A DNA stretch of 64,000 bases. Origin: an uncultured Fluviicola sp. (GTDB lineage Bacteria; Bacteroidota; Bacteroidia; Flavobacteriales_D; Crocinitomicaceae). The notes under the pieces are model-generated. The model saw only the letters and a list, made by a program, of their open reading frames with translations. It searched no databases and was not told where the DNA came from. This document shows, in pieces, positions 1 to 64,000 of this stretch. Where the stretch lies: positions 62,001-126,000 of the forward strand of contig CAJVYC010000007.1 of assembly GCA_913009205.1 (NCBI GenBank), in the 5' to 3' direction. Both the position numbers and the translations under genes were made by a program. Each line of letters opens with the position of its first letter. The stretch's first letter is position 1.

Positions 1-1812
1 GAGCTAAACCAATCGAATGTAATCAAATTGACTAAAATCCTTGAGTCATTGTCTGACAAGAAAACACACGGTAATCATGTCAATCAACTTTTGGGCGATT
101 ACTATGTTTCTTTTAAGGACATGGTCACTAGAAATGCACTTGGACTTAAACCTATTCAAAGCCAACTAGATGCGATTAATAAAATCAATTCAAAAGAACA
201 AATTGTAGGGATTGTCGCCGAACAACACAAAAATGGAATCGAATCTTTGTTTCGTTTCAGAGTTGGGCAGGACATGAAAAATGTTGACAATAATATTGCT
301 CAATTTGCACAGGGCGGCCTTGGATTACCGAATAAAGAATACTATTTCAAAGACGATAAGGAAGATATTAGAACTGCGTATCAGAATTACATAGCATCCA
401 TTATGACGATGCTTGACAAAAGTGATCCAGACAAAATTGCTGTGAAAATTATCGAATTCGAGACTTCTTTGGCGAATTTAATGCTATCTCCTTCTGAAAT
501 GAGAATTCCAGAAAACAGGTATCACATTTCAGAGCGTGCCGACGTAATTAAAAGTTTTGGAGAATTTGATTTTGAAGCCTACCTCTCTATGACTGGCATT
601 GCATCATTCGAAACAATGAATATAGCAAGCCCGAGACACATATTATCTATCAATAAAATGATTGAAGAAGTTGGTTTAGAGGATTGGAAGAATTATTTAC
701 TTTGGAAAACAATCAACCACTACGCAGGCCATTTGGACCACAATTTTGTTGAATTGAATTTTGATTTCTATGCTCGCTCGCTTCGAGGAAAAAAGAAAAT
801 GAAACCTTTCAATGAAAGAGCAATTGAAGAAATCACAAGTATGGAACTTGGAGAAATGCTTGGAAAGGCATTTGTTGAAAAACATTATTCTGATACCGCA
901 AAAGCCAGAGTTAATGAACTGGTTGACAACTTACTTATCGTTTTTCAAGAAAGAATTGAGAACCTTGAATGGATGTCTCAAGAAACGAAAAAGCAAGCCT
1001 TGAATAAATTAAATTCTATTGGTCGCAAACTTGGTTTCCCTGATAAATGGACAAACTTTGATAATTTAAAAATCAGTAGAAACGGGTATTGTGAAAATTA
1101 CACCCGCTCTGAACAATTAAGCTTTGAAAGAAACATTTTAAAATTAGGCAAGCCCGTAGATAAGGAAGAATGGGGAATGCCTGCCCATATGGTGAACGCT
1201 TATTACCACCCATTGCTGAATGAAATTGCTTTCCCCGCTGGAATTATGCAACCTCCATTTTTCGATGCGAATTATGAAGACGCCGTAAACTATGGTAGAA
1301 TTGGAATGGTAATCGGTCACGAGTTTACACATGGATTTGATGACATGGGATCTAAATTCGCTGCTGATGGTTCGTTTACGAATTGGTGGACAGAAAACGA
1401 TAGATCATTGTTTGAGGAAAGAACAGCTAAACTTGGGAATACCTTTGCGAATTTCTGCCCAATTGAAGGTCATTGTGTAAACCCACAATTAACAATGGGA
1501 GAAAACATTGCTGACCTTGGTGGATTGACATTGGCGTACCATGCATATGCTAGAACAGAGGAATTTAAAGCTGGAATCAAGAGAAAGGGGTATTCTCCCG
1601 CTCAGCGTTTCTTTATTGCTTACGCTCAATTGTGGAAGATTAATTTCACAGATGCTGAAATGAAAAGAAGAATTGCTACTGATTCGCATTCTCCAGGGAT
1701 GTATCGCGTTAATGGACCATTGATGAATTGTCCTGAATTCTTTGAAGCCTTTGGCGTTCAAGAAAGTGATACTATGCGTAAATCTGAAGAGGAGATTTCG
1801 AAGATTTGGTAA
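1..1812 (+). CDS. M13 family zinc metallopeptidase (neprilysin/PepO-like), 5' end outside window
   Basis: The protein is a gluzincin-type endopeptidase of family M13, which cleaves oligopeptides and is usually exported in Bacteroidota. The zinc motif HEFTH is followed about 60 residues later by ENIADLGG, which supplies the third zinc ligand (ExxxD). The C-terminal block GMYRVNGPLMNCPEFFEAF is characteristic of the family. The listed ORF begins at a TTG at base 28, but the frame is open without a stop to base 1. Family members are about 670-690 residues and only about 603 codons are visible. The true start and signal peptide therefore lie upstream of the window. The gene ends in front of a clear hairpin terminator. 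Family assignment is secure; substrate is unknown. Confidence 0.95.
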   Translation, partial: ELNQSNVIKLTKILESLSDKKTHGNHVNQLLGDYYVSFKDMVTRNALGLKPIQSQLDAINKINSKEQIVGIVAEQHKNGIESLFRFRVGQDMKNVDNNIAQFAQGGLGLPNKEYYFKDDKEDIRTAYQNYIASIMTMLDKSDPDKIAVKIIEFETSLANLMLSPSEMRIPENRYHISERADVIKSFGEFDFEAYLSMTGIASFETMNIASPRHILSINKMIEEVGLEDWKNYLLWKTINHYAGHLDHNFVELNFDFYARSLRGKKKMKPFNERAIEEITSMELGEMLGKAFVEKHYSDTAKARVNELVDNLLIVFQERIENLEWMSQETKKQALNKLNSIGRKLGFPDKWTNFDNLKISRNGYCENYTRSEQLSFERNILKLGKPVDKEEWGMPAHMVNAYYHPLLNEIAFPAGIMQPPFFDANYEDAVNYGRIGMVIGHEFTHGFDDMGSKFAADGSFTNWWTENDRSLFEERTAKLGNTFANFCPIEGHCVNPQLTMGENIADLGGLTLAYHAYARTEEFKAGIKRKGYSPAQRFFIAYAQLWKINFTDAEMKRRIATDSHSPGMYRVNGPLMNCPEFFEAFGVQESDTMRKSEEEISKIW

Positions 1813-1830
1813 GAAAATCTTAATGCATTA

Positions 1831-1866
1831 AAAAAGGCGTCTCGATAATTCGAGAAGCCTTTTTTA
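1831..1866. terminator. Rho-independent terminator, probably bidirectional
   Basis: AAAAAGGC and TCTCG pair with CGAGA and GCCTTTTTT around a short loop, with A and T tracts on opposite sides. It follows the M13 peptidase on the plus strand. It would equally terminate the small minus-strand frame at 1868-2011. Confidence 0.85.
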
Positions 1867-1867
1867 T

Positions 1868-2011
1868 TTAGTTTAAATGGATTATAATTCTATTGCTTTT
1901 GGGTTGCTTAACTTCAAGGGATTTACTGTAATTGAGTATCGCATTGATTGTTAAACTGTCCGGGGCACATTTTACGTCCGTGCTAGGAGCGACAGAGTAT
2001 TTTTTTAACAT
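1868..2011 (-). CDS. Possible small protein of 47 aa, unrecognised
   Basis: An ATG-initiated frame, too short for the ORF track, runs from 2011 down to a TAA that abuts the bidirectional terminator. The product starts MLKKYSVAPSTDVKCAPDSL and is mostly polar with balanced composition. I recognise no family. Ending exactly at a terminator favours a transcribed unit. However, the surrounding 750 bases hold other broken-looking frames, so this may equally be the 3' remnant of a larger lost gene. Confidence 0.3.
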   Translation of the reverse strand: MLKKYSVAPSTDVKCAPDSLTINAILNYSKSLEVKQPKSNRIIIHLN

Positions 2012-2106
2012 AGGCACTATCAATAAGTTGTTTCATAATTAATAACGCACTGTTTTATGAAATATTATATGCGATTCAAAAAAAAATAACATTTCTTATT
2101 TGGAAG

Positions 2107-2304
2107 TTAACAAAAAGTCTTTTGTCTATTCCTTGTCCTGTATTTCGGGCTTGTCCCAATAGATACTCCAGTCGTTAACATAATTGCAAAGTTTTCAATT
2201 CTACGCACCCAATCATGGTTGTAAAATTCATGAATAAAGTCCCAATACAGATTAAAATCTTCACTTTTCGGTCCATAAATATGTTCGGAATAATCATGAA
2301 TGAT
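2107..2304 (-). pseudogene. Possible gene remnant without a start codon
   Basis: A stop-to-stop frame of 66 codons on the minus strand has a strikingly protein-like composition, for example SEHIYGPKSEDFNLYWDFIH and NHDWVRRIENF. It has no ATG until well past the middle. I do not recognise the family. It lies in the gene-poor stretch 1867-2623 together with two other relic-like frames, so I read it as a fragment of a decayed gene; chance is possible. Confidence 0.25.
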
Positions 2305-2339
2305 TCAAAACAAAAGAAAAAAGGAATAAGCAAACGTAA

Positions 2340-2640
2340 TTAACGTAACTTGTTAATATTATTGATAATCCATTTTCCAGCGAAATTGGCAATTATTAAA
2401 CAAATAAAATATTTCAAGAGGAAAATCATCCAATAATGAAGATGGTTTGTAAGGCACTAATCATAGAAACAATACTCAACAGATAAAAGCGTTGGTTCAG
2501 CGCATAACAATCCGTTATAAAACAGAATACAAATTAGAACAAAAACAATAGGTTTTGTAAACTCGCCTTGATTAAGATTGATTTCATCTAAAGTATCAGA
2601 AATATAACTGGAGTCTGTATTGATTAATAACTCCCAGAAT
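2340..2640 (-). pseudogene. Possible decayed two-TM protein, interrupted by TAG
   Basis: The frame of the listed 79 aa ORF continues past its TAG (2457-2459) for another 38 codons to a TAA at 2340. Both halves contain a hydrophobic segment: FTKPIVFVLICILFYNGLL before the stop and WMIFLLKYFICLIIANFAG after it, followed by a basic tail. The 5' end of the listed ORF overlaps the VWA gene and is probably not real. A small membrane protein broken by one stop is the simplest reading, but no family is recognised. Confidence 0.25.
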
Positions 2641-4702
2641 AACGACGGATAAACCATTCTGTAGTAAGAAATACGATAACGAGGAGGCAAAGCCATTTCC
2701 AGTCAATTAAATCGCTGTAATCCGTTTCATCATAAGAGATGTTAACGATGTCTTTGCGGTTTCCAATATCCGCTAACAATTGATCCATCAATCCAATTTT
2801 GTAGAATTTACCGTTCGAATTTGAAGCAATCGTTTTCAATAAATTATGGTCCGCCGATGTTGACAATGCCTCAAGAGAAACATCCTCGACAATAAATACT
2901 CCTTCTTTCTTATGTACATTTCCATCAAACTTTGTGTCTGCGCTCCATTTGTATTTCCCTGCTTTCAGCTTACCCAGCGGAAGACGGTAATCTTTGGCAT
3001 TCTTCGCAAACACATACGGGATATTTCTTTCGTTATCGTCTTCTAAGTTGAAATTGATGTCGGGAGTTGTAATTTGCTCTAATGTTGAGTTATAGAACTC
3101 AGCATTAATGAAAATTTCATTGTTAATATTGAACCGTTTCGGTAGATTAATTCGAAGCGGGTCTGAATTCTTCTTAACAACTAAATATTGAATCGATTTT
3201 TGAATGATCTCGTTGAATCCATTGTTGTTTTTTGTACTTCTAAATTCAGAAAACTTCCATTTCCAAAGGCCTTCACCAACAAAGACACCAAACTTCGACT
3301 TTGTATTTTTCCCAAAAACCAAAATAGGATCTTTCTTCTGAACTGGGCCTAATCGTTGTGCGATTAATACACTTCCACCTTCAATTTTGACATCTCCAAA
3401 CTTCACATGAATTGGAGGCGCTTTCTCCAATAGTTTCTGCGCTTTTTCAGACAATTCGAACAACTGAAATCCTTCTGAAAAATAACCTTGTACTTGATCC
3501 ATTCTTCGATCGTTTGGGATACTCAATCCGATATTTAATTTGTCCACATTACTTCTAGACGAAGCCGCAGTAACAAAATAGAAGATTGGTAAATTAATAG
3601 CATTCGCTTGGCGGATCAACTCAGCGTCAGAACTTATTCCTGCTCCATGCAAAATAAGAAGCTCAACATCTTTAAAACTTCCGTCCCATTTAGAGATTAG
3701 TTTTGACTCGACCTCCAGATTTTCATCCGTTTCAATGACGCTTTTGATCACAGGAACATCTGGATGCGGTGCTTTTGATAGAATCAACACCTTACTTCTA
3801 GAATCTATTACTTCAATGTAAACACTTTGTTCGTTGTTTTCATAAGAAGATTCATCATCCAAATGACGCAGTTTAACTGTGTAATTCACAAATCCAATTT
3901 GATTTGCTTCAACTAAAAAAGTAACGTGTCGAAAATCAAAATTCTTTCCTGTGTACCTCAGTTTTTCTGATGCAATTACCTTGTCGTTCTGATACAACTC
4001 CAATTCGCAAGATGAAGCCGCCATCTTATTCGCTTCAATATCAATTTCAATTGGGAATTGATTCTTGAAGAATGCAATGTCATTTGCCGCTACGTTTCGA
4101 ATAAGCTGATCGCGTTTTTGTATTGTATCCCCCACTCCTACCGAGAATATTGGCGTCAAGCTTATCTTCTCAGCAACGTATTTCGGTGAATTTCCTTTGT
4201 TGTAGTTTCCATCACTTACAAAACAAATCCCGCCAATATTACGGTTGAAGAATTGATTATAAATATGGTTGAACCCAAGATTTAAATTAGTGACAGAACC
4301 ACTAAAATCGTATTGATCGTTATCCTTTAAATCACCGTCAACAACATAAGTCTTAAAGTCAAAACGTTTCCCATATTTGGTTTTCAATCCCTTTTGAAAT
4401 GAATCAATTTTTGATTTCACAGAGCTACTATCGCTGTAATTCAGCATGGAAGATGAGTTATCTACCAGTGTTATGAAGACAGGTTTCTCTGTTTTCGACT
4501 CAGTTGTCTCTAAAAGAATACCGTAAAGTAGGATTCCCAAAAGAATTAGAGCACTTGACCTTAAGGAAATTAAGATTCCTTTTTTCCAGCTCGGAGCTCC
4601 TTCCATTTGTTTCTGTTTTCTGTAATACCAAATAGAAAGTACAACTGAAACTAAAATCAAGGGAATCAACCACCACAGCGATATATCTGAAAAAATCTTC
4701 AT
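2624..4702 (-). CDS. VWA-like membrane protein (BatA-type N-terminus, MIDAS-like motif)
   Basis: This 692 aa protein has two N-terminal TM helices (about 8-27 and 44-64), a VWA-like domain starting with FITLVDNSSSM (a DxSxS metal-binding motif at Asp81), a long extracytoplasmic beta-rich region, and a C-terminal TM helix near 665-685. This is the usual layout of a Bacteroidota family related to BatA/BatB-type VWA proteins; its molecular function is not established. It lies downstream of the DUF3078 gene on the minus strand. A TATTTTCG box (4710-4717, one mismatch to TAnnTTTG) ends only 7 nt before the ATG, so it may have its own promoter and a very short leader. Confidence 0.8.
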   Translation of the reverse strand: MKIFSDISLWWLIPLILVSVVLSIWYYRKQKQMEGAPSWKKGILISLRSSALILLGILLYGILLETTESKTEKPVFITLVDNSSSMLNYSDSSSVKSKIDSFQKGLKTKYGKRFDFKTYVVDGDLKDNDQYDFSGSVTNLNLGFNHIYNQFFNRNIGGICFVSDGNYNKGNSPKYVAEKISLTPIFSVGVGDTIQKRDQLIRNVAANDIAFFKNQFPIEIDIEANKMAASSCELELYQNDKVIASEKLRYTGKNFDFRHVTFLVEANQIGFVNYTVKLRHLDDESSYENNEQSVYIEVIDSRSKVLILSKAPHPDVPVIKSVIETDENLEVESKLISKWDGSFKDVELLILHGAGISSDAELIRQANAINLPIFYFVTAASSRSNVDKLNIGLSIPNDRRMDQVQGYFSEGFQLFELSEKAQKLLEKAPPIHVKFGDVKIEGGSVLIAQRLGPVQKKDPILVFGKNTKSKFGVFVGEGLWKWKFSEFRSTKNNNGFNEIIQKSIQYLVVKKNSDPLRINLPKRFNINNEIFINAEFYNSTLEQITTPDINFNLEDDNERNIPYVFAKNAKDYRLPLGKLKAGKYKWSADTKFDGNVHKKEGVFIVEDVSLEALSTSADHNLLKTIASNSNGKFYKIGLMDQLLADIGNRKDIVNISYDETDYSDLIDWKWLCLLVIVFLTTEWFIRRYSGSY

Positions 4703-4777
4703 TGAGTTACGAAAATAACAATCTAAAGCATATCAAAAGACAGAACTATGTTAAATAGTGTTTGGAAAATTGTCCTA

Positions 4778-5761
4778 TTACTTCTTCTTCGGAGGATCAA
4801 CGAAATTCTTCATTGTATACGAGACTCCCAGACCAAGAACAGATTTGAATTGCGTTCTAGGTCCAAACCCACCATCGATCGATTGAATATTGATATCATG
4901 ATCGTAAATAACTGTCCAGTTCAGTGAAGCTGAAAACCATTTGTTTACTTTAAAAGTAAAAAGAACATCTCCGTTAATATCAATATTTTCAGGGTTCTCC
5001 AAATAGTTAGAGAACAATTCCAATGTCGATTTCATTTCAATGTTTTTGACAATCTCTTTGTTGTATTTCATTTTGAAATAAGCACCAAATTCAGATCTAT
5101 ATAAACTTCCAGGAATAAGCACTCCATCAACAATCGCTGCTGGATCAACACCAAAAGAACCCGCATCGGCTAATACTTGATCATTAACAACCGTCCATTT
5201 CATAGCGGCAGGAGAAATGAATAGCGTTAAGTTTTTATTCGGTGAATAATCCAATCCTAAGGCAAGGTTAAAATAACCAGGAGCCATAAATGATGAAACG
5301 CGGTCCAAAGTGTTTGGATAAACAAAACCATCTAAGAATTGAGTTCTAAATCCAGTAATTAGAGAAAAATATAGTTGTTTCTTTTCAATACTCTTGTCAA
5401 AACTATAGCCAAAGGTCGATGATAATTCAATTCTATCATCTGTTTTTTGAAGTCCTTCTCCTCCATTTCCCTTACCTATATATTGTAAACCTCCTAAAGC
5501 AAGGCTCAAATTGTTCTCCCATTTCCATTGATGCTGAAGATAATTAGCTGATGCGCTGACATATCCCATCAAAGAAATACTATTTCGTCCACCAGCGTTC
5601 CAGTTTACAAACGATGACTGAGTTCCATTTGAACCGTATAATGCCTTTAGCTTCCATGGTTTAACGACAGTGTCTGCTTTTTGAGTTGTTGTATCCGTTT
5701 GGGCTTGAGTGAAAGTGACACCAATGATTGTCAAAGCGATAAGCAATATTAATTTATTCAT
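4778..5761 (-). CDS. DUF3078 domain-containing outer-membrane-like protein
   Basis: A 327 aa protein with a Sec signal peptide (hydrophobic core to about residue 20, ending TQAQ) followed by an aromatic, beta-strand-rich body. The block SSFVNWNAGGRNSISL is typical of DUF3078 proteins of Bacteroidota, which are thought to be outer-membrane beta-barrel-like proteins. Function is unknown. The short C-terminus ending PPKKK is normal for the family. Its promoter faces away from the thiolase gene. Confidence 0.85.
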   Translation of the reverse strand: MNKLILLIALTIIGVTFTQAQTDTTTQKADTVVKPWKLKALYGSNGTQSSFVNWNAGGRNSISLMGYVSASANYLQHQWKWENNLSLALGGLQYIGKGNGGEGLQKTDDRIELSSTFGYSFDKSIEKKQLYFSLITGFRTQFLDGFVYPNTLDRVSSFMAPGYFNLALGLDYSPNKNLTLFISPAAMKWTVVNDQVLADAGSFGVDPAAIVDGVLIPGSLYRSEFGAYFKMKYNKEIVKNIEMKSTLELFSNYLENPENIDINGDVLFTFKVNKWFSASLNWTVIYDHDINIQSIDGGFGPRTQFKSVLGLGVSYTMKNFVDPPKKK

Positions 5762-5778
5762 AAAAAATTTTGTTGGCG

Positions 5779-5786
5779 CAAAAATA
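5779..5786 (-). promoter_or_regulatory. Promoter -7 box of the DUF3078 gene
   Basis: TATTTTTG on the minus strand matches the Bacteroidota TAnnTTTG consensus exactly and ends 17 nt before the ATG. No good -33 TTTG is seen at the ideal distance. Confidence 0.55.
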
Positions 5787-5896
5787 GATATAAGTTCAAT
5801 AATGATCTAATACTTTGATAGTTTATGTATCAAAAAAGGTTATACATTGATGTGAAATGATCGCGGTGTCAAATGGTTTAAGTCTTAAGAATTTTG

Positions 5897-5904
5897 TAAA
5901 TTTG
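5897..5904 (+). promoter_or_regulatory. Promoter -7 box of the thiolase gene
   Basis: TAAATTTG, an exact TAnnTTTG match, lies 23 nt upstream of the thiolase ATG in the divergent intergenic region. Confidence 0.6.
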
Positions 5905-5927
5905 CGTGGAATAAAAACGACCAAACA

Positions 5928-7106
5928 ATGAGTAAAGAAGTTTATATAGTAGCAGCAGTTAGAACTCCAATGGGAAGTTTCGGAGGAGCATTATCAACTG
6001 TACCCGCCACAAAATTAGGAGCAACAGCAATAAAAGGTGCCCTCGAAAAAGCAGGTGTATCGGCTGATAAGGTAGGCGAAGTTTTTATGGGGAATGTTCT
6101 TCAGGCAAACTTAGGTCAAGCACCGGCTCGTCAAGCAGCAATTTTTGCTGGAATCCCTGATACCGTTCCTTGTACTACAATAAATAAGGTTTGTGCATCA
6201 GGAATGAAGGCGCTTTCATTAGCAACTCAATCTATTTTATGTGGTGACAATGATATCGTTATTGCGGGTGGAATGGAAAATATGAGCAGCGTACCTCATT
6301 ATTATAATGCAAGAACAGCAACGAAATTAGGTGATGTAACAATGATCGATGGAATGGTGAAAGATGGACTTACGGATATCTACAATGCTGTCCACATGGG
6401 AGTTTGTGCTGATAAATGTGCGGCGGAAAATAATGTTTCAAGAGAAGATCAAGATCAATTCGCAATAGAATCATATAACAAAGCTTCTGCTGCTTGGGAT
6501 GCTGGAAAGTTCAATGATGAAATTGTTCCTGTAGAAGTTCCTCAGCGTCGTGGTGATGCTATTATCGTTGATAGAGACGAAGAGTACACGAACGTTAAAA
6601 TGGAAAAGATTCCTCAATTAAGAGCAGTCTTTACAAAAGATGGTACTGTTACTGCAGCAAACGCTTCAACTTTAAATGATGGTGCTTCTGCCCTTTTGCT
6701 GATGAGTAAGGAAAAAGCAAATGAAATGGGAATAACACCTATTGCTAAAATTGTTGGATATGGCGATGCAGCTCACGAACCAGAATGGTTTACAACAGCT
6801 CCTTCAAAAGCAGTTCCTGTTGCATTAGCAAAAGCTGGATTATCAGTTGACGATATTGATTACTGGGAATTAAATGAAGCCTTTTCTGTTGTTGGAATTG
6901 TGAATACTCAGAAATTAGAACTTGATCCTTCGAAAGTTGATGTGAATGGAGGTGCAGTTGCACTTGGACATCCTCTTGGAAGCAGCGGATCGAGAATTAT
7001 TGTCACTTTAATCAACGTTTTAAAACAAAACGGAGGTAAATACGGTGCTGCTGGAATTTGTAACGGTGGTGGTGGTGCTTCGGCAATGGTTATTGAAAAC
7101 GTATAA
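5928..7106 (+). CDS. Acetyl-CoA C-acetyltransferase (thiolase II)
   Basis: The enzyme reversibly condenses two acetyl-CoA to acetoacetyl-CoA, or cleaves 3-ketoacyl-CoA in fatty-acid and ketone metabolism. The protein is 392 aa, the normal thiolase length. The nucleophilic Cys is Cys89 in INKVCASGMKAL, the His is His348 in GGAVALGHPLGSSG, and the second Cys is Cys378 in GICNGGGGA. NEAFSVV is the other conserved active-site block. The sequence resembles biosynthetic or degradative AtoB/PhaA-type enzymes more than FadA. It is monocistronic, with its own promoter and terminator. Confidence 0.95.
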   Translation: MSKEVYIVAAVRTPMGSFGGALSTVPATKLGATAIKGALEKAGVSADKVGEVFMGNVLQANLGQAPARQAAIFAGIPDTVPCTTINKVCASGMKALSLATQSILCGDNDIVIAGGMENMSSVPHYYNARTATKLGDVTMIDGMVKDGLTDIYNAVHMGVCADKCAAENNVSREDQDQFAIESYNKASAAWDAGKFNDEIVPVEVPQRRGDAIIVDRDEEYTNVKMEKIPQLRAVFTKDGTVTAANASTLNDGASALLLMSKEKANEMGITPIAKIVGYGDAAHEPEWFTTAPSKAVPVALAKAGLSVDDIDYWELNEAFSVVGIVNTQKLELDPSKVDVNGGAVALGHPLGSSGSRIIVTLINVLKQNGGKYGAAGICNGGGGASAMVIENV

Positions 7107-7128
7107 TAGAATTTCAAAATAGTATGTG

Positions 7129-7164
7129 AAAAGCGCCTCTCGTTAAATCGAGATGCGCTTTTTT
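7129..7164 (+). terminator. Rho-independent terminator of the thiolase gene
   Basis: AAAAGCGC.TCTCG pairs with CGAGA.GCGCTTTTTT across a 6-nt loop, starting 22 nt after the stop codon. Confidence 0.9.
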
Positions 7165-7207
7165 AGTTTAATACTTACATTAGATGTTACAACCTCAAAA
7201 TTCACAC

Positions 7208-8185
7208 ATGAAATTAATCTACTTCCTTCTTTTTTGTTTGATACTTTCTTCATGTAATACCGCAGAATCTGAGAAGATTAAAACCTCTATCCCTGAGACT
7301 AAAAAACTAGTCGATGACAAAGATCGAGTATCATTAATTATACTTGGAACCGTTCAAGATGCGGGTTCACCGCAAATCGCCTGCACAAAAAGCTGTTGTA
7401 AAGATTTGTTTTCAAATCCAGATCCAACACGAAAGGTTGTCTCCATCGGAGTGGCTGATTACAAATCTCAAAGAAAATATTTGTTTGAAGCGACTCCTGA
7501 TATGCCTAGCCAAGTCAAACGTTTAAGTCGTTTTGCATTCGATAATGGAGAAGAAATACCGCACGCCACCTTCCTGACACATGCGCACATAGGCCACTAC
7601 ACTGGGCTGATGTATTATGGCAAAGAAGCAATGAACGCGGACAAGGCTCGAGTATTTGCTTTGCCAAAAATGAGAAGCTTCCTTATTAAAAATGGACCAT
7701 GGAGTCAATTGATTGATAGTAACATCAGTTTACAACCTATTGAGGAAGGTAGATGGAATCCAATATCTGAGAACTTTAGGGTAATGGCATTTACCGTTCC
7801 CCATAGAGACGAGTTCTCCGAAACTGCTGGTTACGTTTTTTATGGAAAAAAGAAAAGTGCACTTTTCATTCCGGACATTGACAAATGGAGCAAATGGGAC
7901 AAAGATATCATTAAGGAAATGACTAAAGTTGATTATGCCTTTATTGACGCTACATTCTATGATGCTGAAGAGATAAACAACCGAGATATTTCAGAAATCC
8001 CACATCCATTTATTATAGAAAGTATGGAACTTTTCAAAGATTTGTCCAAAAGTGAGAAGCGTAAAATCTATTTCATTCATATGAACCATACCAATCCGGC
8101 TTTAAATGCCGACAGTCCACAATCCAAGAAAATAATTGAAAATGGATTTAACATTGCTAGGTATAACGATGTTTTTGAATTGTAA
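7208..8185 (+). CDS. PqqB-like metallo-beta-lactamase-fold lipoprotein
   Basis: The ATG at 7208 is preferred over the listed 7184 start. It gives a clean lipoprotein signal peptide MKLIYFLLFCLILSSC with the lipid-modified Cys at position 16. The mature part has the MBL-fold order seen in PqqB-like proteins: LGTVQDAGSPQ near the N-terminus, FLTHAHIGHYTG as the metal motif, FTVPHRDEFSETAGYV, FIPDIDKW, and a C-terminal FIHMNHTNP. In the metal motif Gly replaces the usual Asp of HxHxDH. It may hydrolyse a small molecule in the periplasm or at the outer membrane. No other pqq genes are nearby, so a PQQ role is not implied. Confidence 0.8.
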   Translation: MKLIYFLLFCLILSSCNTAESEKIKTSIPETKKLVDDKDRVSLIILGTVQDAGSPQIACTKSCCKDLFSNPDPTRKVVSIGVADYKSQRKYLFEATPDMPSQVKRLSRFAFDNGEEIPHATFLTHAHIGHYTGLMYYGKEAMNADKARVFALPKMRSFLIKNGPWSQLIDSNISLQPIEEGRWNPISENFRVMAFTVPHRDEFSETAGYVFYGKKKSALFIPDIDKWSKWDKDIIKEMTKVDYAFIDATFYDAEEINNRDISEIPHPFIIESMELFKDLSKSEKRKIYFIHMNHTNPALNADSPQSKKIIENGFNIARYNDVFEL

Positions 8186-8211
8186 ATTTCGATTTGGAAA
8201 TCTTAGGGTTC

Positions 8212-9330
8212 TTAAATTAACGTCTTATACAAATCCTCATACTGACAAACAACGGTATCAATGTCAAATATTTTAGAACGAGCAAGTGCGTTTTCACCAA
8301 AGTTTTTTTTACGGTCTTCGTCTTCTAAAATATAGATTGCGTTTTTGGCCATATCTTCAACGTCTCCTACGTCAGACATAAAACCAGTTTCTCCATTGAT
8401 ATTTACTTCTGGAATGCCACCGGTATTAGATGAAATCACAGGAACTCCCATCGCCATTGCTTCTAAAGCCGCCAACCCAAAACTCTCCGTTTCTGAAGGT
8501 AGAACGAACAGATCTGAGATTTCAAGAACTTCTTGCGTTTCTCTCACTTTACCAATAAAAACAACCCTATCGCATAATCCTAGTTGAGCACATAACTCTT
8601 CAAGGCCGTAGCGCTCAGGCCCATCACCAACCATTAACAATTTTGATGGTATTTTCTGATTGACTTTATCAAACATTTTCAGAACATCATCAACGCGTTT
8701 CACTTTTCTAAAATTCGAAATATGACACATAATTGGCTCATTATCAATAGCATACCGTCTTCTTATTTCTTGAATATTATGAATTGTTTTAGACCTTGGG
8801 TGTACAAAATTTGGAATCACTAAAATATCCTTCGTTGCATTAAAATGCTTATACGTATCTTCTCTAAGACTTTCAGAAACTGCTGTGATAGCATCGGATT
8901 CATTCATGCAAAACGTAATAACAGGCTCGAATGAAGGATCTCTTCCAACTAGTGTAATGTCTGTTCCATGAAGAGTTGTGACATAAGGAATATGAACTCC
9001 CTGTGCAGCCAAAATTTGCTTTGCCATAAAGGCCGCAGAAGCATGTGGAATTGCATAGTGTACATGCAAAACATCAAGTTCTTCCCGCTTTACAACGTCA
9101 ACCATTTTACTGGCCAAAACAGTTTCATAAGGTGTGTAGTCAAACAACGGGTAATCCGAAACTGCTACCTCGTGGTAAAATATATTTGATCGGAAACCTC
9201 CAAGTCGAACAGGTTGAGAATAAGTGATAAAATGAATCTCATGACCTTTCTTTGCCAATGATTTTCCCAATTCAGTTGCCATTACTCCACTTCCCCCATA
9301 AGTTGGGTACAAAACAATTCCTATTTTCAT
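8212..9330 (-). CDS. bshA: N-acetyl-alpha-D-glucosaminyl L-malate synthase BshA
   Basis: This is a GT4-family glycosyltransferase that transfers GlcNAc from UDP-GlcNAc to L-malate, the first step of bacillithiol synthesis in the cytoplasm. It is 372 aa and begins MKIGIVLYPTYGGSGVMATE, the glycine-rich nucleotide-sugar site, followed by HVHYAIPHASAAFMA and TTLHGTDITLVG, which are diagnostic of BshA. The C-terminal Rossmann domain carries VLPSETESFGLAALEAMA with the catalytic EX7E motif. Other bsh genes are not in the window. It converges on the MBL gene with only 26 bases between. Confidence 0.95.
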   Translation of the reverse strand: MKIGIVLYPTYGGSGVMATELGKSLAKKGHEIHFITYSQPVRLGGFRSNIFYHEVAVSDYPLFDYTPYETVLASKMVDVVKREELDVLHVHYAIPHASAAFMAKQILAAQGVHIPYVTTLHGTDITLVGRDPSFEPVITFCMNESDAITAVSESLREDTYKHFNATKDILVIPNFVHPRSKTIHNIQEIRRRYAIDNEPIMCHISNFRKVKRVDDVLKMFDKVNQKIPSKLLMVGDGPERYGLEELCAQLGLCDRVVFIGKVRETQEVLEISDLFVLPSETESFGLAALEAMAMGVPVISSNTGGIPEVNINGETGFMSDVGDVEDMAKNAIYILEDEDRKKNFGENALARSKIFDIDTVVCQYEDLYKTLI

Positions 9331-9436
9331 CCTAATTTTTCTTTGTAATAAGTCACTTTACATTTCAAAAGTATACAATATAACATCAATGTTTCCTCAA
9401 CAAAACCCTTATTCTATTAAGCCTATGGATCAATAT

Positions 9437-10036
9437 TTAGCTATTCTCTAATCCACATTTCTTAAACATCCAAGTTACTGACTTGGCTATCAGGAATGCA
9501 AATGGAATTGCCGCTGCAATATCGATAGAATAATGAACGCGTTGCATCATTAAAAGAGCTCCAACTCCTATTCCTAAAATGAGGAATATGTATTTTTTTG
9601 ATAGAAAAAACATCACAAAAACAAAAGCAGTATGTCCGCTGTAAAATAAATCGGCAGTTATTTCACCATCAAAAATCATGTTATATAATATAGGGTCGTT
9701 AAGACTTACAAGTCCTATCGGTTCTCGTAAAGGAACCAATGACAATGTTATAATTCGCGTCAACAAAATTAGACCATAAGCTAAAGCAAACTTCGACAGC
9801 TCATTGATTTTTGCACAGCGAAGTAAGATGTAAATGATAAGTGATGAATACGTAATTCCAAAGATATAGATTGAAAAATCGCCTCTTGGAAACAAATTCA
9901 AAACGGAATCGTTAAACGCGTATCCCGACTTATTGATATTGTCTTGATGATAAAGTAAAAACCAAATGAACAACTGCCCACTAACAGCTAAGAACAGCAG
10001 TGATGCAAGAAGCGCTAGTATCTTCTTTCTTTTCAT
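9437..10036 (-). CDS. PAP2-like (PAP2_C type) membrane phosphatase
   Basis: A 199 aa protein with about five or six TM helices. FYSGHTAFVF and QRVHYSIDIAAA correspond to the two catalytic histidine motifs of the PAP2_C (sphingomyelin-synthase-like) branch: His in SGHT, and His plus Asp in HYSxD. Such enzymes move phospho-head groups or dephosphorylate lipids at the membrane. The start codon overlaps the stop of the upstream GH3 fusion by 4 bases, so the two are translationally coupled. Lipid substrate unknown. Confidence 0.75.
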   Translation of the reverse strand: MKRKKILALLASLLFLAVSGQLFIWFLLYHQDNINKSGYAFNDSVLNLFPRGDFSIYIFGITYSSLIIYILLRCAKINELSKFALAYGLILLTRIITLSLVPLREPIGLVSLNDPILYNMIFDGEITADLFYSGHTAFVFVMFFLSKKYIFLILGIGVGALLMMQRVHYSIDIAAAIPFAFLIAKSVTWMFKKCGLENS

Positions 10037-12972
10037 TTGGCGTTTTCTAAAGCATTGTAAATAACATCTTGAATTTCTGTTCGAATACTCATTTTGACAA
10101 TTTTCCAGTTTTCAGCATCCGGATAAACCCGGTTGGAAAGGAAAATATAATTCACTTTATACTCAGGATCAGCCCAAGCCAAAGTTCCAGTAAATCCAGA
10201 GTGACCAAAGCTTTTGAGACTAACCTTATTCGAAGATGGCCCTCCCTTTTTGTTCCTCATTGGTTTGTCAAAACCGGCACCTCGTCTACTCGTTGCGCAA
10301 AATTGGCAGTCTGTATACTCTTCAATTACTTGCTCTTTGATATAACGCTCACCACCATACATTCCGTTGTTTAAGAACATTTGCATCAAGCCGGCCAGAT
10401 CACCAGCATTCGTAAACAATCCTGCGTGGCCGCCAATTCCACCCATCATTGCCGCTCCTTGATCGTGAACGTAACCATGAACCAATTGCTTTCTAAAGAT
10501 TTGATCATCTTCAGTCGGCGGAATTCTGTCTTTCGAAAAATAATCAAGTGGATTGTAACGCATATTACTCAAACCCATTGGCTCATAGAAATTAGTTGTG
10601 GCGTAATCATCCAAAGTTGTTCCCGATTTTTTTTCCACAATTTTTTTGATCAAATAATACCCCAAATCTGAGTATTTGTATCGCTTGGCTTCCAATGTAC
10701 TCGTTAAAATCTCATTGTACATATCGCTTTCATACGTTTTGTCAATCCATAAATCTTCAGCAACTTTCACACTAAAAGAATCCGATTTTACAGTTCTGTA
10801 GTATTGCTCGGATAAACTCCCATTCAATAAGGTCTTCGTATAAAATGGAATCCATGGCGTTAACCCTGCTTGATGTGCCAACATGTCTCGAAGTCGAATA
10901 TCCTTCAACGCACTAGTCCCCATGAATTCTGGCAATTTATCCCCGAGTTTCTCTTCCAGATTGAACTTGTCTTCAGAATTCAACTTCATAATCGATACGG
11001 TAGACGCGGCAATTTTTGTTATCGATGCTATATCGTAGATATCGTCATTTTTAACTTCAATTATCTTTCCATACGTGTGGTATCCAAACGACCTCCGGTA
11101 AATCACTTTCCCATCAACAGCGACAAGGATTTGGCATCCTGGGAATGCCTTAGCTGCAATACTGCTGTTCGCAATTTCATCAATTCGCTCAAACTTATTT
11201 GGATCAATTCCAACTTCTTCGGGTTGCGATTCTTTCAATCTTCCCATCCATTTAATTGACAATCCATCTCCGCCTTTGTAGGTTTCGTTGATCGTTTGTG
11301 GCAATTTCCCATTTGTCGCGAAAGAACCAACCAGAAACTGCCCCATTCTATCCACCATCAAATGATGATTCTCGTAACCTATAACTATTGAATTAATTCC
11401 AGACAAATCAATATTATCCTTTAAAGCAAGTGGATTACCGAACAATACCAATGCGCTTTCTTCTGAATTTGAAACAACTTTCAACCAAGCTCTCCATCCT
11501 TTTGGCATACTAAAATCTTTGTACGGTCGAACAGAACCTGCATGAACTGTTGTAATAACCATATCGTAGTTTGCCATCTTACTTTTAAACTTTTGGAGCG
11601 CTTCAGTCCCTGAGTAATAATGAAAATGGTCAACCGACGCGACAAGATCCATTGAAGGCTTCAATCCTTCTGCGTGTGAACCAACGCTGACAACCGCGAT
11701 CCTTTTATCGAAACGTTTAATCGGTAACACTTCATTCTCATTTTTAATGACTGTAATCGCTTTTTCAAAGAGTTGTTTTCTCGCCAGTATCTGCTCGCCT
11801 TTCGTATAACTCTTTAGTTTCCCTGGCTTGATAATACTTTTGTACTTAGCTAGCAATACGCGTTTGCATCTAAGGTTAATATCTTCTTCAGAAATCTCTC
11901 CATCCAAAACTTTCTTTTCAATAGCGTCAATTGCATCAACTACGCTCTTCGGAAAGAGTAAAATATCACATCCCGCTTCAAATGCCTTTACAACCACTTC
12001 CGTTTTTCCATATCGGTCAGCAACGGCTTTCATTCCCAAAGCATCACTCACTACAAGCCCTTGGAAACCAAGCTCTCCTTTTAAATATTCATGTATCGTC
12101 TTTTTGGAGAGACTACTTGGCGTTCCCGATGGATCCAACGCAGGAATATTCAAATGACCAATCATTACCGAAGACGCGCCAGCGTTAATCCCTGCTCTAA
12201 AAGGATAGAAATCGACCGCTTCTATATGTGTTAGTGTATTATTTACGATTGGAAGCTCCTTGTGCGAATCAACATCTGTGTCTCCATGTCCTGGAAAATG
12301 CTTGATACTTGTCAAAACACTTTGCCCCTCCATTCCTTTAACGGCAGATGCAACTTGATCTGCGACACGTTTGGAGTTTTCTCCATACGATCTGAATCCA
12401 ATCACAGGATTGTTTGGATTACTATTCACATCAGCAACAGGTGCAAAGTTGATATGAATTCCGAGTTCCCTGCATTCTTGCCCCATCATTGCTCCAATCT
12501 TTTCTGTTAATTCAGGATCGTTTGCCGCACCAATCGTGTAATTATAAGGAAAACGCTCTTCACCAAACAAACGCATACTCACTCCCCATTCAGCATCCAT
12601 ACCGACTAATAAAGGAACTTCTGCTTGATCTTGAAAACGACTTATCGCGACTTTTAAATTATCCCGTTCTCCTTGAAAAAAGATTAAGCCACCAATTTTA
12701 TGCTTACTTACGAGAGAATCAATATTGGAAAAATGCGCTTCTCCTTTGTTTGAATAAGCCGCAATCATAAAAAACTGACCGATTTTCTCTCTGAGTGTCA
12801 TTGCTTCTAAGGTCTCATTAACCCAAGGATTTTCAACCGTATTGATAACTTCAGGAAGTTGAATATCCTTTTTCAAAACAGGATAAGAAAGTGGAGTAAT
12901 CGAAGCAAACACAAACACCGATACTAAAATGGGTGCAAAAAGGAGAAACTTGAAGGAGAGTAATTGTTTCAT
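10033..12972 (-). CDS. GH3 beta-N-acetylglucosaminidase (NagZ-like) fused to a class C beta-lactamase-like serine hydrolase
   Basis: This 979 aa exported fusion starts at the ATG at 12972; the listed 12981 start is a TTG. After a signal peptide, the GH3 domain (about 50-380) carries KHFPGHGDTDVDSH, the NagZ catalytic His-Asp loop, and VVSDALGM with the Asp nucleophile. A GH3 C-terminal-like segment follows (about 400-570). The C-terminal domain (about 590-975) is a beta-lactamase/penicillin-binding type: ASITK (SxxK), YSD (the YxN equivalent) and GHSGFTG (the KTG equivalent). This architecture is recurrent in Bacteroidota and fits muropeptide processing in the periplasm. The downstream PAP2-like gene overlaps by 4 bases. 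Confidence 0.92.
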   Translation of the reverse strand: MKQLLSFKFLLFAPILVSVFVFASITPLSYPVLKKDIQLPEVINTVENPWVNETLEAMTLREKIGQFFMIAAYSNKGEAHFSNIDSLVSKHKIGGLIFFQGERDNLKVAISRFQDQAEVPLLVGMDAEWGVSMRLFGEERFPYNYTIGAANDPELTEKIGAMMGQECRELGIHINFAPVADVNSNPNNPVIGFRSYGENSKRVADQVASAVKGMEGQSVLTSIKHFPGHGDTDVDSHKELPIVNNTLTHIEAVDFYPFRAGINAGASSVMIGHLNIPALDPSGTPSSLSKKTIHEYLKGELGFQGLVVSDALGMKAVADRYGKTEVVVKAFEAGCDILLFPKSVVDAIDAIEKKVLDGEISEEDINLRCKRVLLAKYKSIIKPGKLKSYTKGEQILARKQLFEKAITVIKNENEVLPIKRFDKRIAVVSVGSHAEGLKPSMDLVASVDHFHYYSGTEALQKFKSKMANYDMVITTVHAGSVRPYKDFSMPKGWRAWLKVVSNSEESALVLFGNPLALKDNIDLSGINSIVIGYENHHLMVDRMGQFLVGSFATNGKLPQTINETYKGGDGLSIKWMGRLKESQPEEVGIDPNKFERIDEIANSSIAAKAFPGCQILVAVDGKVIYRRSFGYHTYGKIIEVKNDDIYDIASITKIAASTVSIMKLNSEDKFNLEEKLGDKLPEFMGTSALKDIRLRDMLAHQAGLTPWIPFYTKTLLNGSLSEQYYRTVKSDSFSVKVAEDLWIDKTYESDMYNEILTSTLEAKRYKYSDLGYYLIKKIVEKKSGTTLDDYATTNFYEPMGLSNMRYNPLDYFSKDRIPPTEDDQIFRKQLVHGYVHDQGAAMMGGIGGHAGLFTNAGDLAGLMQMFLNNGMYGGERYIKEQVIEEYTDCQFCATSRRGAGFDKPMRNKKGGPSSNKVSLKSFGHSGFTGTLAWADPEYKVNYIFLSNRVYPDAENWKIVKMSIRTEIQDVIYNALENAK

Positions 12973-12978
12973 ATCTAT

Positions 12979-12986
12979 CAAAAATA
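12979..12986 (-). promoter_or_regulatory. -7 promoter box very close to the GH3 fusion start
   Basis: TATTTTTG on the minus strand matches TAnnTTTG exactly and ends 6 nt before the ATG at 12972. Transcription should begin at or next to the start codon. Confidence 0.5.
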
Positions 12987-13131
12987 CAATTTGAAATCCG
13001 CCTGACAGAGCTGCATTTCATTAGTTATAAACATTTAACGGGAAAAAACTTATCCAAAGTATATTCTGACTCTTTGTCAGTTCAATTTCAAGGGCACAGT
13101 TTTTGACATAATTTGGCTGAATCCGACTCTA

Positions 13132-13148
13132 TAATTTTGTTAAATTTG
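13132..13148 (+). promoter_or_regulatory. Overlapping -7 boxes before the ORF107-mutL run
   Basis: TAATTTTG (13132-13139) and TAAATTTG (13141-13148) both match TAnnTTTG exactly. TTTG occurs upstream at 13102 and 13112. They lie 17-33 nt before the ATG at 13165. Confidence 0.55.
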
Positions 13149-13164
13149 TTTACTTTAGATTCAC

Positions 13165-13488
13165 ATGAAATTTCGATTTTTAACCAAGACATATAAGAAC
13201 CGCCAATTCGATTATAATCCTATGTATTATGACGAACGTAAGGAACGTCTTGAAGTGAAAAAGCGGCAATATGAAAAGATGGAGAATGGCGAACTATCAG
13301 CGGAAGAACGTACTTCTATTCTCAGAGAAAACATTCGAGGCGAGTGGTCTAGAACTGAGATTCGAAAAAATGCAAAATCCTCATCGAACATTCGTGTATT
13401 TGTTTTAATTGTGATTATTATCGCATTGGGATACCTCGTTTTTAATGGCGTCGATCAAGTAGAAACGGTTGTAACAAGGCTTTGGTAG
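13165..13488 (+). CDS. Small tail-anchored membrane protein upstream of mutL
   Basis: A 107 aa protein with a basic, aromatic N-terminus (RQFDYNPMYYDERKERLE), a charged helical middle, and one TM helix near residues 75-93 (VFVLIVIIIALGYLVF). Proteins of this shape commonly precede mutL in Flavobacteria and are sometimes mis-annotated as a riboflavin synthase subunit; that name has no support in the sequence. It starts a plus-strand run that continues through mutL (7 bp gap). Function is unknown. Confidence 0.75.
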   Translation: MKFRFLTKTYKNRQFDYNPMYYDERKERLEVKKRQYEKMENGELSAEERTSILRENIRGEWSRTEIRKNAKSSSNIRVFVLIVIIIALGYLVFNGVDQVETVVTRLW

Positions 13489-13495
13489 ATATTTT

Positions 13496-15340
13496 ATGAG
13501 GAATTTAATTAAATTATTACCAGACAATATTGCGAATCAAATAGCCGCTGGGGAGGTTATTCAACGTCCCGCTTCTGTGGTGAAAGAAATTGTTGAAAAT
13601 TCTATTGATGCCGGCGCAACGAAGATTGACGTCAATATAAAAGATGCTGGAAAAACGCTCATTCAAATTGTAGACAACGGTCAAGGAATGGGACCTGAGG
13701 ACGCTGAGATTTGTTTTCAGCGCCATGCGACGAGTAAAGTTAGTAAAGCCGAAGATTTATTCGCTTTAATAACAAAAGGATTTAGGGGTGAAGCTCTGGC
13801 ATCTGTGGCCGCTATCGCTCACGTTGAATTAAAAACAAGAGAAAGAGGAAAGGACATTGGAACTTCAGTCACAATGGAAGGGAGTTCAATTAAAGAATCA
13901 ACTGAAACAACATGCCCAGAGGGCACAAGCTTCGAAATAAAGAACCTTTTTTACAACGTTCCAGCCAGAAGAAATTTCTTAAAATCTGACAAGGTAGAGT
14001 TTGGACATATCACGGATGAGTTTGAACGCGTAGCCCTATCACATCCTGAGATTCATTTCACGTTACATCACAATGACAATGAACTTTACAACCTTCAAGA
14101 CACGATTTTAAAGAAACGAATCATTGATGTCCTAGGAAAAAAATCAAGCGATCGATTGGTTCCAATTGAGGAAAGCACTGAAATCGTTGAAATGAAGGGA
14201 TTCGTTCTCAAACCAGAGTTTTCTCGAAAAACACGCGGTGATCAATTCTTATTTGTAAACAACAGATATTTCAAAAGCCATTACTTCAATCACGCTGTTA
14301 ACAAGGCATTTGAGGGACTTATCAAAGAAAGAACCTTTCCAGGATTCTTCTTGTATTTGGATGTTGATCCCAAACGAATTGATGTTAACGTTCATCCAAC
14401 GAAAACGGAAATTAAATTCGAAGAAGAAAAATACATTTACTCCATCATATTGAGTAGCATTCGCCTAGCACTTGGTAAATACAACATTGCTCCAACACTG
14501 GACTTTGAAAGAGAAATGGGATTTGACATTCCGCACAAAATGCATTCTCAGCCCGCAACAGAGCCCACAATAAATATCAACAAGGACTTTAATCCTTTTC
14601 AAACGACATCGAATACGGCGAGTTCTTCTAGCGGAAAAACAACTGAAAACTTCTCTAAGGCGATTGTCAACAATGGCTTTGGAACAAAGGAGGCGAAACA
14701 AGAGGATTGGGAGAACTTTTACACAGTTGAAGATCAAAAGGAAGAAGAGGTTCAAGAGCTTGTAGAAGTTGAGTCAATTGATGAAAATATTACGAGTTTT
14801 ATTGTAAAAGGAAACTACATTTTATCTCCAAGTAAGTCTGGATTAATGGTGATTCATTCAAAAAGAGCAGTTGAACAAATAGTTTACTCAGGAATAATTA
14901 AATCATTTATTTCCAGCCCCATAGAATCTCAAAAAATGCTATTTCCAATCGAAAAAGAACTTTCAAAAAAGGAAATCATTAATTGGGAAATGAATGCGTC
15001 AATGCTAAAGCAATTGGGCTTTGACGGAACAGTTGAAAGCGACATATTGTCTGTCAGCGCGGTTCCAAATGTACTCGAAGAAGAAACACTGTCAAGCACT
15101 TTAGATTCTATCCTAGAAACGCTTGGACACAAGGATATTGAAAAGGGCGATATTGCGCATTCATTGGTGGCTTCTATTGCAAGATCAGCTGCAATGAAAC
15201 AATTGAATCTTAATTCAAATGAAGCGATTCAAGGTTTGATCAATCAACTGTTCCAATGTGAAAATCACATTTACACGCCTTCGAACAAAAAAATTATAGA
15301 TACCATCGATTTAGAGTCGATTGAAACAAAATTTAAATAA
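13496..15340 (+). CDS. mutL: DNA mismatch repair protein MutL, endonuclease motif degenerate
   Basis: MutL links mismatch recognition by MutS to strand removal. The N-terminal GHKL ATPase is intact: VVKEIVENSIDAGA, VDNGQGM, HATSKV and GFRGEALASV, followed by the second half with NVHPTKTEIKF. A polar linker (about 345-440) precedes the dimerisation domain. In MutLs with nicking activity that domain contains DQHAxxExxxE. Here the equivalent stretch reads MVIHSKRAVEQIVYSG, so the Asp and His metal ligands are missing, and the last motif is reduced to CENHIYTPSNKK. The protein is 614 aa, a normal length. Its stop overlaps the rhomboid ATG by one base. Confidence 0.95.
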   Translation: MRNLIKLLPDNIANQIAAGEVIQRPASVVKEIVENSIDAGATKIDVNIKDAGKTLIQIVDNGQGMGPEDAEICFQRHATSKVSKAEDLFALITKGFRGEALASVAAIAHVELKTRERGKDIGTSVTMEGSSIKESTETTCPEGTSFEIKNLFYNVPARRNFLKSDKVEFGHITDEFERVALSHPEIHFTLHHNDNELYNLQDTILKKRIIDVLGKKSSDRLVPIEESTEIVEMKGFVLKPEFSRKTRGDQFLFVNNRYFKSHYFNHAVNKAFEGLIKERTFPGFFLYLDVDPKRIDVNVHPTKTEIKFEEEKYIYSIILSSIRLALGKYNIAPTLDFEREMGFDIPHKMHSQPATEPTININKDFNPFQTTSNTASSSSGKTTENFSKAIVNNGFGTKEAKQEDWENFYTVEDQKEEEVQELVEVESIDENITSFIVKGNYILSPSKSGLMVIHSKRAVEQIVYSGIIKSFISSPIESQKMLFPIEKELSKKEIINWEMNASMLKQLGFDGTVESDILSVSAVPNVLEEETLSSTLDSILETLGHKDIEKGDIAHSLVASIARSAAMKQLNLNSNEAIQGLINQLFQCENHIYTPSNKKIIDTIDLESIETKFK

Positions 15341-16149
15341 TGTTTAGACAAATCTTTTCAAATATACCTGACGTTACAAAGAATCTTTTGCTAATAAACA
15401 TTCTCTTATTTATAGTGTCTTTGTTTCTTGCTCAATCTGGCTCTGGATTAGAAAACATACTTGAAGCGCATTATATCAACTCAACTTTTTTCCAACCCTA
15501 TCAGGCAGTTACTCATATGTTCATGCATAGTTTAACGGATCCGTTTCATATCATATTCAATATGTTTCTACTTGTTTCTTTTGGTAGTCATCTAGAGAGA
15601 ATCTGGGGAAGCAAAAGATATTTCATTTACTACATATCTTGTGGACTTGGGGCCTTCATTCTGTATAATGTAATCGGCGTATGGGAAATCTGGGAACTTC
15701 AAACTGAACTTAAAGCAGCCGGAAACGACATTCAATACATTAATCGTTTAATCCATGATGGTAAACTTGTTTCTGGCTCACAATTAAACCTAAAAGTTAT
15801 AAATGAATTAATCAATGCTGGGGAACTGAAACTTCCAAATGAGGTACACGATTCATTTAGAAAATATATTGCATATAACTATAGTAGTTTGGTTGGTGCA
15901 TCTGGCGCAGTCTTTGGTCTTTTAGCAGGTTTTGCAATGCTTTTCCCAAATACTGAATTAAATTTGATGTTCATTCCCGTTCCTATAAAAGCAAAATACT
16001 TAATTGGTGCCTACTTAGCATTTGAAGTCTACAGCAGTATTTATAATTCCAATGATCAGATTGCTCATTTGGCCCATGTAGGAGGGGCGATTGTAGGGAT
16101 AATATTTATTTTGTTTTGGCGCAGAAAAGACAGAGCTAACTTTTATTAA
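15340..16149 (+). CDS. Rhomboid family intramembrane serine protease (first of two)
   Basis: A 269 aa polytopic protease that cleaves TM segments within the membrane. The catalytic Ser is in VGASGAVFGLLAGF and the catalytic His is in IAHLAHVGGAIVG. Conserved MFMHSLTDPFHIIFNMFLL, equivalent to the HxxxN oxyanion region, lies in the second TM. A soluble insertion of about 70 residues (around 118-180) separates TM3 from the catalytic helix, as is usual in Bacteroidota. It overlaps mutL by one base and is followed 6 bases later by a second rhomboid. Confidence 0.92.
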   Translation: MFRQIFSNIPDVTKNLLLINILLFIVSLFLAQSGSGLENILEAHYINSTFFQPYQAVTHMFMHSLTDPFHIIFNMFLLVSFGSHLERIWGSKRYFIYYISCGLGAFILYNVIGVWEIWELQTELKAAGNDIQYINRLIHDGKLVSGSQLNLKVINELINAGELKLPNEVHDSFRKYIAYNYSSLVGASGAVFGLLAGFAMLFPNTELNLMFIPVPIKAKYLIGAYLAFEVYSSIYNSNDQIAHLAHVGGAIVGIIFILFWRRKDRANFY

Positions 16150-16155
16150 CCGAGA

Positions 16156-17052
16156 ATGCAGACACAAAGAACATTTATAGACGATTTAAAGCACCGCTAT
16201 AAGCATGGCGGAGCGCACATGAAGCTAATCTTCATTAATGTCATTCTATTTTTATTAATAAGAGTTGCATTAGTATTTGGCAAACTTTTGGAGGACGACG
16301 CGAACACAGAAATAGTTCTTCAATACATTTTTGGACTTTTCACCAGACCTTCTGAATTCATAACACATCCATGGGGAATATTCACATCGATGTTCGCACA
16401 TTTTGGGGCAATGCACTTATTGTTCAATATGATCTTCCTGTATTTTGCAGGAAAGCACTTTGAGCAACTATTCGGAGCTTCAAGATTGATTTACACTTAT
16501 TTAATGGCTGGTATTGCAGGCGGTTTGTTAGAGTTTTTAGCACATTTGGCATTCCCTGGCCTTCAAGACGTAGTAGTCATGGGTGCATCCGGCTCAATCA
16601 TGGGAATCTTCGTCGCAATTGCCTTCTATCAGCCAAATTTAGAAATCAGCTTTTTTGGATTTTTCAAACTTCGAATCATTTGGATTGCAGCAGCCTACAT
16701 TGTTTTGGATGTCATCAATTTAACAACAAATGATGGCACAGCTCATTTCGCTCATTTAGGCGGTGCAATTATAGGTGCGTTGTCCATTCAAAACATCCAC
16801 AGTACAAGTAACCTTATTACTGCCTCTCAAAGAATGATCGAATTTATAAGACAAATGTTTTCAAGACACAAACGTCCAAAACTAAAAATCGTCAGAGGTG
16901 AGCAAGTGCGTAAAATGACGGATGAAGAATACAATGAGAATGCTAAAGAGCGGCAAAAAGAGACGGATAGAATTTTAGATAAAATTTCGAAGTCCGGATA
17001 TGATTCTTTGAGTAAAAGGGAAAAAGATTTTCTGTTCAATCAAAGCAAATAA
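16156..17052 (+). CDS. Rhomboid family intramembrane serine protease (second of two)
   Basis: This 298 aa rhomboid has the catalytic Ser in VVMGASGSIMGIF, His in AHFAHLGGAIIG, and the HxxxN region in FAHFGAMHLLFNM. A cytoplasmic C-terminal extension of about 80 residues ends GYDSLSKREKDFLFNQSK, a conserved tail of flavobacterial rhomboids. It differs from the upstream paralogue by lacking the large luminal insertion. It overlaps the next gene by one base, so mutL, both rhomboids and the EEP protein form one translationally coupled unit. Substrates unknown. Confidence 0.92.
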   Translation: MQTQRTFIDDLKHRYKHGGAHMKLIFINVILFLLIRVALVFGKLLEDDANTEIVLQYIFGLFTRPSEFITHPWGIFTSMFAHFGAMHLLFNMIFLYFAGKHFEQLFGASRLIYTYLMAGIAGGLLEFLAHLAFPGLQDVVVMGASGSIMGIFVAIAFYQPNLEISFFGFFKLRIIWIAAAYIVLDVINLTTNDGTAHFAHLGGAIIGALSIQNIHSTSNLITASQRMIEFIRQMFSRHKRPKLKIVRGEQVRKMTDEEYNENAKERQKETDRILDKISKSGYDSLSKREKDFLFNQSK

Positions 17053-18167
17053 TGAAACGGCTTAAGAAGATATTTACACTTAAAAATATCCTTAAAGGGA
17101 TTACTATCATTATTTCATTAAACCTACTCCTCTCCTACCTATGCCCATTTATACGGCCTGATTCTTGGGAAATCATTGCGCTTTTCGGATTGGCATATCC
17201 CGTTATTATTGTTTGCCACCTAATCATTACAATTATTTGGATATTCATCAATAAGAAATGGGCCCTAGGACTCGGAATTATTATTCTACTCGGAGGAAAC
17301 CTACATTTCCGAACCTTTACGATAGGCGGAGGGGATGATTCAAATGGAGCTGCCGAAGTAAAAATCATGAGTTACAACGTCCACCTGTTTGACCTTTACA
17401 ACTCCGATCCAGAACAAGCGCACCGAAACAAGGATAAAATAATACAATATGTAGCGAATGAAAATCCAGACATCGTTTGTTTTCAAGAGTTCTTTCATCA
17501 AGACCGACCCAGTGATTTTGTAACGAAGGACACACTCATTCAATTGTTAGAAACAAAAGATTATCACGAGCGCTACACGCAATACAAAAAAGGAAAAAGG
17601 AATTTTGGAATTAGCATTTTTTCGAAATATGAGATCATTGAAAAAGGAGACATTGTTTTTCCCGACAACCAACCGACATTCAATTATTGCATCTACGCCG
17701 ATATTGTAACTCCTAAGGATACGGTTAGAGTATACAACATCCATTTGCAGTCCATTCGATTGCAGAAAATGGACTATGCTATCTTCGATGACAAAACTAA
17801 AAAGAAAAATTCTTCAGGTTTCTTTTTGGTTTTAGGAAAAGTAAAAAAAGCATTTCCTGTTCGAGCAAATCAAACCGACAAGCTCGTTGAGCACATCAAT
17901 AACTCTCCGCACCCGGTTGTCGTTTGCGGCGATTTCAATGACACTCCGATGTCATACACATACAATCAATTCAATTCTGTATTAACGGATGCGTTCAGAA
18001 ATTCCAGTTTTGGAATTGGAAAAACCTACGCAGGGAAAATTCCAGCAGGAAGAATCGACTATATCTTCCATTCTGATCAAATTGGGTCAAATAACTTTGT
18101 GATTCAAGACGAGAACTTAAGCGATCACTACGCGATTAGTTGTTCAATCTTCAAAAAAACAGAATAA
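17052..18167 (+). CDS. Membrane-anchored endonuclease/exonuclease/phosphatase (EEP) family protein
   Basis: A 371 aa protein with two or three N-terminal TM helices (about 15-90) and an EEP-fold domain. The metal and catalytic blocks are IMSYNVHLFDL, DIVCFQEFF, VVCGDFNDTPMS, GRIDYIFHS and LSDHYAI, in the family order. Such proteins hydrolyse phosphodiesters or phosphomonoesters; the membrane-anchored Bacteroidota type is uncharacterised. It begins at the TAATG overlap with the second rhomboid. Confidence 0.88.
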   Translation: MKRLKKIFTLKNILKGITIIISLNLLLSYLCPFIRPDSWEIIALFGLAYPVIIVCHLIITIIWIFINKKWALGLGIIILLGGNLHFRTFTIGGGDDSNGAAEVKIMSYNVHLFDLYNSDPEQAHRNKDKIIQYVANENPDIVCFQEFFHQDRPSDFVTKDTLIQLLETKDYHERYTQYKKGKRNFGISIFSKYEIIEKGDIVFPDNQPTFNYCIYADIVTPKDTVRVYNIHLQSIRLQKMDYAIFDDKTKKKNSSGFFLVLGKVKKAFPVRANQTDKLVEHINNSPHPVVVCGDFNDTPMSYTYNQFNSVLTDAFRNSSFGIGKTYAGKIPAGRIDYIFHSDQIGSNNFVIQDENLSDHYAISCSIFKKTE

Positions 18168-18171
18168 ACAC

Positions 18172-18179
18172 TATCTTCG
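18172..18179 (+). promoter_or_regulatory. Possible -7 box next to the YrdC/YciO gene start
   Basis: TATCTTCG, one mismatch from TAnnTTTG, begins 5 nt after the EEP stop and ends 5 nt before the ATG at 18185. A transcript starting here would be leaderless or nearly so. Confidence 0.4.
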
Positions 18180-18184
18180 CCGCT

Positions 18185-18802
18185 ATGTTAGTCGAAATTA
18201 ACGATGCAAATATAAACCAGCGGTTTATTGATCAAGCGGTGAAAGCACTGAAAAAAGGAGGAGTAATAATATTCCCTACCGATTCGGTTTACGCTATGGG
18301 GTGTAGTTTAAATGATAAGAAAGCACTGAATAAATTGGCGGCACTCAAAGGGGTTAAGCTCAAGAAAACAAATTTCTCAATAATTTGTTCGGACATCAGC
18401 AATTTATCTGATTACGTTAAACACATAGACCGTCCTACTTTCAAGATGTTGAACAGATCGTTACCAGGACCATTTACATTCATTCTAACGGCCACAAACG
18501 AAATCCCTAAGATCTTCGATACAAATCGAAAAGAAATAGGAATTAGAATCCCTGACAACAATACAATCCGAACAATCGTTGAACAATTAGGAAACCCTAT
18601 TGCGACAACCTCTTTGCACGATAATGAAGATGAAATTTTGGACTACTTCATTGATCCATACGAGATTTACGAACGCTACGATAGCAAAGTCGATTTGATT
18701 ATTGACGGCGGGTTCGGAAGTTTGGAACCCTCAACCGTTGTGAAATGCACCGAAGGATATTGCGAAATAATCCGTCAAGGCGCAGGAGAAATTGATCTAT
18801 GA
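18185..18802 (+). CDS. Sua5/YciO/YrdC/YwlC family protein
   Basis: A YrdC-fold protein of 205 aa. Members bind nucleotide and threonylcarbamoyl-AMP intermediates; true TsaC/Sua5 makes the t6A precursor. Seen are GGVIIFPTDSVYAMGCSL, LAALKGVKLKKTNFSIICSD, LPGPFTFILTAT, IGIRIPDN, PIATTSLH and a C-terminal PSTVVKC. The spacing resembles the YciO branch, so assignment to t6A synthesis is not certain. The ATG at 18185 is preferred; the listed 18140 start overlaps the EEP gene. The stop overlaps the next ATG by 4 bases, coupling it to the GATase-like protein. Confidence 0.85.
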   Translation: MLVEINDANINQRFIDQAVKALKKGGVIIFPTDSVYAMGCSLNDKKALNKLAALKGVKLKKTNFSIICSDISNLSDYVKHIDRPTFKMLNRSLPGPFTFILTATNEIPKIFDTNRKEIGIRIPDNNTIRTIVEQLGNPIATTSLHDNEDEILDYFIDPYEIYERYDSKVDLIIDGGFGSLEPSTVVKCTEGYCEIIRQGAGEIDL

Positions 18803-19371
18803 TACTTTTAATCGATTGCGGATCTGACACAACAACTAACATCGCTCACATCATTTATGATTACTGCGATGTCAAGACAATTCCCCTACTCGATCTCAAC
18901 AAAGACAAGGACCTCGAAGAAATTCAAGGCATCATTCTTTCAAGTGGATCATTATTGTTAACTGAAATTGACCCTGACAAATACTTAGATCAACTCGAAT
19001 GGGTTACGGAAACCGAACTCCCCGTTTTAGGAATTAATTTGGGACACGTTCTCATAGGTCTGTTGTTTGGAGGGTACGTTTCTCGCGCTCGCGATAACGT
19101 TGACTGGCAAACCATTGAAGCCTACGAAGATTGCATTCTTTTCAACCGTCTTCCCAATGAAATTGAAATGAGAGAAAACAGCAGCGAAACTGTTTCTATC
19201 GCTCCTGGATTTCAACTTGTAGCTTCGTCAGATGGCTGCGTCAACGAAATCATGCAGCACAAAGAAAAAGCAATATTCGGAGTTCAATTCCACCCAGAAA
19301 TTTCAGGCAACCATGGAAGTATTCTCATTGAGAACTTTGTAAATCATTGTATTCGCCCTTCTTATCATTAG
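18799..19371 (+). CDS. Class I glutamine-amidotransferase-fold protein lacking the catalytic Cys
   Basis: A 190 aa single-domain protein with the class I GATase layout (as in GuaA or TrpG): an N-terminal MILLIDCGSDTTTNIAH, a middle ELPVLGINLGHVLIGLLFGG, and a C-terminal FGVQFHPEIS with the catalytic His and Glu. At the nucleophile elbow the family has GICxGHQ. Here it is GINLGHV, so Asn80 replaces Cys, and the usual LSGGP loop reads LSSGS. Glutamine hydrolysis is therefore not expected. Its ATG overlaps the YrdC-family stop by 4 bases, suggesting joint production. It may be a binding or regulatory pseudoenzyme. Confidence 0.8.
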   Translation: MILLIDCGSDTTTNIAHIIYDYCDVKTIPLLDLNKDKDLEEIQGIILSSGSLLLTEIDPDKYLDQLEWVTETELPVLGINLGHVLIGLLFGGYVSRARDNVDWQTIEAYEDCILFNRLPNEIEMRENSSETVSIAPGFQLVASSDGCVNEIMQHKEKAIFGVQFHPEISGNHGSILIENFVNHCIRPSYH

Positions 19372-19436
19372 AAGACTGTTAATATTTCGTTCTTTTTTCA
19401 TCATTTATGTGTTCTATTAATGTTGATATTTGAAAT

Positions 19437-20714
19437 ATGGTTTTAAATCGCATTTGGATCGGAATGTTTTTAGTCTCAGGAGTCGTTGCGCTTTGTAAAT
19501 TGATTTTTTGGCAGGATACATTCATTTTTGATGATATGGTCAAAAGCTTATTCGATTCCTCGGTTGTAGGTTTTGAAGTAGCAATTGGACTTACAGGTAT
19601 GCTTTGCCTTTGGATCGGAATCTTACGCATTGGCGAACATGGCGGGGCAGTAAAGTCAATGACTAAAGCAGTTTCTCCTTTATTCTCTCGCCTGTTTCCA
19701 GGAGTACCAAAAGACCATCCGGCAGTTGGTTCGATGATGATGAACTTTAGCGCAAACATGCTAGGACTGGATAATGCGGCAACTCCAATGGGACTGAAAG
19801 CAATGGCAGAACTGCAAACATTAAACCCTGAAAAGAACAAAGCCACTGATGCTCAAATAATGTTCCTTGTTCTTAACACTTCGGGATTAACATTAATTCC
19901 AGTATCTGTATTCGGACTATTGACAACCAACAGTTTTGAAGATCCAACAGTAATTTTCTTACCGATTCTAATCTCAACGTATATAGCATCACTCATTGGA
20001 CTAATTGTCGTTTCCATTAAACAAAAAATAAATCTATTCAATCCAGTAGTCCTCGCCTACCTAGGTACGGCTACCCTCTTTGTATGTGGACTTTTGGTTT
20101 ATGTTATTTACAACCCTTCGCATGCAGAAGTTATTGCGAGAGTTGGTGGCCCGCTGATTATTTTTACGATAATCATCACATTTATTATGATGGCGATTAA
20201 GAAGCGTGTGAATGTATACGATTCATTTGTGGATGGCGCTAAAGAAGGATTTCAAGTTGCAATTTCTATAATCCCTTATTTGATTGTGATTCTTGCAGCA
20301 ATAGCAGTGCTTAGAGGCTCAGGAACCTTGGATGCAATCTTAGATGGAATTCGAGCAACAGCTGAGTTTATAGGCATAGCAGCCACGCACTGGGTTGATG
20401 CTATGCCAGTTGGCTTAATGAAACCGCTCAGTGGCGGTGGTGCTCGTGGTGCTTTACAAGACATAATTACCCAACATGACCACCATGGTCCATATCAAGA
20501 GCTTTATGAATCTGGAAAAAAGATTCCAATGTCATTTGTAACAAAAATTGGATCTACAATGCAAGGCAGCACAGAAACGACCTTCTTTGTTTTAGCTGTT
20601 TATTTTGGATCGGTTGGAATAACAAAAACAAGATATGCTGTGACTGCAGGACTATTGGCTGATTTGGGTGGAATCATAGCTGCAATTATTGTTTCATATA
20701 TATTCTTTGGGTAA
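19437..20714 (+). CDS. Nucleoside recognition (Gate) domain membrane protein, SpmA-SpmB fusion-like
   Basis: A 425 aa integral membrane protein with two halves. The first contains MNFSANMLGLDNAATPMGLKA, typical of SpmA. The second contains the SpmB-like segment DSFVDGAKEGFQVAISIIPY and MKPLSGGGARGALQDI. Fused SpmA/SpmB proteins are common in non-sporulating Bacteroidota, where a transport or gating role is suspected but unproven. Spore maturation in the historic name does not apply here. Its stop overlaps the next ATG by one base. Confidence 0.85.
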   Translation: MVLNRIWIGMFLVSGVVALCKLIFWQDTFIFDDMVKSLFDSSVVGFEVAIGLTGMLCLWIGILRIGEHGGAVKSMTKAVSPLFSRLFPGVPKDHPAVGSMMMNFSANMLGLDNAATPMGLKAMAELQTLNPEKNKATDAQIMFLVLNTSGLTLIPVSVFGLLTTNSFEDPTVIFLPILISTYIASLIGLIVVSIKQKINLFNPVVLAYLGTATLFVCGLLVYVIYNPSHAEVIARVGGPLIIFTIIITFIMMAIKKRVNVYDSFVDGAKEGFQVAISIIPYLIVILAAIAVLRGSGTLDAILDGIRATAEFIGIAATHWVDAMPVGLMKPLSGGGARGALQDIITQHDHHGPYQELYESGKKIPMSFVTKIGSTMQGSTETTFFVLAVYFGSVGITKTRYAVTAGLLADLGGIIAAIIVSYIFFG

Positions 20715-21196
20715 TGGCAAACTGGTTCAAAAAAAAGAAAAGAGAAATCATCGCGAAAGACTTGTCAAAAACAGCTCTAAAGCGAATTGATTACCCGCCG
20801 AAAATCATCTTGGCTTGGAGTAAAGCGATTGAGGGCAATGATGAACTCATGCTTTGGCTCAAGGAAAATGGGTATGAAGAATTGACGATGGCCACTTTTG
20901 CAATCTACTTAAAAGAAGATGCAAGAAACTGGCTTCAAGACAATGGTTACGCACATTTATTGGCAATGATAAACGCCGCAGAAGGAAACGAAAGCGCGCA
21001 GCAATGGCTTAAAGTTCATGATTTCGAAATCCTCTATCACGTAGCTTTGGCAGTGGAAGAAGAACAAAGTAGCTGGGACTGGTTAGGGAAAAATGCACCT
21101 ATAGATTTGTTCCTGTTGGCCAAGTCTATAAAGAGAATCAAAGATCAAATCGAAGAAAATCACAATGATATTCATACTTTCAGACAGGATATTTAA
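20714..21196 (+). CDS. Conserved hypothetical protein with four W-L repeats
   Basis: A 160 aa soluble protein starting with a basic stretch MANWFKKKKREI. It then has four helical repeats of roughly 30-38 residues, each with a Trp-Leu core followed by an N/K-rich turn: LMLWLKENGY, ARNWLQDNGY, AQQWLKVHDF and SWDWLGKNAP. I do not recognise a named family. It is coupled by a TAATG overlap to the SpmA/SpmB-like gene, so it may act with that membrane protein, for example as a cytoplasmic partner; that is inference from position only. Confidence 0.7.
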   Translation: MANWFKKKKREIIAKDLSKTALKRIDYPPKIILAWSKAIEGNDELMLWLKENGYEELTMATFAIYLKEDARNWLQDNGYAHLLAMINAAEGNESAQQWLKVHDFEILYHVALAVEEEQSSWDWLGKNAPIDLFLLAKSIKRIKDQIEENHNDIHTFRQDI

Positions 21197-21204
21197 AGAA
21201 AGAT

Positions 21205-21212
21205 TATCTTTG
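21205..21212 (+). promoter_or_regulatory. -7 promoter box of the GT2 gene
   Basis: TATCTTTG, an exact TAnnTTTG match, lies 22 nt upstream of the ATG at 21235. Confidence 0.6.
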
Positions 21213-21234
21213 CCCAATCAATTTCAGACTAACG

Positions 21235-21981
21235 ATGATTAAAGGAAAAAAACTGGTTGTAATATTGCCTGCGTATAACGCGGAAAAGACCCTTAAGAAA
21301 ACGTATGACGAAATTCCTTTCGACATTGTTGACGACGTTGTTCTTGTGGACGACAAAAGTAGCGACAACACAGCTGCACTTGCGCGTGAAATAGGAATCA
21401 ATCACGTTATCGTTCACGAAAAGAACAAAGGCTATGGTGGAAATCAGAAGTCATGTTACAATAAAGCACTCGAATTGGATGCTGACATTGTTGTGATGCT
21501 TCATCCTGATTACCAATACACACCGATGTTAATTGAAAGCATGGCGCATTTAATTGCAAACGACCTCTACCCTGTTGTTATCGGATCTAGAATCCTTGGT
21601 AAAGGCGCTCGAAAAGGTGGAATGCCGCTTTACAAATATATAGCGAATCGTTTTTTAACGTTAAGTCAGAACATTCTAATGAAGCAAAAGCTTTCTGAAT
21701 ACCATACTGGTTTTAGAATGTTCTCAAAAGAAGTACTGACTGATATCAATTACAATATCAATTCTGACGATTTCATTTTCGATAATCAAATGCTCGCACA
21801 AATATTCTACGCAGGTCATGAAATTGCTGAAATCACATGCCCAACGAAATACTTCGAAGAAGCATCATCCATTAATTTGTCAAGAAGTACAACGTATGGA
21901 CTTGGAGTTCTTGGTGTTTCTTGGAAATACTTCTTCAATAAAATTGGATTGGTAAAATCTGACATCTTCCACAAGAAGTAA
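21235..21981 (+). CDS. Glycosyltransferase family 2 (DPM1-like)
   Basis: A 248 aa GT-A enzyme without TM helices. It starts LVVILPAYNAEKTLKKTYDE, with DDKSSDNT as the nucleotide-binding loop, VVMLHPDYQY in the position of the DxD metal site (here HPD), and SEYHTGFRMFSKEVL further on. This matches GT2 enzymes that transfer sugars to polyprenyl phosphate or to cell-surface glycans. The ArnT-like GT39 gene downstream uses polyprenyl-phosphate sugars, so a shared lipid-carrier pathway is plausible but not shown. Confidence 0.88.
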   Translation: MIKGKKLVVILPAYNAEKTLKKTYDEIPFDIVDDVVLVDDKSSDNTAALAREIGINHVIVHEKNKGYGGNQKSCYNKALELDADIVVMLHPDYQYTPMLIESMAHLIANDLYPVVIGSRILGKGARKGGMPLYKYIANRFLTLSQNILMKQKLSEYHTGFRMFSKEVLTDINYNINSDDFIFDNQMLAQIFYAGHEIAEITCPTKYFEEASSINLSRSTTYGLGVLGVSWKYFFNKIGLVKSDIFHKK

Positions 21982-22208
21982 CGCTAACTAATGAAAGGGA
22001 ATCATCAGATGACCTGCTATGAACGGTCTATGTACCTTCTAAGTCTCTTCTGCAGACCTTTCACGAGATAAAGTCAGTAATATAGAAGTCAAATAAACCA
22101 CCAAATTGGTTGAATCCACACAACACCTTCTTAAAAACCAGAACCGATAGACAATAAACTTCTCTATAATTCGATTAACTTTATCGACCTAAAAGGAGCC
22201 AATAATTA

Positions 22209-23867
22209 ATGTCAAAATTCGAACAGTTAGCGAACAATCCCAAAAAGAGTATTCTATTCCTTTTTTTGTTGTCAGCTATTTTATTTATTGGTCTTGGGAA
22301 CACGCACTTATTTGATTGGGACGAAATAAATTTTGCTGAATCAGCGAGAGAAATGATGGCCAGCGGCGATTATTTAAGAGTTCAAATCAATTTCGAACCT
22401 TTCTGGGAAAAACCACCGTTGTTTTTTTGGTTTCAAGTGGCCTCAATGAAATTATTTGGTGTGAATGAGTTCGCAGCACGTTTCCCAAATGCAGTTTTCG
22501 GCTTCATTTATTTAATCTCGTTCTATTTTATTGGAAAGAAACACTTCTCTGCTAAATTTGGATTGATGTGGTCCTTGATTTTCTTTGCCACTATTCTGCC
22601 TCATATTTATTTCAAATCAGGAATTATTGACCCTGTTTTCAATTACTTCATTTTCATGTCCATTTACTTCATGATACTAGTCATTAGTGGAGATCATGAG
22701 AATAAGATGCATCTCGCGTTTATCGCAGGATTATTCAGCGGCTTGAGCGTCATCACCAAAGGTCCTGTTGGCCTCTTACTCCTAGGCCTGACCTTACTCG
22801 TTTATTTGATCATCAAAAAATTCAAACCTTTCCCTAAAGTTAAATTCATTGCTGGCTTCTTTTTCGGACTGCTTGTGATCATTTTTACGTGGTTGGGAGT
22901 CGAGTTTTACAACAACGGTACAGCGATCATTCAAAAATTCATTGAATACCAAGCCGAGTTGTTTAGCTCCGATGTTGCAGGACATGCACAACCGTTTTAC
23001 TACCATTTTGTTGTTGTCTTCTTCGGATGTTTTCCTATTTCAATATTGGCACTCCCATTACTTTTCAAACGACGATGGAATGTCTCTTTTGACTTTCACA
23101 CTTGGATGCTTTGTTTGTTTTGGGTTGTTCTCATCTTGTTCAGTATTGTCACAACGAAGATTATCCATTACTCTTCTATGACATGGATTCCGCTATCGTT
23201 TATGGCTGCTTTAACAGTTTACGAGGTAAGTTTGGGTGAATATTATTTTAAAAAGTCAATTCGAATTGCATTCATAACTTTGGGAGTTTTAATTGGAACC
23301 GCAATTCTAGCAGTCCCTATAATACTCATGAATAAGGAAATCTTAACTTCTAGAATGGAAGGTGGCTTTGCTCTGGATTCATTGAGTCAAAGCATTCCAT
23401 GGAGCGGATTTGAAATTAGCTCAGGACTCATCTTTATTGCAGGAATCATTCTTGCAGCAGTCTATTTGAAGAAAAATAAAATTGTTCACTTTGTAATGAC
23501 AATGACTGGAACGACGACAATTGCTCTGCTTCTTGCTCAATTCATGATTATCCCGAAGGTTGAACAGATTACTCAAGGCGCTGCAATTTCCTATTACAAG
23601 GATTTAAAAGGCAAAGATTGCTACGTGGAGTGCTATGGCTTCAAAAGCTATGCGCAATACTTCTACAAAGAGCAAAAACCAGGCTTGAGACCCATTCAAA
23701 AAACGTCTGCATGGTTCTTAGAAGGAAAGATTGACAAACCTCTTTATTTAATTACGAAGTCTGATTATTTAGCGCTGGATGAATGGAATAATTTCAAATT
23801 GATTAAAAATAAAGGCGGATTTAGACTTTACAAAAGAGAGGTTGGCGCTTTTAAGGAAGTTGAGTAA
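22209..23867 (+). CDS. ArnT-like glycosyltransferase (GT39/GT83 type), multipass membrane protein
   Basis: A 552 aa protein with about 12 TM helices and a C-terminal extracytoplasmic domain. The first periplasmic loop HLFDWDEINFAESAREMMAS carries the catalytic Asp-Glu motif of PMT/ArnT-type enzymes, which transfer a sugar from polyprenyl phosphate to lipids or proteins. EKPPLFFWFQVASMKLFGV is also typical. An AAAAGGAG-type ribosome binding site lies about 10 nt upstream of the ATG. A TAACTTTA box (one mismatch) lies before it. The 227-base gap upstream contains nothing else that I recognise. Confidence 0.88.
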   Translation: MSKFEQLANNPKKSILFLFLLSAILFIGLGNTHLFDWDEINFAESAREMMASGDYLRVQINFEPFWEKPPLFFWFQVASMKLFGVNEFAARFPNAVFGFIYLISFYFIGKKHFSAKFGLMWSLIFFATILPHIYFKSGIIDPVFNYFIFMSIYFMILVISGDHENKMHLAFIAGLFSGLSVITKGPVGLLLLGLTLLVYLIIKKFKPFPKVKFIAGFFFGLLVIIFTWLGVEFYNNGTAIIQKFIEYQAELFSSDVAGHAQPFYYHFVVVFFGCFPISILALPLLFKRRWNVSFDFHTWMLCLFWVVLILFSIVTTKIIHYSSMTWIPLSFMAALTVYEVSLGEYYFKKSIRIAFITLGVLIGTAILAVPIILMNKEILTSRMEGGFALDSLSQSIPWSGFEISSGLIFIAGIILAAVYLKKNKIVHFVMTMTGTTTIALLLAQFMIIPKVEQITQGAAISYYKDLKGKDCYVECYGFKSYAQYFYKEQKPGLRPIQKTSAWFLEGKIDKPLYLITKSDYLALDEWNNFKLIKNKGGFRLYKREVGAFKEVE

Positions 23868-23959
23868 AAGCTCCAATTCAAACTTACGCCGCTTTGGATT
23901 GGCCATGAGGATTTCCTTACCAAAACCCAACAAGGACAAATATCATCTTAATTAAACAA

Positions 23960-24517
23960 TTATTGGCTAGAATAACTAACTTCTACAGCAGTAGCGCCTT
24001 TTCCATACTCCCTAAAGTCTGCGTCGTAAACTTCAAGACCTTCAAAATTCCTGAAAAACGAGCGCACCTCTTCTTTAAGAACTCCTAAACCGACACCATG
24101 AATAATGACAATCTTACGAATTCGTCTGCCTCTAACCTTTTTAAAGAAGGTTTTCAATTCATTCATTTGAGCACGAAGTATATCCGTGTTCGACCAGCCC
24201 GAATGTGTTTCTGTAATCTCTTCAATATGAAGGTCCAACTCCCAAACTTCAACGGGTTTTCTAGAACCAGTTAAGACACCTTTTGTGATTTGATGTTTTG
24301 CCCGTGAAAATGATTCATCCTCATTTAGCCCACGAATATCTTCGGCGTCGACATTGTACTCCTCGCTATACACAGCAGCAATTTCTGACTGCAGAAATTC
24401 TCTTTCAAATCCATCCGAATCGTCAATAACATAAAGACCTTGATTAGAAATTGATTGTATTATTCCACCTCCTGATTCGTTCAGGAACACGATTTTTTGA
24501 CCTACTTTAAATTTCAT
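23960..24517 (-). CDS. Smr domain protein
   Basis: The preferred start is the ATG at 24517, which overlaps the stop of the site-2 protease by one base (TAATG). The listed 24550 start is inside that gene. The 185 aa product starts MKFKVGQKIVFLNESGGGII, a small beta-barrel-like N-terminal region. It ends with an Smr domain: WELDLHIEEIT (the DLH motif) and IIHGVGLGVLKEEV (the HGxGxGxLR-type motif). Smr domains are associated with nucleic-acid nicking or RNA cleavage, as in MutS2. No MutS core is present, so a mismatch-repair role is not implied. Confidence 0.85.
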   Translation of the reverse strand: MKFKVGQKIVFLNESGGGIIQSISNQGLYVIDDSDGFEREFLQSEIAAVYSEEYNVDAEDIRGLNEDESFSRAKHQITKGVLTGSRKPVEVWELDLHIEEITETHSGWSNTDILRAQMNELKTFFKKVRGRRIRKIVIIHGVGLGVLKEEVRSFFRNFEGLEVYDADFREYGKGATAVEVSYSSQ

Positions 24518-25473
24518 TACATATAGAAAACGGACCAGATCCAAGGCCAATCAAGGACGAAATAAAGTCCAATGGGAATTAAAAAAGAACCGATCCAAGA
24601 AAAGAGGATCATAAATTTGAAAAATACCGAAGCATCTCTTTCAAGTGGCGCTATCAAGACACTGTTCACTTGACTTGCTATGAGAGGATCAGTTTGATCT
24701 TCAGACAAATGATCGATGTATTTTTGAAGTTGAGGTGTATTTTTAATAATCACCTCTTTGATCTTCGCATAATCTTTATTGCTTAAAAGGTTGTATGAAG
24801 TTGCATAATCGACATTTACCTGCTTCAATTCTTTGTGCATTTGATATTGCTTTTGAAGAGCGCGAACTCTGAATCCCATAAAGAATCCAAAAATAATTAA
24901 TAGATAACCATAGTGAGGAATATAGAACCCTACGGCAATAATTGCAACAGACGAAATAAAAGCGAAAACCATTAAGAACATCTCATGATTTCTTGTTGCG
25001 AATAATTTAAGCATCTGTCCACCGTCCAATGGATCTAAAGGCACTAAATTAATGAGGTTTAAAAGGATAAACAACGCACCAAAAGGAAGCATCCAATCGG
25101 TGTGAAAAAAGCTCCCATACCACATGATAATACCTCCAATTATAACTCCAGGTAATGGTCCTGCAAGGATCACTAAAAAACTCTGTTTCTGCGAGAAATT
25201 ATTTTTCTTCCCTTGGACGAAAGCCCCCATCAAAGGTACAAACAGCATTCTAACATTTTCATATTTGAAATACTTCATTGCTACGAAGTGCCCCAATTCA
25301 TGAACAATTAATACACCCATTAAATATACGATAAAATTAATTTCATCACTCCCGAAAAACAAGACAAACACAAGAACAAATAAAACCAACGAAAATACAG
25401 TCAAAGAGAGACTACTCTTCTGTTTACTTTCCAATAAATCAGGTTTTTGTGGATAAAAATCAAAATCTTCCAT
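24517..25473 (-). CDS. Site-2 protease (M50) family intramembrane metalloprotease
   Basis: A 318 aa membrane protein with about six TM helices. VHELGHFVAM is the zinc-binding HExxH and LVPLDPLDGGQML contains the third ligand (the LDG motif). Family members cleave TM segments of regulatory proteins within the bilayer. It lacks a PDZ domain, like the compact Bacteroidota S2P-like proteins. It is translationally coupled to the Smr protein. Confidence 0.9.
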   Translation of the reverse strand: MEDFDFYPQKPDLLESKQKSSLSLTVFSLVLFVLVFVLFFGSDEINFIVYLMGVLIVHELGHFVAMKYFKYENVRMLFVPLMGAFVQGKKNNFSQKQSFLVILAGPLPGVIIGGIIMWYGSFFHTDWMLPFGALFILLNLINLVPLDPLDGGQMLKLFATRNHEMFLMVFAFISSVAIIAVGFYIPHYGYLLIIFGFFMGFRVRALQKQYQMHKELKQVNVDYATSYNLLSNKDYAKIKEVIIKNTPQLQKYIDHLSEDQTDPLIASQVNSVLIAPLERDASVFFKFMILFSWIGSFLIPIGLYFVLDWPWIWSVFYM

Positions 25474-25523
25474 AACGCTTAAAGTTATTTAGAAAAATTG
25501 AAATAGGAGTAAATCTCTTCAGA

Positions 25524-26492
25524 TTACTTTGTCAAGGCAGCAAAATCTTTTGCAAAATAGGTCAGAATTCCATCCGCACCAGCACGACGAATACTTAAAA
25601 GCATTTCACTCATGGCCGAATCATAATCCAACCAACCATTTTGACATGCAGCGTGGATCATAGCATATTCACCACTTACATTGTATGCCGTAATTGGAAT
25701 ATTAAACCTCTCTTTTAGTATGTGAATGATATCCAAATAACATGTCGCAGGTTTCACCATTATAATATCTGCACCTTCTTCAAAGTCAAGTTGTGCTTCA
25801 AGAAGTGCTTCTCGTTTGTTTCTCGGATTCATTTGATACGTTTTCTTATCCCCACCTTTTGGAGCCGAATCCAATGCCTCTCTAAATGGACCGTAAAAAG
25901 CACTTGCATATTTAGCCGAGTAGGACATAATGCTCACGTCTGTGAAGTCATTGTCGTCCAGAACCGATCGAATGTAACCGATTCGACCATCCATCATGTC
26001 GCTTGGGCCAATGATATCAATTCCAGCCTGTGCCTGCGCCAAAGACATCTTCGCCAAAATAGGAAGAGTTTTATCGTTTAAGATTTCTCCATTTTCAACA
26101 AAACCATCGTGTCCATCGCTCGAATAGGGATCCATTGCGACATCACTCATCAAAACTAAATTTGGAAATTCGGCCTTAATTTTTTGAATTGCGTCCAAAT
26201 AAAAATTATCGTCGGCATAACTGTAAGAAGCGATTTTGTCCTTTTTAGACTCATTTACTGCTGGAAAGAGAACATATTTATCAATACCCAAAGAAACACA
26301 ATGCTCAATTTCTGGAAGCAAGGTATCTAAAGACCACCTGAAATTATTGGGTAATGACTTAATTTCTGATTTAATTCCATTACCATCTTCAATAAATAGA
26401 GGGTAAATCAAATTCTGAACTCCTAATTGAGTTTCTTCAATCATACTTCTTATTGCATGATTTTTTCGATTTCTTCTTGGTCTAATATTCAT
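25524..26492 (-). CDS. hemB: Delta-aminolevulinic acid dehydratase (porphobilinogen synthase)
   Basis: HemB condenses two 5-aminolevulinate molecules to porphobilinogen in tetrapyrrole synthesis. The protein is 322 aa, the standard length. The Schiff-base lysines lie in SYSAKYASAFYGPFREA and IMVKPATCYLDI. DVAMDPYSSDGHDG is the metal-site region; DPYSSDGHD rather than a Cys-rich site suggests the magnesium-dependent type. No other heme genes are adjacent. Confidence 0.97.
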   Translation of the reverse strand: MNIRPRRNRKNHAIRSMIEETQLGVQNLIYPLFIEDGNGIKSEIKSLPNNFRWSLDTLLPEIEHCVSLGIDKYVLFPAVNESKKDKIASYSYADDNFYLDAIQKIKAEFPNLVLMSDVAMDPYSSDGHDGFVENGEILNDKTLPILAKMSLAQAQAGIDIIGPSDMMDGRIGYIRSVLDDNDFTDVSIMSYSAKYASAFYGPFREALDSAPKGGDKKTYQMNPRNKREALLEAQLDFEEGADIIMVKPATCYLDIIHILKERFNIPITAYNVSGEYAMIHAACQNGWLDYDSAMSEMLLSIRRAGADGILTYFAKDFAALTK

Positions 26493-26509
26493 ATAAAACT
26501 TGATCTAAA

Positions 26510-26517
26510 CAAAATTA
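26510..26517 (-). promoter_or_regulatory. -7 promoter box of hemB
   Basis: TAATTTTG on the minus strand, an exact TAnnTTTG match, lies 17 nt upstream of the hemB ATG. Confidence 0.55.
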
Positions 26518-26636
26518 ACATTTCGCTCGTAATATCTTGATTGTGCTACTTTTACCTTTCAGGATTAGACCCAATAAAAAGCCCATGCTGCCGATTAATC
26601 TGATAACAAGAGCTCAATATTTATATCGTTTTCTTC

Positions 26637-27383
26637 TTACATCAACATACCACCACAAACGTTAATTGTTTGTCCAGTAATATAGCTTGACATATCTGAT
26701 CCCAAGAAAACTACTAAGTCTGCAACATCTTTAGGTGTCCCTCCTCTTTTCAAAGGAATTGACTTTCTCCATTCCGCAACAACAGCTTCGTCTAATTCAG
26801 CAGTCATTTCAGTTTCGATAAATCCAGGAGCAATAGCATTGCAACGAATACTTCTAGATCCCAACTCCTGAGCGATAGATTTTGAGAATCCTATCAATCC
26901 AGCTTTAGAAGCCGCATAGTTTGATTGACCAGCGTTTCCGCTAACTCCAACAACTGAAGACATATTAATTATTGAACCCTTTCTAGCCTTTAGCATTGGA
27001 CGCATAACGGCTTTGGTCAAGTTGAATGCCGATTTTAAATTCGTATTCATTACTTCATCCCATTGTTCCTCGCTCATTCGCATTAACAATGTATCTCTCG
27101 TAATTCCTGCGTTGTTTACAAGAATATCAATAGCTCCGAATGTTTCAACTACTTGATCAACTACCTCTTGCGCTGCGTCGAATTTGGATGCATCAGATTT
27201 AAAACCTTTTACTGTTCCTCCGCTAGATGATAATTCTGCTTCTAAAGCTTTGGTTCTGTCAACAGAAGAAAGATATGTAAAGGCAACTTTTGCTCCATGT
27301 TTAATACATTCTTTTGCAATCGACTTACCAATTCCTCTTGAGGCTCCAGTAATTAAAACAACTTTATCTTCCAATAATTTCAT
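26637..27383 (-). CDS. fabG: 3-oxoacyl-[acyl-carrier-protein] reductase
   Basis: FabG is an NADPH-dependent short-chain dehydrogenase of type II fatty-acid elongation. The 248 aa protein has the cofactor motif TGASRGIG, NNAGI, and the catalytic Ser-Tyr-Lys in INMSSVVGVSG and SNYAASKAG. The C-terminal SYITGQTINVCGGMLM is typical of FabG. It stands alone on the minus strand between hemB and the porin gene. Confidence 0.94.
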   Translation of the reverse strand: MKLLEDKVVLITGASRGIGKSIAKECIKHGAKVAFTYLSSVDRTKALEAELSSSGGTVKGFKSDASKFDAAQEVVDQVVETFGAIDILVNNAGITRDTLLMRMSEEQWDEVMNTNLKSAFNLTKAVMRPMLKARKGSIINMSSVVGVSGNAGQSNYAASKAGLIGFSKSIAQELGSRSIRCNAIAPGFIETEMTAELDEAVVAEWRKSIPLKRGGTPKDVADLVVFLGSDMSSYITGQTINVCGGMLM

Positions 27384-27478
27384 ACTTCTGATTTTTGCCG
27401 CTAAGTTAATAAAAAGAGTCCGTTTTTTATATTATTCATCCTTCGACTTCAATAAATCTGAATCTAAATTATTAATCG

Positions 27479-27637
27479 ATGATTCACCCAAAATTGGATT
27501 CTTCAAAGATTGAAAATGAACGATCCATCAAAGAAATTAAATTCTCTTCCTCTGACAAAATAGATTGGATGAAACATTGGAAATATTCAACTAGTAGTTT
27601 GATTAACGGTACTAAACAGATTTATTGCACAAATTAA
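27479..27637 (+). CDS. Possible small protein of 52 aa, unrecognised
   Basis: An ATG-started frame too short for the ORF track lies in the 326-base gap between fabG and the porin gene, opposite in strand to both. The product MIHPKLDSSKIENERSIKEI and the following Ser- and Trp-containing tail have a believable composition. No family, promoter or ribosome site is clear. It may be a small gene or chance. Confidence 0.25.
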   Translation: MIHPKLDSSKIENERSIKEIKFSSSDKIDWMKHWKYSTSSLINGTKQIYCTN

Positions 27638-27667
27638 GCACAGATTTTGTTGTAAAAGATAGGAATG

Positions 27668-27695
27668 AAAGCAGTAAAGTTTGGCTTTGCTGCTT
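27668..27695 (-). terminator. Putative terminator of the porin gene
   Basis: AGCAGTAAAG pairs with CTTTGCTGCT (one G-U) around a 5-6 nt loop, about 15 nt past the stop of the minus-strand porin gene. The T tract on that strand is weak, so it may serve mainly as a 3' end hairpin. Confidence 0.5.
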
Positions 27696-27709
27696 CCCTT
27701 TTTAAAGAC

Positions 27710-29461
27710 TTAATTAAAGAAATCCCAAGTCAAGCCAACACGAAGACGAGTTGATGAAATTGGAAATCCAAATTGCTCATTGGTCCTTCTATCGCTCCAA
27801 AAGTAACCAATGTTTTCATACCTAACATAGAATCTAAACTCCTCTATTCCAAAGGTTGCAAAAGCATGAAGGTTCAAAAGTGAATTGGTTTGATTCTCGC
27901 CTGGAGCAAAGAACATGTTGTATGAATCCATCGCTGGCACATACACGCGATTGTTAAATTTGGTGGTGTACGATGCGTCGACTCCTAACACAGCTTCGAG
28001 CTTCTTCGCCTCAAACAGCCTTGCTTTAAAGTAAACTCTAGTGTAGGCTTGAAAAGATGGTAAATATCCATTGTTATCGAATGAATAAACCAACGTTGGC
28101 ATAATATTGAAATTACCAAGTGCCAAATGCGCCTTCGCTTTAACAGAACCAAATGAGAATGAATTCAAAGAATCATTGCGCCACAGATCTCCATCAAAAA
28201 TATAAGCAGATGAAAGCGAATTAAAATCTCCACTCACAACAAAATTGAAAACAGAATCTTTCACATTCCAATTCAAGTTCCCACCTACTTTCAGTGCTGT
28301 TTGTTTCTCAATGCTCGTTAAGACATAAGAAAAATTATTAGCAAAATAAGATCGTTGAAATGGATCTGGAGCAGAATTCTTCAAAACCAACCCTGCGACC
28401 ACTTTAAGCTTTCCGTTCTTGTATTTCAATTTAGCCTCTTCGCTCCATTCATTAAAGCCACCAATTAAATTTAAGCGAGTTTCGTTCGTAAGAACTAAGT
28501 CTTTAATTCTAATTCGAGCGTTTGTAGTGAAACTAATTTCATTCGTATCTCTGTTGACACCTAAATTCTGGAAATTCCAATAGCCATGTTCTATTAGGGC
28601 ATCTAAATACAATTGCGATTTACGATTGGAATAGTATGCTCCACCGGCATTTCGAATCCTTGCCCAATTGAATTGATCTCTCGTTTTAGAAGAGTCAATG
28701 TTAATTGAACTATAAATTGCGGAAAGGTTATCTATTTCTAGGTATTCACGGTTCGTGATCGTATAATGGTGATGTGTTGTTAAACCAAAATGATTGAGTG
28801 AGTCTGGACTAAAATTGAAATAATTTTTAAGAAAAGCGGAACCCAATTTCACTGAGCTGCTTGCATCCGTTTTATTTATAGCGGCAAATTCTAATCCCAA
28901 GGTGTCGATTACATCATAATTCGAAGTAGAATTTACTACCCCACCTGAATGCGCTAAATCCCAAGATTGAAAACTAGCTTTTAATTGAAAGCTGTATCCC
29001 TTGGCATCACGTTGCAATTGAGTCCTAAGATTGTTCTCACTATACCCCGAATTTTGAATGTATCCAAGTCCAGCATTCCGGTCGTATTTTAAATTAAAGA
29101 GAAAATGCTCAGAAAATGCTTGACTATAATCCAAACGAACGAATTGCGATCCTTGCCCACCGAATGAATATGCAAAGCCTAAATGAGGAATCGCTGAAAA
29201 CCTTAAAGGATCAAATTTTGTGAATCGTTGAAACTTGCGGGAGCTTAAATCTTGATAAAGACTATTGGTTGATAATCCATTTAAGCTAAGCGTTGATATT
29301 CCACCTTCGAAGGTTGAAGGAAGATCTGCAATACTTATATCGAACGTATCAATTGCACCTCCAGTCTTCTGCTGATATCGCACTGTATCAGGATCCAAGT
29401 CAATTTGACCGAACACTGATAACGAGCTAAGAAACATAAAAACGAAGCTTATTTTTTTCAT
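27710..29461 (-). CDS. Putative porin (Porin_10-like outer-membrane beta-barrel)
   Basis: The preferred start is the ATG at 29461, giving a clean signal peptide MKKISFVFMFLSSLSVFGQ. The listed start adds 10 residues. The 583 aa product is dominated by alternating aromatic/polar beta strands with turns and ends RLRVGLTWDFFN, an outer-membrane barrel C-terminus ending in Phe plus Asn. An early segment RFSAIPHLGFAYSFGGQGSQ and the overall size match the Bacteroidota putative porin family. Substrate unknown. Confidence 0.75.
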   Translation of the reverse strand: MKKISFVFMFLSSLSVFGQIDLDPDTVRYQQKTGGAIDTFDISIADLPSTFEGGISTLSLNGLSTNSLYQDLSSRKFQRFTKFDPLRFSAIPHLGFAYSFGGQGSQFVRLDYSQAFSEHFLFNLKYDRNAGLGYIQNSGYSENNLRTQLQRDAKGYSFQLKASFQSWDLAHSGGVVNSTSNYDVIDTLGLEFAAINKTDASSSVKLGSAFLKNYFNFSPDSLNHFGLTTHHHYTITNREYLEIDNLSAIYSSINIDSSKTRDQFNWARIRNAGGAYYSNRKSQLYLDALIEHGYWNFQNLGVNRDTNEISFTTNARIRIKDLVLTNETRLNLIGGFNEWSEEAKLKYKNGKLKVVAGLVLKNSAPDPFQRSYFANNFSYVLTSIEKQTALKVGGNLNWNVKDSVFNFVVSGDFNSLSSAYIFDGDLWRNDSLNSFSFGSVKAKAHLALGNFNIMPTLVYSFDNNGYLPSFQAYTRVYFKARLFEAKKLEAVLGVDASYTTKFNNRVYVPAMDSYNMFFAPGENQTNSLLNLHAFATFGIEEFRFYVRYENIGYFWSDRRTNEQFGFPISSTRLRVGLTWDFFN

Positions 29462-29492
29462 ACGCTTTCCTTGGAACGTAAATTTATACAAA

Positions 29493-29527
29493 AAAAGGGG
29501 CAGCCCGACATAATCAGGAGCCCCTTG
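29493..29527 (-). terminator. Rho-independent terminator of the tRNA-Glu/rpsT unit
   Basis: On the minus strand AAGGGGC pairs with GCCCCTT followed by TTTT, about 20 nt past the rpsT stop and just upstream of the porin gene. Confidence 0.8.
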
Positions 29528-29548
29528 TAAGGTCTTTAAAAAGTTAGA

Positions 29549-29800
29549 CTAAAGGTTATTTACCTTAACTTGAAGTCCAGATTTTAAATTAGCTGCTTTG
29601 TTATCGTGAATAACATTCGTTTTAGCCAATTTATCAATCATTGTAACAACAGACGGTAACATTGCCTCAGCTTCTTTCTTGCTAGTCAATTCTCTTAACG
29701 TACGAATTGCGTTACGTGTTGTTTTGTGTTGATACTTGTTACGAAGTCTTTTAGATTCGTTCGATCTGATTCTTTTCAGTGCTGACTTATGATTCGCCAT
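29549..29800 (-). CDS. rpsT: 30S ribosomal protein S20
   Basis: A small basic helical 16S rRNA-binding protein of 83 aa. It has the family signature [21 protein letters not shown] at the N-terminus and [12 protein letters not shown] near the C-terminus. It lies about 33 bases downstream of tRNA-Glu on the same strand with no promoter box or terminator between, so the two are probably co-transcribed. Confidence 0.97.
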
Positions 29801-29833
29801 ATTTTCTCTTTTTTTTTAAACTCTTAATAACTG

Positions 29834-29905
29834 TAGCCCATAGGAGAATCGAACTCCTGTTTCCAGGATGAAAACCTGGCGTCCTAACCACTAGACGAAT
29901 GGGCC
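29834..29905 (-). tRNA. tRNA-Glu (anticodon TTC)
   Basis: The minus strand folds as a complete cloverleaf. The acceptor GGCCCAT pairs with ATGGGCT, with one G-U. The D arm contains TAGTGGTTAGGA. The anticodon stem CCAGG/CCTGG encloses the loop TTTTCAT with anticodon TTC. The T arm is AGGAGTTCGATTCTCCT. The 3' CCA is not encoded. Confidence 0.97.
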
Positions 29906-29940
29906 AAAATTTATTTCAACATCCCCGTTTTTGGGAGTGC

Positions 29941-29971
29941 AAATATATAGTGAAATTCTTTAATGACAAAC
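29941..29971 (-). promoter_or_regulatory. Consensus promoter of tRNA-Glu-rpsT
   Basis: On the minus strand TTTG, a 19-nt spacer and TATATTTG form a perfect Bacteroidota -33/-7 promoter (TTTG-N19-TAnnTTTG), 35 nt upstream of the tRNA. It is the best-matching promoter in the window. Confidence 0.85.
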
Positions 29972-29989
29972 GGTTTGAATGATTTTTTC

Positions 29990-30676
29990 TTAAAAATTAT
30001 CGCCTCTTTCTTTAGAGAACTTGAATCCTAGTCTTTTACCTGTTGCAATTTGAAGGTCTGAACTGATTTCTTGAATCTGCATTACTGTAACTTCTTGGAT
30101 CAATTCATAAGGTGGAGTAATCAAGTCAAACTCAATGGCAAAATCTATTGCAGCCTGTACAATGTCACGAATCAACTTAGCAGTTAGCTTACTGTTTTCT
30201 AAATCCTTAAACATCCCTCCGAGATCCCCTTTTCCCTCTACCATGCATTTTTCATCATGGTTCATAAAAACGCGTCCAATCAAATAACCTGAATCATTAA
30301 AGCGATTTTTCTCGTAAGATTCGGCCAAAAAATTATAGATATTAATGATTCCAAAATAACCATTTGCACCATTTCTTTTCAAATAATCAGTTTCCCATAA
30401 AGGATTGTCATCTTCAAGTCTAAAAATATTTTGGTGCAATTGAAAGACCAAAACATCACTCCCGATATAAGCAATAAACTCATGATCCCCCTTGTCATCA
30501 AACTTTAAACGGACTCGATCATCATTAACTTCCTTTCTATAAGCAGCAATTTCATTTTTAACGGCTTTTTTAAAAAGTTCAAGAATACCTTCAGAAAAAT
30601 CTGCAACATCTTGTTTTACGGCAGCTTTATTGATTAATAAATCAATAATTTTTGAACGAACATTTGTCTTTCCCAT
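29990..30676 (-). CDS. Conserved hypothetical protein
   Basis: The ATG at 30676 (MGKTNVRSKIIDLLINKAAV) begins one base after the proS stop and is preferred; the listed start lies within proS. The product is 228 aa and soluble, with an N-terminal helical region, a middle segment DHEFIAYIGSDVLVFQLHQNIF and a helical C-terminus. I recognise it only as a type of protein conserved in Bacteroidota without assigned function. Position directly after proS suggests co-transcription. Confidence 0.7.
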   Translation of the reverse strand: MGKTNVRSKIIDLLINKAAVKQDVADFSEGILELFKKAVKNEIAAYRKEVNDDRVRLKFDDKGDHEFIAYIGSDVLVFQLHQNIFRLEDDNPLWETDYLKRNGANGYFGIINIYNFLAESYEKNRFNDSGYLIGRVFMNHDEKCMVEGKGDLGGMFKDLENSKLTAKLIRDIVQAAIDFAIEFDLITPPYELIQEVTVMQIQEISSDLQIATGKRLGFKFSKERGDNF

Positions 30677-30677
30677 T

Positions 30678-32156
30678 CTAGTATGCTTTTGCAAATATAA
30701 CGCGCCCAGCGGATGGTTTTCCAGTCACTATGCATTCTCCTGTCTCCTCTTCTCTGTCGAAAGGAATACAACGAATTGTCGCTTTAGTTTCTTCTTTAAT
30801 TTGTTTCTCTGTTTCTTCAGTTCCATCCCAATGTGCCAAAAAGAATCCTCCTTCAGATTCAATTTTCACCTTAAATTCATCGTAAGAATCGATTGGGCGA
30901 ATATTGTTCTTTCTAAACTCTAACGCTCTATTGTATAAGTTCGATTGAATATCCTCTAGCAATGACTCAATGTGAGCATCAACACCATCAAATGGCAGAA
31001 CTTCTTTTGTCTTATTGTCTCTTCTGGCAACCTCAATATTTCCATTTTCGAGGTCTCTCATTCCCATTGCCAATCGAACTGGAACTCCTTTTGCTTCATA
31101 CTCAGCAAATTTCCATCCTGGACGACGGTTATCATCATCATCAAATTTGAATGAAATTCCTTTCGCTTTCAACTTAGCACTAAGCTCATCAATCTTTTCA
31201 GTAATTGCAGCCAAATCCTCATCTTTCTTATAGATAGGAATAGCAACTACTTGAATTGGCGCAATTGCAGGAGGTAAAACCAATCCTTCATCATCTGAAT
31301 GCGTCATAATTAAAGCACCCATTAAACGCGTTGAAACACCCCAAGAGGTAGCCCAAACATATTCTTGCTTTCCTTCTTTATCTGCAAACTTCACATCAAA
31401 TGCTTTCGCAAAGTTCTGACCTAAGAAATGTGATGTCCCAGCCTGCAAAGCCTTTCCGTCTTGCATCATAGCCTCAATGGTATAGGTAGCATCTGCTCCA
31501 GCAAATCGCTCACTGTCTGACTTCTCACCTTTAATAACAGGCATCGCCATTGATTTCTCAGCGAATTCAGCATACACATTGTTCATTAACTCAGTTTCGG
31601 CTAACGCTTCGGCTTTCGTTTGATGAGCAGTGTGCCCTTCTTGCCATAAAAACTCAGCAGTTCTTAAAAAGATACGTGTACGCATCTCCCAACGAACAAC
31701 ATTTGCCCATTGATTAATAAGAATAGGTAAATCACGATACGATTGAATCCACTTTTTATATGTACTCCAGATTATCGCCTCACTTGTAGGACGTACAATC
31801 AATTCCTCTGTTAATTTAGCTTTTGGATCAACGATCAACTTCCCTTTATTGTCAGGATCGTCAATAAGTCTGTGATGCGTCACTACAGCGCACTCCTTAG
31901 CAAATCCTTCAGCATTTTTTTCTTCTGCTTCAAATAAACTTTTAGGAATAAATATTGGAAAGTAAGCGTTTGAATGTCCAGTTTCCTTGAATTTTGCATC
32001 CAAGATATCTCTCATTTTTTCCCAGATAGCATAGCCATATGGCTTAATCACCATACAACCTCTTACTCCTGAATCTTCAGCAAGATCAGCTCTTTGAACT
32101 ATTTCATTGTACCATTTGGAATAATCCTCTTCTCTTGTAGTATACTTTTGCGCCAT
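30678..32156 (-). CDS. proS: Prolyl-tRNA synthetase (archaeal/eukaryotic-type, short form)
   Basis: A class II aminoacyl-tRNA synthetase charging tRNA-Pro. The start at 32156 gives [20 protein letters not shown], the normal N-terminus; the listed start adds 22 non-homologous residues. Visible class II motifs include [28 protein letters not shown] and [10 protein letters not shown]. The 492 aa form has no YbaK-like editing insertion between motifs 2 and 3. It has the C-terminal Zn-type domain with the Tyr end (FAKAY) of the ProS3 type. Confidence 0.95.
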
Positions 32157-32227
32157 ATTTAATAGGAAATGCGTGAGTTTAAGAGGTAAAAATAGGAAAA
32201 TCAAAGAGAACAGCCCTAGCAATAAAC

Positions 32228-32256
32228 AAAAAAGGGGAAGCTTTTGCCTCCCCTTT
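32228..32256 (-). terminator. Rho-independent terminator of the PKD/T9SS gene
   Basis: On the minus strand AAAGGGGAGGC pairs with GCTTCCCCTTT followed by T residues, about 20 nt after the stop codon. Confidence 0.85.
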
Positions 32257-32276
32257 CGATTTTAAACTTTTTAAAC

Positions 32277-34223
32277 TTAATGGAGTACCGAAATTCTTCG
32301 AACTTCGTTTTGTCCATTTGATAAATTCACTTTTAACAAATACTCTCCGTTCGCCATTGATTGAGTTGACAATACTGCTGCATTTGCACCAGTAAACTGA
32401 GTCAAAACAGATCTTCCTGCTAAATCAAGTACTTCTACATTAAAAATAACTTCTGATGATTCAACTGTAATCTGATCAGATGCCGGAACTGGATAAACTG
32501 AAATTGATGTTGCTCCCAATTCTTCAATACCGATGATAGAAACAGTGATATCCTGTGTTAATGAATCAACACCACAAGAATCTGTTACAATTAATGTTAC
32601 TGTATATGTTGCATTTGCAGTATATGTATGACTTGCATCTTCGGTTGTGTAAGTAGTCATATCGCCCATATCCCAACTATAAGTTGTTGTACCGTTAGTT
32701 GCTGATGTATTTGTGAAATCATATGATGGCTCATTATCCGTTACCGTAAAAGAAGTAACCGGATCCGTACAGACAAATACGTAAATGTCGTATGAAATTG
32801 AACTTGTACCACAATCATCAGTAACAACAAGTGTTACAGTATACGTTCCTGTTGTAGCATATGTATTCGAAGGGTTTTGCATACTTGATACATTTCCATC
32901 ACCGAAATCCCAAGCCCAAGTCGTAGAGGTACCTGTAACAGTACTACCGTCAGTGAAATCGCCTTGATCTCCAGTAATTATAGAGCTAAAATCTACAATT
33001 GGATTATTACACGCAACAACAGTCACAGATTGACAACTAGAATCCATTGAACCACATCCATTAACAGTTACCAAGCAAACTGTGTATGTTCCTGCCATAG
33101 TATAAACATGCGTTGGGTTTTGCAATGTCGATGTGTTACCATCGCCTAAGTCCCAAAGTAATGTTGCTACAGCTGAAGGTGAATAAGTTAGATCTGTAAA
33201 ATCAACACTTAAACCATTCACAGCAGAAGCCCAAACAGTATTAATTGAATCACCAACAGGAATTACGATATCTGTAACACAATTTGATGTCCAACCAAAA
33301 ATTGTATCCGTCAGCATTACGTCTGCATTGTACCCAATACTTGGGAATGTATGCGAAGGACTAATGGCATTCTCCGTAGCACTTCCATCACCATAATCCC
33401 ATGTATACGAAAGTTCAGGTGAACCAATTGTATCCGCTAAATTATACATTCGATCAGAATTTATCGGCGAAGAATTATTTGTAAACGTAGTTGTACCAGT
33501 TGTTAAACAATAGTCAGCTGCCATGAAGTCGGCATCCAAAGTGTATTTAACGTAAGGTCCTCCAATCATATCGCAATTAACAGGAACCCCTCCAATAGCA
33601 ATATCGTATGAATTTGACCAAACACCACCGATATTAACTCCGGCAAGCCATTCATCGGCTCCATCAGCTGCGTTGTAATCAGAAAACAACAATCCAATTC
33701 CGTTAGGATCGTCATTTGTTACAACGATAACATAAGGCTGTGTTACAACAGTTGGGAAAAATGCTACAGTTTTCTTTAGTAAAGCCAAGTTTCCAGCATA
33801 GAAGTTCGTATCAACACTAACGGTAGCCGTTGTTATTGGTAGACCTGTTGGAAGAGAATCCGCTCCAGCAAGAAACATTTGTACAGTAACAGTTTGCGTG
33901 ATACCTCCTACAGCATCTAATTTATATCCGTGAAATTCGTAACCTGAAATGGTCAATGCTTGAGGAGCGTTATAATATTGACTAATCCCTAATGCAGAAG
34001 TTGCATTATTAATACTCAATGCACTGAGGCCAGTAGCCTTAGAAAGTGTGTATTGATTTGTGTCAAGATTACAAGAAGCTAATTTCTGCGACGAATTGTA
34101 ATTTGTTATCGATGCGCCTGAAGCACTCGAAGTGTTTACAAGCTCAACATCAATAGCTTGAAGGGTTTGAGAATGGCCAATAGTTGCTACAAAGCAACAA
34201 GCCAACAGTAGTGTTTTTTTCAT
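32277..34223 (-). CDS. Secreted PKD-domain protein with type IX secretion sorting domain
   Basis: A 648 aa exported protein. A signal peptide (to about residue 18) is followed by an N-terminal beta-rich region of about 220 residues with no recognised domain. Four PKD-like repeats follow, marked by WDYGDGS, WDLGDGN, WDFGDGN and WDMGDM, each ending in an SHTF/THVY/SNTY/SHTY turn. The C-terminal 75 residues are a T9SS type A domain (ISVYPVPASDQITVESSE with NGEYLLKV). It is likely exported through the type IX system and attached to the surface or released. Ligand unknown. Confidence 0.9.
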   Translation of the reverse strand: MKKTLLLACCFVATIGHSQTLQAIDVELVNTSSASGASITNYNSSQKLASCNLDTNQYTLSKATGLSALSINNATSALGISQYYNAPQALTISGYEFHGYKLDAVGGITQTVTVQMFLAGADSLPTGLPITTATVSVDTNFYAGNLALLKKTVAFFPTVVTQPYVIVVTNDDPNGIGLLFSDYNAADGADEWLAGVNIGGVWSNSYDIAIGGVPVNCDMIGGPYVKYTLDADFMAADYCLTTGTTTFTNNSSPINSDRMYNLADTIGSPELSYTWDYGDGSATENAISPSHTFPSIGYNADVMLTDTIFGWTSNCVTDIVIPVGDSINTVWASAVNGLSVDFTDLTYSPSAVATLLWDLGDGNTSTLQNPTHVYTMAGTYTVCLVTVNGCGSMDSSCQSVTVVACNNPIVDFSSIITGDQGDFTDGSTVTGTSTTWAWDFGDGNVSSMQNPSNTYATTGTYTVTLVVTDDCGTSSISYDIYVFVCTDPVTSFTVTDNEPSYDFTNTSATNGTTTYSWDMGDMTTYTTEDASHTYTANATYTVTLIVTDSCGVDSLTQDITVSIIGIEELGATSISVYPVPASDQITVESSEVIFNVEVLDLAGRSVLTQFTGANAAVLSTQSMANGEYLLKVNLSNGQNEVRRISVLH

Positions 34224-34243
34224 AGTGGTAAGTTCGTTTACCG

Positions 34244-34251
34244 CAAAGATA
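34244..34251 (-). promoter_or_regulatory. -7 promoter box of the PKD/T9SS gene
   Basis: TATCTTTG on the minus strand, an exact TAnnTTTG match, lies 20 nt upstream of the ATG. Confidence 0.6.
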
Positions 34252-34273
34252 ACACTAAAATTTCAGTCAGAAA

Positions 34274-35806
34274 TTATTTTTTCAACCCTTCCCTAATCTC
34301 GTCTTCGAAAGAAATCTTTTTTATTTTACTTCGGACCCATGAAGAAATATCAAAATACTCCAAAACAACTCGCTCATTGTGATCTTTCAATAATTCAGAA
34401 ATTTCTTTCTCCATCTTTTCAAAAATCTCAATACGATTCACAGATTCAACTGTCTTTGCGAGTTTACGGATGCTCTTAATACAAACGTTCTCAACCTGAT
34501 AATCACGCTCTTGTTTACTTAAATACCTGTTTGTTGACTTAACAACATATTCCAAGAAGTCATAATTCTCTAATTCATAATGAATTACAATATTAAACAA
34601 CCTTGAGAAGCTGTAAATATCTTGACGTAAATTTTGCTCGTTATCATTAAGAACTTCATTGATATATTGAAGTGCCTTTTTATAATCTCTAGTCCCGAAA
34701 TAACTGTAGGCTTTATTATATGTCAAAAGCACTTCCATTTCTTTACTGATTTTACCTTCGTAAAACGCTTGTTGTTTTTCGATTTCAGTAATAAGCTGAA
34801 CGCTTTTATCAAATTCTCCCATTGCGTGAAGCAGCAACAATTCTTGATTGTAAGTGTTCGAGAAAATTCGAACGGAAATATCAATAGAGTTAAATCCTTT
34901 CTTTCCGTGCAGACTCCTTATCATAAGAATTAGCTCTTGCGCTTCATTAAAGTCTTTATTATCAATGTGACATCTCAAAAGGTGGAAAAGAGTATTTACA
35001 TAGCGTTGACCCGTATCCAATTTGATATATGGATTATTGTCTAGAATTTCTTGCGTTCTATTGAAAAACTGGAAACTATCTCTATAATTTCTATTCGTGG
35101 CCGCACAAAGCCCCTTTATGTAGTAACAAATAGATGCCGCTTTTGTCGACACAGCGGTGTTCTTGCCTTTAATCAAATGGTAATCGGCGATATCCTCTAC
35201 AACTTGTCTTTCCCTCTCATTTCTCGTGAAACCACCGGATCTAAAGATCAAGTTGATTTTAGAGTAGATAACTGTGTATTCAGCAAGATTACGGAGCTTT
35301 GCAATTACCATCTCTTCTTCTTCGACCAATTTATCAAGATCGGTTGAGAACTCACCTGATTCATAGGCAGATTCAAGCAATTTCTTTTCCCAACCTATCA
35401 ATTCAAACCAATAATAGAATTTCTCATACCGTTTCGCCGTTTGTTTTGCTCGACCAACAAACTTCTCACATTCTTTGTACAAGGCCTTATTGTAAAGGAT
35501 TTCAACATTTTTAATTTCTTGCTTAAGAGAACTACTGATACTTTGCTCACTATAGTAGGATCTTAAACTTTTCAGAATCAATTTATACAGGTGATTCTTT
35601 TCCGATGGAAGGTGCTTAATAAAAGTTTGATTTTCGAATTCTTCTTTTAAAGCATTTTCATCATAAGATGATTGGCGCTCGATATAATCGAAGATCTTCA
35701 AGTAATTCTTCTCACCAGATTGCAGAGAAGAAGACAGCTTAAAAAATCGTTTCTCTGACTTGGTCAAAGATTTAACGAGCTTAAACAGTTCCGTTGACGG
35801 CTTCAT
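34274..35806 (-). CDS. Conserved hypothetical helical (TPR-like) protein
   Basis: A 510 aa soluble, almost entirely helical and Lys/Glu/Tyr-rich protein beginning MKPSTELFKLVKSLTKSEKR. Repeated amphipathic helix pairs such as KAYSYFGTRDYKKALQYINE look like TPR units (about 230-440). This family is widespread in Bacteroidota but unnamed as far as I can tell. There is no signal peptide, so it should be cytoplasmic. The 253 bases upstream hold only a terminator for the neighbouring gene. Confidence 0.7.
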   Translation of the reverse strand: MKPSTELFKLVKSLTKSEKRFFKLSSSLQSGEKNYLKIFDYIERQSSYDENALKEEFENQTFIKHLPSEKNHLYKLILKSLRSYYSEQSISSSLKQEIKNVEILYNKALYKECEKFVGRAKQTAKRYEKFYYWFELIGWEKKLLESAYESGEFSTDLDKLVEEEEMVIAKLRNLAEYTVIYSKINLIFRSGGFTRNERERQVVEDIADYHLIKGKNTAVSTKAASICYYIKGLCAATNRNYRDSFQFFNRTQEILDNNPYIKLDTGQRYVNTLFHLLRCHIDNKDFNEAQELILMIRSLHGKKGFNSIDISVRIFSNTYNQELLLLHAMGEFDKSVQLITEIEKQQAFYEGKISKEMEVLLTYNKAYSYFGTRDYKKALQYINEVLNDNEQNLRQDIYSFSRLFNIVIHYELENYDFLEYVVKSTNRYLSKQERDYQVENVCIKSIRKLAKTVESVNRIEIFEKMEKEISELLKDHNERVVLEYFDISSWVRSKIKKISFEDEIREGLKK

Positions 35807-35988
35807 AGTTTAACTTTTAAATGAGATATAACGCCACAATTTAAGAATAAGATTTAAACAATAAAAGTCCGATTCAAATTTAAATTTGGAAACATAAAAA
35901 TTAAAACCACTGTGAAAACAGGTGTTATGGTGCTTATAGCTTAACCCCTAATCAATACTCTGCCAATTCCATAGACTATAAGAATACA

Positions 35989-36021
35989 AGAAAGGCCTTG
36001 GATTCCCAAGACCTTTCTTTA
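35989..36021 (-). terminator. Rho-independent terminator of the glucosaminidase gene
   Basis: On the minus strand AGAAAGGTCTTGG pairs with CCAAGGCCTTTCT around a GAAT loop, about 40 nt past the stop codon. Confidence 0.75.
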
Positions 36022-36059
36022 ACAACAACAAACTAAAAAACTTCAATACGGATTCGAAC

Positions 36060-36965
36060 CTATCTGAGGTTAACAGATTCACCTTTTGATGCAGTTGTAC
36101 CATCAGTGAAATTATTTAATTTTTTAAATGACTTAACATTAGTAGCATACATTTGAGACAATTCTTCGACTCTCATATCTGTTTTAGCTACAATTTCTTT
36201 ATTCTTGAATATAATTCCTCTTCTTTTTGGCTGAATGTAAATGATATCGCCTTCTTCCAACACATCTTTGTTTCCATCAAAGTTATTATATCTGTAAAGC
36301 TGTGATAAATTCAATCCAAATTCTTTTGAGATTTTATAAAACGTATCTCCTTTTTGGGCCAAAACATATTTTACCTTACTCTCATGCAAAACAACATTGT
36401 GATTGTTCGAATACACATCAGTTGAAGCAATCAATTCGGACTTATAACCTTCTGAAAGCAATCCATTTCTGTCGTACTGATCCAAATTCAAATCTTCGAT
36501 AATTCCAATAAGTAAATCTGGATATTTAGGATTCGTTGCATACCCAGCTTTCTTCAAACCCTTTGCCCAAGACTTATAATCAGTTACATCGTATGTAAAT
36601 AAAAAAGCATATCGGCTGTATCCCATTAAAAATTCAGAATGATCTTTATATGATTGATCCGCTGTTTTATACACACGGAAACATTCGTTATCCTTATCAT
36701 CGTCCAGATACATTTTCTTTCCTGTCCATCCGTGGCATTTAATTCCAAAGTGATTGTTACCCGAAATTGCTAATGCAGAATTACCACTTCCACTCTCAAG
36801 AATACCTTGGGCTAAAGTGATACTCGCTGGAATATTGTTGTCGATCATTTGTTGAATCGCAGTTGCTTTCCAATGATCTACATACTCCGATTTGGTAATA
36901 CGTACATCATTAGCGAAGCTTGTGCCGGCCAATAACAATGCTGATAATGTAATTACTCTTTTCAT
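36060..36965 (-). CDS. Exported glucosaminidase (GH73-type) with LysM domains
   Basis: This peptidoglycan hydrolase of 301 aa has a signal peptide ending TSFAND and a glucosaminidase domain (about 30-165) with the catalytic Glu in LAQGILESGSG and the typical GNNHFGIKCHGW. A LysM domain follows (KYVLAQKGDTFYKISKEFGL to DIIYIQPKR, about 197-247), then a second, less typical LysM-like segment to the C-terminus. It should act in the periplasm on glycan strands. It is monocistronic. Confidence 0.92.
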   Translation of the reverse strand: MKRVITLSALLLAGTSFANDVRITKSEYVDHWKATAIQQMIDNNIPASITLAQGILESGSGNSALAISGNNHFGIKCHGWTGKKMYLDDDKDNECFRVYKTADQSYKDHSEFLMGYSRYAFLFTYDVTDYKSWAKGLKKAGYATNPKYPDLLIGIIEDLNLDQYDRNGLLSEGYKSELIASTDVYSNNHNVVLHESKVKYVLAQKGDTFYKISKEFGLNLSQLYRYNNFDGNKDVLEEGDIIYIQPKRRGIIFKNKEIVAKTDMRVEELSQMYATNVKSFKKLNNFTDGTTASKGESVNLR

Positions 36966-36995
36966 GTTGTTTGTTGTTGTGATCTATTATTACGG

Positions 36996-37190
36996 TTGAT
37001 TGTGCTTTTTGTTACAAAAATTATTGAAAACAAACGGGTCATTCAAAAGAATGTGATTAATGCATTATCCAAATCAATTCTATCCGATTCCATCGATACC
37101 AGTAAGAATGTCATACTCGATATTTTCGATGACCAAATCGTGTTTCGAAAACCAATAAATGAGGAAGAAGAAGTAGTAATAGCAATTTAA
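36996..37190 (+). CDS. Small hypothetical protein with no ATG start
   Basis: An open frame of up to 64 codons starts at TTG 36996 (GTG codons follow) and ends directly before a strong terminator hairpin. The composition is protein-like, with an acidic C-terminal half including NVILDIFDDQIVFRKPINEE. There is no ATG anywhere in the frame. Either a TTG/GTG start is used (GTG is used by recR in this window) or the 5' end has been lost. I recognise no family. Confidence 0.4.
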   Translation: MIVLFVTKIIENKRVIQKNVINALSKSILSDSIDTSKNVILDIFDDQIVFRKPINEEEEVVIAI

Positions 37191-37207
37191 TAATAGATTT
37201 AAATTCT

Positions 37208-37245
37208 AAGAAAGGCGTCTAAGTTAAAACTAGACGTCTTTTTCG
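37208..37245 (+). terminator. Rho-independent terminator after the 36996-37190 frame
   Basis: AAAGGCGTCTA pairs with TAGACGTCTTT (near-perfect stem) around a short AT-rich loop and is followed by T residues on the plus strand. Confidence 0.8.
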
Positions 37246-37276
37246 ATGGAGAATTTTCCTTATTTTTATACTTCGA

Positions 37277-37789
37277 ATGAAACTATTTAAATACGTCATT
37301 TCCGCAATTACTTTGATCGCATTGTTCTTCGTTATTTACGCGATTGTGAGTATTGACAATGAATCAGGTATAATTAATACGCTAATCTTTTCAACCTATA
37401 TAACCTTTACATTCGCAGTGATACTAACATATAGAGTTTCACTTATCGGAAAGGAAAAAATCAATTGGGCCACCCTTGGATTGGCTGGCGCGATAGTTCT
37501 CAGTTTGTACTTTATGGAAAGTGATAAAGGTTTGGTTTACACGCTTTGGGATTTTACACTTGTTGGATTCATTTTACTTTGTGGAAAGGCAATCTTTCAA
37601 ATTACCCCTAAAAAGAAGCCGCTTTCCCTACCAACTAAGGCTTTAACGATTTCAATGGTAGCTCTTTTCACATCTATCGTCATCTTCCAAATAGGATCTC
37701 CCACTCTATTTTACATTACTGAATGGCTGATGATTGTACTAAGCTTAATGCTCATTGTCAACTTCTTCTTAAAAACAAAAGAAGTTTAG
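37277..37789 (+). CDS. Hypothetical multipass membrane protein
   Basis: A 170 aa protein with six predicted TM helices and short loops, starting MKLFKYVISAITLIALFFVI. No motif or family is recognised. Its 3' end overlaps the convergent NlpC/P60 gene by 4 bases. The plus-strand terminator just upstream separates it from the small frame before it. Confidence 0.65.
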   Translation: MKLFKYVISAITLIALFFVIYAIVSIDNESGIINTLIFSTYITFTFAVILTYRVSLIGKEKINWATLGLAGAIVLSLYFMESDKGLVYTLWDFTLVGFILLCGKAIFQITPKKKPLSLPTKALTISMVALFTSIVIFQIGSPTLFYITEWLMIVLSLMLIVNFFLKTKEV

Positions 37790-38673
37790 TCTACATAAGT
37801 TCCAAAGCCCTTTAATCTTTTTGTCCAATACGCTGACTTAGTAACATCAGTGACAATTACGCCTTTACTTGAACTTGAGTGGATCATCATTAAAGGACTG
37901 CCCTTTTCAGAAATGACAATTCCAACGTGTGAGACACCAGAACCATTATCGAAAAAAACCAAATCTCCTTTTTGAGCGTTCTTGACTTTAACCTTTGGCG
38001 CATCATTGAATTGATCCACAGCTCTTCTCGGTAACTTCGAACCATTTTTCGACATCACATAACTTGTAAACCCACTGCAATCAAATCCATCCGGTGAACT
38101 TCCCGCCCAAACGTATGGAGTTCCCAATTGCTTCTTGGCAGTTATCAATATTTGATCTCTTAACCCAGGGTTTTCGACAACTATTGTCGAATCCAAAATA
38201 TTTGAATCCAATGGTGTCACATCAATTTCTGGTAGTTCCTCAAAGAGAACATCGATCAACTCTTGAACTTCTTCAAATTCTTTTTGTTTTCCTAAACGCT
38301 TAAGATCGGCAGCCCAAGAAATCATATCATTCTTTAGCCAAGCCAATTCATACATGTGGGAATTCATTATTTTCTCTCCATCATTTGAATTTTTCACAAT
38401 CAAAAACAAAGCCTTTGCTTCATCAAGTGCTTTAGGATGCGTCAAAAGCCAATATTCATTTTGGGCAAGTTGAAACAAACTAATACTCTTGTAATAGGCC
38501 GGTAGCATTGAGAAATCATATTCGGGATCATCCAGCAATCGACTTGATCTCCGCCTCACCTTCTTATAGTGACCTTGATCAAAAAACATTTCCAGTTTAT
38601 CCAACCGCGGATTCTGAGCATCAGCAATAAAACTGATTAAAAATGTAATCAATAAAATACCTATTCCTTTCAT
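37786..38673 (-). CDS. NlpC/P60 (C40) family peptidoglycan endopeptidase
   Basis: A 295 aa exported cysteine peptidase that cleaves peptide bonds in peptidoglycan stems. It has a signal peptide (about 1-19), a helical region of about 140 residues of unknown role, and a C-terminal NlpC/P60 domain. The Cys is in PDGFDCSGFTSYVM, the His is in GVSHVGIVIS, and the third polar residue is the His in MMIHSSSSKG. It converges with the membrane protein gene. Confidence 0.92.
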   Translation of the reverse strand: MKGIGILLITFLISFIADAQNPRLDKLEMFFDQGHYKKVRRRSSRLLDDPEYDFSMLPAYYKSISLFQLAQNEYWLLTHPKALDEAKALFLIVKNSNDGEKIMNSHMYELAWLKNDMISWAADLKRLGKQKEFEEVQELIDVLFEELPEIDVTPLDSNILDSTIVVENPGLRDQILITAKKQLGTPYVWAGSSPDGFDCSGFTSYVMSKNGSKLPRRAVDQFNDAPKVKVKNAQKGDLVFFDNGSGVSHVGIVISEKGSPLMMIHSSSSKGVIVTDVTKSAYWTKRLKGFGTYVD

Positions 38674-38833
38674 AGACTAATTTGTATATGTAAATAACGA
38701 GAATTAATTCTTTCCTTTCACCGTTTGTACGAATTTCATTCCACAACGTCATGTTTATTCAGTACCTTCTATGGAATTAACATAATTTATATCCGCAATC
38801 TGTTACTAAACCGGCGTATTTTGCGTTATTTAA

Positions 38834-40459
38834 ATGAAACCCGAGTTTAATCCAGATTTCACATCATCTATGAGAATAGCCCCCTTAGTTATAGCACTTA
38901 TTCTGACAAGCATTTCCTACGGTCAGAAAGACAGAAACAAGGTTTCTACAACACAAAAATTTGACGAAGTTCTCACTTACGTTTCGAAACTATACGTCGA
39001 TAATGTAAATAGTGAAGCACTTACAGACGCAGCGATTATCGGTTTGCTTGAAAAATTAGATCCTCACTCTACTTATATTTCGAAAGAAGAAGTGAATGAG
39101 GCGAATGAAAGAATCAATGGAAATTTTGTTGGAATTGGAATTCGGTTTCAAATACTAAAAGACACTTTAATAGTTGTTGCGACAATTCCAGGTGGACCTT
39201 CAGAAAAACTCGGTCTGATGCCTGGAGACAAAATCATTACGATTGAAAACGAATCGGTTGCAGGAACGGGATTAAAAAACAGTCAGGTTCGAGAAAAACT
39301 ACTAGGAGATCGAGGAACTAAGGTAAAAGTTGAAATCCAAAGAAAGAAGACTAAGGATCTTATTCCCTTTGTGATTACGCGAGATATCATTCCTGTAAAC
39401 TCTGTTGACGCATCATACATGATAAATGATAGAACAGGATACATTAAACTAAACTCATTCTCAAGAACATCATTGAATGAAGTTCAAGACGGCATTCGAG
39501 ATTTGAAAAAACAAGGAATGGAAAACTTGATTTTTGACTTGCAAGGAAACGGAGGTGGACTTCTATACACTGCCAAGTATCTTGCTGACGAATTTTTAAG
39601 TGGAGATAAATTGATTGTTTATTCTGAAGGTCGCGCTCAACCAAGATCAGATTTGAGATCTGGACTCGCAGGTTTATGGGAAGGCGGAAAGCTTGTTTTA
39701 TTAACGGATGAGTATTCAGCATCGGCAAGTGAAATTTTATCTGGAGCAATACAGGATTGGGACAGAGGACTTATTGTTGGAAGAAGAACTTACGGTAAAG
39801 GTTTGGTTCAACGTCCGATTGACTTAACAGATGGTTCTCAAATGAGATTGACAATTGCGCGTTATTTCACGCCTAGTGGAAGGTTTATCCAGAAATCATA
39901 TGAAGACAAAAACGCCTACAGAAGTGACCTTCTTGATCGTTATGAAAACGGCGAGTTCATGCACCAAGACTCAATTAAAATGCCGGATTCATTAATGTTT
40001 GAAACAATACTCAAGCGTAGAAATGTTTACGGTGGCGGAGGAATTATGCCTGACTATTTTGTTCCATTGGACACTATGGAAGTGACGGATTACTTTTCTG
40101 ATCTAATTCGTTCAGGACATGTTAATTCGTTTGCCCTGATTTATATCGATGACAATCGCGAAGCAATGCTTGCGTCGTATCCTGAATTCAAGGACTTTAA
40201 AAATGGATTTTCAACAGATAAAAAATTCATGGATGAGTTTTTTGAATATGTCGATAAAGAGGACGATGAACTTGAATTTAATCAAGAAGAATATAACATT
40301 AGTGCGGAATTATTGAAACTGAGAATAAAAGCCATTTTAGCAAGAAATCTTTGGGGATACAGCGAATTCTATCAGATTTACAATGAATCCAATGAAATCT
40401 TACAAAAAGCTATCGAAGTTATAGAGTCTGACCTTTACGACCAAGCTGGTTTAGAATAA
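38834..40459 (+). CDS. S41 family C-terminal processing peptidase
   Basis: A CtpA-like serine protease with a Ser-Lys dyad, acting in the periplasm. It has a PDZ domain (about 90-170; PSEKLGLMPGDKIITIE), then the peptidase domain with LTDEYSASASEILSGAIQD (Ser) and GRRTYGKGLVQ (Lys). The 541 aa length is normal for the Bacteroidota form with a C-terminal helical extension. The listed ATG adds 12 residues before MRIAPLVIALILTSISYGQ. An internal ATG at 38870 would start directly at the signal peptide, and I cannot decide between them. A TATTTTG box precedes the first ATG. Confidence 0.92.
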   Translation: MKPEFNPDFTSSMRIAPLVIALILTSISYGQKDRNKVSTTQKFDEVLTYVSKLYVDNVNSEALTDAAIIGLLEKLDPHSTYISKEEVNEANERINGNFVGIGIRFQILKDTLIVVATIPGGPSEKLGLMPGDKIITIENESVAGTGLKNSQVREKLLGDRGTKVKVEIQRKKTKDLIPFVITRDIIPVNSVDASYMINDRTGYIKLNSFSRTSLNEVQDGIRDLKKQGMENLIFDLQGNGGGLLYTAKYLADEFLSGDKLIVYSEGRAQPRSDLRSGLAGLWEGGKLVLLTDEYSASASEILSGAIQDWDRGLIVGRRTYGKGLVQRPIDLTDGSQMRLTIARYFTPSGRFIQKSYEDKNAYRSDLLDRYENGEFMHQDSIKMPDSLMFETILKRRNVYGGGGIMPDYFVPLDTMEVTDYFSDLIRSGHVNSFALIYIDDNREAMLASYPEFKDFKNGFSTDKKFMDEFFEYVDKEDDELEFNQEEYNISAELLKLRIKAILARNLWGYSEFYQIYNESNEILQKAIEVIESDLYDQAGLE

Positions 40460-40498
40460 GAATTGAATATTGAGTCTTAAACCCAAAAAATTGAACAT

Positions 40499-40537
40499 TA
40501 AAAAAAGCAGTCTTGGCTCAGTTAAAACCGCTTTTTC
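40499..40537 (+). terminator. Weak putative terminator after the S41 gene
   Basis: AAAAAAGC and GCTTTTT flank an imperfect stem about 40 nt after the S41 stop. The stem is AT-rich with mismatches, so confidence is low. Confidence 0.35.
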
Positions 40538-40539
40538 TG

Positions 40540-40547
40540 TATCTTCG
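40540..40547 (+). promoter_or_regulatory. -7 promoter box of the DUF1573 gene
   Basis: TATCTTCG, one mismatch from TAnnTTTG, lies 19 nt upstream of the ATG at 40567. It supports that start over the listed TTG at 40513. Confidence 0.45.
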
Positions 40548-40566
40548 TTATTCTAATTTACACACT

Positions 40567-41079
40567 ATGAAAAAACTTTTAATTCCATTTTTTGCAATTT
40601 CTATTCTCGTTTCATGCGGTGAAGAAAAAGATCAAGTAACAGCTCAAGACAGAGACGCAGTGTCCAATATTAGTGCTGATGGCGATCTAACTCCCGCTCA
40701 GAGAAAAAAGATGAAGGAAGACTTCGAGAAAGAGACCAAAGCACAAGCTGACCTAGAAGCCTCTTTTACTTCTATGGAATTTGATAAATTGGTTCACGAT
40801 TTCGGAACGGTTAAAGCAGACACTGATAATTTCGTTGAAGTAATTGTAACAAACACAGGAAACAGACCGTTGATCATTTCAGAAGTATCTGCAAGTTGTG
40901 GATGCACAATGCCTAAGGAGCCAGAGGCTCCAATTCCTCCTGGTCAAACGGATATTATTGAAGTTAAATTCCATTCTAAACCAGGCCAGCTCGGTGAAGT
41001 ATCTAAAACTGTATCTGTTACAGCAAATACTGAAGAGGTAATCTCGAAATTTCAAATTAAAGCTTTCGTTAAAGAATAA
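40567..41079 (+). CDS. DUF1573 domain lipoprotein
   Basis: The ATG at 40567 gives a lipoprotein signal MKKLLIPFFAISILVSC with Cys17 as the lipidated residue. The listed start is a TTG inside the promoter region. The mature part has a charged helical linker and a DUF1573 Ig-like domain (FDKLVHDFGTVKADTDNFVE, NTGNRPLIISEVSASCGCTM, PPGQTDIIEVKF), a family abundant in Bacteroidota with unknown function. It has its own promoter and terminator. Confidence 0.88.
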   Translation: MKKLLIPFFAISILVSCGEEKDQVTAQDRDAVSNISADGDLTPAQRKKMKEDFEKETKAQADLEASFTSMEFDKLVHDFGTVKADTDNFVEVIVTNTGNRPLIISEVSASCGCTMPKEPEAPIPPGQTDIIEVKFHSKPGQLGEVSKTVSVTANTEEVISKFQIKAFVKE

Positions 41080-41099
41080 CAAAGGCTTAAACAACTAGT

Positions 41100-41136
41100 A
41101 AAAGGCGTCCAGGTTAAACCCAGACGCCTTTTTAAT
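41100..41136 (+). terminator. Rho-independent terminator of the DUF1573 gene
   Basis: AAAAGGCGTC pairs with GACGCCTTTTT around a CAGGTTAAACCCA loop, about 20 nt after the stop codon. Confidence 0.88.
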
Positions 41137-41179
41137 ATCTCTTTTTTTGAGGTATTGAATCTTTTTCGAAATAGGTGTG

Positions 41180-41443
41180 TTACTCTACTTCTTCAAAGTC
41201 CACATCTTGAATATCATTCTGATTTGAAGCATCCTTTCCTATAACTCTTATTTTACCAAGAGACTGTCTTTTAAGATGTTTTTCTTTTTCGAATCGTTTT
41301 CTAGAATCCTTTTCTTGTTTTTTTTGAACGTGAATATTCTTGTTGTTGCTCCACTGAGCAAAAATGCGAATAACAACAAATGCTCCCAATAAAATTAGGA
41401 GCATTTTAAATAAACCCGTTACACTGGCTTCAGCGATATTCAT
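41180..41443 (-). CDS. Small membrane protein, DUF4834-like
   Basis: An 87 aa protein with one N-terminal TM helix (FKMLLILLGAFVVIRIF) and a strongly charged cytoplasmic tail with KKQEKDSRKRFEKEKHLKRQ and an acidic end. This matches the size and layout of the DUF4834 family of Bacteroidota. The start overlaps the carB stop by one base (TAATG), so it is translationally coupled to carB. Function unknown. Confidence 0.7.
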   Translation of the reverse strand: MNIAEASVTGLFKMLLILLGAFVVIRIFAQWSNNKNIHVQKKQEKDSRKRFEKEKHLKRQSLGKIRVIGKDASNQNDIQDVDFEEVE

Positions 41444-44259
41444 TATTTTGACAGATGCATATTTCGTTCAGAATAGATTTTCAAAAAGAATGGATCTTTC
41501 AAAGTCTCGATGAATCGAATTGCTTCACCCGTTGATTTCATCTCAGGTCCAAGTTCCTTCTTAACATCAGGGAATTTTTCGTAAGAGAATACAGGGATTT
41601 TAATTGCATAACCACTTTTCTTAGGCTGGAAATTGAAATCCTTAACCTTATTCTCTCCAAGCATTACTTTCGTTGCAAAGTTCACGTAAGGTTCATCATA
41701 AGCTTTCGCAATAAATGGAACCGTTCTAGAAGCTCGTGGATTGGCTTCAATCACATAGACAATATCATCCTTGATCGCAAATTGAATATTCATCAATCCA
41801 ACAGTCTTTAGTTCTACCGCAATTTTTCTTGTGATATCGTCAATCTGTTGCATAACGAAATCTCCAAGGTTGTAAGGAGGAAGAAGTGCATAAGAATCAC
41901 CAGAATGAATTCCCGCAGGCTCAATATGCTGCATAACACCAATGATGTACACATCTTCTCCATCACAGATCGCATCTGCCTCCGCCTCAATGGCTCCGCC
42001 CAAGAAATGGTCCAAAAGAATCTGATTGCCGGGCATTTCATTTAATATATCTACAACATGATGCTCTAGTTCATCTCTGTTGATCACAATTTTCATTTTT
42101 TGACCACCCAAAACGTAAGATGGACGAACCAACAATGGGAATCCAAGATCATCAGATAACACCAATGCTTGTTCTGCACTTTCTACAATTCCGTACTTAG
42201 GGAACGGAATGTTATTATCTTCCAAAACCTTTGAGAAACGACCACGATCTTCAGCCAGATCCAACGCATCAAAGCTGGTTCCAAAAATATTGATTCCGTA
42301 TCGCTCTAACTTCTCTGCTAATTTAAGAGCCGTTTGACCTCCTAATTGCACAATAACACCTTCCGGCTTTTCATGCTTAATAATTTCATAAATATGTTCC
42401 CAGAAAACAGGCTCGAAGTACAACTTATCTGCCGTATCGAAATCCGTTGATACCGTCTCAGGATTACAGTTAATCATGATTGTCTCATAACCACATTCTT
42501 TTGCCGCTAAAACTCCATGCACACAACTGTAATCAAATTCGATTCCTTGTCCAATTCTATTCGGACCAGAACCCAACACGATTACTTTCTTCTTATTCGA
42601 AACAATGCTTTCGTTCTCGTATTCAAATGTTGAATAGTAATAAGGTGTTTGCGCTTCAAACTCTGCAGCACATGTATCTACAACCTTGTAAACACGATTG
42701 ATTCCAAATTCTTCACGCTTTGAATACACTTGAGATTCAAGGCATTTCAATAAGTGAGCAACCTGACGGTCTGCATATCCTTTTTGCTTAGCTTCAAACA
42801 TTAAATCCTTTGGAAGGTCTTCCAAGCGGAATTTTTCAATTCTTTTTTCAAGGCCGATCAAATCTTCAATCTGTCTCAAGAACCATGGATCTATCCTCGT
42901 TTTTTCATGAATAGTCTTGAATGGAATCCCAAGCTTCATAGCGTCATAAATATGGAACAATCTATTCCAACTCGGATGTTCTAAACTGTGTAGAATCTCA
43001 TTTTGATTTGTCAATTCTTTACCGTCAGCGCCTAGTCCGTTTCGACCAATTTCCAAAGATTGACATGCCTTCTGCAAGGCTTCCTGGAACGAGCGACCAA
43101 TAGCCATTACTTCTCCAACCGATTTCATTTGAATTCCCAATTCACGATTTGTACCAGGAAATTTATTAAAGTTCCAACGAGGAATTTTTACAATTACGTA
43201 ATCTAACGTCGGCTCAAATAAAGCTGAAGTTGTTCCAGTAATTTGATTGCTTAATTCGTCAAGGTTATATCCTATCGCCAATTTGGCCGCGATCTTCGCA
43301 ATTGGATATCCAGTTGCTTTCGATGCTAATGCCGAAGAACGAGAAACCCGTGGGTTAATTTCAATAGCGATTATATCTTCATTTTCATCAGGAGAAACCG
43401 CAAACTGTACGTTACATCCTCCAGCGAAGTTACCAATAGAGCGCATCATTTTGATCGCCATATTCCTCATCTTTTGGAATGCTGTATCTGAAAGTGTCAT
43501 TGCTGGTGCAACCGTAATGGAATCACCAGTATGTACCCCCATAGGATCAAAGTTCTCAATTGAACAAATGATTACTACGTTATCATTATTATCTCTAAGA
43601 AGTTCTAATTCGTATTCTTTCCATCCTAAAAGCGCCTTGTCAATCATCACCTCATGAATAGGAGATAATTGCAAACCTCTCTCTAATAAAGTATCGAATT
43701 CTTCCGCCTCATGAACAATTGAAGCACCCGCCCCACCAAGCGTATAAGATGCTCTCACACACAAAGGGAACCCGAACTCTTGTGCAATTTCCTTTCCTTG
43801 AAGAAATGATTTCGCAGCTTCCTGAGGAGCCATTGGAACATCAATCGACAGCATAAGATTACGAAAAGCCTCACGGTTTTCAGTAATCTCAATTGCATTA
43901 ATATCTACACCTATAATATCTACACCGTGATCTTCCCAGATTCCAAGTTCATCACATTTGATGCAAAGATTTAATCCTGTTTGTCCACCCATCGTTGGCA
44001 GAACAGCATCAATATCGTGTTTTTCAAGAATTTCCACGATACTTTCTGGCTCAAGAGGCTTCAAGTAGATATTGTCGGCTACAACTTTATCAGTCATAAT
44101 CGTCGCGGGATTGGAGTTAATCAACGTAACTTCAATTCCTTCTTCTCTCAATGATCTTGATGCTTGTGATCCAGCATAATCAAACTCGCAAGCTTGACCT
44201 ATCACAATCGGTCCGCTTCCGATAATCAGTATGGACTTAATTGACTTATCTTTTGGCAT
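41443..44259 (-). CDS. carB: Carbamoyl-phosphate synthase large subunit, without MGS domain
   Basis: CarB makes carbamoyl phosphate from ammonia, bicarbonate and two ATP for arginine and pyrimidines. Two homologous ATP-grasp halves are visible: N-terminal IGSGPIVIGQACEFDYAG and GGQTGLNL, and second-half LGSGPNRIGQGIEFDYS and GGQTALKLAEKL. Substrate-binding blocks such as IEINPRVSRSSALASKATG and IEANPRASRTVPFIAKA are present. The protein is 938 aa and stops after the second ATP-grasp half. The C-terminal MGS allosteric domain of the 1073 aa E. coli enzyme is absent; shorter CarBs are usual in Flavobacteria. The small subunit is not in the window. Confidence 0.96.
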   Translation of the reverse strand: MPKDKSIKSILIIGSGPIVIGQACEFDYAGSQASRSLREEGIEVTLINSNPATIMTDKVVADNIYLKPLEPESIVEILEKHDIDAVLPTMGGQTGLNLCIKCDELGIWEDHGVDIIGVDINAIEITENREAFRNLMLSIDVPMAPQEAAKSFLQGKEIAQEFGFPLCVRASYTLGGAGASIVHEAEEFDTLLERGLQLSPIHEVMIDKALLGWKEYELELLRDNNDNVVIICSIENFDPMGVHTGDSITVAPAMTLSDTAFQKMRNMAIKMMRSIGNFAGGCNVQFAVSPDENEDIIAIEINPRVSRSSALASKATGYPIAKIAAKLAIGYNLDELSNQITGTTSALFEPTLDYVIVKIPRWNFNKFPGTNRELGIQMKSVGEVMAIGRSFQEALQKACQSLEIGRNGLGADGKELTNQNEILHSLEHPSWNRLFHIYDAMKLGIPFKTIHEKTRIDPWFLRQIEDLIGLEKRIEKFRLEDLPKDLMFEAKQKGYADRQVAHLLKCLESQVYSKREEFGINRVYKVVDTCAAEFEAQTPYYYSTFEYENESIVSNKKKVIVLGSGPNRIGQGIEFDYSCVHGVLAAKECGYETIMINCNPETVSTDFDTADKLYFEPVFWEHIYEIIKHEKPEGVIVQLGGQTALKLAEKLERYGINIFGTSFDALDLAEDRGRFSKVLEDNNIPFPKYGIVESAEQALVLSDDLGFPLLVRPSYVLGGQKMKIVINRDELEHHVVDILNEMPGNQILLDHFLGGAIEAEADAICDGEDVYIIGVMQHIEPAGIHSGDSYALLPPYNLGDFVMQQIDDITRKIAVELKTVGLMNIQFAIKDDIVYVIEANPRASRTVPFIAKAYDEPYVNFATKVMLGENKVKDFNFQPKKSGYAIKIPVFSYEKFPDVKKELGPEMKSTGEAIRFIETLKDPFFLKIYSERNMHLSK

Positions 44260-44316
44260 TATATGCGCTAATTAAAGGGTTCAACTTTCGCGCTTAAAAA
44301 CGCGTCAAATCGAAGG

Positions 44317-44324
44317 CAAAATTA
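44317..44324 (-). promoter_or_regulatory. -7 promoter box of carB
   Basis: TAATTTTG on the minus strand, an exact TAnnTTTG match, lies 57 nt upstream of the carB ATG. Confidence 0.5.
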
Positions 44325-44473
44325 GCACATTATCTACAAGAGCTAAAGGGTTTTATTAGATGTTTTCGATATGTTTTGAACAATCAACGTGAATAACTTT
44401 AGAAAGCCCTTTATTAGTGGTGATTAAGGTGGGTTAAATCAATGTTATTAATTTTTATCAGCACTAGTATTAA

Positions 44474-44768
44474 ATGAAAAAAGGTCAATCTTTACCCTGG
44501 TTTAATATTTTGATTGCATTTTTGTGCGTCTGAATATATTTCTGGCAGCTCTATTTAGCAACAATAGGTCACTTCTTTGTAGACATTTACAACCAACTTG
44601 GTGCCTCGAAGGCTTTTAAACTCTAACAAGGTCAGTATTGGGGTGTTTGCTTTAACAGTTTTATACACTGCGCTTGGCAATTACTTATTTTAAATTCTAT
44701 ATCTCGGAGCGTATATCGAACGCAGAAAAAATCTTCTTACTCCGGGCATACTTGGCTTGCTTCAATAA
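44474..44768 (+). pseudogene. Decayed small membrane protein gene (two stops and a frameshift)
   Basis: From ATG 44474 the frame reads MKKGQSLPWFNILIAFLCV, then TGA (44531-44533), then IYFWQLYLATIGHFFVDIYN. After a frame change near 44615-44624 it continues NKVSIGVFALTVLYTALGNYLF, a TAA (44691-44693), and ILYLGAYIERRKNLLTPGIL to a final TAA. Joined, this is a believable protein of about 97 residues with two or three TM helices and a basic tail. I do not recognise the family. The rest of the 555-base gap (44260-44473) holds the carB promoter and nothing else I can identify. Confidence 0.55.
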
Positions 44769-44815
44769 TAACATAGTTAGTAAAGTTCACATTAACGAAC
44801 AATGCTAGAATTGGA

Positions 44816-45387
44816 ATGACAGACGTCAATTACTTCCTTCTGAGCTATATCTATAGTCGATCTTTCAAGGATGCAACCTTTACAATCGAATTTCGAAACT
44901 CGATAACGCAATTAGGACTAGCTTTTATCGTGCTTTTCATTTTCACCTACTCCATGACTTGGATAAACTTCGGAATCAGATCTATGATTGCAGGCCTAGT
45001 CTTTGGCTCAATTACCTTCACCCTTGCAGGGTTTCGAAACAAAATTGCTAGCTATTCTTTTGTATTCCTTTCATTAATTGGATTTAGCACTGCTCTATTC
45101 TACGCGCTTTGGTCGATAGAATGGAACCTTTACAAGGCACAAGAACACATCAATAACGACAATTTCGAAAAGGCTAAACATTATTACAGCCAGATCCTAT
45201 TAATAGAACCAAACTATTATTCTTCACACAAAATTTACTGATAATTGATATCGAGGAACTTAGCGATAAGACTTTCGGTTTGCATCAAAACGGAGAATAC
45301 ATTCAAGCGCATAAGATTTACGATGAGATTTTAAAGCTAGACCCTAATAATTATTGGGCAAAAGAACAAATAGATATACTGCCATAA
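44816..45387 (+). pseudogene. Membrane-TPR protein gene disrupted by a frameshift
   Basis: The listed 141 aa ORF has about three TM helices (residues 30-100) and then a TPR-like unit YKAQEHINNDNFEKAKHYYS, stopping at TGA after SSHKIY. In the +1 frame across the same point the reading continues LIIDIEELSDKTFGLHQNGE and YIQAHKIYDEILKLDPNNYW to a TAA at 45385-45387, a second TPR unit. A single-base change near 45236-45240 would restore one protein of about 190 residues. It immediately follows another decayed frame. Alternatively the 141 aa product may still be made. Confidence 0.6.
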
Positions 45388-45401
45388 AACTTGAGGATTA
45401 T

Positions 45402-45409
45402 TATCTTTG
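45402..45409 (+). promoter_or_regulatory. -7 promoter box of the PRTase-murQ unit
   Basis: TATCTTTG, an exact TAnnTTTG match, lies 20 nt upstream of the ATG at 45430. Confidence 0.6.
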
Positions 45410-45429
45410 TTTCAACGACACTCTAAACT

Positions 45430-45924
45430 ATGCAAGAAATATTATCACATTTACAAATTGAACAGAAGATCAATCGATTGGCACATCAATTATTAGAAAA
45501 CTGTTTTGAAGAAAAAGAAATATTCATTGGAGGTATTCAAGGAAACGGATATATTCTCGCTGAGCGCTTGTCAAATATAATAGTCGCCAATTCGGACTTA
45601 AAAACTAACCTTTTTGAGGTAAAACTAAACAAGTCAGAACCATGGTCAAAGGACATCACACTTTCGATGGACCAAAAAAAAATGGAGAACGGCTATATCG
45701 TTCTCGTGGATGATGTTTTAAACTCAGGAAAGACAATGCAATATGCATTGGTTGAAATCCTTCAATTCCGGACGAAAGCAATTAAAACATTAACACTTGT
45801 TGATAGAAAACACAGACGTTTCCCTATAAAAGCGAATTTTGTCGGCATGAGTCTTTCAACAACTCTGAAACAACATGTAGAAGTTGATTTAAAAAGTAAA
45901 AAAAATAAAGCTTATTTGGTATGA
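45430..45924 (+). CDS. Type I phosphoribosyltransferase-family protein (PyrR-like)
   Basis: A 164 aa PRTase-fold protein. The PRPP-binding loop is IVLVDDVLNSGKTMQYAL, with IFIGGIQGNGYILAERL as the pyrophosphate loop. The closest general type is PyrR/uracil-PRTase-like, but the neighbouring gene is murQ rather than pyrimidine genes. The stop overlaps the murQ ATG by 4 bases, so the two are translationally coupled. Substrate cannot be assigned from sequence alone. Confidence 0.82.
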   Translation: MQEILSHLQIEQKINRLAHQLLENCFEEKEIFIGGIQGNGYILAERLSNIIVANSDLKTNLFEVKLNKSEPWSKDITLSMDQKKMENGYIVLVDDVLNSGKTMQYALVEILQFRTKAIKTLTLVDRKHRRFPIKANFVGMSLSTTLKQHVEVDLKSKKNKAYLV

Positions 45925-46730
45925 TCAATCGCGTAACGGAGTCCTCTTCAAACCACGACAATCTAGAAAAGATGTCAACGCATGAAATTCTAGAAGGAAT
46001 TAATTCGGAAGATCAAAAAGTCGCATCGTGCGTCCACGCTATTCTACCTGAAATAGAAGCTTTCGTTAATGAATGCACAGCTCGCATGAAACAAGGTGGA
46101 CGGCTATTCTACATTGGCGCAGGAACGAGTGGACGGCTAGGAATCGTCGATGCAAGCGAGTGCCCTCCGACTTTTGGGGTCGATCACAATACCGTTATCG
46201 GAATTATGGCAGGTGGTGACTCGGCCATTCGAAAAGCTGTAGAATTTGCAGAAGATGATATTGAACAAGGCTGGATTGATTTGGGAGAATTCAATATCAC
46301 AGAACTTGACACATTAATAGGAATAGCAGCGTCTGGAACAACTCCATACGTTTTAGGAGCATTGAAAACTGCAAATGAAAAAGGACTTTTAACAGGTTCT
46401 ATTTCTTGTAATCCAGGCTCTCCACTTGAACAACTCGCACAAAAACCGATGACAGCTGTGGTCGGACCTGAATTCGTTACGGGAAGTACTCGAATGAAAT
46501 CCGGTACTGCTCAAAAACTGATCCTCAACATGGTTAGCACGGCGCTGATGATTAAATTAGGTAAAGTCAAAGGAAATAGAATGGTCGACATGCATCTGAG
46601 CAATGATAAATTGGTGGACCGCGGAACAAAAATGGTTCAAGAAGAACTAAACATTTCATACAGTGATGCGGAAAGCTTGTTAAAAGAACACGGAAGTGTC
46701 CGAGAGGCCGTTAACGTATTCAATAGTTAA
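45921..46730 (+). CDS. murQ: N-acetylmuramic acid 6-phosphate etherase
   Basis: MurQ cleaves the lactyl ether of MurNAc-6-phosphate to give GlcNAc-6-phosphate during cell-wall recycling. The 269 aa protein has a SIS domain with RLFYIGAGTSGRLGIVDASE and CPPTFGV, and a later GPEFVTGSTRMKSGTAQK, both diagnostic of MurQ. With the exported NagZ-like GH3 fusion elsewhere in the window, it indicates muropeptide salvage. Downstream lies a broken small gene rather than a recycling partner. Confidence 0.95.
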   Translation: MINRVTESSSNHDNLEKMSTHEILEGINSEDQKVASCVHAILPEIEAFVNECTARMKQGGRLFYIGAGTSGRLGIVDASECPPTFGVDHNTVIGIMAGGDSAIRKAVEFAEDDIEQGWIDLGEFNITELDTLIGIAASGTTPYVLGALKTANEKGLLTGSISCNPGSPLEQLAQKPMTAVVGPEFVTGSTRMKSGTAQKLILNMVSTALMIKLGKVKGNRMVDMHLSNDKLVDRGTKMVQEELNISYSDAESLLKEHGSVREAVNVFNS

Positions 46731-46818
46731 TTTATTATTGCTTAGATCATGAATTCTTCAAAAGACCTTTTGAACAAAGAAAACGACTCAGAATAAAGAC
46801 GATTTAAACGAAGGTAAA

Positions 46819-46840
46819 CGTTTGGATAACGTTTGGATAA
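46819..46840. repeat. Tandem 11-bp duplication
   Basis: CGTTTGGATAA occurs twice in direct succession just upstream of the broken frame at 46848. It duplicates a TTTG element; whether it has a promoter role is unknown. Confidence 0.7.
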
Positions 46841-46847
46841 CGACAAA

Positions 46848-47075
46848 ATGATTTTTTTTGGAATTCTCTCCATCTTCTTATTCATACCAATAGGTACTAT
46901 AATCGCTATAATTATTGCTATTCGCGCGAAGGAAGAACTAGATGAGTTCAAAATTAGCCCAGAAGAATTCAATCGAGAATCTTTTGAATTTGTCTGACGT
47001 GGCTGGATTCTTGGAATTATTGCGCTTACGATTCACGCAGTCAGCGTTTTGCTTCTATTAGCTTTGTATTTTTAA
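46848..47075 (+). pseudogene. Two-TM small membrane protein gene interrupted by an in-frame TGA
   Basis: From ATG 46848 the frame encodes a hydrophobic segment FFGILSIFLFIPIGTIIAII, a charged linker EELDEFKISPEEFNRESFEFV, then TGA at codon 50 (46995-46997). It continues in the same frame RGWILGIIALTIHAVSVLLL to TAA at 47075. The whole is 76 codons with two TM helices on either side of a polar loop. One base substitution would restore it. No family is recognised. The first 49 codons are below the ORF-track cutoff. A 15-codon frame in the same phase upstream (46749) may be an older start. Confidence 0.5.
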
Positions 47076-47085
47076 CAGAAACAAA

Positions 47086-47118
47086 AAACTCGCCTCATTT
47101 GAACTGAGACGAGTTTAA
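47086..47118 (-). terminator. Rho-independent terminator of clpC
   Basis: On the minus strand AAACTCGTCTCA pairs with TGAGGCGAGTTT, followed by T residues, about 40 nt past the clpC stop. It could also end plus-strand transcription. Confidence 0.85.
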
Positions 47119-47156
47119 AATTTAAGTAGACATCTACTCTATTTCTTTAAAAGATT

Positions 47157-49703
47157 TTACTCACCTTCCTTTTTGGGTTTCGGCTTCGCAACTTTTGCCT
47201 TTTCGATTTTAATATCGAGCTCCGTAGCATCTTTCTTTATATCCATTTTAATTGTATCTCCAGCTTGCAAGTTTGATTGAACAATCTGCTCTGCTAATGG
47301 ATCCTCAATGTACTTTTGGATCGCTCTTTTCAATGGACGTGCTCCAAATTTCTCATCGTATCCTTTTTCAACGATGAAATCTTTAGCTCCTTCAGTAACC
47401 GCTATCGTATAACCAAGATCATTGATTCTTCCATACAATTTCTCCAATTCGATATCAATAATAACATGGATATCTTCACGTCTCAAAGAGTTGAACATGA
47501 TCATGTCATCAATTCTATTTAAGAACTCAGGAGCAAATGCTTTTCTCAAAGCATTTTGAATTACCGCTTTCGCGCTATCGTCTTTTTGTTCTGTTTTAGC
47601 CTTCGTTCCAAACCCAACTCCTGAACCAAAGTCAGACAATTGTCTAGCTCCAATATTTGAAGTCATGATTAAGATAGTGTTCTTGAAATCGATTTTTCTT
47701 CCTAAACCATCCGTCATGTGACCATCGTCTAACGCTTGAAGCAACAAGTTAAACACATCTGGATGCGCTTTCTCGATTTCATCCAAAAGAATAATTGAAT
47801 ACGGCTTTCTTCTAACCTTCTCAGTCAATTGACCGCCTTCTTCATAACCAACGTAACCCGGAGGTGCTCCAACCAATCTCGAGATTGAAAACTTCTCCAT
47901 GTACTCAGACATATCAATTCGAATCAATGCATCTTGAGAGTCAAACAAGTAGTTCGCAAGTACCTTCGCCAATTGCGTTTTACCAACACCTGTTGGGCCT
48001 AAGAAGAAAAACGATCCGATTGGCTTATTAGGATCTTTCAATCCCGCTCTGTTACGTTGAATTGCCTTAACAACCTTTGCAACCGCCTCATCTTGACCAA
48101 TTACTTTACTTTTTATATCTTCCGCCATTGTTGCCAAGCGCCCAGTTTCAGATTCTGAAATTCGTGTTACTGGAACTCCTGACATCATTGAAACAACTTC
48201 TGCAACGTGCTCTTCTGTAACTTTAATCTTATTGCTCTTAGACTCCTCTTCCCATTTGGTTTTTGCAGCCTCTAAACTCTCTTGAAGTTTACGCTCATTG
48301 TCACGAAGCTCTGCAGCTTTCTCGTATTGTTGCGATTTAATAACCTCATTCTTTTCATCCTTTAAAGCCTCAATTTTCGCTTCAATCACCAAAATTTCAT
48401 TTGGCACATTGATGTTTGTTAAGTGAACCCTAGAGCCAACTTCATCTAAAGCATCAATAGCCTTGTCTGGCAAGTGACGGTCTGTAATGTAGCGCTCCGT
48501 TAATCTCACACATGCCTCAATAGCCTCTGGAGTATAATTAACAGAGTGATGATCTTCGTATCTATCCTTAATATTATTCAAAATTTGAATTGTCTCACTT
48601 GAAGACGTTGGTTCAATAATTACTTTTTGAAACCTTCTTTCCAAAGCACCATCTTTTTCGATGTGCTGTCTAAACTCATCCAAAGTTGTTGCTCCAATCG
48701 CTTGCATTTCGCCTCTCGCTAAAGCCGGTTTAAGCATATTAGAAGCATCCAATGAGCCTGATGCACCTCCAGCACCAATAATCGTATGGATCTCGTCAAT
48801 GAAGAGAATTACATCAGGATTTTTCTCAATCTCCTGCATAACAGCTTTCATTCTTTCTTCAAACTGACCGCGGTATTTCGTTCCAGCTACTAAAGAAGCA
48901 AGGTCCAATGAGACGATTCTCTTATTAAACAGCACTCGAGAAATTTTACGTTGAACAATTCTCAATGCTAAACCTTCTGCAATTGCACTTTTCCCAACCC
49001 CAGGTTCACCAATAAGAATTGGATTGTTCTTTTTTCTACGTGATAAGATCTGACTTACCCTTTCAATTTCTTTTTCACGACCAACAATCGGATCCAATCG
49101 GCCCGCTTCAGCCATTTTAGTTAGGTCCCTACCGAAATTATCCAATACTGGTGTTTTCGATTTTGGATCGCCTTTTCTTTGTGAAGAATACGATTCTTCA
49201 CCACCTCCTGAGCCTCCGTCTTCTTCAGCCCCACCAGGGAATTCAGAACGAGGTGTAATTGCATCATCTTTCATCGATTCTAATTCGTCTTTTACGTTTT
49301 CGTATATAACTCCGTACTTATTTAATATGCTGCAAGCAACACTGTCTTCATTTTTTAATATTGAAAGCAATAAATGCTCTGTCCCAATCATTGGACTTTT
49401 GTAAAGCTTTGCCTCCAAATACGTCAACTTCAATACCCTTTCCGCTTGCTTAACCAAAGGGATATTCGCAAGACTTTTAGTCCCAACAGCAGATGAGCGC
49501 GTCAGATTCTGTTCAATCTCTTTTCGAATCAATTTTAAATCCAGATGAAACTCTTGCAATACTACAATTGCTTTTCCATCACCTTCACGAATAAGCCCCA
49601 GCAATAAATGCTCAACTCCAATGAAATCATTTCCCAATCGTAAAGCTTCTTCACGACTAAAACTGATCACATCTTTTACCCTTTGCGAAAATTTTGCTTC
49701 CAT
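47157..49703 (-). CDS. clpC: ATP-dependent Clp protease ATP-binding subunit ClpC
   Basis: ClpC is an AAA+ unfoldase that feeds proteins to ClpP. The 848 aa protein has the Clp_N double repeat (about 5-145), a first AAA domain with GEPGVGKSA and VILFIDEIHTIIGAGG, a UVR-like coiled middle region (about 430-480, YEKAAELRDNERKLQ), and a second AAA domain with GPTGVGKTQ and YSIILLDEIEKAHPDV, then the C-terminal D2-small domain. A Lys-rich tail ends the protein. The UVR middle domain distinguishes it from ClpB and ClpA. Confidence 0.95.
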   Translation of the reverse strand: MEAKFSQRVKDVISFSREEALRLGNDFIGVEHLLLGLIREGDGKAIVVLQEFHLDLKLIRKEIEQNLTRSSAVGTKSLANIPLVKQAERVLKLTYLEAKLYKSPMIGTEHLLLSILKNEDSVACSILNKYGVIYENVKDELESMKDDAITPRSEFPGGAEEDGGSGGGEESYSSQRKGDPKSKTPVLDNFGRDLTKMAEAGRLDPIVGREKEIERVSQILSRRKKNNPILIGEPGVGKSAIAEGLALRIVQRKISRVLFNKRIVSLDLASLVAGTKYRGQFEERMKAVMQEIEKNPDVILFIDEIHTIIGAGGASGSLDASNMLKPALARGEMQAIGATTLDEFRQHIEKDGALERRFQKVIIEPTSSSETIQILNNIKDRYEDHHSVNYTPEAIEACVRLTERYITDRHLPDKAIDALDEVGSRVHLTNINVPNEILVIEAKIEALKDEKNEVIKSQQYEKAAELRDNERKLQESLEAAKTKWEEESKSNKIKVTEEHVAEVVSMMSGVPVTRISESETGRLATMAEDIKSKVIGQDEAVAKVVKAIQRNRAGLKDPNKPIGSFFFLGPTGVGKTQLAKVLANYLFDSQDALIRIDMSEYMEKFSISRLVGAPPGYVGYEEGGQLTEKVRRKPYSIILLDEIEKAHPDVFNLLLQALDDGHMTDGLGRKIDFKNTILIMTSNIGARQLSDFGSGVGFGTKAKTEQKDDSAKAVIQNALRKAFAPEFLNRIDDMIMFNSLRREDIHVIIDIELEKLYGRINDLGYTIAVTEGAKDFIVEKGYDEKFGARPLKRAIQKYIEDPLAEQIVQSNLQAGDTIKMDIKKDATELDIKIEKAKVAKPKPKKEGE

Positions 49704-49763
49704 ATTAAATGATATATTTCTATTGTTAGAGACGGTATAAAAATGGACATTTTACACCACTTA

Positions 49764-49771
49764 CAAATATA
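49764..49771 (-). promoter_or_regulatory. -7 promoter box of clpC
   Basis: TATATTTG on the minus strand, an exact TAnnTTTG match, lies about 60 nt upstream of the clpC ATG in the 229-base region divergent from gyrA. No CtsR-type or other operator repeat was recognised. Confidence 0.5.
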
Positions 49772-49932
49772 TAACGAATAAAATTGTTAATAAGTAACCG
49801 TAAACAGCAATTTTCCACAGATTTTTGTTAGTAAATACCCTATTTAAAACCAACTTTTTCTCCACGAAATAACTAATTTCGAACTTGCTTTTTAACGTGC
49901 ACAAATCGTGCTAAAACAAAACTAGTGACAAC

Positions 49933-52524
49933 ATGGCAGATGGAGAAAGAATAATCCAAATAAAGATTGAGGATGAAATGAAGTCAGCGTACATTGATTA
50001 TTCAATGTCCGTTATTGTATCTAGAGCACTTCCAGATGTGAGAGATGGCTTCAAACCAGTTCACAGAAGAGTTCTCTATGGAATGCAAGACCTAGGTGTT
50101 TACTCAAACAGACCTTACAAAAAGAGTGCTAGAATTGTCGGTGAGGTACTAGGTAAGTACCACCCACACGGTGACAGCTCAGTATATGACACAATGGTAC
50201 GTATGGCTCAGCCATGGTCGCTACGTTACCCGTTAGTGGACGGACAAGGTAACTACGGCTCTATCGATGGCGATAGTCCTGCAGCAATGCGTTATACTGA
50301 GGCAAGACTTCGAAAGATTGCTGAAGATATGCTCGGTGACCTTGAAAAAGAGACTGTCGACTTCGCACCAAACTTTGATGATAGTTTAGTGGAACCAACT
50401 GTTCTACCCTCTAAAATACCTAACCTGCTTTGTAATGGAGCTAGTGGTATTGCAGTTGGTATGGCAACAAATATGGCGCCGCACAACTTAACGGAGGTTG
50501 TTAATGGAACAATTGCATACGTTGATAATAATGAGATTGACGATGAGGAGTTGCTGCAACATGTTAAAGCACCTGACTTTCCAACAGGAGGTATTATTTA
50601 CGGCTACGAGGGTGTGCGAGATGCATTACTGACTGGTAAAGGTCGTATTGTAATGCGTGGTAAGGCAGAAATTGAAGTGACGAAATCTGGAAAAGAAGTT
50701 ATTATTGTATCTGAAATTCCTTACCAAGTAAATAAAGCCGACATGATTCGCAAAACTGCGGATCTGGTCAACGATAAAAAGATTGATGGGATCTCTGATT
50801 TAAGAGATGAATCGGATAGAAATGGAATGCGCATCGTTTATGAATTAAAGCGAGATGCAATCCCAAATGTTGTGCTCAATAAATTATTTAAGTTTACAGC
50901 GCTACAAAGCTCATTTTCAGTAAATAATATCTGTCTCGTCAAGGGACGCCCTCAGTTATTGAACTTGCGTCAAATCATCGAGAACTTTGTTGAATTCAGA
51001 CATGAAGTTATCGTAAGAAGAACAAAATTTGAACTAAGAAAAGCAGAAGAAAGAGCACACATTCTAGAAGGCTTAATTATTGCATCTGATAATATTGACG
51101 AAGTAATCAAATTAATCAGAGCATCTAAAAGCCCAGAAGAAGCAAGAGACAAATTGATTGCACGTTTTGATTTAAGTGACATTCAATCGAGAGCTATTGT
51201 TGAGATGAGGCTGCGTCAACTTACTGGACTGGAGCAAGACAAGCTTCGTGGTGAGTACGACGAATTAATGATTACTATCGCCGATTTGAAAGATATTCTT
51301 GCTAATGAAAGCAGAAGAAAACAAATCATTAAAGATGAGCTTGAGTACGTTAAAGAAAAATACGGTGATAAAAGAAGATCTCTTATTGAATATTCAGCGA
51401 GCGAAATGCGAATTGAGGATTTAATTCCAGATGAAGAAGTTGTTGTCACCATTTCTCACGCAGGCTATATCAAAAGAACAAGCTTAGTTGAATACAAGGT
51501 TCAGAACAGAGGTGGAATGGGATCTAAAGGATCCACGACCAGAGACAAGGATTTCTTAGAAGAATTATTCGTTGCAACCAACCACAACTACCTTCTCATA
51601 TTTACTGAGAAAGGGAAATGTTTCTGGATGCGTGTTTTCGAAATTCCAGAAGGGTCTAAAATTGCAAAAGGAAGAGCAATTCAAAATCTATTGAATATCA
51701 GTCAAGATGATATGATCAAGGCTTATGTCAAGGTAACTGACCTTACTGATAAAGATTATCTGGAGAACAATTTCGTTGTTATGGCAACTAAGAAAGGTGT
51801 CATCAAGAAAACATCGCTTGAAGCATACTCTCGTCCAAGATCGAATGGTATTAATGCAATTACGATTCGTGAAGGAGATGAATTATTAGAAGCTAAATTA
51901 ACGAATGGGTCTAACGAAATTGTTTTAGCAACAACGAATGGACGTGCAATTCGATTCAACGAAGAAAAAGTTAGATCGATGGGTAGAAACGCGGCAGGTG
52001 TTCGCGGCGTTACTTTAAATGGTGATAACGATGAAGTTGTGGGCATGATATGCGTTGAGGACATCTACTCTACTGTTTTAGTAGTTTCTGAAAACGGATA
52101 CGGCAAACGAACTTACCTGAACGATCCTGAAGACCATGAACCGGTTTATAGAATCACAAATAGAGGTGGAAAAGGTGTTAAAACCCTGAACGTCACGGAA
52201 AAAACCGGTAAATTACTTTCTATCAAAAATGTAACTGATGAGGAAGACCTAATGATCATTACGAAATCTGGTGTTGCTATTCGAATGCACATTGATTCGA
52301 TTCGTACGATGGGAAGAGCCGCTCAAGGAGTTAAATTAATCAACTTGAAAGGTAAATCTGCCATTGCTGCTGTCGCTAGAGTGCCGCGCAGTGAGGATGA
52401 AGAAGACGTTACTCTGCTGGATGAGGATGGAAACATTATTGAACGACCAGAGATTGAAGAGGAAGATTCTTCTGATGAAACAGAAAACGGCACGGATATT
52501 GAAAACAATAATTCTGTGGAATAA
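49933..52524 (+). CDS. gyrA: DNA gyrase subunit A
   Basis: GyrA is the DNA-breaking subunit of gyrase. The 863 aa protein opens with [20 protein letters not shown]. The catalytic Tyr is in [10 protein letters not shown]. The quinolone region reads [20 protein letters not shown], a normal susceptible-type sequence with Ser at the key position. The C-terminal pinwheel has several GxxxR/K-T blades; the GyrA box appears degenerate (QNRGGMG rather than QRRGGRG). It ends in a very acidic tail. An alternative ParC assignment is less likely given length and placement of the box. Confidence 0.92.
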
Positions 52525-52567
52525 ATGCACATTTTGCATCTAAAGAAAAAAAAATATGAATATGTTA

Positions 52568-53761
52568 ATGAAAAAATTGAATTTGACGTTAGGGATCATT
52601 GCCTTGAGTGCGGTTTCATTTGGACAGAAAAGCAACATTACCAACGCAGCATTAGAGTACAAAAAGCTAAAACCAATGCTTTATGCGGGACAAGATATCC
52701 AAGGAGCTAAGAAATCTGTGGTTTTGGCCAAAGGTTATATTGACGATGCTGCAGCTCACCCAGACACTAAAGAAAGCCAAAAGATGTTCCTTTATAAAGG
52801 AGAAATCTACTTTGCACTTTCAATGGTTCTGGAAATCGATTCTAGTCTTGCTACGATCTCAGCTGATGACGCCCTCGATGCTTGTTTGATGGCTTGGGAA
52901 AAGGGGTTGAATCTTGGTAAAAAGTACAACTTTGCCATTAAAGAAGCTGCAAACGAGAAGCGTTCACTTGCTTATTTAGTAGCAGAAACAATGTGGAAAG
53001 AAGAAAAATTCGCTGAAGCGGGTGAAGCTTATGAAGCATGTGCACTACTGTCTAAATCTATTGGCGTTTTAGATACAATGATGATCTACAATGCTGGTCT
53101 TGGATATGACAATGCTCAAAATCTAGATGAAGCAATTAGAATGTATGATCAACTTGCGGCTGTCAACTATAGAGGAGCGAAAGGTGCTCAACTATCAGGA
53201 GGAGCTAATTTACGAGCTAAGAATTACGAAGAAGCAATTATAATTCTTTCAAAAGCACGCAAAGATTTCCCTTCAGACAAAGAAGTTCTTTTGGGATTGG
53301 TAAATGCAAACATTGCAGCTGGAAACACAGAAGGTGCTGAAAAAGCTTTGAAAGATGCTATTGCTGATGACCCTTCCAATCCAAAATTACATTATGCAAA
53401 CGGTACGATCTATTTGGAGCTAAAGAAAAACCAGCAAGCAGAAGATGCGCTTAGAAAAGCAATTGAACTGGATCCTTCTTACACTTTAGCACATTATCAG
53501 TTAGGAGCGCATTTAGTTAACTGGGCTTTCGAATTAAAAACGGAAGTTGGATTGCTTGGAATGAATGATCCTAAAGAAAATGAATTGAAGGCAAAAGCAA
53601 ACGAAAAGATGAACGGTGCAATTGAGGCATTGGAAAAATATTTAGAGTTAGCTGGAGACAAAGACAACGGTGCCGTTTTAAAAATCCTTAAAAAAGCTTA
53701 TAGTAAGCAAAGAGACGATACTAAGGCTTCTGAAATCCAAGTGCGCATAGACGCACTATAA
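52568..53761 (+). CDS. Exported tetratricopeptide repeat protein
   Basis: The ATG at 52568 gives a signal peptide MKKLNLTLGIIALSAVSFGQ; the listed start adds four residues. The 397 aa product is helical with TPR units, clearest in the second half: AADLRA-like ANLRAKNYEEAIIILSKARK and PKLHYANGTIYLELKKNQQAEDALRKAIEL followed by PSYTLAHYQLG. It is likely periplasmic. The start lies 43 nt after gyrA, so co-transcription with gyrA is possible. It is followed by a terminator. Partner proteins unknown. Confidence 0.82.
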   Translation: MKKLNLTLGIIALSAVSFGQKSNITNAALEYKKLKPMLYAGQDIQGAKKSVVLAKGYIDDAAAHPDTKESQKMFLYKGEIYFALSMVLEIDSSLATISADDALDACLMAWEKGLNLGKKYNFAIKEAANEKRSLAYLVAETMWKEEKFAEAGEAYEACALLSKSIGVLDTMMIYNAGLGYDNAQNLDEAIRMYDQLAAVNYRGAKGAQLSGGANLRAKNYEEAIIILSKARKDFPSDKEVLLGLVNANIAAGNTEGAEKALKDAIADDPSNPKLHYANGTIYLELKKNQQAEDALRKAIELDPSYTLAHYQLGAHLVNWAFELKTEVGLLGMNDPKENELKAKANEKMNGAIEALEKYLELAGDKDNGAVLKILKKAYSKQRDDTKASEIQVRIDAL

Positions 53762-53787
53762 GATAGAAGTTTCGTAATAAATATTAA

Positions 53788-53825
53788 AACCCTGATACCC
53801 ATTTTTGGATGTCAGGGTTTCTTTT
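53788..53825 (+). terminator. Rho-independent terminator of the TPR gene
   Basis: AAACCCTGA pairs with TCAGGGTTT, with an inner CC/GG pairing, followed by CTTTT, about 25 nt after the stop codon. Confidence 0.8.
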
Positions 53826-53856
53826 GCGATTGACTTTAATAATCAAATAATTTCCA

Positions 53857-53864
53857 TATCTTTG
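53857..53864 (+). promoter_or_regulatory. -7 promoter box of rpsA
   Basis: TATCTTTG, an exact TAnnTTTG match with a TTGAC element about 22 nt upstream, lies 117 nt before the rpsA ATG and leaves a long 5' leader. Confidence 0.6.
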
Positions 53865-53868
53865 CACT

Positions 53869-53954
53869 CCTGAATGCATAGTGTATTCAGGCAAAATTTG
53901 CCGCAAACCTATTAAGACCGTGGCATTATTAATTCTTTCGAGATTAAATAGGTT
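53869..53954 (+). promoter_or_regulatory. Structured 5' leader of rpsA
   Basis: The leader contains a 9-bp hairpin (CCTGAATGC with GTATTCAGG, 53869-53891, one G-U), an adjacent self-complementary GGCAAAATTTGCC (53890-53902) that shares the two G residues of the first hairpin, and a long-range pair AACCTATT/AATAGGTT (53906-53913 with 53947-53954). This is consistent with autoregulation of S1 at its own mRNA, as in other bacteria; the specific structure is not one I recognise. Confidence 0.5.
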
Positions 53955-53981
53955 ACTCGAAATACAATTATTACAGCCACC

Positions 53982-55775
53982 ATGGCATTAGAAAAAGTAA
54001 CTCAGGGAGATCCTGATTTTGACTGGGATGCATTAGCATTAGACGGTTATTCATTAACGGAAAGATCAGAATTATCTGATAAGTACGAAGGAACTCTTAA
54101 TACAGTTGCGGAAAGAGAAGTGATTGAAGGGACAGTTATCTCTTTAAATAAAAAAGAAGTTGTTATTAATATCGGATCTAAGTCTGAAGGTATTATTCCA
54201 ACGAGCGAATTCCGTTACAATCCAGAATTAAAAGTTGGAGACACTGTAGACATCTTTGTTGAAACACAAGAGGACAAGAACGGACAATTAGTGATTTCTC
54301 ACAGAGTTGCTCGTGTACACAGCGCTTGGAAGAAAGTAAATGAGGTTCTGGCAACAGGAGAAATCATTACTGGATTTGTTAAGTGTAGAACAAAAGGAGG
54401 ATTGATTGTAGACGTATTTGGTCTTGAAGCATTCTTACCTGGTTCTCAAATTGACGTTAAGCCTATTCGTGATTACGATATGTACGTTGGAAAGAACATG
54501 GAATTCAAAGTTGTTAAAATCAACCAAGAATTTAAAAACGTTGTTGTTTCTCACAAAGCACTTATCGAAGCAGAGCTTGAAGAACAAAAGAAACTTATTA
54601 TTTCTGGTCTTGAAAAAGGTCAAGTACTGGAAGGAACAGTTAAGAACATTACTTCATACGGGGTATTTATTGACCTTGGAGGTGTTGATGGACTTGTTCA
54701 CATTACTGATTTATCTTGGGGTCGTGTTAACCACCCAGAAGAAATCGTTCAATTAGATCAAAAAATTAACGTTGTAATCCTTGACTTCGATGATGAGAAG
54801 AAAAGAATTGCACTAGGATTGAAGCAATTGGAATCTCATCCTTGGGATGCTCTTAATGCTGAAATGAACGTTGGAGATAAAGTAAAAGGAAAAGTTGTTG
54901 TTATGGCTGATTACGGTGCATTCGTTGAGATTGCTACTGGAGTTGAAGGTCTTATCCACGTTTCTGAAATGAGCTGGTCTCAACACCTACGTTCTGCACA
55001 AGATTTCTTGAATGTAGGAGATGAGGTTGAAGCCGTAATTCTTACTTTAGATAGAGAAGAAAGAAAAATGTCTCTTGGTATCAAGCAATTAATGCCGGAT
55101 CCATGGGAAGCAATCGAAGGGAAATATGCAGTACAAACTAAGCACAATGCTAAAGTTCGTAACTTCACTAACTTTGGTGTATTTGTTGAGTTAGAAGAGG
55201 GAGTTGATGGATTAATTCACATTTCTGACCTTTCTTGGCAAAAGAAAATCAAGCACCCATCTGAATTCTGTAAAGTTGATGACATGATGGATGTTGTTGT
55301 ATTGGAAATCGATAGAGAAAGTCGTCGTATTTCTCTAGGTCATAAACAACTTGAAGAGAACCCATGGGATGTATTTCAATCAACATTCGTTGAAGGATCA
55401 ACACACCAAGGAACGATTATCGAAAACAAAGATAAATCTGGAATCGTATCATTGCCTTACGGACTTGAAGGAATCTGTCCTGCTCGTCACATGAGAAAAG
55501 AGGATGGTTCGAATGCGAAGATTGAAGAAACTTTGGATTTCGTAGTTATCGAATTCAATAAAGATGCACGTAAAATTGTTGTTTCACACACTAGAACCTT
55601 CGAAGAAGGTGATGATAGCAGACCAGCTCCTAAAGGAAAAAGTAGTGCTAGCAAAGGTGGTGGAGGTAATAAGTCTGGTGCTGTTTCTAAAGTAAATCAA
55701 AATACTGAGAAATCAACTCTTGGTGATTTAGATGCTTTAGCAGCGTTAAAAGAAAAAATGGACGGAGGAAAGTAA
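53982..55775 (+). CDS. rpsA: 30S ribosomal protein S1
   Basis: S1 binds mRNA and helps unfold it on the 30S subunit. The 597 aa protein has six S1 (OB-fold) repeats. The best conserved are the third to fifth: GVFIDLGGVDGLVHITDLSW, GAFVEIATGVEGLIHVSEMS and GVFVELEEGVDGLIHISDLS. Repeats one, two and six are more divergent, as expected for ribosome-facing and terminal domains. A Gly/Ser/Lys-rich linker and a short acidic end follow. A structured leader of 117 nt precedes it. Confidence 0.96.
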   Translation: MALEKVTQGDPDFDWDALALDGYSLTERSELSDKYEGTLNTVAEREVIEGTVISLNKKEVVINIGSKSEGIIPTSEFRYNPELKVGDTVDIFVETQEDKNGQLVISHRVARVHSAWKKVNEVLATGEIITGFVKCRTKGGLIVDVFGLEAFLPGSQIDVKPIRDYDMYVGKNMEFKVVKINQEFKNVVVSHKALIEAELEEQKKLIISGLEKGQVLEGTVKNITSYGVFIDLGGVDGLVHITDLSWGRVNHPEEIVQLDQKINVVILDFDDEKKRIALGLKQLESHPWDALNAEMNVGDKVKGKVVVMADYGAFVEIATGVEGLIHVSEMSWSQHLRSAQDFLNVGDEVEAVILTLDREERKMSLGIKQLMPDPWEAIEGKYAVQTKHNAKVRNFTNFGVFVELEEGVDGLIHISDLSWQKKIKHPSEFCKVDDMMDVVVLEIDRESRRISLGHKQLEENPWDVFQSTFVEGSTHQGTIIENKDKSGIVSLPYGLEGICPARHMRKEDGSNAKIEETLDFVVIEFNKDARKIVVSHTRTFEEGDDSRPAPKGKSSASKGGGGNKSGAVSKVNQNTEKSTLGDLDALAALKEKMDGGK

Positions 55776-55798
55776 CTTTCTAAATCCTTAAAATACGA

Positions 55799-55832
55799 AA
55801 GTCTCCTCGGTTGAACCGAGGAGGCTTTTTTT
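55799..55832 (+). terminator. Rho-independent terminator of rpsA
   Basis: CTCCTCGG pairs with CCGAGGAG around TTGAA and is followed by a run of T, about 25 nt after the stop codon. Confidence 0.92.
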
Positions 55833-55846
55833 GTACTACAGAATTA

Positions 55847-55864
55847 TAGGAATGAAATTTGAAT
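55847..55864 (+). repeat. 18-bp repeat upstream of patatin gene 1
   Basis: TAGGAATGAAATTTGAAT is identical to 56825-56842 upstream of the second patatin gene. It lies 27 nt before the first ATG, overlapping the expected promoter zone. Confidence 0.6.
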
Positions 55865-55891
55865 TACTAAGTTTACATAGCAATTCAAACA

Positions 55892-56728
55892 ATGGAAGGA
55901 AAAAAAGTTCTTATTCTAGAAGGTGGCGGATTCCGTACTGGCTTTACAGCCGGTGTTATGGATGCATTTCATGACAACAATCATCGGGACTTTGATGGAT
56001 ACATTGGCGTATCGGGTGGAACAGTAGCCATGTCTTACTTTCTGAGTGAGCAGCGTCATAAATACATTGATGCTCTCTGTCATCTGGTTAATGACAATCA
56101 TTTCATAAAAATGACGAGAGCTTTTAACAAAAAGGGAATCATGGACATTGACTATTTCCATGAAGTTTCAGGTACTATAATTCCTCTTGATTTTGACCTA
56201 GCCTTAAAAAACATCGAGGATAAAGAACTCATATTCGTGTTAACACATCGCAAAACCGGAGCGCCTTATTATTTTAGCCCTAGTCGAGATAATTGGATCA
56301 GTTCATCTATTGCATCTTGCACACTTCCCGTTTTAACGAAGGGAAAACATCACTTTGATGGTGATGACTATTTTGACGGTGGCTGGAGCGATGCCATTCC
56401 GGTAAAGTGGGCTTATGAAAATGGAGCCAAAGAAATCACTGTGGTACGAACGAAGCAAGTCAGTTATTTACAATCCAAATCAATTCTCAATAAACTAGCT
56501 GCTTTTGGCAGTCGAAAAAATGACGTTTTACGCGAAGTTTTCAATACAAATCATGAGCGGTATAATCAAACATTGGAATTCATGAACAATCCGCCCAAAG
56601 ATTTAATAATTCATCAAATAGCTCCTGATGAACCCCTTGCGTCAGGTGCATTGGCTAAAACGACTGATGAATTGTTAAACGATCACTCTATGGGTGTTAG
56701 GTTGGGAAATGCGTTTTTCGATAGGTAA
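55892..56728 (+). CDS. Patatin-like phospholipase family protein (first of tandem pair)
   Basis: A 278 aa acyl hydrolase of the patatin/RssA/YjjU type. The oxyanion loop is EGGGFRTGFTAGVMDAF, the nucleophile Ser is in IGVSGGTVAM, and the catalytic Asp is in DDYFDGGWSDAIP. There is no signal peptide or TM helix, so it is probably cytoplasmic. A close paralogue follows 164 bases downstream, with the same length and motif spacing. Substrates unknown. Confidence 0.9.
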   Translation: MEGKKVLILEGGGFRTGFTAGVMDAFHDNNHRDFDGYIGVSGGTVAMSYFLSEQRHKYIDALCHLVNDNHFIKMTRAFNKKGIMDIDYFHEVSGTIIPLDFDLALKNIEDKELIFVLTHRKTGAPYYFSPSRDNWISSSIASCTLPVLTKGKHHFDGDDYFDGGWSDAIPVKWAYENGAKEITVVRTKQVSYLQSKSILNKLAAFGSRKNDVLREVFNTNHERYNQTLEFMNNPPKDLIIHQIAPDEPLASGALAKTTDELLNDHSMGVRLGNAFFDR

Positions 56729-56824
56729 AGTATAAGACTAAAGAAGTTAGATTAAATACGATTGTTCATATTGATTTATAGCACTAGATAAAGCTAATCA
56801 ACTTAATATTTATATTTTCCATTT

Positions 56825-56842
56825 TAGGAATGAAATTTGAAT
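56825..56842 (+). repeat. 18-bp repeat upstream of patatin gene 2
   Basis: TAGGAATGAAATTTGAAT is identical to 55847-55864. A perfect -7 box TAAATTTG follows at 56853-56860, 32 nt before the ATG at 56893. Confidence 0.6.
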
Positions 56843-56892
56843 GTTAATACTGTAAATTTGTCAAATCAACCGAATACCCACTTCACTCATAA

Positions 56893-57735
56893 ATGAAAAG
56901 GAAAAAAACTCTAATTATCCAAGGCGGTGGATTCAGAACAGGATTTAGCACTGGAGTTCTGGACGCGTTTCAAAAAGAAAATTACAATGATTTTGATGTG
57001 TATCTCGGCATCTCTGGCGGTGCTATTGCACTCTCCTACTTTCTCAGCGAACAACGAGAAAAATGCTTCGAAGCAATGCGCATACTCGCTGTTGACAAAA
57101 ACTTTATCAGCTACTCTGGAATAATTAGCGCAAAAGGAATAATGAACATTGATTATTTTCATAAAGTTGCGGAGGAGTTGGTTCCATTCGATTTAGAGAA
57201 AGCGCTTTCTAATTCTGAAAACAAGAAATTGGGGATTGTTTTAACGAATCGATCAAATGGAATACCCAATTATTACCACCCAACAAAAGACAATTGGATG
57301 AATGTAGTTATTGCTTCTTGCACCTTGCCTTTTGTAACGAAAGGCCAACACGAAATCGATGGAGTCAATTACTTTGACGGCGGATGGGGCGACCCGTTAC
57401 CTGCTAGGTGGGCACATGAACTTGGCGCACGAGACATTACCATTATTCGTACAGCTCCAAAAGACATGAAGTTTACACAGTCTTGGCCTGATTATCTGGC
57501 ATCTTTTTACAATCGTAATGATCCGAAAATCAAAGATGTTTTTGAATCCAATCACCAGAGATACAATGACGCCATTAATTTTATCAATAACCCGCCAAAA
57601 GGATTGATAATTTCGCAAATTGCCCCAGAATCACCTTTAAGAGCTGGAACGTATTCGAATTCTATTGCGGCTATAACTGCAGACTACAAGTACGGATTGA
57701 AATGCGGAAAAGAATTTCTAAAAACCCTCATGTAA
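56893..57735 (+). CDS. Patatin-like phospholipase family protein (second of tandem pair)
   Basis: A 280 aa paralogue of the preceding gene. The oxyanion loop is QGGGFRTGFSTGVLDAF, the nucleophile Ser is in LGISGGAIALS, and the catalytic Asp is in VNYFDGGWGDPLP. The shared block MNIDYFHKVAEELVPFDLEK/MDIDYFHEVSGTIIPLDFDL and similar C-terminal NNPPKGLIISQIAPESPL/NNPPKDLIIHQIAPDEPL show duplication. It has its own promoter, so the copies may be regulated separately. Confidence 0.9.
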   Translation: MKRKKTLIIQGGGFRTGFSTGVLDAFQKENYNDFDVYLGISGGAIALSYFLSEQREKCFEAMRILAVDKNFISYSGIISAKGIMNIDYFHKVAEELVPFDLEKALSNSENKKLGIVLTNRSNGIPNYYHPTKDNWMNVVIASCTLPFVTKGQHEIDGVNYFDGGWGDPLPARWAHELGARDITIIRTAPKDMKFTQSWPDYLASFYNRNDPKIKDVFESNHQRYNDAINFINNPPKGLIISQIAPESPLRAGTYSNSIAAITADYKYGLKCGKEFLKTLM

Positions 57736-57737
57736 AA

Positions 57738-57771
57738 AAAACGCCTTGCTCGGATAAACCAAACAAGGCGA
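57738..57771 (-). terminator. Rho-independent terminator of the thioredoxin-fold gene
   Basis: On the minus strand CGCCTTG pairs with CAAGGCG followed by eight T residues, just past the minus-strand stop. On the plus strand it may also end the patatin transcript. Confidence 0.85.
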
Positions 57772-57791
57772 CACTCAAATTTTTATTATTC

Positions 57792-58295
57792 TTAAAGAAC
57801 AGAGTTCGCTAACGCTAGCAATTGATCTTTCGATTTCATTCCAATCGTTTGCTTAACAACTTTTCCAGTTCCATCAATAATGATTAACGTTGGATAAGCC
57901 TTAACTCCATATTTTCTTGCAATACCTGGTCCTTCTGGATTTTTTTCCATTTCAATTTTCAAATTAATGAAGTTTGCATTGAATAATTCTCCTACGGCCG
58001 GATCTTTGAAAGACGTTGCTGCCATTCTCTTACACGGCCCGCACCAATCGGTGTAAGCATCTATGAAAATTAACTTTCCTGACTTCATTGCTTCTTTTTG
58101 TGCTTTCTCCAAAGTCATTGATTTAAAAGTAATTCCAGGACCCCCAGTAACAGATGTAGTTATTACTGAAGCCTCACTGGGTGCTTCTTTCGTGCTATCG
58201 ACATCCGAAGCCGCACTTCCTTCTGTTGAAAATGTAGAACTCATTGCAAAGACTGCAATAGCTCCAAATCCTATTAATCCTATTATTTTTTTCAT
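57792..58295 (-). CDS. Exported thioredoxin-fold protein
   Basis: The ATG at 58295 gives a signal-like N-terminus MKKIIGLIGFGAIAVFAMSS; the listed start adds nine residues. After a Ser/Ala/Thr-rich linker the thioredoxin domain has LIFIDAYTDWCGPCKRMA (CxxC) and the cis-Pro in GVKAYPTLIII. The fold and FKDPAVGELFNANFINLKIE resemble DsbD C-terminal or thioredoxin_7 proteins. It should act as a periplasmic disulfide reductase or carrier. The product is 167 aa. Confidence 0.88.
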   Translation of the reverse strand: MKKIIGLIGFGAIAVFAMSSTFSTEGSAASDVDSTKEAPSEASVITTSVTGGPGITFKSMTLEKAQKEAMKSGKLIFIDAYTDWCGPCKRMAATSFKDPAVGELFNANFINLKIEMEKNPEGPGIARKYGVKAYPTLIIIDGTGKVVKQTIGMKSKDQLLALANSVL

Positions 58296-58419
58296 CTTTT
58301 GTAATTTTCTATCTAAACACAAACCAAGAGAACCCGGGTTAGTATTAGAACGTTAATTTAGGTATATGCTTACACTTTCACAAGGCGGCTTTTCACTTAA
58401 TCTTGTACTTCAAAGTTGT

Positions 58420-58427
58420 TACCTTTG
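58420..58427 (+). promoter_or_regulatory. -7 promoter box of the MenE-like gene
   Basis: TACCTTTG, an exact TAnnTTTG match, lies 26 nt upstream of the ATG at 58454. It excludes the listed TTG start at 58403, which would precede it. Confidence 0.55.
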
Positions 58428-58453
58428 AATCAAATTCCATTCCAAAAGAGAAT

Positions 58454-59464
58454 ATGCGAGTTAATTTCTTTACAGAAAATAAAAATACGATTGATGAAGT
58501 AAACCAATTCATAGAGGAATGGTATTCTGAGACTGAATACATGACTGTTAGAACATCGGGCTCAACGGGCACTCCCAAGGAAATCCAGCTGTATAAAAAA
58601 CACCTCGTGACTTCTGCAGAAATGACACGTGACCATTTAGGATTAAAAAAAAATGGCACTGCACTGCTCTGCTTATCTCCAAAAACAATTGCAGGTAAAA
58701 TGATGATTGTTAGAAGTATTATCATTGGAATGAACTTGACAATAACAGACGTTTCAGGGAATCCGTTGGAAGGAATCAATGAAGGATTTGATTTTACTGC
58801 AATGGTTCCTATACAATTGGAAAACTCTATTCATTCCAAGCTCTCAACACTTCAAAAGATGAAAACGATTCTGGTTGGCGGAGGATCTGTTTCAAATGGT
58901 TTAATCGATCGAATTGCAGAACTCTCATGCCAAGTGCATCATACTTTTGGAATGACAGAGACGATTTCTCACATTGCCATGCGGAATTTATCAAAAAAAG
59001 AAAACGAATTCAAGGCGTTACCTAATGTTCACTTTAGTCTTCAAAATGAATGTCTCTTAATCCATGCACCCGAACTCGGCGTTTTCGATTTAAAAACAAC
59101 AGACACCGTTGAACTCACCTCTCCTACTTCCTTTATTTGGAAAGGTAGAAAGGACTTTGTGATTAATAGTGGTGGAATAAAAATTCATCCAGAAGAAATT
59201 GAACAAATACTTTCACAAATGATTGCCGCGCCCTTTTTCATAATCGGACTTGAGGATTCAAAACTTGGAAATAAGGTTGTTATGTGCATTGAATCAAAAG
59301 AAACGAATGCCTATTCCAAATCAACATTTACGAATTTGCTTGATATTTATCAAATCCCAAAAGAAATCTATTTCTTTAACACGTTTTGTAGAACTGAAAG
59401 CAACAAAATCAATAAATTAGAAACTATAACTGTTATTTCAGATGCCAAAAAGCAGGTATTATAA
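58454..59464 (+). CDS. AMP-binding acyl-CoA ligase, MenE-like (o-succinylbenzoate-CoA ligase type)
   Basis: An ANL-superfamily enzyme of 336 aa, shorter than usual (about 450-500), as is typical of Bacteroidota MenE. Motifs are [12 protein letters not shown] (P-loop-like), [39 protein letters not shown] (the hinge and A8 region), and KINKLETI at the C-terminus with the catalytic Lys. It probably makes O-succinylbenzoyl-CoA for menaquinone, but no other men genes are in the window, so the substrate is an inference. The 3' end overlaps the J-domain gene by 23 bases. Confidence 0.8.
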
Positions 59465-60308
59465 AATTCTTGGCTTGCCAAATGATGCATCACACACCGA
59501 AATTCGAAAGAAGTATAGGAAGCTTGTGATGCAATACCATCCTGATCGAAATGATTCTCCAGCGGCAAAGGAAAAATTCATTCTACTCAAGGATGCTTAT
59601 GAAATCTTGATGGACAAAAGGCCTGCTCCCGTTCTTAGAGGAAAGAGGCCCGTAAAAAGCAATCCAAAACAAAAGGAAGCTGAAGAGCAATTCCAAAAAG
59701 ATCAGCGAGCAAGAGAAGCGCAAGTTCGCTATGAGCATCAGAAACAAAAGGAATTCCTTGAAAATGAACGCTATTATCAAATGATGACCAAAGGCGTGAA
59801 ATGGAAAACAATTCGCATTTCTGCAATTGTAGGAGCTCTATTATCGATAATGATTTTAAGCGATTATTATTTACCACGCCATTACAATGAAGACAGGATG
59901 TCTGGTTATAGCATCAACTATGCCCGTGGACTGAACGGAATACCTATTAGCCTTATCAAAACAGAAAGGGAGGAAGTGTATTGGGTAGAGCGTTTAACGT
60001 ATGATTTATACGGAAATAATCGGAAAATACTGATTGAATCCAGTTGGTTTTTTCACAATCCAATACGGATCATATCGAAGGGAAAACTCAAAAACACTTA
60101 TTACGATGTCAATTTCAACTTATTCATGATTGGTTGGATACTTGTTGTTTTGTTCCTCATTCCTGCCTTCACAGTGTATTACAAACGAAAGACAATTGGC
60201 TTCACAGTATTGTATCATTTCAGTTATTACGGTATAAATTCTTTGATGCTAATCTATTTGATTTCAGGTAACAGATGGGCGCACATACTGACTTTCGGTT
60301 TTCTCTAA
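59442..60308 (+). CDS. Membrane-anchored J-domain (DnaJ-like) protein
   Basis: A 288 aa protein with an N-terminal J domain (about 5-70): [20 protein letters not shown], with the HPD motif in [11 protein letters not shown] charged coiled-coil linker (about 75-120) follows, then three or four TM helices. The HPD motif predicts stimulation of a DnaK ATPase near the membrane. It lacks the Gly/Phe-rich and zinc-finger regions of DnaJ itself. It starts inside the MenE-like gene by 23 bases. Confidence 0.88.
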
Positions 60309-60396
60309 ACACCAAAACGATCCGTTTGGTATGTGATTCAAAGGCCTCAAACACTCTTTTGTGGGCAGTATTTTTTTTGAATAAGCGAAACGCTGA

Positions 60397-60855
60397 TTAT
60401 TTAATTCCTTTTAGAACTCTATCCACATCTCGCTTATCTGCCTTTTCCTTAAGATCTTGTCGCTTATCGTGAAGCTTTTTACCTTGAGCAGTGGCAATTT
60501 CAATTTTTACCCAACCTTTGTCTGAGAGAAACATTTTAACTGGGACGATTGTATTTCCCTTCACTTTTAGAAATTTCTCGATCTTGTCAATCTCTTTTCG
60601 ATTCAACAAAAGTTTTCGATCTCCTCTTGGCTTGTGAAATCGGAAAGAACTATTCTCGTAGGCTCCAATGTACATATTACGAATCCAAACTTCATTCGAT
60701 TCAAATACACAGTAAGCCTCAGCGATACTCGCTTTGTTGTCGCGAATACTTTTCACCTCTGTCCCCGCGAGCTGCATTCCTGCAACAAATTTGTCGAGTA
60801 AATGATACTCAAAACGTGCTTTTTTATTCTTTATGTTTAATTTGCTCTTCTCCAT
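60397..60855 (-). CDS. smpB: SsrA-binding protein SmpB
   Basis: SmpB binds tmRNA and places it in stalled ribosomes. The 152 aa protein contains NKKARFEYHLLDKFVAGMQL, VKSIRDNKASIAEAYC, RDRKLLL-type GDRKLLLNRKEIDKIE and the C-terminal GKKLHDKRQDLKEK that becomes a helix in the ribosome. The partner RNA gene ssrA lies 2.3 kb away at 63157. The 88-base gap to the J-domain gene holds no clear element. Confidence 0.96.
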   Translation of the reverse strand: MEKSKLNIKNKKARFEYHLLDKFVAGMQLAGTEVKSIRDNKASIAEAYCVFESNEVWIRNMYIGAYENSSFRFHKPRGDRKLLLNRKEIDKIEKFLKVKGNTIVPVKMFLSDKGWVKIEIATAQGKKLHDKRQDLKEKADKRDVDRVLKGIK

Positions 60856-60943
60856 TTATAATTCGATTTGTAAAAGTACGACTTCTCTGCAAATGAGTAA
60901 TTATAAAATTAGTTTAATGAGCCAAAGATTGTGAATTAAGAAT

Positions 60944-60951
60944 TATCTTTG
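60944..60951 (+). promoter_or_regulatory. -7 promoter box adjacent to the recR start
   Basis: TATCTTTG, an exact TAnnTTTG match, ends only 4 nt before the GTG start of recR. A leaderless transcript is expected if this box is active. Confidence 0.5.
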
Positions 60952-60955
60952 GTAC

Positions 60956-61561
60956 GTGAAAATTCCATCAAAACATATTGAAAACGCAGTTGATCAAATT
61001 GCATCCTTACCGGGAATTGGTCGCAGGACTGCTTTGCGGTTGGTTTTAAACTTAATGAATCGGAGCACGGAAGAAATAACGGACTTTTCTGAAGCCTTTT
61101 TGCAGATGAAGGAACATGTAAAAAATTGCATTACATGCGGCAATATTTCTGATGAAGAAACGTGTGAAATTTGCTGTAATGCGCGTCGTGACCAATCATT
61201 AATTTGTGTTGTTGAAGATATTAGGGATGTACTGGCAATTGAATCAACAGAATCTTACAAGGGCGTTTATCATGTTCTCGGTGGGATAATTTCACCAATG
61301 GATGGCGTTGGCCCTTCTGATTTAAATATTGCTTCTCTTGTTGAAAGAATTACGAATGGTGAAGTTAACGAAGTCATTTTTGCCTTAAGTGCAACGATGG
61401 AGGGTGATACAACAAATTTTTTCATTTACAAGAAACTGAGAGATTTCAATATAGAAGTTTCTACACTATCTCGTGGAGTGGCAGTAGGATCAGAACTTCA
61501 ATATGCGGATGAAGTAACTTTAAGTCGTTCTCTTTTAAACCGACAACCATTTGAAATTTAG
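60956..61561 (+). CDS. recR: Recombination protein RecR, GTG start
   Basis: RecR works with RecO/RecF to load RecA at gaps. The 201 aa protein has a helix-hairpin-helix (SLPGIGRRTALRLVL), a C4 zinc finger (NCITCGNISDEETCEICC), and a Toprim domain (ICVVEDIRDVLAIE, YHVLGGIISPMDGVGP). The GTG at 60956 gives the normal N-terminus MKIPSKHIENAVDQI and no ATG is better placed. A -7 promoter box lies almost touching the start codon. Confidence 0.96.
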   Translation: MKIPSKHIENAVDQIASLPGIGRRTALRLVLNLMNRSTEEITDFSEAFLQMKEHVKNCITCGNISDEETCEICCNARRDQSLICVVEDIRDVLAIESTESYKGVYHVLGGIISPMDGVGPSDLNIASLVERITNGEVNEVIFALSATMEGDTTNFFIYKKLRDFNIEVSTLSRGVAVGSELQYADEVTLSRSLLNRQPFEI

Positions 61562-61661
61562 ATATTTCAATATTCACCTGTGGATAATATTTTATTGCAA
61601 GTTTATATAATTCTCACTTATATTTTAATTTCGGCCATTATTACGAACTAACCGAACAAAA

Positions 61662-62078
61662 ATGTTCAAAGAATATAAGAAGTTTATAATGACAGGAAAT
61701 GTCATTGCGGTAATACTAGTTGGAACAATTGGAGCCGTAATCAAAGGATTTGTAAGCTTTATTATTACACGAATAATAGGAATGTTCATCGGAGGGGCAA
61801 GTTTTGCAGAAAAATTTATAGAGTTATCTCCTAAAGTACCCGCAGTTCTTAATGACGCAGGTTAGGTAATTGAAAAAGCTATTCATGCAAATAATTTAAT
61901 GTTTGGGGCTTGGATTGATTCAATAATTAGTTTAATTATTGTAGGATTTCTTTTATTCTTAATTGTTAAGGCCTATAATAAAACTAAAAAGAAAGTTGAA
62001 GAGGCGCCAAAAGCGACACCTGTGAATACATTAGACCAAAATTTGCTCCTTGAGATCAGAGATTTACTGAAAAAATAG
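61662..62078 (+). pseudogene. mscL: Large-conductance mechanosensitive channel gene, interrupted by in-frame TAG
   Basis: The listed 67 aa ORF is only the first half of an MscL. It starts MFKEYKKFIMTGNVIAVILV (cytoplasmic helix and TM1) and stops at TAG (61863-61865) after VPAVLNDAG. The same frame continues VIEKAIHANNLMFGAWIDSI, ISLIIVGFLLFLIVKAYNKT (TM2) and ends LLLEIRDLLKK at TAG 62076-62078, 138 codons in all, the family length. One substitution from CAG, GAG or AAG would explain it. A TAATTTCG box lies 28 nt upstream of the ATG. Unless TAG is read through, no channel is made. Confidence 0.88.
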
Positions 62079-62107
62079 TATTCGTAGCAATTATTTAAAG
62101 AATGTTA

Positions 62108-62139
62108 TTTGTTCTGAATAAGATTCTTTACTATTTTTG
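62108..62139 (+). promoter_or_regulatory. Consensus promoter of the RRM gene
   Basis: TTTG, a 20-nt spacer and TATTTTTG form a near-ideal Bacteroidota promoter 53 nt upstream of the ATG at 62193. Confidence 0.75.
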
Positions 62140-62192
62140 GGGACGAATTAACATTTAATAACATATAATAAACCCTTCACCGTCAAAACAAT

Positions 62193-62789
62193 ATGCCTAG
62201 TATCTTTGTAGCCAAATTAGATTTCGGAGTTTCGGATGAGGAACTTACTTCTCTTTTTGAAGAATATGGAACAGTATCCAAAGCGCATATTGCGAAGGAT
62301 CGTGAAACAGGAAAGCCACGTGGTTTTGCTTTTGTCGAAATGTCGAATGATGAAGAGACAGATGCCGCAGTTAAAGGGCTGGATGGTCACACAATCAACG
62401 GAAGAGAAATTGTTGTCAAAATTGCCGAGGACAGAAGTAGTGGAAAACCAGCTCCAAGATCATCAGGTGATCGCCCGGTAAGATCAGATTCTAAACCTAG
62501 TTTTGCACCTCCTGCTCCTAAAAGTGACTCCCCTTTCGCAAACGATGTCGATGATTCATCTTCTTCTGATGCACCAAAACCAACAAAACGTGGAAAAGGA
62601 GTTGGAAAGAAAAAATCTGGAAGTGGTGGTGCTGATCGTCCTGATACTCGTGAGAACAAGATGTCTGCCTATAAGAAAAGTGGAAAAAACAATCGCGTTG
62701 AATTTGACGATGATGATGATTGGGAATTGGAATTCAAAAAAAGCCAAAAAGATGGCTGGAACGATGAAGAAGAAGAAGAAGAATTCTAG
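62193..62789 (+). CDS. RRM-type RNA-binding protein
   Basis: A 198 aa protein. The N-terminal RRM (1-80) has RNP2 IFVAKLDF and RNP1 KPRGFAFVEM. Then comes a low-complexity Ser/Pro/Asp/Lys-rich region with a basic patch (TKRGKGVGKKKSGSGG), and an acidic C-terminus ending NDEEEEEEF. Such proteins in Bacteroidota resemble cyanobacterial Rbp cold-responsive RNA binders. RNA targets are unknown. A strong consensus promoter suggests high expression; it is not coupled to other genes. Confidence 0.9.
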   Translation: MPSIFVAKLDFGVSDEELTSLFEEYGTVSKAHIAKDRETGKPRGFAFVEMSNDEETDAAVKGLDGHTINGREIVVKIAEDRSSGKPAPRSSGDRPVRSDSKPSFAPPAPKSDSPFANDVDDSSSSDAPKPTKRGKGVGKKKSGSGGADRPDTRENKMSAYKKSGKNNRVEFDDDDDWELEFKKSQKDGWNDEEEEEEF

Positions 62790-62955
62790 AATTCTTTATG
62801 TTGATTCTGCTTATCAGAAAATTATTTCATTCAAAATATCTAAACGGCAAAATCATCGATTTCTCCCGTTATTCGTTTCATTGATTATTCCCTTAATTAA
62901 ACAAAATCATTTAAGAGTGTAACCATTCCAAAGAATTTTATTAGACCATAGATAA

Positions 62956-63123
62956 TTGATTGTATTGAGTATCACTTCTTATGCGTTAAAATGGCGCAAT
63001 AACAAGGGCATTGAATTCGTGCCATTCAACGTTGAAGACCACGAAGCAGCAAAGGAGGTAATCAAAAACGATTTACCGATTATTAGACATCTCGATTTTT
63101 CGAAGTATAACTATGTGAAATAG
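62956..63123 (+). CDS. Possible small protein or gene fragment of about 55 aa
   Basis: A frame with only TTG starts (62956 or 62965) encodes SITSYALKWRNNKGIEFVPF and VEDHEAAKEVIKNDLPIIRH, ending YNYVK at TAG 63121-63123. The composition is clearly protein-like, but there is no ATG and no known family comes to mind. It ends 14 bases before the tmRNA -7 box and is probably a truncated remnant. The rest of 62790-62955 shows nothing recognisable. Confidence 0.3.
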   Translation: MIVLSITSYALKWRNNKGIEFVPFNVEDHEAAKEVIKNDLPIIRHLDFSKYNYVK

Positions 63124-63136
63124 ATTTTTTAATCAT

Positions 63137-63144
63137 TAGCTTTG
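63137..63144 (+). promoter_or_regulatory. -7 promoter box of ssrA
   Basis: TAGCTTTG, an exact TAnnTTTG match, ends 12 nt before the tmRNA 5' end. Confidence 0.65.
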
Positions 63145-63156
63145 TAACAGTTCTTT

Positions 63157-63556
63157 GGGGTCGTATTGGATTTGACAGCGATAGCGTTGTTAGGTGTAAG
63201 CATGTCGAGCAATGTGGTGAGTCTCGTTAAAAATTAGTCACAAACTATAATTGACAACACGTCATACAGACTTGCTGCCTAATTTGACTCAGTCGAATAA
63301 GGCTTAATCTCGTGGAATAATAGTACACAGACAAGTTCCCTCTCCTACCTTTCCGCCTGTTAATAGTAGGAACTAGAGGGACCAATCATTTCAGGATAGT
63401 GTTAGTGATACTTCTAAGCTAATGTGAAACTCAGAAGATAAGTTTAATTATTGGGTGTCTTTATCCGAGGTTAAATCGAAAATTAATTAAAGAATAAACA
63501 TGTAGAAAGCTTGATTATTCGTCGTTTGGACGAGGGTTCGAAACCCTCCGACTCCA
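63157..63556 (+). ncRNA. ssrA: Transfer-messenger RNA (tmRNA)
   Basis: The 5' end GGGGTCGTATTGGATTTGACAG and the 3' end GAGGGTTCGAAACCCTC followed by CGACTCCA form the tRNA-like domain. GGGGTCG pairs with CGACTCC (one G-U), and the discriminator is A. CCA is not encoded (genomic CTG follows). The 400-nt length is normal. The tag frame that ends in the classic LAA is the one reading GAC AAC ACG TCA TAC AGA CTT GCT GCC TAA, giving a tag ending DNTSYRLAA. The resume codon upstream of it cannot be fixed by eye. SmpB is encoded nearby. Confidence 0.96.
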
Positions 63557-63560
63557 CTGA

Positions 63561-63602
63561 AAGGGAGAGCTCTAAATTTTTAAAGAGTTCTCCCTTTTTT
63601 AT
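63561..63602 (+). terminator. Rho-independent terminator of ssrA
   Basis: GGGAGAGCTCT pairs with AGAGTTCTCCC (one G-U) and is followed by TTTTTT. Confidence 0.92.
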
Positions 63603-63709
63603 TTCCCCAGAATCCCCGTCAATACTAAGTACTAGACTAAGCACCTCATTGATTCGCGGGGTTCGACATTTTTCATTTACGATTTCGAAGTCAAAGGGAA
63701 AGATTGCTT

Positions 63710-63907
63710 TCAGAATCTGCTGCTTCCCCAGTACTGATGAGGCTTTGTAATCGTTTTCTTTTTTGAATTCGCGACATATTCAATTAAAACATCACCAAGG
63801 GGAGCCTCCGTTTTCTCATCGATAATCTTACCAAAAAGTGATATTTGAGCAAAAAATGCAGCTGGCGAAAATATGATTCCAACAAAAAGTAAAAACCTTC
63901 TACCCAT
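63710..63907 (-). pseudogene. Truncated start of an exported carboxypeptidase-regulatory-like domain protein
   Basis: The ATG at 63907 begins MGRRFLLFVGIIFSPAAFFA, a signal peptide, followed by ISLFGKIIDEKTEAPLGDVL, which resembles the first strands of a CarboxypepD_reg-like (TonB-receptor-type) domain. After about 50 residues the reading stops (HQYWGSSRF then TGA), far short of any complete domain. The gene looks broken a few hundred bases downstream of ssrA. The 3' side (63603-63709) has a protein-like minus-strand frame of uncertain identity. The last bases of the window show nothing else. Confidence 0.45.
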
Positions 63908-64000
63908 AACCTTATTTAGAATTAATAATATCATCCTCAATCCCAATTATATATAGTTTTGGTCACTGAAAATCCGAAAGTCATAAATGATTTAAATAAC

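Follow-up and report, generated by a model that had tools for sequence, protein, structure and literature searches.

Organization of the mscL locus

The window, a 64,000-nucleotide stretch of the draft genome of an uncultured Fluviicola sp. (assembly G000; 2.82 Mb in 37 contigs, 99% complete), contains on its forward strand an mscL frame (61662–62078) embedded in a recognizable set of neighbors. Upstream lies an intact recR (60956–61561), terminated by TAG and identified by Pfam, genus-wide search, and synteny as the conserved upstream neighbor of mscL in the genus; downstream are an intact gene for an RRM-domain protein (62193–62789; Pfam RRM_1) and the tmRNA gene ssrA (63157–63557; called by ARAGORN), which anchors the right-hand end of the locus in the genus. 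The closest named relatives of the RecR protein are Flavobacteriales assembled from metagenomes, several of them labeled Crocinitomicaceae or Fluviicola, which makes Crocinitomicaceae the likely family. In G000 and a related genome, G026 (L036), the RRM-domain gene separates ssrA from mscL or recR, respectively; in two other relatives, G015 and G018, ssrA stands close behind mscL and no RRM motif was seen in the stretch read. Two further gene pairs were observed elsewhere in the window. The region 15337–17052 holds two long frames (270 and 300 codons) in the same reading frame, separated by one TAA, which by eye appear to be two adjacent genes for rhomboid-type membrane proteins rather than one broken gene, and the region 55892–57735 holds two adjacent similar genes of ~280 codons that by eye resemble genes for patatin-type phospholipases.

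Read through its stop, mscL comprises 138 codons plus a terminal TAG; it starts MFKEYKKFIMTGNVIAVILVG, runs to LLLEIRDLLKK, and is uninterrupted in translation except for a single amber codon, TAG, at codon 68 (61863–61865), in the periplasmic loop that joins TM1 to TM2. The stop is plain in both sequence and translation, and the first-pass annotation of the two parts as MscL holds as well, with each half matching Pfam MscL (PF01741) independently (1.8e-9 for the first and 2.3e-11 for the second). Read through the stop, the sequence matches the PF01741 profile significantly over its full length (83.2 bits, positions 1–123, with one TAG inside), compared with 127–153 bits for the full-length mscL copies of the genus. 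Since the TAG precedes TM2, no uninterrupted frame contains both transmembrane helices, as that of a functional MscL does. The codons aligned to the TAG in relatives are all sense codons (GAT, GAC, AAC, AAT, AAA, GTT, and Ile or Val codons) and lie two to three changes away from it, so that the single base change originally proposed as the cause of the break is not demonstrated.

Further lesions and accelerated evolution of mscL

The same annotation had described the gene as otherwise intact, a description contradicted by a codon alignment with 14 same-genus relatives bearing intact mscL. A 12-bp in-frame deletion, with its junction at 61706/61707 between ATT (61704–61706) and GCG (61707–61709), removes four codons from TM1, Asp-Leu-Ala-Ile in relatives; the helix starts Gly-Asn-Val-x-(Asp/Glu)-Leu-Ala-(Ile/Val)-Ala-Val in the 14 relatives and Gly-Asn-Val-Ile-Ala-Val here. 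Of the claimed full-length, 138-codon MscL with both TM helices, the length of the frame stands, but TM1 is short of four residues. ATTG is present twice, 12 bases apart, in some relatives, and the deletion could have come from slippage between these repeats. Immediately after TM1, the clade-invariant Met-Met-Pro is replaced by Ile-Thr-Arg (61764–61772), and altogether 14 of 66 clade-invariant sites are changed, compared with 0–4 in each relative tested likewise. The C-terminal LLLEIRDLLKK is kept, as had been noted.

Alignment with solved MscL chains, with which a genus orthologue aligns end to end, places the deleted residues at Asp18-Leu19-Ala20-Val21 of the Escherichia coli protein. This segment holds the pore constriction of the MscL structure, in which Leu19 and Val23 have a role. 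Both halves of the G000 sequence belong to the same family as E. coli MscL; unlike the latter, however, the predicted product ends at a premature stop, lacks the equivalent of Asp18–Val21, and has lost Met-Met-Pro. Judged from its sequence, this product of 67 residues, in which TM1 is shortened and TM2 and the cytoplasmic bundle are missing, would not be expected to form a channel.

The rate of change points in the same direction as the lesions. When changes private to one sequence were counted with two others as reference, 29 changes at codon positions 1 and 2 of mscL fell on the G000 side, against 9 for G016 and 5 for G004 (chi-square calculated by hand, 10.5 and 16.9; p about 0.001 and 4e-5). 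In the recR control, the corresponding count was 14 for G000 against 21 (G016) and 12 (G004), which is not significant (chi-square, 1.4 and 0.15). Similarly, with the tree held fixed, the protein branch leading to G000 measures 0.33 for MscL and 0.15 for RecR, with whole-tree totals that are smaller for MscL (2.00) than for RecR (2.71). Amino acid-changing substitution is therefore accelerated in mscL and not in the neighboring recR. With synonymous sites saturated, a two-ratio codon model cannot tell relaxation from constraint along the G000 branch, but it rejects full neutrality over the whole of that branch; accordingly, the branch must have been mostly constrained and the decay must be recent, and we read this history as long constraint on mscL followed by recent release.

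The locus and other mechanosensitive channels across the genus and family

In most genus genomes with both genes on one contig, mscL begins ~65–136 bases past recR. The locus occurs in several states: intact, the G000 copy, a frameshifted relic (G015), and clean absence (G001, G014, G023, and G026). In G026, the nearest relative with a readable locus, mscL is gone, and recR is followed after 174 bases directly by the RRM-domain gene; in G014, G023, and G001, the tmRNA gene comes directly after recR; and in G027, a different gene follows recR and no mscL match was found. Gaps or fragmentation make G022, G003, and G009 uninformative at this position, including the nearest relative of all, G003 (RpsA 96%), in which the locus falls outside the fragmentary assembly. 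In a tree of RpsA plus RecR, broken or missing mscL is found in the G000/G003/G026 group (support, 94–100), in the G001/G015/G014/G023 group (98), and in the poorly placed G027 lineage, a distribution that amounts to at least two, and probably three, independent losses of mscL within the genus.

Like the G000 copy, the relic of G015 (L044/L069) is a broken mscL in the usual position downstream of recR, but it is more decayed, with frameshifts and several stops, and is independent by its position in the tree. Where the alignment has the TAG of G000, the relic carries TAA, with similar flanking codons. A stop inherited from a common ancestor is unlikely, as the two copies share only 65% DNA identity and the intact gene of G016 joins G000 before G015 does; because the gene tree places intact G016 between the two, coincidence appears likelier than shared descent. 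Should it be no coincidence, translation might end at this position by long-standing tolerance or regulation and not through plain decay, which we regard as highly improbable.

The G015 relic (L044) falls together with the long-loop MscL found in G004 and G016. Its neighbors in the species tree, G018 and G030 (L010 and L006), carry a short-loop MscL in this position, likewise linked to recR, which suggests that mscL has been replaced or exchanged at a fixed locus.

A PF01741 profile search of the G000 genome identified no second mscL, the presence of which had been raised as a point to check. A match of 22 bits at C1:27279–27458, below the cut-off and containing four stops, was rejected as a chance match of hydrophobic sequence lying between short ORFs. 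The genome retains three intact MscS-type genes, each with an open frame. Compensation by extra MscS genes was considered and rejected, given that G000 has 3 and the mscL-less genomes have 2–4, like the remaining genomes.

At the level of the family, 78 of 151 good-quality genomes have an MscL match and 73 have none; among the copies above the cut-off in the family search, only those of G000 and G015 are clearly broken. The large genus g43 was observed to have few mscL matches. In the studied genus, the state of mscL is weakly linked to genome size, with genomes that lack the gene being smaller on the whole (p = 0.013 when only absence is counted and 0.052 when the two broken copies are included, both uncorrected for kinship).

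Evaluation of alternative explanations

Collectively, these observations indicate that the G000 mscL is very probably a recently inactivated, decaying pseudogene: compared with the intact orthologues that occupy this post-recR locus in relatives, it carries disabling lesions and accumulates amino acid-changing substitutions faster. Some features sit less comfortably with decay, in that the frame apart from the TAG is open over its full length, LLLEIRDLLKK is retained, and the TM1 deletion is a multiple of three. The open frame would also be seen if the gene worked and the TAG were an error of sequencing or assembly, which would require one wrong base in a draft, multicontig assembly. Such an error, however, would leave unexplained the 12-bp TM1 deletion, the loss of Met-Met-Pro, and the 14 changed invariant sites, as well as the low Pfam score and the faster rate; these being further lesions independent of the stop, a single wrong base cannot be the whole story, and we consider this explanation improbable. 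A divergent but functional variant, in which a separate function falls to either the truncated 67-residue protein or a TM2 fragment re-initiated at an in-frame ATG, the twelfth codon past the TAG, would be consistent with the conserved C-terminal end. Yet, among 112 matching family genomes, no copy has the same form, apart from the G015 relic and a G005 copy that ends at a contig end, and relatives have cleanly lost mscL at this locus, which makes such a variant very unlikely.

The continuation of the open frame past the TAG and the alignment of this codon with a TAA in G015 could also be seen as signs that the amber codon is recoded or read through to yield full-length MscL, and the first-pass annotation had mentioned read-through, with suppressor tRNAs to be looked for. 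In this genome, TAG behaves as an ordinary terminator, ending recR, mscL itself, and 6 of the 46 nonoverlapping long ORFs of the window, and release factor RF1 (prfA) is present (484 bits, above the curated cut-off). No tRNA with a CUA anticodon was found among the ARAGORN calls on tRNA candidates (23 from the Rfam tRNA search and 21 places from an anticodon-to-T-loop pattern search), a detected set that is incomplete, lacking, for example, Ala and Ile tRNAs. Furthermore, the G015 copy is also frameshifted and is separated from G000 in the gene tree by the intact G016, and even a full-length product would still miss the gate residues of TM1. Read-through of the mscL TAG is thus unlikely, and the production of full-length MscL by this route extremely so. 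Of the three readings offered by the first-pass annotation, loss of the MscL valve is the one supported, with several lesions, no second mscL, and repeated loss in relatives now speaking for it.

Implications of the probable MscL loss

Under the pseudogene interpretation, selection to retain MscL would have relaxed because the cell could dispense with the channel, given its MscS-type channels, a habitat free of strong osmotic downshock, or both. Loss of MscL has been described in some organisms living permanently in marine habitats (review, PMC4005912), and so has the loss of mscL in Salinispora (PMC3314556). As in the present case, MscS-type genes are kept there, and other members of the wider group retain mscL; unlike in those cases, the loss in G000 is seen midway, while a remnant still occupies the locus. 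The suggestion that the loss of the valve would say something about the habitat of the organism fits the published marine losses, whereas the connection with genome size is weak, and the pseudogenization may possibly be linked to habitat. Our literature search found no paper on mscL loss in flavobacteria. The loss of MscL is ordinary gene decay, a kind of event already described.

The case illustrates that a stop codon that appears to be the lone lesion of a gene can hide a gene already far into decay. It also indicates that, within a single family of aquatic Bacteroidota, mscL could be dispensed with time and again, and the recR-mscL-ssrA locus, with its intact, dying, and lost states, offers a handy system for asking which habitats make MscL dispensable.
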